Positions 1 to 41,776 of a stretch of 41,776 nucleotides of DNA are shown in pieces. Source of the DNA: an uncultured bacterium (lineage in GTDB: Bacteria; Patescibacteriota; Gracilibacteria; Absconditabacterales; Absconditicoccaceae); contig CAMVNG010000009.1 of the NCBI GenBank assembly GCA_947168815.1, positions 1 through 41,776 of the forward strand, in the 5' to 3' direction. Numbering within the stretch: position 1 is the first letter of the stretch; each line of letters starts with the position of its first letter. The notes under the pieces were generated by a model. The model saw only the letters and a program-made list of their open reading frames with translations. It was not told the DNA's origin and did not search any database. The translations under genes were made by a program, and so were the position numbers.

Positions 1-58
1 CGTTACATTCGTCGTCTCCTGAAACAGTTTCAGCAGCTCTTTGTAACAAAAGCAACAT
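1..58 (-). CDS. Possible 5' end of a gene running off the left edge
   Basis: An ATG at 58 opens a minus-strand frame that stays open to the window edge, reading MLLLLQRAAETVSGDDECN. Nineteen residues are too few to assign a family. A weak promoter-like pair lies upstream on the same strand: TTTAAG at 121-116 and TATTTT at 99-94, 16 nt apart, with 36 nt from the -10 to the ATG. That matches the spacing seen before other genes here. The first 50 bases are richer in G and C than the AT-rich stretch that follows, which fits a coding edge. A competing plus-strand frame is also open over 1-120, so this call is tentative. Confidence 0.3.
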   Translation of the reverse strand, partial: MLLLLQRAAETVSGDDECN

Positions 59-206
59 TAAATGAATATTATAAGTTCTCAACTACTATTACTAAAATAC
101 AAAAAATCGATTTTTCTTAAAAAAACGACATTTTTTTATTAAAATTTTCCCTTAAAAATTACAATAATCATATACAAATATAATATTATAAGAAAATAAC
201 CTTAAG

Positions 207-234
207 TTGATTTTTTTCTCTATAAAACTATTAC
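207..234 (+). promoter_or_regulatory. Promoter of ruvB
   Basis: TTGATT (207-212) and TATTAC (229-234) are separated by 16 nt, and the ruvB ATG lies 35 nt after the -10. The spacing matches the promoters proposed for other genes in this window. The rest of 60-268 is AT-rich and shows no gene. Confidence 0.45.
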
Positions 235-268
235 TTAAAAAATAACTTTATGATATTCCTCTTACTAT

Positions 269-1228
269 ATGGAAGTAAAAAAGATTACGACAGAAACAAA
301 TGATTCACCGCTACTTAGTCAAAGACCAAATTCTTTTGATGAATTTGTTTGACAAGACGCAATAAAGTCTGTGCTTTCAACAGCTATTGATAGTGCTCAG
401 AAAAGAAATTGATCATTATGACATATTCTTTTTTCATGACCAAGTGGTTTTTGAAAAACAACAATGGCATGAATTATAGCAAAACAAATAGGATCACAAT
501 TAAAAGTAATAACATGATACGCTCTTTCTAAACCAAGCGAATTAGTAAGTGTTTTAAATTCCTTAGAAAAAGGAGATATTCTTTTTATTGATGAAATTCA
601 TAGATTAAAACCAACTATCGAAGAAGTTTTATATATAGCAATGGAGGATTTTGTTATAGATATGATTCTCCCAGAAGGAGGAAACCTAAGATTACCTATT
701 AATCAATTTACTTTAGTAGGGGCAACAACAAAACCAGAAACATTATCTCAACCAATGAAGAATAGATTTGTATATCATTTCCATTTTATGGAATATGATG
801 ATACAGAAAAAAAGTATATCTTAGAATATTATCTCAATCATTATAATTTATCATATGAAGAATCTCTATTAGAAAAAGCTGTTAAAAAAGTAGCTCCTGT
901 TCCAAGAGAAATTCATAATTTTGTTATAAAATTAAGAGATTATGTTGTAAGTAAAAAAATAGAAAAACTTTCAGAAAAACATCTAGAAAGTTTTCTAAAA
1001 CACGCTCAAATTGATGATGGTGGAATGATGCCAATCCATAAAAAATACTTAGAAATCCTATCAGAATATGATCGTCCTGTTTGAGTAAAAACCCTAGCAG
1101 TTCAACTTTGAGTAAGCGAAAAAACATTAGAAGAAGATATAGAACCCCTACTTCTTAGACTTTGAAAAGTAGAAAAAACAGTTAAAGGAAGATTTTTACG
1201 TCAGCCTCATAATACCTTATTTTCTTAA
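269..1228 (+). CDS. ruvB: Holliday junction branch migration ATPase RuvB
   Basis: RuvB is the AAA+ motor that drives RuvA-bound Holliday junctions during recombinational repair. The 319-residue product is close to the usual length (about 330) but has a short N-terminus. Visible features are the P-loop GPSGFGKT (about residues 57-64), Walker B LFIDEIH (about 105-111), the sensor segment LVGATTKPETLSQPMKNRF and a C-terminal winged-helix region ending RFLRQPHNTLFS. Many glycines are TGA, including two in or beside the P-loop, so the reading requires UGA=Gly. The start is the ATG 35 nt after a plausible promoter; there is no clear Shine-Dalgarno. The gene converges on the DUF4143 ATPase with a 9-nt gap. 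RuvA and RuvC are not in this window. Confidence 0.95.
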
Positions 1229-1237
1229 AATATCCTT

Positions 1238-2425
1238 CTAATTATCGAGTAACCAACGTGCTATATCAAGTATTTGAATTCATTCATATTGTTGGGTATT
1301 TTGTTTTGATCTTGTAATAAGAATTTTTGGATAAGCATCTTTAATTTGAAGAAGGGGTGTTACTTCTCTTTGAAATGTTTTTTCGTTACTGAGGTCATCA
1401 GAAACTTGGATATATAGTGTTTCTCCTCATTTCATGGCTACAAAATCAATTTCCTTTTCATGAAGTTTCCCAATATATACTTCATATCAACGTCTTAAGA
1501 GTTCCATAGCAACAATATTTTCATAGACTCTTCAAATGTCCCTATCCTTCGTCCCATTTACTGCATATTTAAATCTATGATCAACGAGATAATACTTATC
1601 TTGCATTGAAAGATATTTTTTACCATGAATATCGTATCTTTTAATCTTATAAAATATAAAAGCATTGCAAAGATACTTAATATAAGCACTAACTGTTTTG
1701 TGATTGATTGGAGTTCACTTAGACTTTAATTCATTTGTTATTTTTCTAACGGTTGTGATGTTAGAAATGTTGTCCATAAGAAACTTTGTGATGTTGTCAA
1801 GAAGTGCTTCAAATTTAATGTTATATTTATCAATAATATCCCTACGAATTAATGTTTCATAAATTCATTTAATATAAGTATCTTTTTCTGTCGATGTCTC
1901 ATATTGATAAGATCAAGCCATTCCTCATTTCTCTATAAATTCTCAGAAAGCTAAGTCAATATCTGTGTACCCATAGTATTTTATGAATTCAGAAAATGAA
2001 AAAGGGAATATACTAATTTCGAAAGTCCTTCAAACAAAAAGCGTTGCCAAGTCACTACTTGCTAAAAAGGCGTTAGATCATGTTATATAAATATCGTATT
2101 TTTTGGAATTATGAAAACTGTTTATAATGTCTTCAAATCCAGTACACATTTGTACTTCATCTATGAGCAAAAAGTTCGTTTTTGAAGGATTATATTTGCT
2201 TTCTACATATTCATATAATGCATCATCTGTTCTTAATCATTTAAAACGGTAATCATTAAAATTAATACTAATAATATTACAGTTTTCTATATTACTTTCT
2301 ATATAAGCCTTAAAAGCAAGTAGTAATTCAGATTTTCAGCTACGTCTAACTCATGTTATTATTTTTATATCTGAAGTACCTATAACATTGATTAACTTTT
2401 GAAGATATGATCTTTCTATATTCAT
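1238..2425 (-). CDS. AAA ATPase with DUF4143-type C-terminus
   Basis: The 395-residue protein begins with an ATPase module: P-loop GVRRSGKSELL (about residues 21-31), Walker B NFLLIDEVQ, then YDIYITGSNAFLAS, typical of the ATPases paired with a DUF4143 domain. The C-terminal half contains HRFKYAVNGTKDRDIGRVYEN and a nuclease-like stretch, KEIDFVAMKGGETLYIQVS, the D...V hallmark of the restriction-endonuclease-like fold. The cellular role of this family is not settled; members are common in archaea and CPR bacteria and often vary between strains. Glycines, including one in the P-loop, are TGA. It has its own promoter at 2462-2489 with an operator-like sequence in the spacer, so it is probably transcriptionally regulated. 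The family assignment is from sequence pattern only. Confidence 0.85.
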
Positions 2426-2461
2426 AGTTATATCTATGATTATGATAATAAAACACAACAT

Positions 2462-2489
2462 ATTATACACTTTCATTTCCCAAAATCAA
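2462..2489 (-). promoter_or_regulatory. Promoter of the DUF4143 ATPase with operator-like spacer
   Basis: On the minus strand TTGATT (2489-2484) and TATAAT (2467-2462) are 16 nt apart, 36 nt before the ATG at 2425. The spacer carries TTGGGAAATGAAA, the sequence that forms the arms of the perfect inverted repeat at 2580-2624. A related half-site, TTTGGAAAGTGA, lies at 2502-2513 in inverted orientation. A protein bound here would cover the promoter. Confidence 0.6.
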
Positions 2490-2579
2490 TTTTTTTTACA
2501 GTTTGGAAAGTGAGAGTAATGTTAACTACTAATTAATATTGCTCAATTATTGAAGAAAAACACATCAAAAAAAAGACTA

Positions 2580-2624
2580 TTTCATTTCCCAAATTAAACA
2601 TTTTTTTCATTTTGGGAAATGAAA
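2580..2624. repeat. Perfect 14-bp inverted repeat (operator or terminator)
   Basis: TTTCATTTCCCAAA (2580-2593) and its exact reverse complement (2611-2624) flank a 17-nt loop. It lies 33 nt beyond the stop of the LepA-like gene, and on the minus strand it is followed by a T-rich run, so it could end the rimO-lepA transcript. The same 14-mer recurs at 2471-2484 within the promoter of the next gene, which suggests protein binding instead of, or as well as, termination. The rest of 2426-2657 is AT-rich and non-coding. Confidence 0.6.
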
Positions 2625-2657
2625 AAAATAATATAAAATATATTATAATAATAAAAT

Positions 2658-3236
2658 CTAGTTAGCTACTGTAAATTTTTTAGGATTCTTTGCTTTAAAC
2701 TCCTCAGGAGAAAGAAATCTTTCAATAATAGCATCTAATACGAGCTCAACATTTTCTCCTGTTTTTCAAGAAACACAAATAATTTCTTCTTTAGAAAGAC
2801 CTATTACATTTTCTATTTCTTTAGAAACTCTTTCTGGATTGGCAGCAGGAAGATCTATTTTATTTAATACAGGAATAATATCTAATCCTTGATCTATTGC
2901 TTGATAAAGAGTAGAAAGAGTTTGTGCTTGAATTCCTTGAGAAGCATCAATTAATAAAATTGCTCCTTCTACTGCAGCAAGAGAACGAGATACTTCATAT
3001 TGAAAGTCGACATGTCCTGGTGTGTCTATTAAGTTTAAATCATACCCTTTCCATTGCATTCTAGCAGGGGTGAGTTTTATGGTAATTCCTCTTTCTTGTT
3101 CAATATCCATACGATCCAATACTTGTGAATGATCCAATTTTCTAATAGCTCAAGTAATTTCTAACATTCTATCAGCAAGCGTAGATTTTCAGTGATCAAT
3201 ATGTGCAATAATACAAAAATTTCTTATCTTAGACAT
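2658..3236 (-). CDS. lepA: LepA/EF4-type GTPase domain only (truncated)
   Basis: The product has 192 residues and matches the GTP-binding domain of elongation factor 4: G1 AHIDHGKSTL (about 10-19), switch I region [10 protein letters not shown]3 DTPGHVDF, G4 NKID and the G5 region. Full LepA is about 600 residues with four further domains that contact the ribosome. Here the frame ends with a TAG after [13 protein letters not shown], and the bases beyond are AT-rich with no remnant of domain II in any frame. It lies 14 nt downstream of rimO in the same direction, so the two are probably co-transcribed. It could be a decayed gene, a deliberately minimal GTPase, or one half of a split gene. The identity of the domain is sure; whether it is functional is not. 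Confidence 0.8.
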
Positions 3237-3250
3237 CTTAAAAGTTGCGA

Positions 3251-4618
3251 TTATAAAAGAGTAAAAGTAACTGAATCTCCAATTTGAATATTATCATTCT
3301 TAACTTTTTTTCAAGATTTATGAGTTGCTTGAGAAATAGCTCATCAAGAAATGATATAAGATTCATCGACTTCAGGACAATGTAAGAAAGGAAGAACAGT
3401 ATACCATATTTCTCAATTCTCATCTTCTTCAATATCCATTACTCTTCATTCTTGTTCTTTATTTTTCAATTTCTCTTCTCTTTTTCAAAGCAATTCATTT
3501 ACAAGTGTATTAGCTCTTTCAAATCTTTCTCTTATTGTTTCATCATCTACTTTATCTTTAAACTTATAAGAAGGTGCAAGTGGTTCATCATGGTATTCAA
3601 AAAGAGCAATATTATCAAAGTAATCTTCAGAAATAAATGATAATAAATGTTGAAAATCTTCTTCTGTTTCTCAAGGAAATCAAATAATAAAATTTGTTCT
3701 AATAAACGATTCTTTAAAATGTTCTTTAATATATTTAAGGAATTCTAGAGCTTGTTTATAATCATAAAATCTTCACATAGATTTTAGAAGTTTTTCAGAT
3801 GAATGTTGAAATGGAATATCAAAATAAGGAATAAACTTCTTCAATTGAGTAAGTTTTTGAAGATGCTGCTGCGTTAGTAAGTCTGGATATAAATAAAGAA
3901 CTCTATAATGAAAATCTCATTCTAAATGATCTATCTCTTCTAAAAGCTCAAAAAGTTGAGATTTTCAATAAAGATCTATTCAATATCTTGTAGAATCTTG
4001 AGCAATAAGAATAAGTTCTTTAGCTCCTTGTTTTATAAGGTTTTTAGCGTTTTCTATTACTTGTTTTATAGGTAATGAAACTTGTTTACCTCTAATTTTA
4101 GGAATAATACAAAATGCACAATGATTATTACATCCTTCAGCTATTTTTAAGTATTCATATCATAAATCAAGATTGGTATATGCTCTTGCATTATCAGATC
4201 GAACAAAATCGGTCATAATATGTGGAGCTTTTTTGTTAATCATATCAGGAGAAAAATGAGCTACTTCATCCCAAGAAAGGAAATAAAGATTTCTATTTTG
4301 TTTTAATGTTTCTCGTTTTTTAATCTCTTCATCACTAAGTTCCTCTTCTTTTACAAGTTTTTCAAAATATTGAACAGCACATCATAAAAGACATACTTTT
4401 TTTCAAGCATTGAGTAATTCAAAAATATTTTCAAACATTTCTTCTCTTCCAGAAGAAATAAATCAACAAGTATTTAAAAATACTAAATCTACTTCTTCAG
4501 AAAATGGATCATTATCGTAATAAAAATCACTTCAATAATGTTCTAAAATCCTTCAAAGAAGATACTGAGTATCTACTAAGTTTTTAGAACATCAAAGATT
4601 GATAAAAGAAAAATACAT
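3251..4618 (-). CDS. rimO: Ribosomal protein S12 methylthiotransferase RimO
   Basis: RimO is a radical-SAM methylthiotransferase that adds a methylthio group to an aspartate of ribosomal protein S12. The 455-residue product has the three expected parts: an N-terminal MTTase domain ([21 protein letters not shown], then LLGCAV, supplying the auxiliary-cluster cysteines), a radical-SAM domain with [16 protein letters not shown] (about 163-178) and [19 protein letters not shown], and a C-terminal TRAM-like domain. NTCGFI and the YLYPD-type strand favour RimO over MiaB or MtaB. Several glycines are TGA. The start ATG at 4618 places the first cysteine motif at the normal distance from the N-terminus. 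The truncated LepA gene follows 14 nt downstream. Confidence 0.9.
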
Positions 4619-4730
4619 ATGTAAAATGAAGAGATTAAACTAAAAAGAAGTATATAAACTCCCTTATTGTTTTCAATGAGAAACACGAAAGCAATTCTTT
4701 GAGAATAAAAAAATCTGAAGTACAACCATT

Positions 4731-4803
4731 TGGGCGGGGTGGGATTCGAACCCACGACCTTATCCTTAAGAGGGATCTGCTCTACCAACTAAGCTACACG
4801 CCC
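4731..4803 (-). tRNA. tRNA-Lys (anticodon CTT)
   Basis: Cloverleaf of 73 nt: D-loop AGTTGGTA, anticodon loop CTCTTAA (CTT, reading AAG), and T-arm GTGGG-TTCGAAT-CCCAC. CCA is not encoded. By my alignment there are two mispairs, T6-C67 in the acceptor and G27-A43 at the base of the anticodon stem. About 180 nt of AT-rich sequence without a gene separates it from the AbiE pair upstream. Confidence 0.85.
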
Positions 4804-4985
4804 ACTTATAATCTAGGTTTTCTTCAGATTATTTCTTATAAATGCAAGTAGTATAATAAGAAATTCCTTTATAAAAACAATAGAAAGTTATAAAATATCA
4901 ATAATAATCAAAAAATATATAGTCCATTTAAGTGGAGAATTTTAAATTAAGATTATATATCGAATAATTTAATTATTTTTATATT

Positions 4986-5684
4986 TTATAATGGATTTTG
5001 TTTTTCAAAAATTTTGTATTGTAAATATCATTGAACTTCGTTTACAATCTTTGTTTTCATAAATGCTTTTTGCTTCTCTGAAATTAAATCTCAAAGCTCT
5101 GCTAAAATGGTATTTGGAGTATAATGCTTTGGTAATTCAGCATAAATATGTTTATAAAATTCAATAGCTTTCATTTTTGTTCTTTCTTCTATAACATCTT
5201 CATTGATAGGAAAGTTTTCAGAGAAAAAATAATATACATCGAAGAGATCTCTATTTTTTAATCTTTCACTTAATGCAACGAGCTTGTTGGCAAAGATACT
5301 AGATTTCTCCATTGCAATAATAGGTTTTCAGAAAAAGTTTATTGTTTCATAATGTGTATTCTTATATATTTTTTTGCTTATTTCTATTTTGATATTATGC
5401 TCTCATTCTCAGTAATTTATAAGAAAGAAGTAGGTAAATTGTTTATCCTTTTTATCCTTAATTGTTATTCCATTAACCGAAAGAAGAAGAGATTCCATTT
5501 CTTCCATTAAATTTGGATATTCTTTAATACAATCAAAATCTAAATCTGTTGAAAATCTAGGTAGCTGATAAAGAAAGTAGCATAGGGTTCATCACTTGAA
5601 TGCTAAATAATCTTTAAGATTTGAGTGAAGTATACAATTAAGTAATTGAAACATAACCGTTCTATGTTTATTCTGATTGAGCAT
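4986..5684 (-). CDS. abiEii: AbiEii-type nucleotidyltransferase toxin
   Basis: The 232-residue product carries the AbiEii/AbiGii nucleotidyltransferase signature KGGTLCYFLYQLPRFSTDLD near residues 26-45, with the GG motif and the D-x-D metal-binding pair, followed by the family block PIIAMEKSSIFANKLVALSE and RDLFDVYYFF. In characterised type IV toxin-antitoxin systems such as streptococcal AbiE, this protein is a toxic nucleotidyltransferase and its partner AbiEi represses the operon. It is the second gene of the pair: its ATG at 5684 lies inside the last codons of the upstream gene, a 17-nt overlap that suggests translational coupling. One glycine of the GGT motif is TGA. The toxic activity is inferred from the family. 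Confidence 0.85.
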
Positions 5685-6237
5685 ATTTGATGAGATTTGA
5701 AAGAAGTAAATTTGTTTTTTTGGGATAGATACAAGATATTTCTTCTAATCTTTTTAAGTCAAGGTTAGAAATATTATCAAAGTTCGTATTTTTATATAGA
5801 TAAACCATGTCGCATATAGCCCTTTCTGGACATGCTTCATAGTATTTTCAATTATAGTTGAGTCCAACTGGATTTGTTAGAATTGATGTCTTAATCTTAT
5901 GATATTCTATGCTAATACCATCTATTTCTTTTTTTAAACTGTTTGATGCAGCTAATGTTATAGTGTGTTGATAATTCTGAAAAATAATTCACGATTTTTG
6001 TAAAACAGATTCAAAAGAGATATATGATGGATATCTTATTTTAGAAGCTAATTCCCATTCATTATAATTATTAAGACATCGAAGTCTTTTAGCGACATTT
6101 TTAACTAAAGAGTTTTTTTTCATAACTTGCATAATGTTATTTATGTGTGAAGAATTTTGTATTCCAAAAAGAGTTTTTAGTTCATCAGTAGTAAAAACTG
6201 TCATATTTGAAGATATTAATCTCGGAAAATACTTCAT
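5668..6237 (-). CDS. abiEi: AbiEi-type antitoxin and transcriptional regulator
   Basis: The 189-residue protein has an N-terminal winged-helix-like segment (FTTDELKTLFGIQNSSHINN, about residues 15-34) and then the AbiEi C-terminal pattern: RYPSYISFESVL, VGLNYNGKYYEACPERAICD and DLKRLEEISCIY. Known AbiEi proteins neutralise AbiEii and bind inverted repeats in their own promoter. An imperfect inverted repeat spans 6238-6279 immediately upstream, consistent with autorepression. The start at 6237 is preceded by CAGGTGACGA, one of the few Shine-Dalgarno-like sequences in the window. It overlaps abiEii by 17 nt. The pair uses TGA for glycine like the rest of the genome, so it is adapted to code 25. 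Confidence 0.8.
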
Positions 6238-6285
6238 TCGTCACCTGTTATATATAATAAACAATATATATGAGATGACAAAATT
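6238..6285 (-). promoter_or_regulatory. abiE promoter with imperfect inverted repeat
   Basis: The region between the antitoxin start and its upstream neighbour holds GTCACCTGTTATATATAA and, inverted about 8 nt further on, CAATATATATGAGATGAC. Thirteen of 18 positions match when the two arms are aligned. A -35-like TTGTCA and a TATTAT -10 about 17 nt apart lie inside the repeat on the minus strand. AbiEi proteins are known to bind such repeats; that it does so here is inference. Confidence 0.45.
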
Positions 6286-6299
6286 ATAACTAAAAATAA

Positions 6300-6839
6300 T
6301 TATTTTTCAAGAAAATAAAAAAATCTTCCTGCTCATTTAGCAGGAAGATATTCAATCTCTTCAGCATCAGCGAATTCGCAATCGGTTTCATCATAATCGA
6401 TGTTATGATCGTTGTTGTCCTCACTACTCCATCCAGGACACATTTTTGTATCTTTCCAGAGCATAATAATTAAAGCACTCATAAATGTACAAATTGTATT
6501 GACGGCGATTCCCATAAACCATCCGTATAAAGGATGGGAAATCAAAGCCAAATCGTTTACAAAGAACCAATAACAAGTTAAGCAGCCACAAACAAGTACT
6601 GTTAGTGTGAAAATGCCTGCAAAGATGCATACTGTTAAAAAAAGAATTGTGTAACAATGGTTATTGACGCCAATTGCACTACAACGTTTTGATCCATGAA
6701 AGAGAATCAGAAAGTTAAGTACTCCAGAGAATAAAAACCAAGACAACACAATAAGGGAGTTGACGACCATGCCGCCAATAATTGCCGAGAGTATACAAGT
6801 TATCAGCAAAACACCCCAAACAAGAATTTCTCTACTCAT
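6300..6839 (-). CDS. Cysteine-rich four-helix membrane protein, foreign codon usage
   Basis: I do not recognise the family. The protein has about four hydrophobic helices (roughly residues 5-27, 29-49, 62-90 and 104-128), at least seven cysteines in the membrane half, and an acidic tail (EDNNDHNIDYDETD). None of its 11 glycines is TGA; they are GGC, GGA or GGT, with GGC rare in neighbouring genes. The frame meets a TGA at 6335-6333, after 168 residues, in the loop of a terminator hairpin. Under the standard code that TGA is the stop. Under code 25 the protein gains 12 residues and ends at the TAA at 6302-6300, beyond the hairpin. The whole picture fits a gene acquired from a standard-code organism. 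The coordinates given include the code-25 extension. Confidence 0.7.
6314..6349 (-). terminator. Intrinsic terminator overlapping the gene end
   Basis: ATCTTCCTGCT (6323-6333) pairs perfectly with AGCAGGAAGAT (6339-6349) around a 5-nt loop. On the minus strand it is followed by seven T, an A and four more T. The in-frame TGA at 6335-6333 sits in the loop. Confidence 0.85.
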
Positions 6840-6883
6840 AATATTATCGTATTTGTTTTTTTGTTTTAATAATTACTTGTATT

Positions 6884-6918
6884 CAAAAAGGAGAAGTATT
6901 TCAATCCAAAATACTTCT
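6884..6918 (-). terminator. Intrinsic terminator downstream of mtaB
   Basis: A perfect 10-bp stem, AGAAGTATTT (6892-6901) with AAATACTTCT (6909-6918), has a 7-nt loop and is followed on the minus strand by CCTTTTTG. It begins 24 nt past the mtaB stop. Confidence 0.7.
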
Positions 6919-6941
6919 AAAATAACGAAACAGAGAATAAC

Positions 6942-8177
6942 CTAAAAAAGACAATTTTTTTCGGTAATAACTTCTTCAACCAAGCTTCAAGAAGTGTATT
7001 CTCAATCAAGTGAAAGTTGAATATAATTTTCTGTCCATCATTTAGATTTTCAATGTCTAACTTCTTCTATTAATACCTGAGCTTTTCTTCAATAATTTTT
7101 TTCAATAAAGGCATCGCGTACTTCATCTCAAATAGAAATAAGTGTTCTATTTCTTTGTTTTCTAATTTCTTGTGGAATCTGGTTAGGTAATGATGATGCA
7201 GGTATTCTTTCAGCAATGTGATGATCAGAAAAAGGGAAAGCATGTAATTTAGTAATTTGATATTTTTTAACTCCTTCACAAGTAATTTCAAAATCTTTCT
7301 CTGTTTCTCATGCAAATCAAGAAATAATATCAGCTCAAATTGAAATGAATTCTTTATCAGGACGATTTAAATTTCTGATATTATTAAGGACATAATCTAA
7401 TTTTTTACTATCATAAGCTCTATTCATATTTTTCAAAACGGTATCTGAAAAACTCTGAATAGAAAAATGAAAATGAGGACAAAATCTTTGATTGCTTAAA
7501 ATTTCAAAAAATTCATCATTGAGATATTGTGGGTCTACACTAGAAATTCTAATTCTTGGTATGTTGGTCTCTTTTATAATAGCTTTTAATAAATGATTGA
7601 ATTGAGATTTTTCAGAATGTCTTGTATCATCCGTTCACCATGCAGCAAGATTAATTCCTGTTAAGACAATTTCTTTTCCTCACATACATTCTATTTGATG
7701 AATCTCTTCAATAATTTCATCTAATGGACGATTCCTATGAGGTCATCTTTTAAAAATTGTTAAACAAAAAGAGCAGTGATTATCGCATCAATTTTGTATA
7801 ATGACATAATTCTTTGTCCATAATTTCTGTCATGGCATTTTAAAAGAAAATCAAAGCTCAGAAGACTCTAATGGATCTTCAGCAAGAAGAGTTATTTGCT
7901 CTTTATATTCTTTTAAATCAGGATAATAGGAATAGAAATCTTCAATTGGAGTAGCCTTTCATCCGGTAATAGATCAACATCAAGCAATAAGAATATGTTT
8001 TCCTTCTTTAGCTTTTTCTATAACTTCTTTTACCCATTTCATTTTTGCTCTATCTGTAACAACACAAGTAGCAACAAGAAAATCATTATCTCATAGTTGA
8101 TTATGTTCAGTGAGATAAGCAATCCATTTATTTAAATAGAATTTATTTACTTTACATCAATAAACTCTGTATTCCAT
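6942..8177 (-). CDS. mtaB: tRNA t6A37 methylthiotransferase MtaB
   Basis: A radical-SAM methylthiotransferase of 411 residues that is expected to convert t6A to ms2t6A at position 37 of ANN-decoding tRNAs. N-terminal MTTase cysteines are visible in YGCKVNKF, VATCVVTDRA and LIAGCG. The radical-SAM triad is CDNHCSFC, followed by VLTGINLAAWG and the helix PHFHFSIQSFSDTVLKNMNR. GCKVN and LTGIN favour MtaB over MiaB, which usually has GCQMN. The segment after the radical-SAM triad, LTIFKRGPHRNRP, departs from the usual VPFARG-type sequence. Several conserved glycines are TGA. It is transcribed away from the DUF3160 gene, with 136 nt between their starts. Confidence 0.87.
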
Positions 8178-8249
8178 TAAATATTTTTGCTACTAAAATT
8201 ACGTATCCCTATTTAAGTATTTTCCTGCTAAAATGCAATTGTAAAAATC

Positions 8250-8277
8250 TTGAAATACTTATGTATAAAGATATTTT
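8250..8277 (+). promoter_or_regulatory. Promoter of the DUF3160-Memo operon
   Basis: TTGAAA (8250-8255) and TATTTT (8272-8277) are 16 nt apart, and the ATG follows 37 nt after the -10. The spacing matches the other promoters proposed in this window. Confidence 0.55.
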
Positions 8278-8313
8278 ATAGTAAAATCATTTATCTTTTT
8301 AAAATACTAAAGG

Positions 8314-11001
8314 ATGAAGAAAACCACATCTCTAGTTCTATTACTTTTAGGACTTTGTTTTCTTGCTGGTTGTGAGAATACAGTACCTAATTCATCAGAT
8401 GAAAACCAAGAACCTGAAAATATAACACAGAATAGTGAAAGTTCTGACTCACTTCTATGAGAGCATACTGTAAGTATGCATTATGCAAAAGAAATGAAGA
8501 AACCAGATTTTGATGATATGATAAATAAGGAAGAAGTACAAAATGCTAATTATGAAAATACTTGGGAAAAAGAATATGCTCTAACACAAGAAGATGTGGA
8601 TGGTTTAAAAGATATGATAGATAATAATTATTGTTCTGAATGAATTTGACTTTGGTGATTTGGTAATTATTGAAATGAATGAATGGAAAAAGTAACAATC
8701 AACAAAGAAGATTTAAAAGTATGAAAAACATTTAAAGTATCATGAAAATATCATTGATTTAATTGACATCCACTAAAAGGAAATATTATTAATCAGATAA
8801 AGGAACATGGATTCTGAATTCAGGATTTTTCAGAATGGAGTCGTACTGCATATAATTCAGATTTCTGAACATTTTATAGGGAAGAATGGGTAAATAGAAC
8901 AGAAAATATTTGAGGATCTTCTCATAATGAATATGAAAGATATCCATTCAATACCCTCCTAGTAACAAATGATTTATTACTTCATGTCTTTCATAAAATC
9001 TTTTCAAATGAACTTCAATATTTTGAAGAATCAGAAGCAAGACCTCTCTTAACAAACTTAACAGAAGGTATGTATACTATCTTTAAAGAAGGAAAGCTCT
9101 GAAATAATAAAGAACTAAATGAATTCTTAACAGCATATTGGACGATACCATATGCACTTCTACCAAGTAATGATGAACTTATAAGTGAATTACAAGAGAG
9201 GGAAAGGCATATGCGAGATAATTTTTCATACGATTGAGATAATAGTCCAACAGCAGAATTTTCAGATGAAGAATTACAAGAATACTTAACAAAAAGATTT
9301 GAAAAACTTCTTCCTTCTGTAGCAAAACAATATCAAGATGCATTAAAAGAAGAGTGGAAACAAATCTTAGCTGCAGAATCTTCTACAGGTCCAGATCCAT
9401 TGCTCTTATCTTTCAGTCCTGAATATATAGAACAAAACGGAATCAAGCAAGACTTTACACAATTTAGACCAAGAGCTCATTATACAAATTCAAGTTTCTT
9501 GAAAACTTATTTCATGGCATCAAAATGGTTGATGAGAGAGAAACTTTATATATGAGATAAAAAATTAGCAAAAGCAGCAATTTATCTAGCAAGTGCAACT
9601 TCATTAAAAGAAGGAATGTATGATGAAATGCATGCATTCCAAGAAAAGATTAAAAACCTTATTTGAAGTGATGATGATATAGGAGTAGAAGAATTAGTAC
9701 TTCTTAATCAATTATATCTTTCATGAGATGTAAATAATATGACAGATGAAATTCATAAAATTATTATGGATGCAACAACAAAACAAAGGATATCTTCATC
9801 TTCTTATAGAACATCAGATGCACTTTCAAAAACAGAAGATGAGGCTAAAGATATGTTAAATGGTTTTGTTTTCTTATGAGAAAAATTCACAATTGATAGT
9901 TATCTATTTGATCTCTTGACGGCAGGAAACGCTGAAAAAGAATTCCTTAAAAAACCAAATATTCAAACAGCACTTCTTGTACCAGATGTTATCGAAAATT
10001 ATGCACCAGCAAATCAATTAGTACAGTTATGGTTAAAAGAAAAATCAGAAGAAGTAGATGATGAAGGAGTTGGACTAGTTCTAGAAGATATTGATTGCTG
10101 AGAAGAAAAATGTATGCAGGTTTCTCGTTATAATGAAGTAAAAGCAGAAGCAAGAGACATTGCTAAAAAAGTAATAGAAGAAGATAAAGGACTTCTAAAT
10201 ACTTTCTATCATAAATGGTTGAATACACTTGGACAACTTTTTGCTCCAGTTGAAAACCTACCTTACTTTAAAAAAGATCCATTATATATCTTCAAGAATT
10301 TAGCAACATACATGGGTTCATATACTGAACTTAAGCATGATACACTTCTTTATACAAAACAAGCTTATGCTGAATTAGGTGGTGGTTGAGATGATGGTTG
10401 TACAATTACTGTTTATCCTCCAGAACTTCCTGTTCCTAAAGGATATATAGAAGCAGATGTGAACTTTATTTCAGAATTAATCCGTTTAAATACTTCAATT
10501 ACAGCATGGTTTGAGAATAAAGATAACTTTAATGCCTTTAACACATATCTCAAACACATTAATGTGATAGCACAAAAGCAAATGAAAAATGAAAAAATAG
10601 ATGATAGTGAATTCGAATGGTTAAGATTATCACGAGAAGACTTAAATGAGATTACTTATCCAAGAAAGCTCTTCTGAGAACCAACTCAAAAATTAGAAAG
10701 AGGTGCTTTGATAGCAGATATCTTCACATCAAGTACTCCTGAAGGATCAAATCCACTTTATGAAGCAGTATGAAGACCATTACTTATGGCATTGATGGTT
10801 GATGATGTAAATGGTAAAAGAATTGTAATGTGACCAATATTCTCACACTATGAATTCTATCAAACAGATAGTGTTCTCGATTGAGACAAAAGATATACTG
10901 ATGAAGATTGGCAACAAAAATATGATAGTTTGACGCACGAGGAAAGAATTAATAACTATGGTATTGAAACGAGAAACTTATTTGAATGATTAGATAAATA
11001 A
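8314..11001 (+). CDS. DUF3160-family surface lipoprotein
   Basis: A large secreted protein of 895 residues. The N-terminus is a lipoprotein signal: basic MKKTTS, a hydrophobic core, and lipobox LAGC with Cys20 as the predicted lipidated residue, followed by a Ser/Asn/Glu-rich linker. The body resembles DUF3160 proteins of archaea and Thermotogae: PFNTLLVTNDLLLHVFHKIF, FTQFRPRAHYT with TYFMASKWL, and a C-terminal FSHYEFYQT. Function of the family is unknown. Glycines are mixed TGA and GGA, so the gene is native to this code. Its TAA overlaps the ATG of the Memo-like gene by one base, which implies a two-gene operon and coupled translation. Confidence 0.8.
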
Positions 11002-11804
11002 TGGGGAAAAATAAGTACATAATTGTTTTTTGATTGCTCCTAATCGCGGTATTAGGAGCATCTTTTTCTTTATTTTATCCAGCAAAAAAGACGACATTTT
11101 CTTTGGCTGTAATTCCCCATTTTATGATTCAATCGCATAAAGTAGATGAATTTTATGCATTCTTAAAAGAAAAGTATTATCAAACAATAATGCCAGATAG
11201 AATTATTCTTCTCTCTCCTAATCATTTTTTTCCTGAACAAAAAAAGCTTGAAGGACTTTGTAAAACAGAAGAACTTTATTATAAAAACGATACTATAAAT
11301 TGATCTGCTCTTAATACCGATGATATCGTATGTACATGAGGAGTTTTTTATTTTCGTTGAGAGCATAAATATATTAAAGATCATGGAATCTGAGAGCACA
11401 TTACGTGGATAAATAAATATTTTCCAAATGTTCAAGTTATTCCATTAGCTCTTCCAACACATAATATGTCTATTTCAAAAAGCTTAGCAGAAAAAATAGC
11501 TTTATTGCAATGAAATACCTTCATTATAGCTTCAGTTGATTTTTCTCATTATAAACCAGAACAAGAGGCAAAAAAATATGATGAAATATCGTATGCGACA
11601 CTTTCAAATACGGGAAGTTTTGTAAAACTAAAGTCCTTGGATGTAGATTGTCCTGCTTGTTTAGGAGTAGTTTATAATTTAGCAGCTAAAACCAATCAAA
11701 AAATCCAACAACGGTACAGAGATTCTTCAAGTACGATTGTTGGATATGATTTATGAAAAGAAAATACTTCTAGACAATTTTTATATTGGACTACATCTTT
11801 GTAA
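11001..11804 (+). CDS. MEMO1-family protein (AmmeMemoRadiSam system protein B-like)
   Basis: The 267-residue protein has one N-terminal membrane segment (about residues 4-24) and then a MEMO-family domain, recognised from LAVIPHFMIQSHKVDEFY, RIILLSPNHFFP, VIPLALPTH and the conserved ASVDFSHY. MEMO proteins are related to extradiol dioxygenases; in bacteria they often sit beside AMMECR1 and radical-SAM genes, neither of which is seen here. The substrate is unknown. The start ATG overlaps the DUF3160 stop by one base (TAATG). The N-terminal anchor suggests an extracytoplasmic location next to that lipoprotein. The gene ends 14 nt inside the convergent L,D-transpeptidase gene. Confidence 0.75.
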
Positions 11805-12657
11805 GAGTTGAGGTATAAAGCCCTACAAGTACGATGGTTGATTCTTCGGGTAGTTCATAATAAAGATAGTGTTGGTAAAATCATGGTAGTCTTATGCATC
11901 AATGAGATAGTGGGTATCAGTTATCTTCTCATTGATGGGTAAATACTCCTCATTTTCATGCTCAGTCAATATGCATTGCATTAGGCATTGGTGCATTACG
12001 AAATTCTCTTGATCTACGGAAGACAGAATCACGTTTTAATGTGTATTTTCATGATGGAGTTCTTTTCCCTTTCCCAATTGAAACATAGGTTGCTACTTTT
12101 AGTTTTCAATTTTTATAATATGCTAATGCGTTTTTTCAATTATCTAACTGAGTTACAACGGTTAAATGGGGGTCGTTTATTGTTTCATATTCTGGCAATT
12201 TTTTTGCTAGTTCAGATAGATTTTCTGGAAAATATGATTTCAGTTCAGGATATATTAGAGGAATATTAATTGTATCGTTTTCAGATAGTCTATCATAGAC
12301 ATCAAATGGTTTGTCTCAGTTATTATTGTATTTTTTCATTATAGTTTCTGCTTGAGAATATCCAAGAAGATTTCAGTAATTCGGAACTATCATTCTTTTT
12401 TTTCAAAACAATGGTCATCCTTCCAAATCTTTCATATGTACAGTAAAACAAGTATCACTATTTTCTTTTGTTAGATCAATACTGTCAGCTTTTTGAGCTT
12501 GTATTTGAAGTCAATCACTTTTATTTGCGGTTGAATCAGCAAGAACTTCAGCAATTTCTTGTTTTTTATTTTTATTAAGAGGACTATCACAGTTTGCAGT
12601 TGTAAGAGTAAGAGCTGCAGCTGCAGTAATGGCCATAGCACTGCTTTTTATAGACAT
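11791..12657 (-). CDS. L,D-transpeptidase (YkuD domain), exported
   Basis: This enzyme class makes 3-3 cross-links in peptidoglycan or anchors proteins to it. The 288-residue product has an N-terminal signal-like segment (AMAITAAAALTLTTANC) and a C-terminal catalytic domain with ATYVSIGKGKRTPSGKY, AMHIDGAGKGGVFTHQG and the active-site motif SHGCIRLPG; the nucleophile is Cys254 and the likely base the histidine in FTHQG. The start at 12657 is preferred because a promoter-like pair (TTGACT at 12702-12697, TATACC at 12678-12673) lies just upstream, downstream of the alternative ATG at 12720. The Cys after the signal core is not in a canonical lipobox. Several glycines are TGA. It overlaps the Memo-like gene by 14 nt at the 3' ends. 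Confidence 0.85.
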
Positions 12658-12736
12658 TATGAATTCACAATAGGTATAAAGTAATACAATAAGTATAGTC
12701 AAACAACCTCTAAAAAGCAAAAAGCCTTTAATTTAA

Positions 12737-12764
12737 TTGATTTTAGAGAGGATATTCTTAGACT
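12737..12764 (+). promoter_or_regulatory. Promoter of the CapA-like gene
   Basis: TTGATT (12737-12742) and TAGACT (12759-12764) are 16 nt apart, with the start codon 29 nt after the -10. This fits the layout shared by other genes here. Confidence 0.45.
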
Positions 12765-12792
12765 GAGAATTGGTTTAATTTTGTTCTGTGTG

Positions 12793-13896
12793 ATGAAAAA
12801 AAATCTCATTTTTCTTTTTAGTTTATTATTTTTACTTTGAGGGGCTGCAGCTCTTTTTTACGATTATTTTTCAAATAGAGCTGAAATCCAGGAAGAAGTT
12901 CATACAGTTAAAATCGTTGCATGATGAGATATTATGCTTTCAAGAGGAATTGGACGATGGAATAAAAAACATGGATATTCAAGGACTTTTTCTTGAGATA
13001 ATTATAATCCATTAACTCAATTTGATTGTTATCTTTCATGAGATTGTGTTCTTATTTTTAATTTAGAAAGTATGTTCTCTAAAAAGGATAACGATGAACC
13101 TTATTGATGATTCCTTTTCCGTTCAAATACATGAAATCTTCAATACCTCTTAGACGTAAAAAGAGATAATGAATTACTCCTTTCTCTCGCAAATAATCAT
13201 ACAAATAATGCATGATGAGATGGAGTCAAGTTAACGAAAGAAGTACTTTTTTGAGCAAATATTTGATTTTTTTGAGCATGAAATTCAGAAGAGGAGGCTA
13301 TGCAAATTTATAGCATAGAAGAGGATTGAATAAATTTGTGTTTTCAAGCTTTTTCATACGATTGAACAAATTGAAGATATTATTGATGATTACCAGTGTC
13401 TTGGAATCCATTAAAGTTTGAATTAATGCAAGAAAGCTTACAAGAAATGGATAATCTTTGATGTGAAGTAAAAATTATTATGCCACATCGATGAGCAGAA
13501 TATCGTCTTCATCCAGCACAATGGCAAAGAGATTTAGCATATCAATTAATTGATGCTGGAGCTGATATAATTCTTTGAGGACATTCACATATTCCATGAT
13601 CATATGAGGAATATCAATGAAAACCAATTTTTTATTCTTTTGGAAACTTTATTTTTGATCAAGATTGGTGAAAGAAACCTAGTGGATGATGATTTGATTA
13701 TATTTATGATTTTGAGTTAAAAAGAAGAACAGTACCAACATATGTTTCTCTTTTGGCATGATTTGAAATCACTAAAATTGGAACAGGAATAACAATATCT
13801 GAACCTACTTTTAAGATGGCGCGTATTAATAAAGGTTTATACTCAGAAATAGATGCAGAAACCTTTACTGGAATTATGAGCGAACTAGCTTTTTAA
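12793..13896 (+). CDS. CapA-family (PgsA-like) metallophosphatase-fold protein
   Basis: A 367-residue protein with an N-terminal membrane anchor (about residues 4-22) and an external CapA domain. The family signatures appear in order: VKIVAGGDIMLSRGIGRW, VLIFNLESMF, LSLANNHTNNAGGDGV, VKIIMPHRGAEYRLHP and IILGGHSHIPGSYEEYQGKP, then IFYSFGNFIFDQ. CapA/PgsA proteins act with poly-gamma-glutamate synthesis in Bacillus, but many lone homologues have no known substrate. No capB or capC gene is nearby. Glycines are heavily TGA, often in pairs. The NlpC/P60 gene follows 20 nt downstream on the same strand, probably in one transcript. Confidence 0.85.
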
Positions 13897-13916
13897 ATAC
13901 ATTGTTTACTAAAAAG

Positions 13917-15143
13917 ATGAGAAAATTGATTTTGTGAGGAATAATACTTTTAGTAAATTTCTGAATAGTATCAGCATATTTACCACTAACAGAAACTCAA
14001 CTTTCTACAATTGATTCTGAGATTAATAGCAATCAGCATTTAACCTATGCAGAAAAAAAAGCAAAATCTGAATATTTTTACAGATTGGCTGAAAAAAACT
14101 TAGCAATACGTAAAGCCTTTTCATCAATTTCAACTAAAATTACTAAAGTTAACTTAAGTGAAAAGGATAATGAAACAGTTAATTATAGAATTAATATTTT
14201 AAAAGTTCTGGCAAAAGCTCAAAGGAATGAAATCCTTACAAGATTAAAAAATATTCAAACTATGGCTGAAGAATTATGAAGATTATATGAAATAGAAAGT
14301 TCTCCTAATTTTGTATGATTTTGAAGAACATTAATGCCAACCCCTGTTTATTCTTTAATAAGAGATGAACCAGATATTAATTATATTATGTGATGAGAGG
14401 GAACTACAGGTCTTCATTTTGATAAAACAAATTTAATTCGTGAATTATTAGTGGTATATCCTCAAGATACAGCATTAACACTTATTAAAAAAATTACGAA
14501 AGGAAAATATACCTACTATCAAGTTCGTACCCCAGAATTTGATGGAGAAAAAGATGAGAAGTATGATTATTATGTTGATTCAAGATTTATAGAAGTTTCA
14601 AAAGAGAAACCAAAAGATAGAATTCCTAAGCTTCCATCTCGTGAACAGGTTCTTAAAAATATGTATAATGCTTTAGGTTCTGCATATGTTCGAGGGTGAA
14701 CTTGGTATCAAGGTATTCCACAAATGACTAGTTATTTCCCTTCTAGTTATGAGATGAACAAAAAAATATTAGCGCAAAAAACGTTAAAGGGGGTTGATTG
14801 TTCATGATTGTTATATCAAGCAACAGATGGATATACACCTAGAAATACATGATGACTTTTATGATATTGAAGGGCTGTTGAAGTTGAAGGAAAAAGTGTA
14901 GATGAGATTGTTAAACAATTAAAACCATTAGATTTAATTGTTCGAGCAGGACATGTTGTTATTGTTTATGATCAAAATAGAGTCATTGAAAGTAGGTGGT
15001 TTAATAATTTTCAATGAGGAGTAATGCTAACAAATACAAAAGAAAGATTAAAAGAAATTATGGAAACGAGAAGTCCTGTAAATAATTGGACAGCATCAAA
15101 ATTAGCTTCTTCAGCGAAGTTTGTGGTAAGAAGATGGTATTAA
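13917..15143 (+). CDS. Secreted NlpC/P60-family hydrolase with SH3-like domain
   Basis: The 408-residue product starts with a signal peptide (LILGGIILLVNFGIVSAY), followed by a helical, coiled-coil-like region (about 35-120). An SH3b-like segment follows (LVVYPQDTALTLIKKITKGK up to YYVDSRFIEV), then the papain-like catalytic domain: GVDCSGLLYQAT with the nucleophile Cys near residue 294, and AGHVVIVYDQNRVIES with the likely catalytic His near 346. Such enzymes cut peptide bonds in peptidoglycan stems. Downstream of the capA-like gene, it probably acts at the cell wall together with it. Glycines are TGA and GGA. The substrate cannot be told from the sequence. Confidence 0.82.
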
Positions 15144-15149
15144 AAAAGA

Positions 15150-16580
15150 TTATTCTCCTTTTTGATTTCTACCTCGAACTAATCCATAGAGTAACATAAA
15201 TGGATAGACAATCATTCTGTCTACAAAACTATGGAGTACTAAACCTTCGATTCCAAGTCAAAGAAGTCCTAATCAAAATCCAAAAATAATATAAAGCTGT
15301 GAGATTTTCTTTTGATCAGCTTTTTTTCATTTCTTTAGTTCTTCTAGTAATTCCTTGCCAACACTTAATCAAGCATAAATCAACCAAATAAAACAAGCCA
15401 ACCAAGGAATTAATCACAAGAATCCATATTCCATAAATACTTGTACATATTGGTTCTCTGGATTATATCAGTAGGTACTTATTTCATATTTAGAATTAAT
15501 TTCTTTAATTTTATCACATCTTGGATTGTTCTCAGCGTTGTAACAAAGTTGATGAGATGCTGGTCAAGAATATCAAGCTCACCATCAAGTAAAAGGTTTG
15601 CTCAATCATAGTTTTACTCCTTCTTCTAATAAAACAATGTGCCCAGTATTAGAATGTGTTCTCATAAATACTCATCTAAATACCCATAATCCAGCTAGAC
15701 AAACAATTAATGCAGGAATTCATCAATAGATGATAATTTTTTTTACATATTTCCAGTAAACAAGTAATAAGATAATAACAGTTTCTAGTAACCAAACTCC
15801 CATAGCAGCTCTTGAGAGGGTTGAAAAAATGAGGAATCAAAAAGCAATTGTCCAAAAAATCTGATATTTTCTTGTTTGTTTTCTAAGGTATCAGAAGGCA
15901 AAAACAGGCCAAAAAGCAATTAAGAAGAATCAGAAACTAATAGGTCTTTCAAAAAGAAATTGGTTTCTAATAAGTCATCTATTTATTTCTGTATAATAAA
16001 CAGCTGGAGGATTTCCTCAAATAGTTCATTCAAAAGACTCTCTTGAGTATCCAAAAAGTCTTAAGGTTCAAGGAACTAAGTAAAGCATAAGCCACCAAAG
16101 GATTCCTCAATATACAGTATATTTTAAAACATTTTGATACCAAGTGTCAAATTTAATATCTTTTAATGGTGTATACCAGACAAGACCAACACCAAGTAAG
16201 AAAATTAAGAATCATAATAAATCGTATTTAACGGTAAGAATATAGGTTCATAAACCTACCTTTTGAACAAATAGAGCAAGAACAAAAGAAATAACACAGG
16301 CTGCTAAGAAAAAACAACAGAAATGAAATATTGAATTATTACGAAGATGCTGATAAAAATTGTGCCATCATTTTTCTTTACAATATTCCCAAATTCAAGC
16401 TCAAACAAAAAGAATAAAAAGGAGAATAATGATTTCTTTCCAAAGCCAAATAACTTGTCGAATTCATCCTTCTAATCATAGTTTATATGTGACAAATGTT
16501 TGAAGAAAAAATTGAACAAGAAGCCCTATAAAAAATATTTTAATTAATCGTTCGAGGATTACTGGAAACTTTTTTTTCAT
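15150..16580 (-). CDS. O-antigen ligase/polymerase-like membrane protein
   Basis: A 476-residue polytopic membrane protein with about ten hydrophobic helices and a long external loop (about 320-400). The pattern FLIFSTLSRAAMGVWLLE, the loop around GAGYSGPASHQLCY, and the late helices with NQYVQVFMEYGFLGLIPWL resemble the Wzy/WaaL/O-antigen ligase family, which polymerises or transfers lipid-linked glycans outside the membrane. The C-terminus HSFVDRMIVYPFMLLYGL also fits. No glycosyltransferases are adjacent, so the acceptor is unknown. Many glycines are TGA. It lies 51 nt downstream of the acyltransferase-like gene on the same strand and converges on the NlpC/P60 gene with a 6-nt gap. Confidence 0.7.
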
Positions 16581-16631
16581 GAATTAAGATAACAATAAAA
16601 GATAAAATCTTATTAATGATTTAACGCAGAA

Positions 16632-18029
16632 TTAAAACTCATTTTTATTATTTTCAATCCAATTATTAAGGAGATATTCGTCAATATTTCATTCTTCATC
16701 AAAGATACCATAAGGATAATTGCCTGTTTTTGATCGTTTTTTGAATAATCTAAAAACATCTTCAGGAACTGTCATTGCAATATCCTGCTCTCAAATTATT
16801 TCTCAGTTTTCATCCTTAATTGGCGTTTTTATTCATTTTGCTAACGTTGTTACAACATCACTAGCATTTAATGGTTTCTTTTGAGGTAATTCTTGAAGAT
16901 GCATATCAATTTCAGCATTTTTGTTCCAAGTATTGTCATTAGGAGAAATCCCTTGTTTGAGTGCTGTTGTATTTGTTGAAAGCGCAAATGTCTTAATATT
17001 AGGGTTGTTTTTCCTTAATTTATTAATCATATTAATTGTTGAAATGTTTGATCACCAACTTTCATCAGGAAGATAGATACGAGTCGTTGGATTTCAATTA
17101 CTATCTTTTCAGTAAATAACTACATCTCTTGTTCCACTTGGAGCACAGAAATAGATTTTACCTTCTCAATCATCTTTAAAATCTTTCAACATTTGAGAAA
17201 TTGCTCATTTTTGCTGAAGAGATATCAATGGTTTTAATTCCTGTATCTGATTTCCCGCTGGATGGGTAATGACTACGTTAGAAAGAGAATTTATAGTCAT
17301 ATTTTGAAGCTTATGGGTATTAAGCAATGGGCCAATAATGGTTGTAAAAAAGCGATTAACATCCTTAATTCATAGTTCTTCTGCTTTTCTCATAAATTTT
17401 AAGATTGCTAATGGTATATTTGCGAAGGTGTCATGATTAAGAATAATAAAAAACTTGTCTCCATGCTCTAATCAAAGGAGAATCTCTTCAATCATTGCTT
17501 CTTCCACTTCGCTCATTTCTAAGAGTTGTGGTCTGTAATATTTATCAATTGCATCTTGAAATCAAACTCAAAAAGTATCCTTAAAAAGGGAGTTTAATTT
17601 TCTTCCATATTTTGTAATTATAGGTTCCAATTTTCAAAAATCTTTTCGTTTTCAAACTTCCATCCAATTTTGTTGTGCTTCTCATGGAGTATGAAGTTTC
17701 AAATCTTTGAGTTTATTTCAATCTTTTATGTGGGTATTCCAAAAATTTCTGTTATAAGCATATAAGAGAACGCTTTCTAATTCTGATGGGTACTCTCTTA
17801 ATCTTGCACGAAGATAACCTTTATCGGCATTTTCTAAAATATCTTTAGATGAGAAATGATATCCTTCTTTTTCTATCGCTTTAATAAGTTGATCAGCTAT
17901 TCATGATGTGATATCAGCTCTTAATTGGTCTGGGAATATATCAACTAGAGTTCAAATTTGTTCATCATTATAAAGTTTATCTAGATGTAATCATCATTTT
18001 TTTGATGATTCACTTGAATTTTTTTCCAT
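16632..18029 (-). CDS. GPAT/PLSC-like acyltransferase, plant-plastid-type motifs
   Basis: The 465-residue protein has no membrane segment. Its middle carries FIILNHDTFANIPLAI (near residue 195) and later KIYFCAPSGTRDVV (near 294), with VVITHPAGNQ between them. These resemble the NHxxxxD and APSGGRD blocks of the soluble glycerol-3-phosphate acyltransferases of plastids and Chlamydia, although the aspartate of the first block is Asn here and the second reads SGTRD. The flanks (an N-terminal helical domain of about 180 residues) are also GPAT-like in size. The likely role is the first acylation of glycerol-3-phosphate or a related transfer; the substitution leaves activity uncertain. Glycines are mixed TGA and GGA. 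It is the first gene before the O-antigen-ligase-like gene. Confidence 0.55.
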
Positions 18030-18136
18030 TAAAAAAAGCAAATTATAAAGATGCTTTGTATTTACTTTTTTATTTACTGACTTAAAGGTAGTGATTTAGA
18101 AAACTTTGTCAAGAAGAACACGGTTGAGTCTTTTTA

Positions 18137-18164
18137 TTGAAAACAAAAAGGAAAACACTATCTT
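18137..18164 (+). promoter_or_regulatory. Promoter of the M50 protease gene
   Basis: TTGAAA (18137-18142) and TATCTT (18159-18164) are 16 nt apart, with the ATG 30 nt after the -10. The divergent acyltransferase gene starts 165 nt to the left of the protease start. Confidence 0.5.
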
Positions 18165-18193
18165 TACCTATACTTTAATAAGGGAAGAAAAAT

Positions 18194-18853
18194 ATGGTGT
18201 CTTTTGCAACAGTATGGTATTATGCTGAATTGGGAATTATTCTTCTTATTTCGATTGGAATTCATGAATTTGCACATGCATATTCTTCGTATAAATTATG
18301 AGATCCAACACCTAAAATTCAAGGAAGATTAACTCCCAATCCTCTTAAGCATATTTCACTATGGTGATTTCTTGCTGTTTTTCTTATTCATTTTTGATGG
18401 TGAAAACCTGTTCAAATAGATCCAAGCTATTATAAAAAACCTTATAGAGATGAGCTAATTACATCATTAGCAGGTCCAGCAAGTAATATTATATTATGAA
18501 TTTTAGGAATTTTAGTACTTTTCTTATACTGAGCATTGTTCTCTGTTCCTTTGCAAAAGCTTTTGGAATCAGATTTAGTCGGAAACTTTTGGATTACCTT
18601 TTCTATGCTTAATTTTTGATTAGCTGTTTTTAATCTTATTCCAATCCCACCTCTTGATGGATATAGACTTATAAAAGTATTTTCACATAAAGCATGAGAA
18701 TTTATGGAACAATATATGGGAATTATTTTTATTATTTTCCTTCTTCTCTTTGTTTTTTGACCACTTTCATGAAGCGTATCAACATTAATTAGTAATGTTT
18801 CTTATGCTTTATTTAGATTTTTTTCTTTTCCATTATTACAAGTTTTCTATTAG
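18194..18853 (+). CDS. Site-2 protease family (M50) membrane metalloprotease
   Basis: A 219-residue integral membrane zinc protease. The metal-binding motif GIHEFAHAYSSYKLGD (HExxH at about 24-28) lies in the first helix, and the second motif FNLIPIPPLDGYRL (about 145-158) supplies the third ligand (Asp). SLAGPASNIILG between them is typical of the short M50B (Rv1417/YwhC-like) subfamily, which lacks PDZ and CBS domains. Such enzymes cut membrane-embedded substrates; the target is unknown. Glycines in the catalytic region are TGA. It precedes prfA by 54 nt in the same direction and may share its transcript. Confidence 0.87.
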
Positions 18854-18907
18854 CTTTACTTATCTATAAAAACTATTTGAAATTTTTAATTTTTGTTATC
18901 TATTATC

Positions 18908-19987
18908 ATGTTAGAAAAGTTACAAGCTATTATTAATAAATATGAGAATTTAAGAGAAGAATCTCTTAAGCCTGAAATATTTGAAGATATGGAAAAGGCT
19001 AAAAAAATTAATAAAGAACTATCAAGTTTAGAAAAGACATATGAATTAGCGCAAAACTATAAAAAAGCCATAGAAACGTTAAATGACGCTCAAGAAATGC
19101 TTGATTCAGAAACAGATCCAGAACTTGTTGCTATGGCACAAGAAGAATTAGAGGAGAATAAAGCAAAAATAGAAGAATATGATCATCAGCTAAAAATAGC
19201 ACTTTTGCCTAAAGATCCAAACGATGATAAAAATATTTTCTTGGAAATTAGACCTGCTGCGGGATGAGATGAAGCATGACTTTTCGCTTCTGAGCTTTTA
19301 AAGATGTATTTAAACTATGCACAAAGAAAAGGTTGGAAGCCTGAAATTGTTGAGGAGCAGCTTTCAGAAATCTGATGAGTAAAATTTGTAATGGTAAAAA
19401 TTGCAGGAAATGCAGTATATTCTCTTATGAAATTTGAATCATGAGTTCATAGAGTTCAAAGGATACCAGATACTGAATCTAATGGAAGAGTTCATACTTC
19501 AACAGTTACAGTTGCAATTATGCCAGAAGCTGAAGATGTTGATATTCAAATAGATCCAAAAGATATTATTCTTGATACGTATGCAGCATCATCTTCATGA
19601 GGACAGAATGCAAACAAGAACCAAACTTGAGTTAGACTTCATCACATACCATCAGGATTAATCGTTAATATTTGAGATAATAAATCTCAAATGATGAATA
19701 AAGAAAAGGCTTTTGCTGTGCTTAAATCTAGACTTTATCAAATTGAATTAGAGAAAAAGCAAGCAGAAGAAAAGAGTTTAAGAGGAAATCAGATTGGAAC
19801 AGGAGATAGATCTGAAAAAATTAGAACCTATAATTTCCCTCAGGATAGAGTAACAGACCATCGTATTCATGAATCGTGGTCTAATCTTCCAAACATAATG
19901 ATGTGAAATATTGATGATATTATTGATAAATTAGTTCTAGAAAATCAAACAAAGCTTCTTAATGAAGAAATGAAAAAAGAAGAATAA
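18908..19987 (+). CDS. prfA: Peptide chain release factor 1 (RF1)
   Basis: RF1 recognises UAA and UAG and triggers peptide release. The 359-residue protein has the normal length: an N-terminal helical domain, [18 protein letters not shown] with the codon-recognition tripeptide P-D-T (about 187-189), and the catalytic loop [17 protein letters not shown] with GGQ at about 231-233. The PxT tripeptide marks RF1, not RF2. The first glycine of GGQ is encoded by TGA (19598-19600), so RF1 itself depends on UGA being read as Gly. RF2 would be lethal or useless under this code, and none is seen here. The ATG at 18908 gives the standard N-terminus [15 protein letters not shown]; an upstream TTG is not needed. 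Confidence 0.95.
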
Positions 19988-20010
19988 TTTTATAGTAAGG
20001 CTATCTATCA

Positions 20011-20532
20011 ATGAGAGAAGAAGATAAAAGCTCAGTAAGCAGTAATGAGAAAGTAGATGCTAATGAAACAGCAAATAGTCTTTTTTCTACATTTCAAATA
20101 AATGAGATAGAATATAAAGTTGTTAAAAAATCAAATTCAAAAATAGAAGGGGAAAGGCTTTGATTACAGGTAAAAAATCTAGTTCCAATATACTATCTTG
20201 ATGGATTTTGAATACGTAAGTGATCTTACAATAAAAAAGAAGATTATATTCTTCTCTTTGCTAATGCTGATGAGGAAACATTAAAACATGAAATTGTTCA
20301 TAGTATAGAATATAAACAAGAACCATCTAAAGAATTAGAGGATTTATATTCCGAAGTGTTAGAAAAAATTACTGAAGATTCTTTTGATAATTGAACAGCT
20401 AGTTTTAATTTTAGAAAAAATATCCATGAATTCATAGCAGATGGATATAGTAAGAAGGTATTCATAGAGGCTTTAAAAAAAGAAAATCTTTATGAAGAAT
20501 TCTTAGAAAAAACAGCTTATTTATTCGAATAA
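20011..20532 (+). CDS. Small predicted zincin-like protein (HExxH)
   Basis: I do not recognise a named family. The 173-residue soluble protein has TLKHEIVHSIEY (HExxH at about 93-97) followed by NIHEFIADGYSKK (about 138-150), an arrangement in which the second glutamate could be the third zinc ligand, as in gluzincin-type metallopeptidases. The N-terminus is Ser/Asn-rich and probably disordered. No signal peptide or membrane helix is visible. It starts 23 nt after prfA and is followed by a small lipoprotein gene, so the three may be co-transcribed. Glycine is partly TGA. Peptidase activity is a prediction from the motif only. Confidence 0.65.
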
Positions 20533-20556
20533 CTTTTAGAATTAACAAAACAAATA

Positions 20557-20754
20557 ATGAAAAAATTAGTATTACTTTCTTCAATTTTATGTTTAAGTTT
20601 CCTTCTTTTTGGATGCTGAAATAATGATAATGAAATATGAATTCCAGAAGATGAACTTCCAGAAGAATCTCCAGTATGTCCTGAAGGATTTTACTGGTTT
20701 GAATCAGTGAAAAGTTGTATTATGATGGAAAACGCTCAAGTTGAAGAAGATTAA
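20557..20754 (+). CDS. Small lipoprotein
   Basis: A 65-residue protein with a clear lipoprotein signal: MKKLVLLSSILCLSFLLFGC, where LFGC is the lipobox and Cys20 the predicted lipidation site. The mature part is short and acidic (Glu/Asp/Pro-rich) with two cysteines about 12 residues apart in VCPEGFYWFESVKSCIM that could form a disulfide. Function unknown. It follows the zincin-like gene by 24 nt. Its TAA overlaps the TAA of the convergent recX gene within the palindrome TTAA at 20751-20754. Glycines are GGA and TGA. Confidence 0.75.
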
Positions 20755-21209
20755 TATTCTTCTTGTTCTCAAGCATTTTCTTTAATTACTCTTTTAATAT
20801 CTCATAAACGATATCCCTTTCTCATGAGTTTTTGGATAATATCAAATCCATTAACTCATTTTTTCTTATATTGTTTAATTTCTTTTTTTATTCATTCAGA
20901 AACACCTTCTTGAATATTTTCATCTAACTCATGAACAAGTTTTGTAATGATAGATTTTTCTATTCCTCTCATTTCTAACTTTTGAGTAATTACCATAAGA
21001 GGTCTTCCTTTCCTAATAACTTCTGAGTTTAGATAACTTTCAGCAAAAAGTTCATCATTCACAAAATTTTCAGACTTAAGTTTTTCTAAAGTCCTTTTTA
21101 CCATTTCAGAATCATATCCTTGTTGATACATTTTAATCCTTAATTCCTTTTCTGTTTTAGGATATTTTCCAATAACTCAAATCGCATATTCATAACAAGA
21201 TTTAGCCAT
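20751..21209 (-). CDS. recX: Regulatory protein RecX
   Basis: RecX binds RecA filaments and limits recombination and SOS activity. The 152-residue product shows the three-helix RecX repeats: YPKTEKELRIKMYQQGYDSE, LKSENFVNDELFAESYLNSE with RKGRPLMVITQKLEMRGIEK, and a last repeat NGFDIIQKLMRKGYRLGDIKRVI. Length and order are normal for the family. The start at 21209 (MAKSCYEYAIGVIGKYPKTE) includes the full first repeat. The gene starts 16 nt after the end of the IleRS-like fragment, in the same direction. RecA is not in this window. Confidence 0.85.
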
Positions 21210-21225
21210 ATTGTCTGATAATAAA

Positions 21226-21840
21226 CTATCTAATTAAAGTAATTTCTACTTTATCATCTCAAGAAACGAATTCAGATGTAATATTTCATTCTTTCTTTGC
21301 TTCTTCAATACTCAAAAGAAGTGCTTCTCATTTAAGGAAGTCTCAGAATTCAGAAATAATATTTTTTAGATTCTCACTTTGAGTAGAGAAACTCATAGCA
21401 ACCTTATCTTCTACTGCAAAATCAGCATCTTTTCTCATTTGATTAAGAAATCTAGAGAGTTCTCTAGCTACTCATTCTCTTTCAAGTTCTGGTGTGATTT
21501 GAAGATCTAATTTTGCAATCATATTTCAATCAACTGCGATATTAGAATCATCTAATCCTTCATAAACGACTTCATAATCTTCTGCTTCTAGAATCCAAGA
21601 TCATCATTGATTAGAAAAAACTTCCACTTTTCAATTACCTAATTCTTTAATGTTTCATTGTTTCCCGTTTGCAATAATTTGTCCTGTATCTTTTCAGAAT
21701 TTAGCTGAAAGCTGAGATCCAAGAGGTTTGAAAACCTTAACTAATGGTTTATCACTTGAAAAAGAAGAGATTTCTTTTACGTTCACTTCTTCTTTGATAA
21801 TATCTCAATATTTTTTTAAAAGTTCTTGTTCGTTAACCAT
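21226..21840 (-). CDS. Stand-alone C-terminal domain of isoleucyl-tRNA synthetase
   Basis: The 204-residue protein matches the C-terminal part of long bacterial/archaeal-type IleRS (the DUF5915-like region): LVKVFKPLGSQLSAKFGKD, a beta-rich middle with YEVVYEGLDDSNIAVDG, then LDLQITPELEREGVARELSR with FLNQMRKDADFAVEDKVAMS. The catalytic Rossmann domain, with HIGH and KMSKS, is absent. The ATG at 21840 starts the domain cleanly, and 117 nt of non-coding sequence with a terminator lie upstream, so this is not the end of a longer local gene. It may be the second half of a split ileS, or a free tRNA-binding domain. It reads into recX. Several glycines are TGA. The domain assignment is by eye. Confidence 0.7.
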
Positions 21841-21913
21841 AATTCTAAGAAAAGATACTAAAACACCAAGAATATAGTAAAACTTAGGAGAAATTCAATA
21901 TATTCTTGATAAA

Positions 21914-21946
21914 GGAAAAACCTAGAGTAATAATTACTCCAGGTTT
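21914..21946 (-). terminator. Intrinsic terminator after the der operon
   Basis: AAACCTAGAGTAA (21918-21930) pairs with TTACTCCAGGTTT (21934-21946) at 12 of 13 positions around a 3-nt loop, followed on the minus strand by TTCCTTT. It starts 10 nt past the stop of the 44-codon gene, which supports that gene being the end of the der transcript. Confidence 0.75.
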
Positions 21947-21956
21947 CTTGCTTGAT

Positions 21957-22091
21957 TTAGCGTCTCGAAAACTTCATATCAGCACTTACTACACCAATAA
22001 TGGTGAGAATAAGAATGCATAAAGCAACAGGATACAGGACAGGAGGAATAGATTTCCAATCCTTTACAGAATACCATTTTTTTGTTTTCAT
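21957..22091 (-). CDS. Small single-helix membrane peptide (44 residues)
   Basis: A short open frame downstream of der: an amphipathic, basic start (KTKKWYSVKDWKSIPP), then one hydrophobic helix (VLYPVALCILILTIIGVV) and a short polar end. I know no family for it. Support comes from context: it begins 23 nt after the der stop, runs in the same direction, ends in TAA, and is followed within 10 nt by an intrinsic terminator. The single glycine is GGT. It could also be untranslated leader or spacer. Confidence 0.5.
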   Translation of the reverse strand: MKTKKWYSVKDWKSIPPVLYPVALCILILTIIGVVSADMKFSRR

Positions 22092-22114
22092 AAGCGTTAT
22101 TTATTTGGTTTATA

Positions 22115-23572
22115 TTATGATTTTCTTTTTCTTCTCTGTAATATTTTAGCAGAATTTCTATCTTGTTTAGCTTGACGAGCATCTTGTTCCTTCCTTAGTG
22201 ATTTTAAAGATACTCATGGCACTGGACGATCTTCTTGACCTTCACCTCTTTCACGGAATCTGATAATTAATGGAACTCCAATAAATCAAAAATTTCTTCT
22301 TAAAACATTTTCAATCCATTTCTTAAAAGCAAAGTTTGCTCTTGCTTTATGATTAACAAATATCATGAATGTTGGTGCATCAACCTCCACTTGCGTTGCA
22401 TACATAATTTTACAGATTTTATTCTTAGGAAAACGTGCAGGTTTCTTAATCTGTTCTTCGCTTAATACTCTATTCAATTCTGTTGTTCATATTCTCTTTT
22501 GATTCTCTTTATAAACTGCATTAACCATTCTTAAAAGATTTCCTAATCCATCTCAATTAAGTGCTGAAAGAGGAATAATTGGAATATGTTTTGCAAAATC
22601 CAAATAACTTTGAGCTCATTTAATCATCGCATCTATTGCTTTTTTATCCACAAGATCTGATTTGTTGAGCGCAAAAATCATAGGTAGTCATAATTGTGTT
22701 ATTTCATGAAGAAGTGTCATATCTCTATGAGTAATTCCCTGAGTACAATCAACCATAAAAATTACAACAGGTCTTGTATATTCAAGCATCTTTTCCGTTT
22801 TGTCATAAGCGATTTTTTCTATTCAATGAGTCTTTCCTTTTTTTCTAATTCCTGCTGTGTCATAAACAGTAAACCATTGTCCTTGAGACTTAAATTCTCC
22901 CACAATATAATCTCTTGTTGTTCAAAGTTTGTCTTCTACTTTAGCTAATTCTTTTCAAACTAAAGTGTTTAATAATGTTGATTTTCAAGAATTTGGTTTT
23001 CAAACAATAGCCAATCAAATTCATTTGTGTTGAGGAAGATTTATATTATCGTCTTCATGGTCTGGATTAGCATCAATCCACCTTTTTGCTTCATCAATGA
23101 TTTTATCTTCAAGTTCTTCAATATTTCTCTCTTTTTTAGCACTTATTCAAATTACAGTTCAAAGTCATAATTCGTAGTACTCACTAATAGCTAAATCAGT
23201 TTCTGTTGCTTTCCATTTTACATCTAATTTATTAATAACGAGAATTGTCTGTTTTGATTTATTGTTGTCCATAATAAGATCAAGAATGTGTTGATCTTTT
23301 GCTGTAATTCAAACAGTATCATCAATAACAAATAATAAAAGATCTGATTCTTTTATTATTTTTTCAATAAAAGGAACTTCATCAGAAAAATCTAAAAGTC
23401 ATGGACTATCAAAAAAAGTTAGTTTTCATAGATTATCAACCTCCATTTGATGAACGATGATATCTGTTGTTGTTCAATGAATATCTGTTACAATAGCCCT
23501 AAATTGTCCAATCAAACGATTGAATAGTGTAGATTTTCATGCATTAGTTGCTCCTATAAGTCAGATTTTCAT
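22115..23572 (-). CDS. der: GTPase Der (EngA)
   Basis: Der is a double-GTPase needed for maturation of the 50S subunit. The 485-residue product contains two G domains in tandem: GATNAGKST (about 8-16) with DSPGLLDF and NKLD, and GKPNSGKST with DTAGIRKKGK and NKSD, followed by a KH-like C-terminal domain (VEVDAPTFMIFVNHKARANF) and a basic tail rich in Arg and Lys. The linker between the G domains carries an acidic stretch (NPDHEDDN). Glycines in both P-loops are TGA. The ATG at 23572 puts the first P-loop at the usual distance. The downstream peptide gene is probably co-transcribed. The MFP gene diverges, with its -10 at 23693. Confidence 0.95.
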
Positions 23573-23670
23573 TTTTTTTATTCAATTAAGATAAACCTAA
23601 ATACAGTATAAGAAACTCCTTTTCATTTTCCATAAGTTCTTTTACCAATTGTAGTTTAAAAAAGGATGGG

Positions 23671-23698
23671 TTGTTTTTCAAGTCTTAATCTTTATAAT
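23671..23698 (+). promoter_or_regulatory. Promoter of the MacAB-like exporter operon
   Basis: TTGTTT (23671-23676) and TATAAT (23693-23698) are 16 nt apart. The upstream in-frame ATG at 23704 would lie only 6 nt past the -10, whereas the ATG at 23731 lies 33 nt past it, like other genes here. This supports the later start. Confidence 0.55.
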
Positions 23699-23730
23699 CC
23701 AAGATGCTTCAATTTATTAAAAATGTGCTC

Positions 23731-25785
23731 ATGTGAAAATTTAAAGATTTTTTAAAAAAATTAGGAAATTATATTTGGAGAAAAAAACGGACGCTACTTG
23801 TGTCATTATCCATTCTTTGAATGGTTTGAATATGGGGATATAATAAATATTTTAAACCAGCAGAAGATACATCGTTTTTTAGTAATGACTATGAAGTAAT
23901 CACGTGAGATGTCTCAAATTCTTTAAACTTAATATGAACAACTCAGTTTGCTAATGCTCAAAAATTAACTTTTGTAAATAAAGGAAGAGTAACAAGCGTG
24001 AAAACGAAGGTTGGTGCGACTGTAAAAAAATGAGATATTTTGGCTACTATTACAACAGATGATCTTGATAGAAAAGTTGAAGATAAAAAGAAGGAAATAA
24101 AAAACCTTCAATTAAAACTAAATACTATTTTGTCTAAATCTGATAAAAATCTTGATATATTAAGAGCACAATCAAATTATGATTTATTGATTTTACAAAA
24201 AGAAACACAACCAAGTGAGCAAATACTCGATATACAAACAAAAAAATCAAATATTCAAGACATTGAAAGGCAAATAAAAGATAAAGAAAAAGACTTAAGA
24301 GAAGCAAAAAATGATTATGCAGAACTGTTGTCTTGAAGAGCTTGAGCAACTCATGCAGAACTTACAATATGAAGTAGGGTAAGAAACAGAAATACGACAA
24401 TTGAAAAATTGATAAGGGATTTCCGTACAAGTGCAGTAGAAATCCAAACAACACTTGATGAATACGATAAGGTGATGAAAATGACGGATCTCCATAATTG
24501 AGAAAATGAAAATGTATATATTTGAGCAAAAAATCAACGTCTTGTAAGCGAATCAAAGCAAAACTTTCGGAAAGTTAATGCATATACAGAAAAGCTTAAT
24601 ACACTATATAATAATTTTTCTGCTAAACAAATTGGTCAAATAACAGAAAATGAACTCCTAGATGCATATGCTGTATTTAAGAATCTATGAGATGATTTAG
24701 TTCAACGATGAAGAATAAATTATGATATGTTTCAGGATAGTATTGAATCGGTGGGAACTTTGGAGAGAAGCCAAATTGATTGATATACAAAAACGTTCGG
24801 AACTTCGCTAGAATCTCAATGATATAGTTATTATGATAAATATAATAGTGCTGTAGAAAGTTTAGCAAATTTAAAAGATTCAGATACCACAATAGAAGAT
24901 GCAGCAGATAAGGTAGAAAAGTTATCAATCGAACTAGATACCTTAAAAATAAATCTTCAAAAAGCAAATAATGAATTAACTATAGCAGAAAAACAACATG
25001 TCCTAGATGCAGCTGAATTAGATAAAAAAATTACGGATGCAAAAGTTGATTTAGAAAAAGCAAAGCAATGAAATGCGCAACAAGAAGAAATAGATACATA
25101 TAAAAACGAAATAGATAATGCGCAATTTGCTCTTACTACACTTATGAAAGAGTATGATGATTATAAAATCATTGCTAACTTTGACGGTGTAGTGACAAAA
25201 CTTGATATGCAGATTTGAGATAGTATTGAAACAAATTCAAATTCATCAAGCGATCAAAAATATATTTATGTAGAAACGCCCGATTTATTGGAAGTGAATT
25301 TGGATATTGACCAAATTGATATTGTAAAAATTTCGACTTGAATGCCAGTTGAAGTCTATCTGGATGCATTTCCAGAAAATACTTATACTTGAGTTTTCTC
25401 TGAAATAGATACTATGCCTGATAGCAGTTCTGATATGTGATGATGAAATTATAAGGCAAAAGTTGTATTCCAAAAGAATAGTCCTGAAGAAAGAATTCTT
25501 TGAGGAATGAGCGCTAACATTAAAGTAGTATTGAATGAAGAAAAAGATGCATTAGTAATTCCAAATCCAGCAATTGTCGACAATGAAATATGAGAAAAGA
25601 TTGTTCTTTTCCAAGATAAAAATGGAGAATGGATAGATAAAGTTATTGAAATCTGATTATCTGATGACGTAAATACGGTCGTTTTGAGTGGATTGAAGGC
25701 ATGAGATATAATTAAAGGTTTATATATAACTGATTCTGCAATAACAAATGCTTGAATTGTGGATGATGAAGATTCTTTCTGGTAA
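23731..25785 (+). CDS. MacA/HlyD-type membrane fusion protein of an ABC exporter
   Basis: The 684-residue protein has an N-terminal membrane helix (about 22-38), then a biotinyl-lipoyl-like half domain (KLTFVNKGRVTSVKTKVGAT, KKGDILATI), a long coiled-coil hairpin rich in Lys/Glu/Asp (about 90-460), the second lipoyl half (YKIIANFDGVVTKLDMQIGD) and a beta-barrel part with VNLDIDQIDIVKISTGMPVE, ending in a MacA-like C-terminal domain. MacA is about 370 residues, so the coiled coil here is much longer. It opens a three-gene cluster with an ABC ATPase and a MacB-type permease. The exported substrate is unknown. An in-frame ATG at 23704 would add nine residues; promoter spacing favours 23731. Confidence 0.85.
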
Positions 25786-25817
25786 TTTATTATAAATGAA
25801 AAAGAATGGAGGATTTT

Positions 25818-26501
25818 ATGGTGTTAAAGGATATAAAGAAAACATATTGATGAAAAGATATGGAACCCGTTTATGCACTTAGGGGGGTTTCTTTGACTAT
25901 AAATGATTGAGATTTTACAGCAATAATGTGACCATCGTGATGTTGAAAATCAACACTAATGAATATTGTTGGGTTATTAGATGTGCCTTCATCTTGACAA
26001 TATTTACTTCGCGGGAAAGAAGTAAAAAATTTGAGCAATGATGAGCAAGCGTTAATTCGTAGAAATAATATTTGATTCATATTTCAGTGATATAACCTTT
26101 TAAAAAGACTTTCAGCACGAGAACAAGTAGCTCTTCCTTTAACTTATATGTGAATATCTTCCTTTAAAGCAAAAGAAAGGTGTTATGCTGCACTAGAAAC
26201 CGTTTGATTGAAATGAAGAGAGAAGGCATTGCCAAATCAACTCTCTTGAGGTCAACAGCAAAGAGTTTGTATAGCAAGAGCTCTTGTAACTAACGCAGGA
26301 TTGATATTGGCAGATGAACCAACAGGAGCCCTAGATTCAAAGACCTGAGAGGAACTAATGGAACTCTTTAGAAAATTGAATTCAGAACAGAAGAAAACAA
26401 TATTATTGATTACTCATGATGCACACGTAGCATCTTATGCTCAAAAAACATTTCATATGAAGGATGGTGTTTTTGAAAAAGAAGAAATTAATAGAATTTA
26501 G
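25818..26501 (+). CDS. MacB/LolD-type ABC exporter ATPase
   Basis: The nucleotide-binding subunit of the exporter: 227 residues with Walker A GPSGCGKST (about 38-46, three glycines as TGA), Q-loop GFIFQGYNLL, signature [15 protein letters not shown], Walker [14 protein letters not shown] and the switch histidine in [16 protein letters not shown] and the order place it in the MacB/LolD/FtsE group. GGAGG at 25808-25812, 5 nt before the ATG, is an uncommonly clear Shine-Dalgarno for this window. It lies between the adaptor gene (32-nt gap) and the permease gene (17-nt gap), so the three form an operon. Confidence 0.92.
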
Positions 26502-26518
26502 ACAAATATGGAAATAAT

Positions 26519-27793
26519 ATGAAGATTTTTACCTATATTACAGATGCTATAAGGACTATAATGGCAAACAAGATGAGATCTGGCTTGTCTACTTTGGGTA
26601 TTGTGATTTGAGTCATGTCTGTTATTATCTTAATGGCTTTTGGTAAATGAGCAGAAATGACTATGATGTCAAATATGGGAGATATGATGAAAAATACAAT
26701 TATGCTTTCTCCAGGATGATGATATAGTATGTGGGATGATGATTGAGAAGGAAATCAAAATGGATATATCAAAAAGATTGTATTTGATGAAAAACTAGTG
26801 CATTATTTAGAAGAATATTTCCCTGAATTAAAATGAAAAATTCAGTATTCATCAGAATATAAAGGAAATTCATCTGTGAAAGTTGGGTGAAATCAAATGT
26901 ATGCAAATATTCAAGGAGTGCCAAAAAGTTATTACGATTTGCAAGAACTTGAATTAGAAAAGGGGGTTTGGTTAACAGATAGGAATTATGACAATAGGGA
27001 AATGGTTACGGTTGTTTCATACTGATTAATAAAGCAATTAAGTCAAAATCAGAAATCAAAATCAAAAAAAATTGATGCTAATAATATTGTGTGAACAAAA
27101 ATTAAATTAGGTGGGAAAGAACTTTCGGTTATTGGACTTTTAAAACAAGCAAGTGAATGGGAAGGAGCAAGCTTATATATCCCAATCACAACAATGCAAG
27201 AAAGATTAAATCATAACAGTAACATTTCTTCATTAACAATCCATCTGGATCCAACGGCAGACAATGCACTTTGGCAAAAAAGAATAACGTATCTTCTTTT
27301 AAAAAAGTACAATATTGCAAATAAACAACAAGCGTGATTTTCTATTTATTCATTTGCTAAATATACAGAGCAACTTAATTCATCTATGGCTGTTATGAAT
27401 TATTTATTATTAGCAATTTGATGAATATCTTTGCTTGTTTGAGGTATTTGAGTTATGAATATTATGATTGTTTCTGTGACTGAAAGGACAAGAGAAATTG
27501 GAATTAGAAAGGCAATTGGAGCTTTAAATAGAGATATAATTGCACAATTTCTAGTAGAATCCGTTATTATTGTTATTATTTGATGATTAATAGCGTTACT
27601 TTTTAGTTTTTGAATTGTTGCATTATTAAATAAGGCATTTATTGGTTCGGATTTCGAATTTCATGCTGTAATCACATATGATGTTGTTTTAATTGCTCTT
27701 TGATTAACAACGGCAATCTGAATCATCTTTTGAATTTTGCCAGCAAGAAAAGCAGCAAAATTAAAGCCAATTGATGCTTTAAGATTTGAATAA
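26519..27793 (+). CDS. MacB-type ABC exporter permease
   Basis: The 424-residue membrane subunit has the FtsX/MacB layout: an N-terminal helix ([20 protein letters not shown], about 22-41), a long extracytoplasmic region (about 45-285), and three C-terminal helices with the family block [20 protein letters not shown], then [17 protein letters not shown] and [20 protein letters not shown], ending PIDALR. It completes the adaptor-ATPase-permease set. The ATG at 26519 gives the usual cytoplasmic N-terminus [20 protein letters not shown]. Many glycines are TGA. A near-upstream ATG at 26508 lies in a different frame and would not yield this protein. The gene converges on the O-methyltransferase, 9 nt apart. 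Confidence 0.92.
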
Positions 27794-27802
27794 TAAAAAA
27801 AA

Positions 27803-28363
27803 TTATTTAACGTTGTTTAATATCATAATTCAATCCCCCTCTTCACTAGGAACAATTTCGTAATTTATTTGATTTTTTTCTAAGAATTCATATAATGTAT
27901 TTAGTTTTGTTTGATACTTTACGACATCGTCCAAAAGTATAATATTATTTTCTGAGCTAAGATTATTGTGTATTTTCTCTAAGTAGTTTCCGTATTGACT
28001 TTTCTGAGCATCAACGAATACAAAATCGCAGTTTAGGGGTAAAACATTTACTGTTGTCTCTGATTTCGTAATATCAAATGGATATAAAGTAATATTCCAG
28101 CATTGAGCTGATGAAATATTTCTTTGAGCTTCCAAATATGCAGGATAAGCAACTTCAAATGTTGTTAAATGACCTCATCGTTTTGCAATAGTACTAGCGA
28201 TGACAATACTACTATATCCCACAGCTGATCCAATTTCTAAACAAGTTTTTGGCTTTCTTTCTTCAAGTATTTTACGAAGGATTTCTTCACTTTCAGTTGA
28301 GATAAGTGGAATACGTCTTGCAACGCAAGAGGCTCTTAATTGAGTTAGAAACTCATTCAACAT
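27803..28363 (-). CDS. Class I SAM-dependent O-methyltransferase
   Basis: A 186-residue methyltransferase of the family-3 O-methyltransferase type (COMT/YrrM-like). Motif I is CLEIGSAVGYSSIVIAS (about 45-61), followed by the acidic motif CDFVFVDAQKSQYGNYL, the metal-binding-type IILLDDVV and the terminal GIMILNNVK. In Bacillus the related TrmR modifies tRNA, but the family also methylates small molecules; the target here is unknown. The start ATG at 28363 gives MLNEFLTQLRASC; an ATG at 28402 would overlap the RNase J gene. It diverges from RNase J with 29 nt between starts. A glycine near the C-terminus is TGA and would be read as a stop under the standard code. Confidence 0.83.
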
Positions 28364-28392
28364 TTTATTTACTCTAGATATTAAAAAAACAA

Positions 28393-30351
28393 ATGGAAAC
28401 AATTATGCAGTCAAACATTTCTATTAATTTATGAGAAAAAAACAATAAAAAACTAAGTTCTGTTCGTTCTAATAGGACAACAAGAAGAACAAACACAAAT
28501 GCTCAACAGCCAATTTCTTCAGAAGCATTTTTAAGACATAGGAACAAGCCAGTTCATCAAAAAATTGATGATCCTAAAAAATTAATAAAAAAAGGAGAAA
28601 AACCAGTAAGAATTTTCTGACTTTGAGGACTTGAACAAATTGGTTCTAATATGACGGTTATTGAATACGAAAATGACATCTTAATCGTTGATGCATGAAT
28701 GGAATTTGCAGATGATACAATGCCTTGAGTTGATTATATTATTCCAGATATAAGTTATCTTATTACAAAGAAAAAGAATATTAAAGGAATTATTATTACT
28801 CACGGTCACCTTGACCATATTTGAGCAGTTAAGAATATTATTTCAAATCTTGATTATCCAACAATCTATACTTCTCCATTAACGATAGGTATGATTAAAA
28901 GAAATCTTGATGATAAAGATCAAAAACAATTAAAATATAAGTTGGTTGATCCAGATATTGATGTATTTAAACTTTGAGTTTTTACTATAGAGTTCTTCAG
29001 AGTAAACCACTCAATTCCAGAAGCGATGTGAGCTTCAGTTCATACTCCAAAAGGACTTTTAGTTTTCTCTGGAGACTTCAAAATAGATTTTACACCTGCA
29101 ATAGATAAACCAGCAGACCTTTGAAAAATTTCAAGAATTGGTCAAGAAGGGGTAAGAATGTATCTTGGAGAATCAACAAATGCAAATAAACCAGGACATT
29201 CTGTGTCAGAAAAGATTATTGGAGAAAACTTAGATATTATCATTTGAAATTACAAAAAAACAAGAATGGTAGTTTCTACTTTTGCCTCAAATATCTGAAG
29301 AATTATTCAAATTATAAATAGTTCTATAAAACACGATAAAGTTGTTTTCTTGGCATGAAGATCAATGGTTTCAAATGTTCAACTCTGTCAAGAACTTGGA
29401 TATATTAATTCTCCTAAGGGGATGATTCGTCAACTTTCTTCTGAAGCAGAAAGTATGCCAGATGAAAAAGTATTAGTGCTTTGTACTGGTTCTCAAGGAG
29501 AAGAGAATAGTGCATTAGTTAGAATGGCGAAATGAGAAGTTAAAGATTTTATGCTAAGACCATGAGATTCTGTACTTCTATCATCTCATACAATTCCTTG
29601 AAATGAAAAGGCGGTTGTTGGTATGATTAATGATTTAGTAAAATTGGGAGTAGACGTAATCGATGAACCAGGTCTTGATACCCATACTTCATGACATGGA
29701 TGTCAGGAAGATCTAAAAATGATGATGTCATTATTAAATCCTGAATATTTTTGTCCTATTCACGGAGAGCCATACATGAGACATGCCAATAAAAAAGTAG
29801 CTATGAGTCTTTGATATGAAGAAGATAAGGTGCTCTTACCAGAAAATGGACAAATAATGGAATTATATGAAGATGTGGCTTTCGTTTCCGATAAAAAAAT
29901 AAAATTAGACACGGTTATGATTGATGGAAAAGGTGAAGGTCATCTTTCATGAGAATACGTTATGAAGGCAAGAAGTATTATGGGAGAAAATGGTATTGTT
30001 GGTCTTATTTTTAAGGTTGATACAAAAACAAGAGAATTAGTTTGAAATATCCAAATTGAATCAAGAGGATTTGTATATTCTTCTGAAGTAAAAAAGATTC
30101 ACACACAAATCGTTGAATTTGCAAGAGCGAAATATAATGATAACGCAAAGAAGAAAATGGATGTAAAAGATAATTTAAGATTGATTAGAGATGAATTAGG
30201 AGAATATATTACAAAGATTATTGGTAGAGTGCCAATGTTAATGTTGATGTATGTTTATATTAATAGAGAAGCAATCCAAAATATTCCAGTTGAAACTAAT
30301 GATGAAATCATTTGAATGACTTTAGAAGAACAAGGAGGATATAAGGAGTAA
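28393..30351 (+). CDS. rnj: Ribonuclease J
   Basis: RNase J is a metallo-beta-lactamase/beta-CASP nuclease with endo- and 5' exonuclease activity in RNA processing and decay. The 652-residue product has a basic, probably disordered extension of about 75 residues, then RIFGLGGLEQIGSNMTVIEY, the zinc motif THGHLDHIG (H137, H139, D141, H142), FFRVNHSIPEAMG, GDFKIDFTP, the beta-CASP part (VVSTFASNIGRI, VLCTGSQGEENSA) and SGHGCQEDLKMMM with CPIHGEPYM. The C-terminal dimerisation region is complete. The smpB gene follows 28 nt on. Glycines are heavily TGA. The promoter probably lies within the start of the divergent methyltransferase gene. Confidence 0.93.
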
Positions 30352-30379
30352 TATTTAATCACATTTTTCTTAAGAGATT

Positions 30380-30835
30380 ATGCAGATTATTACAAAGAAT
30401 AAGAGAGCATATTTTGATTATGAAATAGAGAAAGACTATGTTGCTTGAATCATTTTGAAGTGACATGAAGTTAAATCTATAAAGACTTCTCATGTAAATA
30501 TACAGGATGCTGCAATAGTTATTGAGAATAGAGAACTTTGGATTTATAATATGGATATCCCATTGTATGAAAAAACTTCTCCTGTTTTAGTTCCTCATTA
30601 TCGTCCTAAAGGAAAAAGAAAATTATTGTTAAATAAAAATGAGATATCTAAAATTGCAGCAAGTTTAGATAAGCCATGAATGGTCGCATTAGCACTAGAA
30701 ATATTCGTAACAAAATGAGGCTTTATTAAGCTTAAAATTTGAATCTGAAAACTACATAGAAAGGTTGAAAAAAAGCAAATTCTCAAGGAGAGAGATATTA
30801 AAAGGCAGATGGATAGAGATATTCGTTCTATTTAA
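30380..30835 (+). CDS. smpB: SsrA-binding protein SmpB
   Basis: SmpB binds tmRNA and delivers it to stalled ribosomes. The 151-residue product has the conserved start TKNKRAYFDYEIEKDYVAGI, ILKGHEVKSIKTSHVNIQDA, the NMDIPLYE segment, then HYRPKGKRKLLLNKNEI and the RNA-binding LALEIFVTKGGFIKLKIGIG with a basic tail (KLHRKVEKKQILKERDIKRQ). The length is usual. It lies between RNase J and a YgjP-like gene with short gaps on both sides, so it is probably co-transcribed with both. tmRNA itself was not found in this window. Glycines are TGA at most positions. Confidence 0.93.
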
Positions 30836-30846
30836 AAAAAGGAAAA

Positions 30847-31434
30847 ATGGAGATAGAATATAAGAAAAAAATACGTAGAATTTATGCAAAAGAAAAAGAT
30901 GGGGATATTTTACTAGTTATCCCTTTTTCTCTTAAAGACGATAAAAAGTCTTTAGAATTTGGATTACAACTTGTAGAAAAATTAAAGAAAAAACTTTCAA
31001 AAAAGAAAAGAGTAGAAATTATAACAGACACTCAAGTACTTCTATTTTGAGAATATATTCTAAAATCAGAATTACCAAATAATTTAACAACAGAAAAAAA
31101 ATGGGCAAACTTTTTTAAGGAAGAGCTTTATGAATACGCAAATCCATTACTTCAAGAAATATCTAACAAACTTTGATTCAAAGATGTTCCATTAAGAATT
31201 AGAAAAGTAAGAACAGTTCGGGGAACTTGTAGTCATGATAATCGTATTTTACTTAATCAAACATTGGTTCACTTACCAACTAGGTTAATTAGGTATGTTA
31301 TTATTCATGAAGCATGTCACTTGGTTCAAAAAAATCATAGTGAAAAGTTTTGGAATCTAGTAGAAAACTATTGTCCTCAATATAAAGAACTTAGGAAAGA
31401 ACTAAAAAATCAGATATTACTCCAAAAGAGTTAA
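30847..31434 (+). CDS. YgjP-like (DUF45) metallopeptidase
   Basis: A 195-residue protein of the M48-related YgjP family. The C-terminal part has RTVRGTCSHDNRILLNQTLV, then YVIIHEACHLVQKNHSEKFW with HExxH at about 154-158 and the extra histidine in KNHS, and CPQYKELRKEL. This order matches WSSCS...HELAHL...NHS of the family. Substrate unknown; no membrane segment. It starts 11 nt after smpB and ends the operon before the pilB promoter. In about 137 nt of AT-rich sequence after it I see only that promoter. Confidence 0.8.
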
Positions 31435-31503
31435 AAAAAATACAACCTATTTTCTCAGAAAAATAATGACACCCTAAATTGAAGAAAAAAAGCACTGCAT
31501 TTT

Positions 31504-31532
31504 TTGATTTTTTTTGAAATTTTGATTATAAT
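31504..31532 (+). promoter_or_regulatory. Promoter of the pilB-pilC operon
   Basis: TTGATT (31504-31509) and a perfect TATAAT (31527-31532) are 17 nt apart, with the ATG 39 nt after the -10. A T-rich stretch fills the spacer. Confidence 0.6.
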
Positions 31533-31570
31533 TAGTTTGTTTTAAGAAACTTTACTGTGAAGCGATAAGT

Positions 31571-32890
31571 ATGGAAACAGCAGATTTTAGGGCACAATTA
31601 CAGCAATCAATACTTAGATCAGACATCGTGAAGATTTTTGATAATCTTTTAACTATTGCTGTAGAAGAAGGTGCCTCAGATATCCATATTGAGCCTCTTG
31701 AAAACTACTCTAGAATCAGGTTAAGAATTGACTGAGTGCTTCAAGAATTGATACAGTATCCTAGATCTCTCCATGAATCCGTAATTTCTAAATTTAAGAT
31801 TGAATCTGGACAAATGAGACCAGATGAAAAGAGACTTCCACAGGATGCCAGAGTTTCTTCAATTACACAAACGAATAAAGAAATCGATCTGCGTGCGAAC
31901 ACTTTACCTACAGTATGGTGAGAAAAGCTCGTAATGCGTATCGTGGATAAATCAAAAGCAATTCCAGCCCTCAATACACTAGGTATTGTTGGTTCAAATA
32001 AAGTTTCTATCGAAAAACACCTTCAAGATCCGAACGGTATTTTGTTAAATACTGGGCCTACTGGTTCTTGAAAAACTACAACTCTATATGCTGCCCTTAA
32101 TGAAATTAATGATATTGAAAGAAATATTATTACATATGAAGATCCGGTAGAAAATAAAATGGAAGGATTAAACCAATCACAAGTAAGATCAGATATTGGT
32201 TATACTTTTCTTTCAGGTTTGAGATCTGCCCTAAGACAAGACCCTGATGTTATCATGGTATGAGAAATTCGTGATAAGGAGACTCTAGAAATGGCCATGG
32301 AATCTGCCATGACATGACACTTGGTGTTCTCTACAATCCATACGAACTCAGCCGTAGAAACCCTTACCAGAGCCTTCAATCTTTGAGCAAAACCATTTAT
32401 GGTAGCAGGTACTTTTAACCTCGTAATTGCGCAAAGACTTTGTAGAAATATTTGTCCTAACTGTAGAACAGTTGCTAATTTTAAAACAGATCCAAGATAT
32501 TTAAATGCCTTGGAAACTTTTAAGGAATTTGATCAAGAAGCTCTTAAGAGTGAACTTATAAGTAGAGGTATCACAGGTCAAGAATGGTCTGCATTTATTA
32601 AGGATGGAGCAATTACAGTAGGTACAGGTAAAGATCCTAAGACAGGTGGTATTTGTCCTGTTTGTTGAGGTTCTGGATATAAAGGTAGAGTTTGAATCTA
32701 TGAACTAATGGACTATTCAGATGATATTAAGAGTCTAATTTTGGATGGTAAATCTGCATTCGATATTTGACACTATGCCTTAGCAAAAGGTATGATTGAT
32801 CTTGAAAGAGATGGAATCTTTAAAATTATGAAATGAATGACAAATCTTGATGAACTTTACAGATTCGTAAGACTTAGAAATAAAAAATAG
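31571..32890 (+). CDS. pilB: Type IV pilus assembly ATPase PilB/GspE-like
   Basis: The hexameric secretion ATPase that powers pilus extension. The 439-residue protein starts directly in the N2-like domain ([20 protein letters not shown]), so the N-terminal MshEN/N1 domain of typical PilB (about 560 residues) is missing. The catalytic core shows GPTGSGKT (about 162-169), the Asp box ITYEDPVEN, Walker B PDVIMVGEIRD and the His box [12 protein letters not shown] four-cysteine zinc site follows ([10 protein letters not shown] and GGICPVCGGSGYKG), typical of PilB/GspE. The gene uses GGT more than most genes here, which may reflect strong expression. pilC follows 28 nt on. Confidence 0.9.
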
Positions 32891-32918
32891 TATGTTTACC
32901 AAAGACTAAAAAATAAAA

Positions 32919-34004
32919 ATGAAAAAAAATTTTATAGACGATTTAATTCAACAGTTCAATAAACCTAGTCTTAAAGAAAAGGTAAACTTTTTTAGACTTT
33001 TAGCTGTATCTCAAAATGCAGGTCTTGGTATCAGAGAATCATTAGTATCAATCAATAAATCAGAGGCTAACAAAACACTTAGAGATATGATTGATGGAAT
33101 GATTTATTCTCTTACTGAATGATCTTCTCTTGCTGATGCATTAGCAGAATATGATTACTTTTTTGCATCAGAAGAAATTGAACTTATTAGATCTGCTCAA
33201 GTTACAGGTAACATGTCTTCAGTAGTAGCTCAGCTTGCAGAGGAGCTAGAAAATTCACAAGAAATTAACTCAAAGATTTCAAAAGCAATGAGTTACCCAA
33301 TTATGATTTTATGAATTGCAGTCGTTGCCGTAATTGTGATTCTTGTATACGTAATGCCTGGAATGGTGGAGATGTTTACACAAGGAGATGCAGAACTTCC
33401 AGCAATTACACAATTTATGCTCGATCTTTCAGACTTTTTTAAAGAATATTGGCTTATCCTTTTTGTGAGTGTTGCATGAGCTATTGCTTGATATAAGTTT
33501 GCATATAGTAAGATAATTCTTTTTAAAATATTTATGGATACCTTGTTTGTAAAAACTCCTGTAATTTGAGATGTTGTAAAAACATATTACATGTATAAGT
33601 TTTCAAATCTTCTTTCACAATTCTATGAAGCATGAGTTTCTCCAGTAGTTTCATTAAATCTTTTAGCGAGTATTTTTGATAATTTTAATTATAAGAAGAA
33701 GATGCTTGATGCAAAATCAGATCTTGAATCATGATTTACATTATATGAAGCATTATCTGCATCTTACCTTTTTGACCCAATCTTAACGCAGATTATTAAC
33801 GTGTGAGAAAACACTTGATCATTAACAAGTGTACTTGCAAAAATGGCAATCTTCTATCGTAATAATTTTAGAAATACAATTGATATGGCAACTTCATTAA
33901 TTCAGCCGATATTTATGGTGCTTATCGCATCTGTAGTATGATTAATTGTGGCTGCCATCTATCTTCCAATGGCTGATATGCTTCAAGCTGTGCAAAATCT
34001 TTAA
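32919..34004 (+). CDS. pilC: Type IV pilus inner-membrane platform PilC/GspF-like
   Basis: The platform protein around which the pilus ATPase acts. The 361-residue protein has two GspF repeats: the first with FRLLAVSQNAGLGIRESL and EEIELIRSAQVTGNMSSVVA (about 25-105), the second with FSNLLSQFYEAGVSPVVSLN and DPILTQIINVGENTGSLTSV. Three membrane segments lie at about 125-150, 168-190 and 325-350. The first repeat begins close to the N-terminus, so the N-terminal extension common in PilC is short. A secreted protein gene follows 16 nt on. pilT, pilM-Q and the prepilin peptidase are not in this window. Confidence 0.88.
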
Positions 34005-34020
34005 TTTATTTTGTGTGAAA

Positions 34021-34695
34021 ATGAAAAAACAAGTTATAGGAATACTTGCTATAGCTGTGTTTGGATGTATCAGTATCACTTCTGCTTCAAGAGTAACTGA
34101 AATAATCCAATATCATTTTCAATATTGAACAAATGCTGGAGTAAAATATGAATCAAATGAAACAGCAAAGTGAGATAATGCAGATCTTTGGTTCGTACTT
34201 TCTCAAGCTGATAATTTTTTAAAAGAAAATATTACTAAATTATTATCAAATTCAGAGGATAGGTCTTCAAATTTCTCAAGATATCTTACTGATGGAATTT
34301 GATTGATTAATGCTTTAGGATACCAAAAGAATTCTTTAAATAATGAGCTTCAAAGTATAGCAAGAAAGATACAACTTTGTGAAAATCAACTTTCAACTGC
34401 GAATCAACAATATAGATTAAGCTTAGATAATTGGAATGAAAATGGTTTTTATCAGGCTGTTGAAAAGGCAAAAAAAGCAAGAAGCTGTTTATGAGAGGAA
34501 TATGTTAGTCAAAATGCAGTAAAAACATTACTTGCTCATGTTCAATCCTATTTAACATCAGTAACAAGAAGAGTAAATTATTTAAAAAATAATCAATCAC
34601 TGATTCTTAAACATTATGATATACTAAAACCATCATTACTAAAAGAATTGTACCCGATAGCGGTTCAATTAGAAAATCAAAGTAAGGCTCTTTAA
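34021..34695 (+). CDS. Secreted helical protein in the pilus operon
   Basis: I do not recognise the family. The 224-residue protein begins with a signal peptide (MKKQVIGILAIAVFGCISIT, with SASRV after it), followed by a mostly helical, Asn/Gln/Ser-rich body with heptad-like stretches (NSLNNELQSIARKIQLCENQ). Two cysteines are about 35 residues apart. The position directly after pilC, with a 16-nt gap, suggests a role with the pilus or at the cell surface; that is inference. Its TAA lies within the hairpin of a terminator, so it is the last gene of the operon. Confidence 0.7.
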
Positions 34696-34707
34696 TGAGC
34701 TTTTTTT
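34684..34707 (+). terminator. Terminator of the pilBC operon
   Basis: AAGGCTC (34684-34690) pairs with GAGCTTT (34697-34703), including one G-T pair, around a 6-nt loop, and a run of seven T follows. The stop codon of the upstream gene falls in the loop. Confidence 0.65.
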
Positions 34708-37195
34708 AAATATCGTAAGCAAGAATATAAGAAGCTATTTGTTTGAAAATAGGTCATGCAGTGAATCATCACCATTGGCTTCTTCTTGGACGACGAATCC
34801 AAATTAAAACAACGTATTTTGGATTATCAACACTAATTACACCTGCAAAAGTTCCATTAGTCCATCCTTCTCATCTTCAGTATTTTCAACGGAATGCAAT
34901 CTGCGCTGTTCAACTTTTTGCACCAAGTTTTACTTCAGGAATATTTGCATTAACGAGCTCATTATTATTATTTAGGACTTCCCATAGTCATTGCGTAATT
35001 GCTTTTGAAGTGGAATCTTTTAAAAGCTTTTTCTTGTCTTGATATGATGAAATCTCTTGTTCTGTATTTTCAACTCATTTATTAATAATCTGAGAAATAA
35101 TAGTTGGCTTTATATAATATCCTCAATTAACAAGCGTAGCATAAGCTGCAGCTAATTGAATTTGTGTAACAGTTAATCACTGACCAAATGAATTGTTAAA
35201 GAATTGGGCTAATGATACAGTGTTTTCTTTTCACAAATATCATGGTTTTTCTCATGCTAATTCAATACCTGTTTCTTCTCAAAATCCAAATTTATTCAGA
35301 TAGTTATAGAAAGCATATTTTTGAATTTTTTGAACAATATTTACCATTCAGATGTTACAAGACCAAATTAATGCATGTAAGAAATTATGGGTTCATTCAC
35401 AAACTTTTGTTGCATTTTTAATGGTAAATGGACCAACATCAACAAATCATTTATCTACATATGTATCATTTAGGGAAACTTCATCAGTATCAAGACCAAT
35501 TGCTGTAGTAAAAGATTTAAAAATACTACCTGGCTCAAAAGGTGTAGAGATGTTATTATCAACAAAAACCTGTGATCAGTAAATGTTGCTCTCTATAAAT
35601 TTTTGAAGTCAGGTATTTTGTCTTTCAGCAACTGTAGCAGCTCTATAATTTCCTCAAGTATAAATGAAAACAGGTATTTCATTATAACTCAAATCATCAA
35701 TAATATGTGCATATTCTTCACCTAGTGGTTGTAAAGTATATGCATCATTATAACTATTAGGATTAAAACTTGGAGCACTAACAGATGCTTTAACTTTTCC
35801 ATTTTCACTATCAAGAACAAGAATACTTATAGCATCAGCTCTAAGATCTTTTAGTTGTTGTTTTGCTATCTGTTCAGCCTCTCTTTGAAGTCCAATATCA
35901 ATTGTAACATAAATATCGCTTCAATCAACAGGTTGAATAATTTCAAATTCATTTGTTCAAACATTACCAGCCATTCAAGAGCTTCTACCTTTAATTTCCC
36001 CCTTTCTACCTTTTAACATTTCGTCATAGTATTGTTCGATTCAGTAATAAGCAACTCAATTCCTGTCAACAAATCAAAGAATATTCGCCATAAAGTCACC
36101 ATACGGATAATATCTTGTAGAATAAGGTTCTAGAATTAGACCGTAAAGTACAGGGATTCAAATAAAGCGGTTATTTGTTGGATCTTTCTTTGATTTTTCA
36201 TTTTGATGTTCAGTCTTAAGGTTTCTAACTTCTTCAGCCAATTCCGGATTTAATCAAGAAATAAGTTTAATATATCTTCGTTCTTGGTAATCAAAGAGTT
36301 TTTCAAAATTCTCTCCTATTGGATATTTCCATTTTTGTAAGATTGCCTTTAGTTGTGCAATAGCACGAGATTTATTCACAACCATTGCTGGAACAACGTA
36401 AATATAGTTCTCTTTTTCTATAGAAATGAAAGGGAGATTTAATTGTTTCAGCTCTTCTAAAAATCTTGGTTCTGTAAAATATCATAGATAATTAGAGGTT
36501 TTCACTCCAATCTGAATTTTGTCATTAAGTCTTTGTTTTATAAGCTCCATAGCTTTGTTTTCAGAAAACTCTTCAACAACTCTATTATATTGATCATTAA
36601 AGCCTGTAAAATCAAAAGTATCATATTCAGAAGATCTTATTCATTGACCATAATAGAAGAGATCTGGCTTTTTAGGGAGAAGTTCTACTCAAGCAAAAAG
36701 CTCAACATTTCTAACGCACTCTGCTTTAGTAGGTTCTTTCATACCATTAATAACACAAAGATGTTTATAAATTATTGGAGCAATAAGATCTATAAAACGA
36801 GGCTTCATTGGTCAAACAGGAAGTCACTTAGCTGCATTTTCGGAAGGAAATTCTGTCAAATCCTTTGGATCTAAAGCCAAATCATATAATGTAATGTTTT
36901 CTGTTAATTGAACTGCGTGTCATCATTTATCTAATGCAAAAATATTTCCTCTTTCAGGAGTAAGAGAGGATTCTTTGTAGTGTAGTTTACTTAACTGAAT
37001 ATCATATTCATCGTGTTTAACGATTTGAAGCCAAAAAAGTCTTGCTATTAAGATAAAGAACAAGAACAAAAAAAACACTATCAAAGTAAGCTCTTTGCTG
37101 TTAATGGTTTCTTTTATAAAAGGAATATTTAAGAATATTTGAATCAAAGACGCACTTTTCTTTTTAGGTTTTTTTGGTCAATAAAGACTATTCAT
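34706..37195 (-). CDS. Class B penicillin-binding protein (FtsI/PBP2-like transpeptidase)
   Basis: A monofunctional D,D-transpeptidase that cross-links peptidoglycan during division or elongation. The 829-residue protein has a basic cytoplasmic start (MNSLYGPKKPKKKS), one membrane helix (about 38-58), the dimerisation domain starting at TPERGNIFALD, and a transpeptidase domain with all three motifs: SIFK (Ser557, Lys560), SCN (612-614) and KSGT (about 760). It is larger than E. coli FtsI (588) because of a long region between the anchor and the catalytic domain. The KSGT glycine is TGA. It follows the prepilin gene by 15 nt on the same strand, an unusual pairing. FtsI or PBP2 cannot be told apart by eye. 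Confidence 0.9.
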
Positions 37196-37210
37196 TAAGA
37201 TATAACAAAA

Positions 37211-38215
37211 TTATTGTATATAAAATCCTTTAGTATCAAAGATATTCTCCAATGTATACTGAAAATTTCCAGTTCATGACCAGTTCCTATTCGATGCTAA
37301 GTGATCACTTAGTCATGCAGTAAGTGAAATTTTAATATAAGGATTAATTTGTTGTTCTAAACTGGCCCGAGCATAATCAGGCTTTCTTATTGGGAAAATA
37401 TCTATTTTCCAATTAAGAATATTAATTTTTTCATCAAACAAATCTACCCATCAATCATCAATACTTCCAGGTAATTTAAATCAAGGATATATAGTAGTAT
37501 TTACATCAGCTCATGTACATATAAACATTTGATCTATATCACAAGCCCAGGTATCTACTTGTCCATCAAAGACACCAGAATCACTAGCAGCATCAACTTT
37601 ATGGGTACTTCAAGCATCAAATCACCTTAACTTGAGCATTTGAATTCAATAATATCAACTTCAATATTTTTTATTATCTCATGTGTATTCATGCAAATAT
37701 CTTCTGAGGAAGATTCTTCTATATCCATCATGAGAGATAAGGTATAATTCTTTTATATTACTTGGATCGATAGCGTCAACTCCTTCTCATCTATCTCTAT
37801 CATCTGCATCTCAAACACTACTTCAATCTCAATCAGTATCTGTACCATAATACCAAAAAGTATTTTTATATTCTCCGAAAGAGCAAGTATTAGAACAAGT
37901 AGAACTATATTTTAGCTGGTGATTTGTGTTTCAGTTTCCATAGTGAGTCCGTTCCTTACAGTATCAGTTTTTCAAAGTACATCCTACATTTTTTCTATTA
38001 AAGTATTCCTCATAATCAACAGTGTAATCTTGGAATAAGATAGCGAATCTATCCATTGCATCATTAGTTTGCTGAATAAGTGTTTGTCTTGCATCATTAA
38101 AATTTTTAACTTTTGGAAGAGTTTCCAATAGTCTATACATAGTAACAATAATAGATGCTGAAATCATAACAACTAGGAGGATTTCTATAAGTGTGAATCA
38201 CTTTTTTCTTAACAT
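37211..38215 (-). CDS. Type IV prepilin-like protein
   Basis: The 334-residue protein begins MLRKKGFTLIEILLVVMISA, the class III signal cleaved and methylated by prepilin peptidase between Gly6 and Phe7, with Glu at mature position 5. The critical Gly6 is a TGA codon. The hydrophobic helix is followed by a long mature domain rich in Asp, Asn and Tyr, with several cysteines (TCSNTCSFG, WACDIDQMFICTG) and an Asp/Gly-rich segment (TDTDGDGSSVGDADDRDRGE) that could bind calcium. It is larger than a typical major pilin (about 150), so it may be a minor pilin or adhesin. It is upstream of the class B PBP gene. Pilus genes pilB and pilC lie on the opposite strand beyond that. Confidence 0.82.
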
Positions 38216-38235
38216 GACATAACGATTAACATTAA

Positions 38236-38270
38236 ATACAAAAATTCTCCCTAAAATCTCAGGAGAATTC
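38236..38270 (-). terminator. Terminator between the wall-binding protein and prepilin genes
   Basis: AATTCTCC (38243-38250) pairs with GGAGAATT (38262-38269) over an 11-nt loop, and TTTTGTATTT follows on the minus strand. It begins 9 nt after the stop of the upstream gene. Confidence 0.65.
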
Positions 38271-38277
38271 TTTCTAA

Positions 38278-39735
38278 CTATTGTAATAAAGCATTCATTC
38301 TAGCTCTTGTTGCAGTACCGAACCATCCATAAGCAGATTTATCCTTTTCATTACCAGTGATAATACTTTCTTTTAATTGGAAATGATAAACAGCTTCTAT
38401 GGTTGCAGGTGAATAAACACCAGTTATTTCTCCATTATAATATCACCAGTTCTTAAGAACTGTCTGAAGAGTTTTTACTTGCTCATGATATTGATTCTTT
38501 TTAAATGCTTGAGTAAATGTTACTGATACAACAGCAGGTGTAGATTCTGCTGCAGAATTAGTTTCCTCTACAACATCTCAAGTTGTTGTTTCTTGAACAG
38601 GAGAAATAGATTCTAACATATTCCTAAATTTTCTAGCTGAGTTTCTTATAAGCTTTTCTGCATCTTTTTGGAAATATGTTACTGAAGGAGTCTCAAGGAT
38701 AGACATGTTAATTCTTTCATCTTCAATCGCATCAGTAAGAAGATTTAATCATTCAATAATAGCATTGCTTGATTCTTGAACTCATTCAGTATATCTAGTA
38801 ATATTGAAACTTGTCGTTAACAAAAGAGAACAATCTAAGTTTTTATCACTACCAAGGAATTGTTTATCAATATTAGCTTTTTTTTCTAATAAATTTTCAT
38901 ATTTTTCATAATCAAAGATTCCAGAGAAGAGATAGAATTCAGCTTTTTTAATTTCTGTTCTAAACTTAGCCATATAGTTTTCTTTGTTTACATAATATTG
39001 AGCTTGAACCTCTCATGATGGTTGATACTTTGCTATGGTTTCTGCTATAATCTTATCTAATTGAGCTTCATATTGAGCCTCTACTTCTTCTCTTGCTTTC
39101 TCAAGATCCTTTAAAAGAGTTGAAACTTTGTTAATTGCTCAAGAGAATGCATCTAAAGCTTTTGTAGCGTTATTTGCTGAATTTTGAATAAGTTCAAAAG
39201 CATCCAATTTAACGGCTAATCAATTAAGAAGATCTTTATTGTTATCAACATAAGCTAAGAAATTTTCCTTTGCCTTTGTGGCTTTTACATAATAATCTGT
39301 TTCAAGATCTGAAATCTTTTGTGCGTTCTGATTGTAGTAGGTATCTAGTGTGTTTCAAAAAACGATAGGATCTTCACTTGTTAGACCATAATTTAATCTT
39401 TTTATATCTCAATCGAGTTTAATATATTCGTTAATAATTGTCTCTTGAAGTCACGAAACAAGTTTATTGAAATCAAGATCTTGGTCTTCTTCAGAGATTG
39501 CTCAGAGGCAACTTGCAGCCTTAAACAATGATGTCTCTGTAATAGCAGAATTTTCCTTTGCTGTACTTTCTAATTTTTGTTTACTATCGTCTAAGTTTTT
39601 TAAGAGTTGTACTCTATTGTTATCCAATTTTTTATTAAATTCATCAATTTGTCATGTTGTTAAACTAGCAGCAAAAGCAGAACTAGACATAACAAAAAAT
39701 CAAAGACCTATAAGAGAAATTCAAAATTTTTTCAT
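38278..39735 (-). CDS. Secreted coiled-coil protein with peptidoglycan-binding domain
   Basis: The 485-residue protein has a signal peptide (GISLIGLGFFVMSSSAFAAS, cleavage likely after AFA), a long alpha-helical, coiled-coil-rich region (about 25-400: LDNNRVQLLKNLDDSKQKLE, VSTLLKDLEKAREEVEAQYE), a short Thr/Glu/Ser-rich linker (TTTGDVVEETNSAAEST) and a C-terminal peptidoglycan-binding fold of type 1 (EQVKTLQTVLKNWGYYNGEI, GVYSPATIEAVYHFQ, YGWFGTATRARMNALL). It probably binds the wall and presents or spaces the helical part. No catalytic domain is visible. It ends at a terminator before the prepilin gene. Glycines are mixed. Confidence 0.8.
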
Positions 39736-39797
39736 TAGAAAAATACAAAAGATAAATAATATACTAAATGAGTATCGTTTTTATTGAAAAATTCAAG

Positions 39798-39833
39798 TTG
39801 AAATCTTTAAAAAAAACACTAAAAGATTTAGTG
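39798..39833 (+). promoter_or_regulatory. clpP promoter with palindrome over the -10
   Basis: TTGAAA (39798-39803) and TAAAAG (39820-39825) are 16 nt apart. The -10 lies inside a perfect palindrome, CACTAAA-AGA-TTTAGTG (39817-39833), that could bind a repressor; it is not the CIRCE sequence. The start ATG is 45 nt after the -10. Confidence 0.5.
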
Positions 39834-39869
39834 AAAAGACAGAAATTTTTATATATTTTTTGTATTGTT

Positions 39870-40457
39870 ATGACATTAATCCCTACCGTGATTGAAAAAA
39901 CGAAAGCTTGAGAAAGAGCATATGATATTTATTCAAGACTTTTAGAGGATAGAATTATCTTTGTTTGAGAAGAGGTTCATAGTGCTATGGCAAATACAAT
40001 TATTGCTCAAATGCTTTTCCTTGAAAAAAAAGACCCAGATAAAGATGTGATTATGTATATAAACACACCATGAGGTGAAGTAAACTCAGGACTTGCAATT
40101 TATGATACAATGCAAATCTTAAAATGTGATATTCAAACAATTTGTACAGGTTTAGCTGCTTCTATGTGATCTTTACTTTTGGCTTGAGGGACTAAATGAA
40201 AAAGATTTGCACTTCCTCACTCAAGAGTTATGATTCATCAACCTCTTATTGCATGAGGAGGAATTTCAGGACAAGCAACAGATATCCAAATTGAGGCTGA
40301 GGAAATGTTAAAGGTAAAAGAAATTTTGACAGGTATTATTGCTAATCATGCAGGAAAATCATACGATGAAGCTTTGGCAGATATGGAAAGAAATAAATGG
40401 ATGAGCCCAGAAGATGCTCTTGCTTATGGATTGATTGATAAAATTATCGGTAAATAG
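39870..40457 (+). CDS. clpP: ATP-dependent Clp protease proteolytic subunit
   Basis: ClpP is the serine protease barrel that degrades proteins fed by a Clp ATPase. The 195-residue product has the standard N-terminus [38 protein letters not shown], the oxyanion-hole [20 protein letters not shown], catalytic Ser98 in LAASMGSLLLAGG, catalytic His123 in VMIHQPL, and the Asp in the [13 protein letters not shown] region. An in-frame ATG at 39768 would add 34 residues, but that start lies upstream of the promoter, so 39870 is preferred. Oxyanion-hole and active-site glycines are TGA. No clpX is adjacent. A terminator follows. Confidence 0.95.
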
Positions 40458-40482
40458 CTCCCTTCTATCTTCAATAATATAC

Positions 40483-40508
40483 AAAAGCTCTCAATGAGGG
40501 CTTTTTCT
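40483..40508 (+). terminator. Terminator of clpP
   Basis: AAAAGCTCT (40483-40491) pairs with AGGGCTTTT (40497-40505), including one T-G pair, around a 5-nt loop, and TCTTA follows. The stem is 26 nt past the clpP stop. Confidence 0.7.
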
Positions 40509-40535
40509 TATATATTCTTTTTTGTTAATTTCCTC

Positions 40536-40563
40536 TTGAAATATTTTACTAAAAAAGTATAAG
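40536..40563 (+). promoter_or_regulatory. Promoter of the tRNA cluster
   Basis: TTGAAA (40536-40541) and TATAAG (40558-40563) are 16 nt apart. The first tRNA begins 24 nt after the -10. Confidence 0.6.
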
Positions 40564-40586
40564 TTCTGACGGTAATCTTGAACGAT

Positions 40587-40657
40587 TGGGGAATCGTCTA
40601 ATGGTAGGACACCGGACTTTGACTCCGTTTGTCCAGGTTCGAATCCTGGTTCCCCAG
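40587..40657 (+). tRNA. tRNA-Gln (anticodon TTG)
   Basis: Seven-base acceptor TGGGGAA/TTCCCCA, anticodon loop CTTTGAC (TTG), T-loop TTCGAAT. CCA not encoded. First gene of the tRNA cluster. Confidence 0.92.
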
Positions 40658-40662
40658 AATAA

Positions 40663-40737
40663 TGCGGAGTAGAGAAACGGTATCTCGTCGGGCTCATAAC
40701 CCGAAGATAGGTGGTTCAATTCCATCCTCCGCAACCA
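40663..40737 (+). tRNA. Initiator tRNA-fMet (anticodon CAT)
   Basis: Anticodon loop CTCATAA with three G-C pairs (GGG/CCC) in the anticodon stem, and A11-T24 in the D stem, both bacterial initiator features. Position 1-72 is a T-A pair instead of the usual C-A mismatch. CCA is encoded (40735-40737). Confidence 0.88.
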
Positions 40738-40755
40738 AGTAGCTATTTATGCCGA

Positions 40756-40828
40756 TCGGGAGTAGCTTAATCGGTAGAGCATCAGACTCTGAATCTGGGG
40801 GTTACAGGTTCGAATCCTGTCTCCCGAG
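40756..40828 (+). tRNA. tRNA-Gln (anticodon CTG)
   Basis: Acceptor TCGGGAG/CTCCCGA, anticodon loop CTCTGAA (CTG), T-arm ACAGG-TTCGAAT-CCTGT. CCA not encoded. Second glutamine isoacceptor in the cluster. Confidence 0.9.
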
Positions 40829-40855
40829 AATAATATACTCCTTATTGATATAAAT

Positions 40856-40937
40856 GCCGGGATGGTGGAACTGGTAGACACGCTTGGCTTAGAACCAAGT
40901 GCCTTACGGTGTGCAGGTTCAAGTCCTGTTCCCGGTA
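40856..40937 (+). tRNA. tRNA-Leu (anticodon TAG)
   Basis: 82 nt with a long variable arm (TGCCTTACGGTGT), anticodon loop CTTAGAA (TAG), acceptor GCCGGGA with a G1-T72 wobble. CCA not encoded. Confidence 0.92.
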
Positions 40938-41010
40938 ATTATTATCTATATTATGAACTAGGATTTTGTCGCTTCGATTTAATGTTTGTTCATAAAAAGT
41001 AAAAAATCTC

Positions 41011-41038
41011 TTGAAAATGGGTCAGAATTTTGTATAGT
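41011..41038 (+). promoter_or_regulatory. Promoter of tRNA-Asn and rpsT
   Basis: TTGAAA (41011-41016) and TATAGT (41033-41038) are 16 nt apart, ending 12 nt before the tRNA. Same layout as the promoter at 40536. Confidence 0.6.
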
Positions 41039-41050
41039 GTCTTTCGTTAA

Positions 41051-41122
41051 TCCGAGGTAGCTCAGCGGTAGAGCAGTTGGCTGTTAACCAATTGGTCGTG
41101 GGTTCGAACCCCACTCTCGGAG
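41051..41122 (+). tRNA. tRNA-Asn (anticodon GTT)
   Basis: Acceptor TCCGAGG/TCTCGGA, anticodon loop CTGTTAA (GTT), T-arm GTGGG-TTCGAAC-CCCAC. CCA not encoded. Confidence 0.93.
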
Positions 41123-41156
41123 TATTTGTGCTTTATATTTCGTTATCAGTTTTTCA

Positions 41157-41420
41157 ATGCCAATTAAGAAGTCTGCAGTTAAAGCTATGAATAGGTCTCA
41201 AGTTCTCGCTAAAAGAAATTTTGATTTCAAGTTGAGAATGAAGATGGCAATGAAAAAATTCCTTAAGGCAGTCGAAGCAAAAGAAGAACTGACTATTGAG
41301 GATTTAAGTAAAGTGTTCAAAGCTATAGATAAAGCAGAAAAAGTTGGAATCATTAAAAAAAGAAATGCAGCTAGAAAAAAGGCTAGAGTTTCTAAAGCAT
41401 TTGATTCTTTAAAAAAATAG
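41157..41420 (+). CDS. rpsT: Small ribosomal subunit protein S20 (bS20)
   Basis: bS20 binds 16S rRNA helices early in 30S assembly. The 87-residue product has the usual length and its basic helical pattern: MPIKKSAVKAMNRSQVLAKR, LRMKMAMKKFLKAVEAKE and the conserved end KKRNAARKKARVSKAFDSLK, equivalent to K-N-x-A-x-R-K-x-R-L in other species. Only one glycine is present (GGA). It lies within the tRNA cluster, between tRNA-Asn and tRNA-Thr, with 34 and 16 nt on each side, and is probably transcribed with them. Confidence 0.93.
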   Translation: MPIKKSAVKAMNRSQVLAKRNFDFKLRMKMAMKKFLKAVEAKEELTIEDLSKVFKAIDKAEKVGIIKKRNAARKKARVSKAFDSLKK

Positions 41421-41436
41421 TCCTTTTGGACTGTAT

Positions 41437-41509
41437 GCCAGCTTAGCTCAATAGGTAGAGCAACCGCCTTGTAAGCGGTAGGTTGTCGGTTCAATTCCGA
41501 CAGCTGGCT
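41437..41509 (+). tRNA. tRNA-Thr (anticodon TGT)
   Basis: Acceptor GCCAGCT/AGCTGGC, anticodon loop CTTGTAA (TGT), T-arm GTCGG-TTCAATT-CCGAC. CCA not encoded. Confidence 0.93.
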
Positions 41510-41548
41510 CCATTAAAACTTACATAGTTAGATGAAAACCATCATTCT

Positions 41549-41625
41549 GGGGTGGTAGTTCAGCCGGCTAGAACGCCTGCCTGTCACGCAGGAGGTCGAG
41601 GGTTCGAGTCCCTTCCATCCCGCCA
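41549..41625 (+). tRNA. tRNA-Asp (anticodon GTC)
   Basis: Acceptor GGGGTGG/CCATCCC with one G-T pair, anticodon loop CTGTCAC (GTC), T-loop TTCGAGT. CCA encoded at 41623-41625. Confidence 0.93.
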
Positions 41626-41639
41626 CTTCTCTAACTTAT

Positions 41640-41714
41640 GGTCTTATCGTCTAACGGCTAGGACAGGAGACTTTCAATCTTCTAATCGGGGTTCGATTCC
41701 CCGTAAGACCGCCA
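41640..41714 (+). tRNA. tRNA-Glu (anticodon TTC)
   Basis: Acceptor GGTCTTA/TAAGACC, anticodon loop CTTTCAA (TTC), T-arm CGGGG-TTCGATT-CCCCG. CCA encoded at 41712-41714. Confidence 0.93.
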
Positions 41715-41724
41715 TAATAAAAAT

Positions 41725-41776
41725 GGGTGATTAGCTCAGTTGGCTAGAGCATCTGCCTTACAAGCAGGGGGTCATA
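41725..41776 (+). tRNA. tRNA-Val (anticodon TAC), cut by the window edge
   Basis: Acceptor strand GGGTGAT, D-arm GCTC-AGTTGGCTA-GAGC, anticodon loop CTTACAA (TAC). The T-arm and 3' end lie beyond the window. Confidence 0.88.

Follow-up and report, generated by a model that had tools for sequence, protein, structure and literature searches.

In the Absconditabacteria (SR1), UGA codes for glycine, and CGA and CGG code for tryptophan (Shulgina and Eddy 2021, PMC8629427). On the minus strand of a 41,776-nucleotide contig from a lineage assigned to this group by its code (hereafter the window, the whole stretch of DNA that was analysed), a gene of 168 codons runs without TGA until its frame meets this triplet in a terminator hairpin, where a stop codon of the standard code would be at home. 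How does such a gene come to stand in a genome that reads UGA as an amino acid, and under which code was it shaped? The window is contig 9 of the genome G000, of which nearly all (18 contigs, 1.29 Mb, 1151 ORFs) was joined for codon counts, and is compared below with G002, a congener of which ~60% was examined.

The gene at 6839–6336

The genome has prfA, but the RF2 gene prfB is absent, and a tRNA with the anticodon UCA is present. UGA should therefore be decoded as glycine here, and the host should read through the TGA of the gene, as originally predicted. Also supported is the other part of that prediction, namely that a code with UGA as a stop shaped the gene. In the standard-code reading, the coding sequence extends on the minus strand from the ATG at 6839–6837 to position 6336 (168 residues) and is followed by the in-frame TGA at 6335–6333, a stop in the standard code and glycine in the host cell. 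Read-through in code 25 would add the sequence GAGRFFYFLEK (6335–6300, including the TAA at 6302–6300), that is, 11 residues and not the 12 first counted. The TGA lies within an intrinsic terminator hairpin (6349–6323; 11-bp stem, 5-nt loop) followed by a T-run, TTTTTTATTT, with the T and G of the triplet in the loop and its A in the stem. The hairpin has a z-score of −4.84, none of 200 shuffled sequences being as stable, and the terminator whose loop the frame enters with this TGA is thus a strong one, as first described.

The ATG is preceded by an A-rich leader (AAAACAAAAAAACAAATAC...ATT, 6869–6840) that is common to the class of genes described below. Upstream of the leader, an inverted repeat followed by a T-run (6919–6885), read by eye and missed by the terminator scan, is probably the terminator of the upstream native gene (6942–8177). 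Directly downstream, on the same strand, are two native code-25 genes (together 4986–6243), one in the AbiEi position with no Pfam match above threshold (6243–5668) and one for an AbiEii-type nucleotidyltransferase (5684–4986; Pfam PF08843, E = 3.2e-21). A code-25 gene for an AAA_14/DUF4143 ATPase is located at 1238–2476. The surrounding genes of the window are of cellular type and written in code 25, and no phage hallmark genes were seen around the 6839–6336 gene.

The 11 glycine codons of the gene body comprise one GGT, five GGC, five GGA and no TGA. Genome-wide, the fractions of TGA and GGC among glycine codons are 0.574 and 0.011, and simple binomials by hand with these frequencies give P ~8e-5 for 0/11 TGA and P ~7e-8 for at least 5/11 GGC. 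The large share of TGA expected of a native gene is thus missing (0/11 against 57% for the genome), and the observation that GGC is frequent in the gene and rare around it holds for the genome as a whole (5/11 against 1.1%). The non-glycine codons also favour a foreign codon model, with a log-likelihood ratio of +11.7, so that the codon-usage comparison proposed with the original prediction marks the gene as foreign in composition, as would be expected of horizontal acquisition. CGA and CGG are absent from the gene itself. The encoded protein is predicted to have four transmembrane helices (low-confidence model, pLDDT 57) and carries the conserved motifs K-C, NN, SH..WF and TKxCPxW..ED..DYDE.

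Among 99 relatives, the only convincing homologue of the 168-residue protein is found in G002, at 26% identity; it shares the K-C, NN, SH..WF, TKxCPxW..ED and DYDE motifs together with a nearby C. Three weaker matches (L003–L005) look like chance and were set aside. The body of the G002 homologue is without TGA, and its first TGA follows DYDEC, just ahead of its own terminator and near the point where the 6839–6336 gene stops. The only convincing code-25 homologue (n = 1) therefore has neither TGA at glycine positions nor a conserved extension, the residues beyond the two TGA codons being unrelated. Next to it is a code-25 membrane-fusion gene; the window's counterpart of that gene (23704–25785) sits elsewhere, and the flanks of the 6839–6336 gene do not lie together in the examined ~60% of G002. 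Direct searches of GTDB contigs, viral contigs, phages and plasmids with the 168-residue protein gave no match, nor did a profile search of 395 Bacteroidota genomes. In these non-exhaustive searches the gene is neither nested among donor sequences nor matched by a near-identical donor, and PhoH, another member of the class, is not nested either. The notion of a recent acquisition is thus not supported in that form, since a diverged standard-code homologue is present in the sister species, members of the class occur across the family and the searches turned up no donor.

A class of standard-code cassettes

The gene is not the lone island that it was first taken to be, and is one of about 75 similar genes in the genome. 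A two-component codon model, followed by a filter that kept ORFs free of TGA up to their last stretch, selected 84 candidates with foreign codon use; this list is inflated by ORFs antisense to tRNA genes (e.g., C1:456682, C4:1655 and C9:41552), and we therefore estimate the number of standard-code cassettes at ~75. The examined ~60% of the congener contains 60 candidates.

A cassette consists of a single gene with a TGA-free body, preceded by an A-rich leader and a T at position −1, and usually followed by a terminator right after TAA, TAG or TGA. The leader peaks at −11 to −14 and extends to −21, and T is found at −1 in 79% of cassettes (G000 and G002 pooled). The hexamer AACAAA occurs at most 40 nt upstream in 56% of cassettes versus 7% of native genes, and a terminator directly follows the standard stop in 69/84 candidates versus 220/788 native genes. 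The promoter and terminator patterns used are crude: a sigma-70-like promoter is visible in many cassettes, the crude promoter pattern itself barely discriminating (33% of cassettes versus 30% of native genes with free upstream space), and for the 6839–6336 gene we claim no good promoter. Cassettes use the codons GGC, CCC, CGC and CTG. The 84 candidates stop at TAA (48), TAG (16) or TGA (20), and in 14 of the 20 that stop at TGA the hairpin starts inside the code-25 extension, a count that omits the 6839–6336 gene, in which the hairpin starts ahead of the TGA and runs across it.

Integron-type gene cassettes have an integrase and a common recombination site at their ends. By eye, no shared repeat or insertion site was seen at the ends of the present cassettes, and the shared intergenic repeats seen in one cassette array resemble promoters or terminators. 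A code-25 prophage on contig 13 of G000 (L071, 7220–10427), with capsid, protease and portal-like genes rich in TGA, carries on the opposite strand an array of some seven short genes that lack TGA and have intergenic repeats in common. On contig 38 of G002 (L124, 1732–4311), an 815-residue cassette with repeated SPFH-like segments has 60 glycine codons, none of them TGA, ahead of its standard stop.

The meaning of CGA and CGG

A code conflict is present at CGA and CGG as well, beyond what the original prediction could see. In native orthologue pairs of G000 and G002, CGA aligns to Trp in 74% (n = 392) and CGG in 73% (n = 81), whereas in cassette pairs CGA aligns to Arg in 60% (n = 20) and CGG in 67% (n = 9), with Trp absent from the residues listed. 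For PhoH of the family, the columns with CGA or CGG average 41% Arg and 0% Trp in standard-code relatives. The tRNA with anticodon UCG is nearer to tRNA-Trp (66%) than to tRNA-Arg (51–58%), the CCG tRNA being less clear. The meaning of the two codons was measured in the window's genus and is taken from the literature for the remaining family. CGA and CGG thus stand for Trp in native genes and for Arg in cassettes, from which it follows that the code under which the cassettes evolved was the standard one at three codons; the native genes of the genome follow the Absconditabacteria code (PMC8629427), and the cassettes deviate from it at all three. The cell would therefore insert Trp for Arg in many cassettes.

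These codons also bear on whether the gene is a native one with a codon bias, for example through high expression that avoids TGA. The genes for EF-Tu, a PEP-synthase-like protein and ribosomal proteins do avoid TGA here; they use no GGC, however, and fit the native codons, whereas the cassettes use GGC, CCC, CGC and CTG, as well as CGA and CGG as Arg. We rejected this explanation, to which we assign hardly any probability, because the cassette codons are foreign and CGA and CGG are read as Arg.

Recurrence in the family

Absence of TGA was itself among the criteria for the candidate list, and tests free of TGA-based choice were therefore run. Genes picked by AAACAAA before the ATG alone have a two-peaked TGA fraction (45 genes at zero, 2 at 0–0.3 and 39 higher), and no gradual build-up of TGA is seen among them. 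A search of 99 genomes matched PhoH in 17, each a member of this code-25 family and none with TGA inside the match; the distribution is patchy (17 of 48 family genomes, counting those searched). At 12 loci in 12 genomes, PhoH has 0 TGA among 324 glycine codons, next to neighbours with 26–71% TGA. ThyA has 0 TGA among 128 glycine codons in seven family genomes, the ThyA genes of G000 and of G002 both ending at TGA, and thymidine kinase (TdK) has 0 among 60 in four genomes of two genera. More distant matches within the family do contain TGA, both for ThyA and for TdK (7/13 glycine codons in G009, 3/15 in G026). Together, PhoH, ThyA and TdK of several code-25 genera have no TGA in ~510 glycine codons; at three loci (L146, L159 and L335), genes of this kind contain 0 of 14–27 TGA and lie between genes with ~50–100% of glycines encoded by TGA. 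Two genera, g19 and g14 (L149, L150 and L152), use less TGA for glycine than the window's genus, and the depth of recoding therefore varies within the family.

An assembly or binning artefact, in which foreign fragments were joined into the contigs, could draw on the contamination estimate of 1.36% for G000. Against it, single cassettes are embedded between code-25 genes in contigs of up to 470 kb, independent assemblies of several genera contain them, and PhoH is also present in a one-contig genome (G027). This explanation was likewise rejected, its probability being negligible.

Origin of the cassettes

We lean, with a confidence somewhat better than even, towards repeated uptake of whole-unit cassettes, selected in standard-code cells, from a standard-code and perhaps Bacteroidota-like pool. 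The cassette positions differ between G000 and G002, a site in G002 is empty for one cassette (C5:36392), and 59 of the 84 candidates have no relative in the ~60% of G002 examined; these observations argue for turnover. The synonymous divergence of several cassettes is 0.79–0.85, compared with a 90th percentile of 0.74 for native genes, which differ from them in codon bias. Cassettes are mixed with native genes in a region shared at 59–98% between contig 15 of G000 (L073) and contigs 52 and 10 of G002; one cassette pair there is 98% identical, and exchange or recent common ancestry is likely at this region.

Several cassette lipoproteins have Ser-Cys lipoboxes of a kind known from Bacteroidota. 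In addition, the adenine block of the cassettes (−11 to −14) matches the pattern of Bacteroidetes, for which a block at −14 to −11 is characteristic (PMC6847099). These two features make it reasonable to guess at a Bacteroidota-like donor or partner, but they do not go beyond a guess.

The cassettes are single-gene units dispersed among the native genes, each with a leader, an ORF and a terminator, and many with a promoter that can be recognised; their glycine codons, stops and Arg codons point to selection in standard-code cells. Under repeated uptake, the lineage would acquire such units whole, time and again, from a standard-code gene pool, which may consist of Bacteroidota-like partner or prey cells or of mobile elements of such cells, and the units would insert into intergenic sites. 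In the window, reading of UGA as glycine would give the 168-residue protein its 11 additional residues, and the ribosome would traverse the terminator hairpin, such that termination before the AbiE genes would probably be weakened; other cassettes would additionally receive Trp for Arg. The code conflict, the architecture, the class and its recurrence in G002 and in further genera are direct observations; the uptake route, the donor and whether the product is functional in this cell are inferred.

Three findings sit less easily with uptake. No near donor was found for any cassette tested: PhoH identities outside the family are at most 46–47% among the matches listed, those of TdK are at most 58%, the nearest viral proteins are 48% (TdK) and 42% (PhoH) identical, and a viral scan with one PhoH sequence gave no match. 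In the PhoH tree, the family is grouped mostly by genus and is not nested among the sampled bacteria, a single family clade is not rejected (p-AU 0.50), and PhoH identities rank like those of the native prfA; the grouping by genus, non-nesting and prfA-like ranking fit vertical retention better than repeated uptake. Finally, the build-up of TGA is not gradual. Three 'phage' records matching TdK and ThyA (H13, H14 and H11) were rejected as donors, as they look like cellular fragments. Two 'Bacteriophage sp.' records from faecal samples (L330 and L331; MT835673 and MT835490) also resemble fragments of cellular chromosomes, with ORFs that are gyrase-, radical-SAM- and regulator-like by eye.

There is a more tentative explanation, in which the cassettes are inherited and kept standard-coded for expression in a standard-code partner, their DNA or mRNA passing during an attached or predatory phase; TGA, and CGA and CGG as Trp, would then be selected against. 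This would account for the same families being TGA-free across several genera, for the PhoH tree and ranking, for the two-peaked TGA use without intermediates, and for a cassette initiation region unlike that of native genes. It is also in keeping with a dN/dS of ~0.06–0.12 for TdK within the genus, where synonymous Arg swaps use CGA. No delivery route is known, however, and neither the lack of positional conservation between congeners, nor the synonymous divergence of several cassettes above that of most native genes, nor the patchy distribution of PhoH is expected under inheritance. Compared with uptake, expression in a partner does better on recurrence and on the absent build-up of TGA, and worse on positional turnover. 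We thus regard it as possible, if rather unlikely, that a recoded and probably host-attached lineage keeps dozens of autonomous genes in its partner's code, with a partner-type initiation region, for expression by that partner.

Relation to known systems

Liu et al. (2023, PMC10746230) predicted code-11-compatible phages among those of Gracilibacteria and Absconditabacteria, and these show that avoidance of TGA can serve two codes. As in those phages, TGA-free genes are here tied to code-25 bacteria, with possible traffic with standard-code hosts. The cassettes might then be chromosomal leftovers of such phages, infecting both recoded and standard-code hosts: genes for PhoH, ThyA and TdK are frequent in phages, the contig 13 array is part of a prophage region, and the 6839–6336 gene has no in-frame TGA in its body. 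Those phages, however, are entire genomes in which TGA is mostly avoided as a stop (PMC10746230), whereas the cassettes are single chromosomal genes that use TGA stops and CGA and CGG as Arg, so that they do not suit both codes at once. Moreover, the annotated cassettes have no phage hallmarks, most of those tested have no PHROG match, the prophage around the contig 13 array is itself in code 25, and the nearest viral TdK and PhoH are as distant as given above. We consider a phage origin improbable.

Phage morons are cargo genes, carried singly, each of which brings its own promoter and terminator. The cassettes resemble them in being single genes with their own expression signals and terminator and an odd composition, and the contig 13 array does lie within a prophage; unlike morons, most cassettes, the 6839–6336 gene included, lie outside phage regions and are written in another code. 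In Vampirococcus, an absconditabacterium, 126 horizontally acquired genes have been reported, together with ComEC and type IV pili, probably for uptake of host DNA (PMC8080830). Both cases involve foreign genes within a host-dependent recoded genome; that report describes no class keeping the standard code, whereas the cassettes have one architecture and the same families recur across genera. Searches of a collection of open-access papers found no report of a chromosomal standard-code class.

Implications

When genes are predicted with a single code, many cassettes are given wrong ends or wrong residues. Peptides offer a test of both uptake and expression in a partner, because Arg or Trp at CGA and CGG, and the C-terminal end of TGA-stopped proteins, reveal which ribosome made the product. 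It has been proposed that recoding cuts a lineage off from gene exchange (discussed in PMC8080830). The lineage described here has three recoded codons and carries ~75 standard-code genes, some of whose families recur in several genera. Either the recoding barrier is crossed constantly, with foreign genes persisting although they are read wrongly, or a different reader is the one that the genes are written for; in the latter case, one chromosome would hold two genetic codes, with a separate reader for each.
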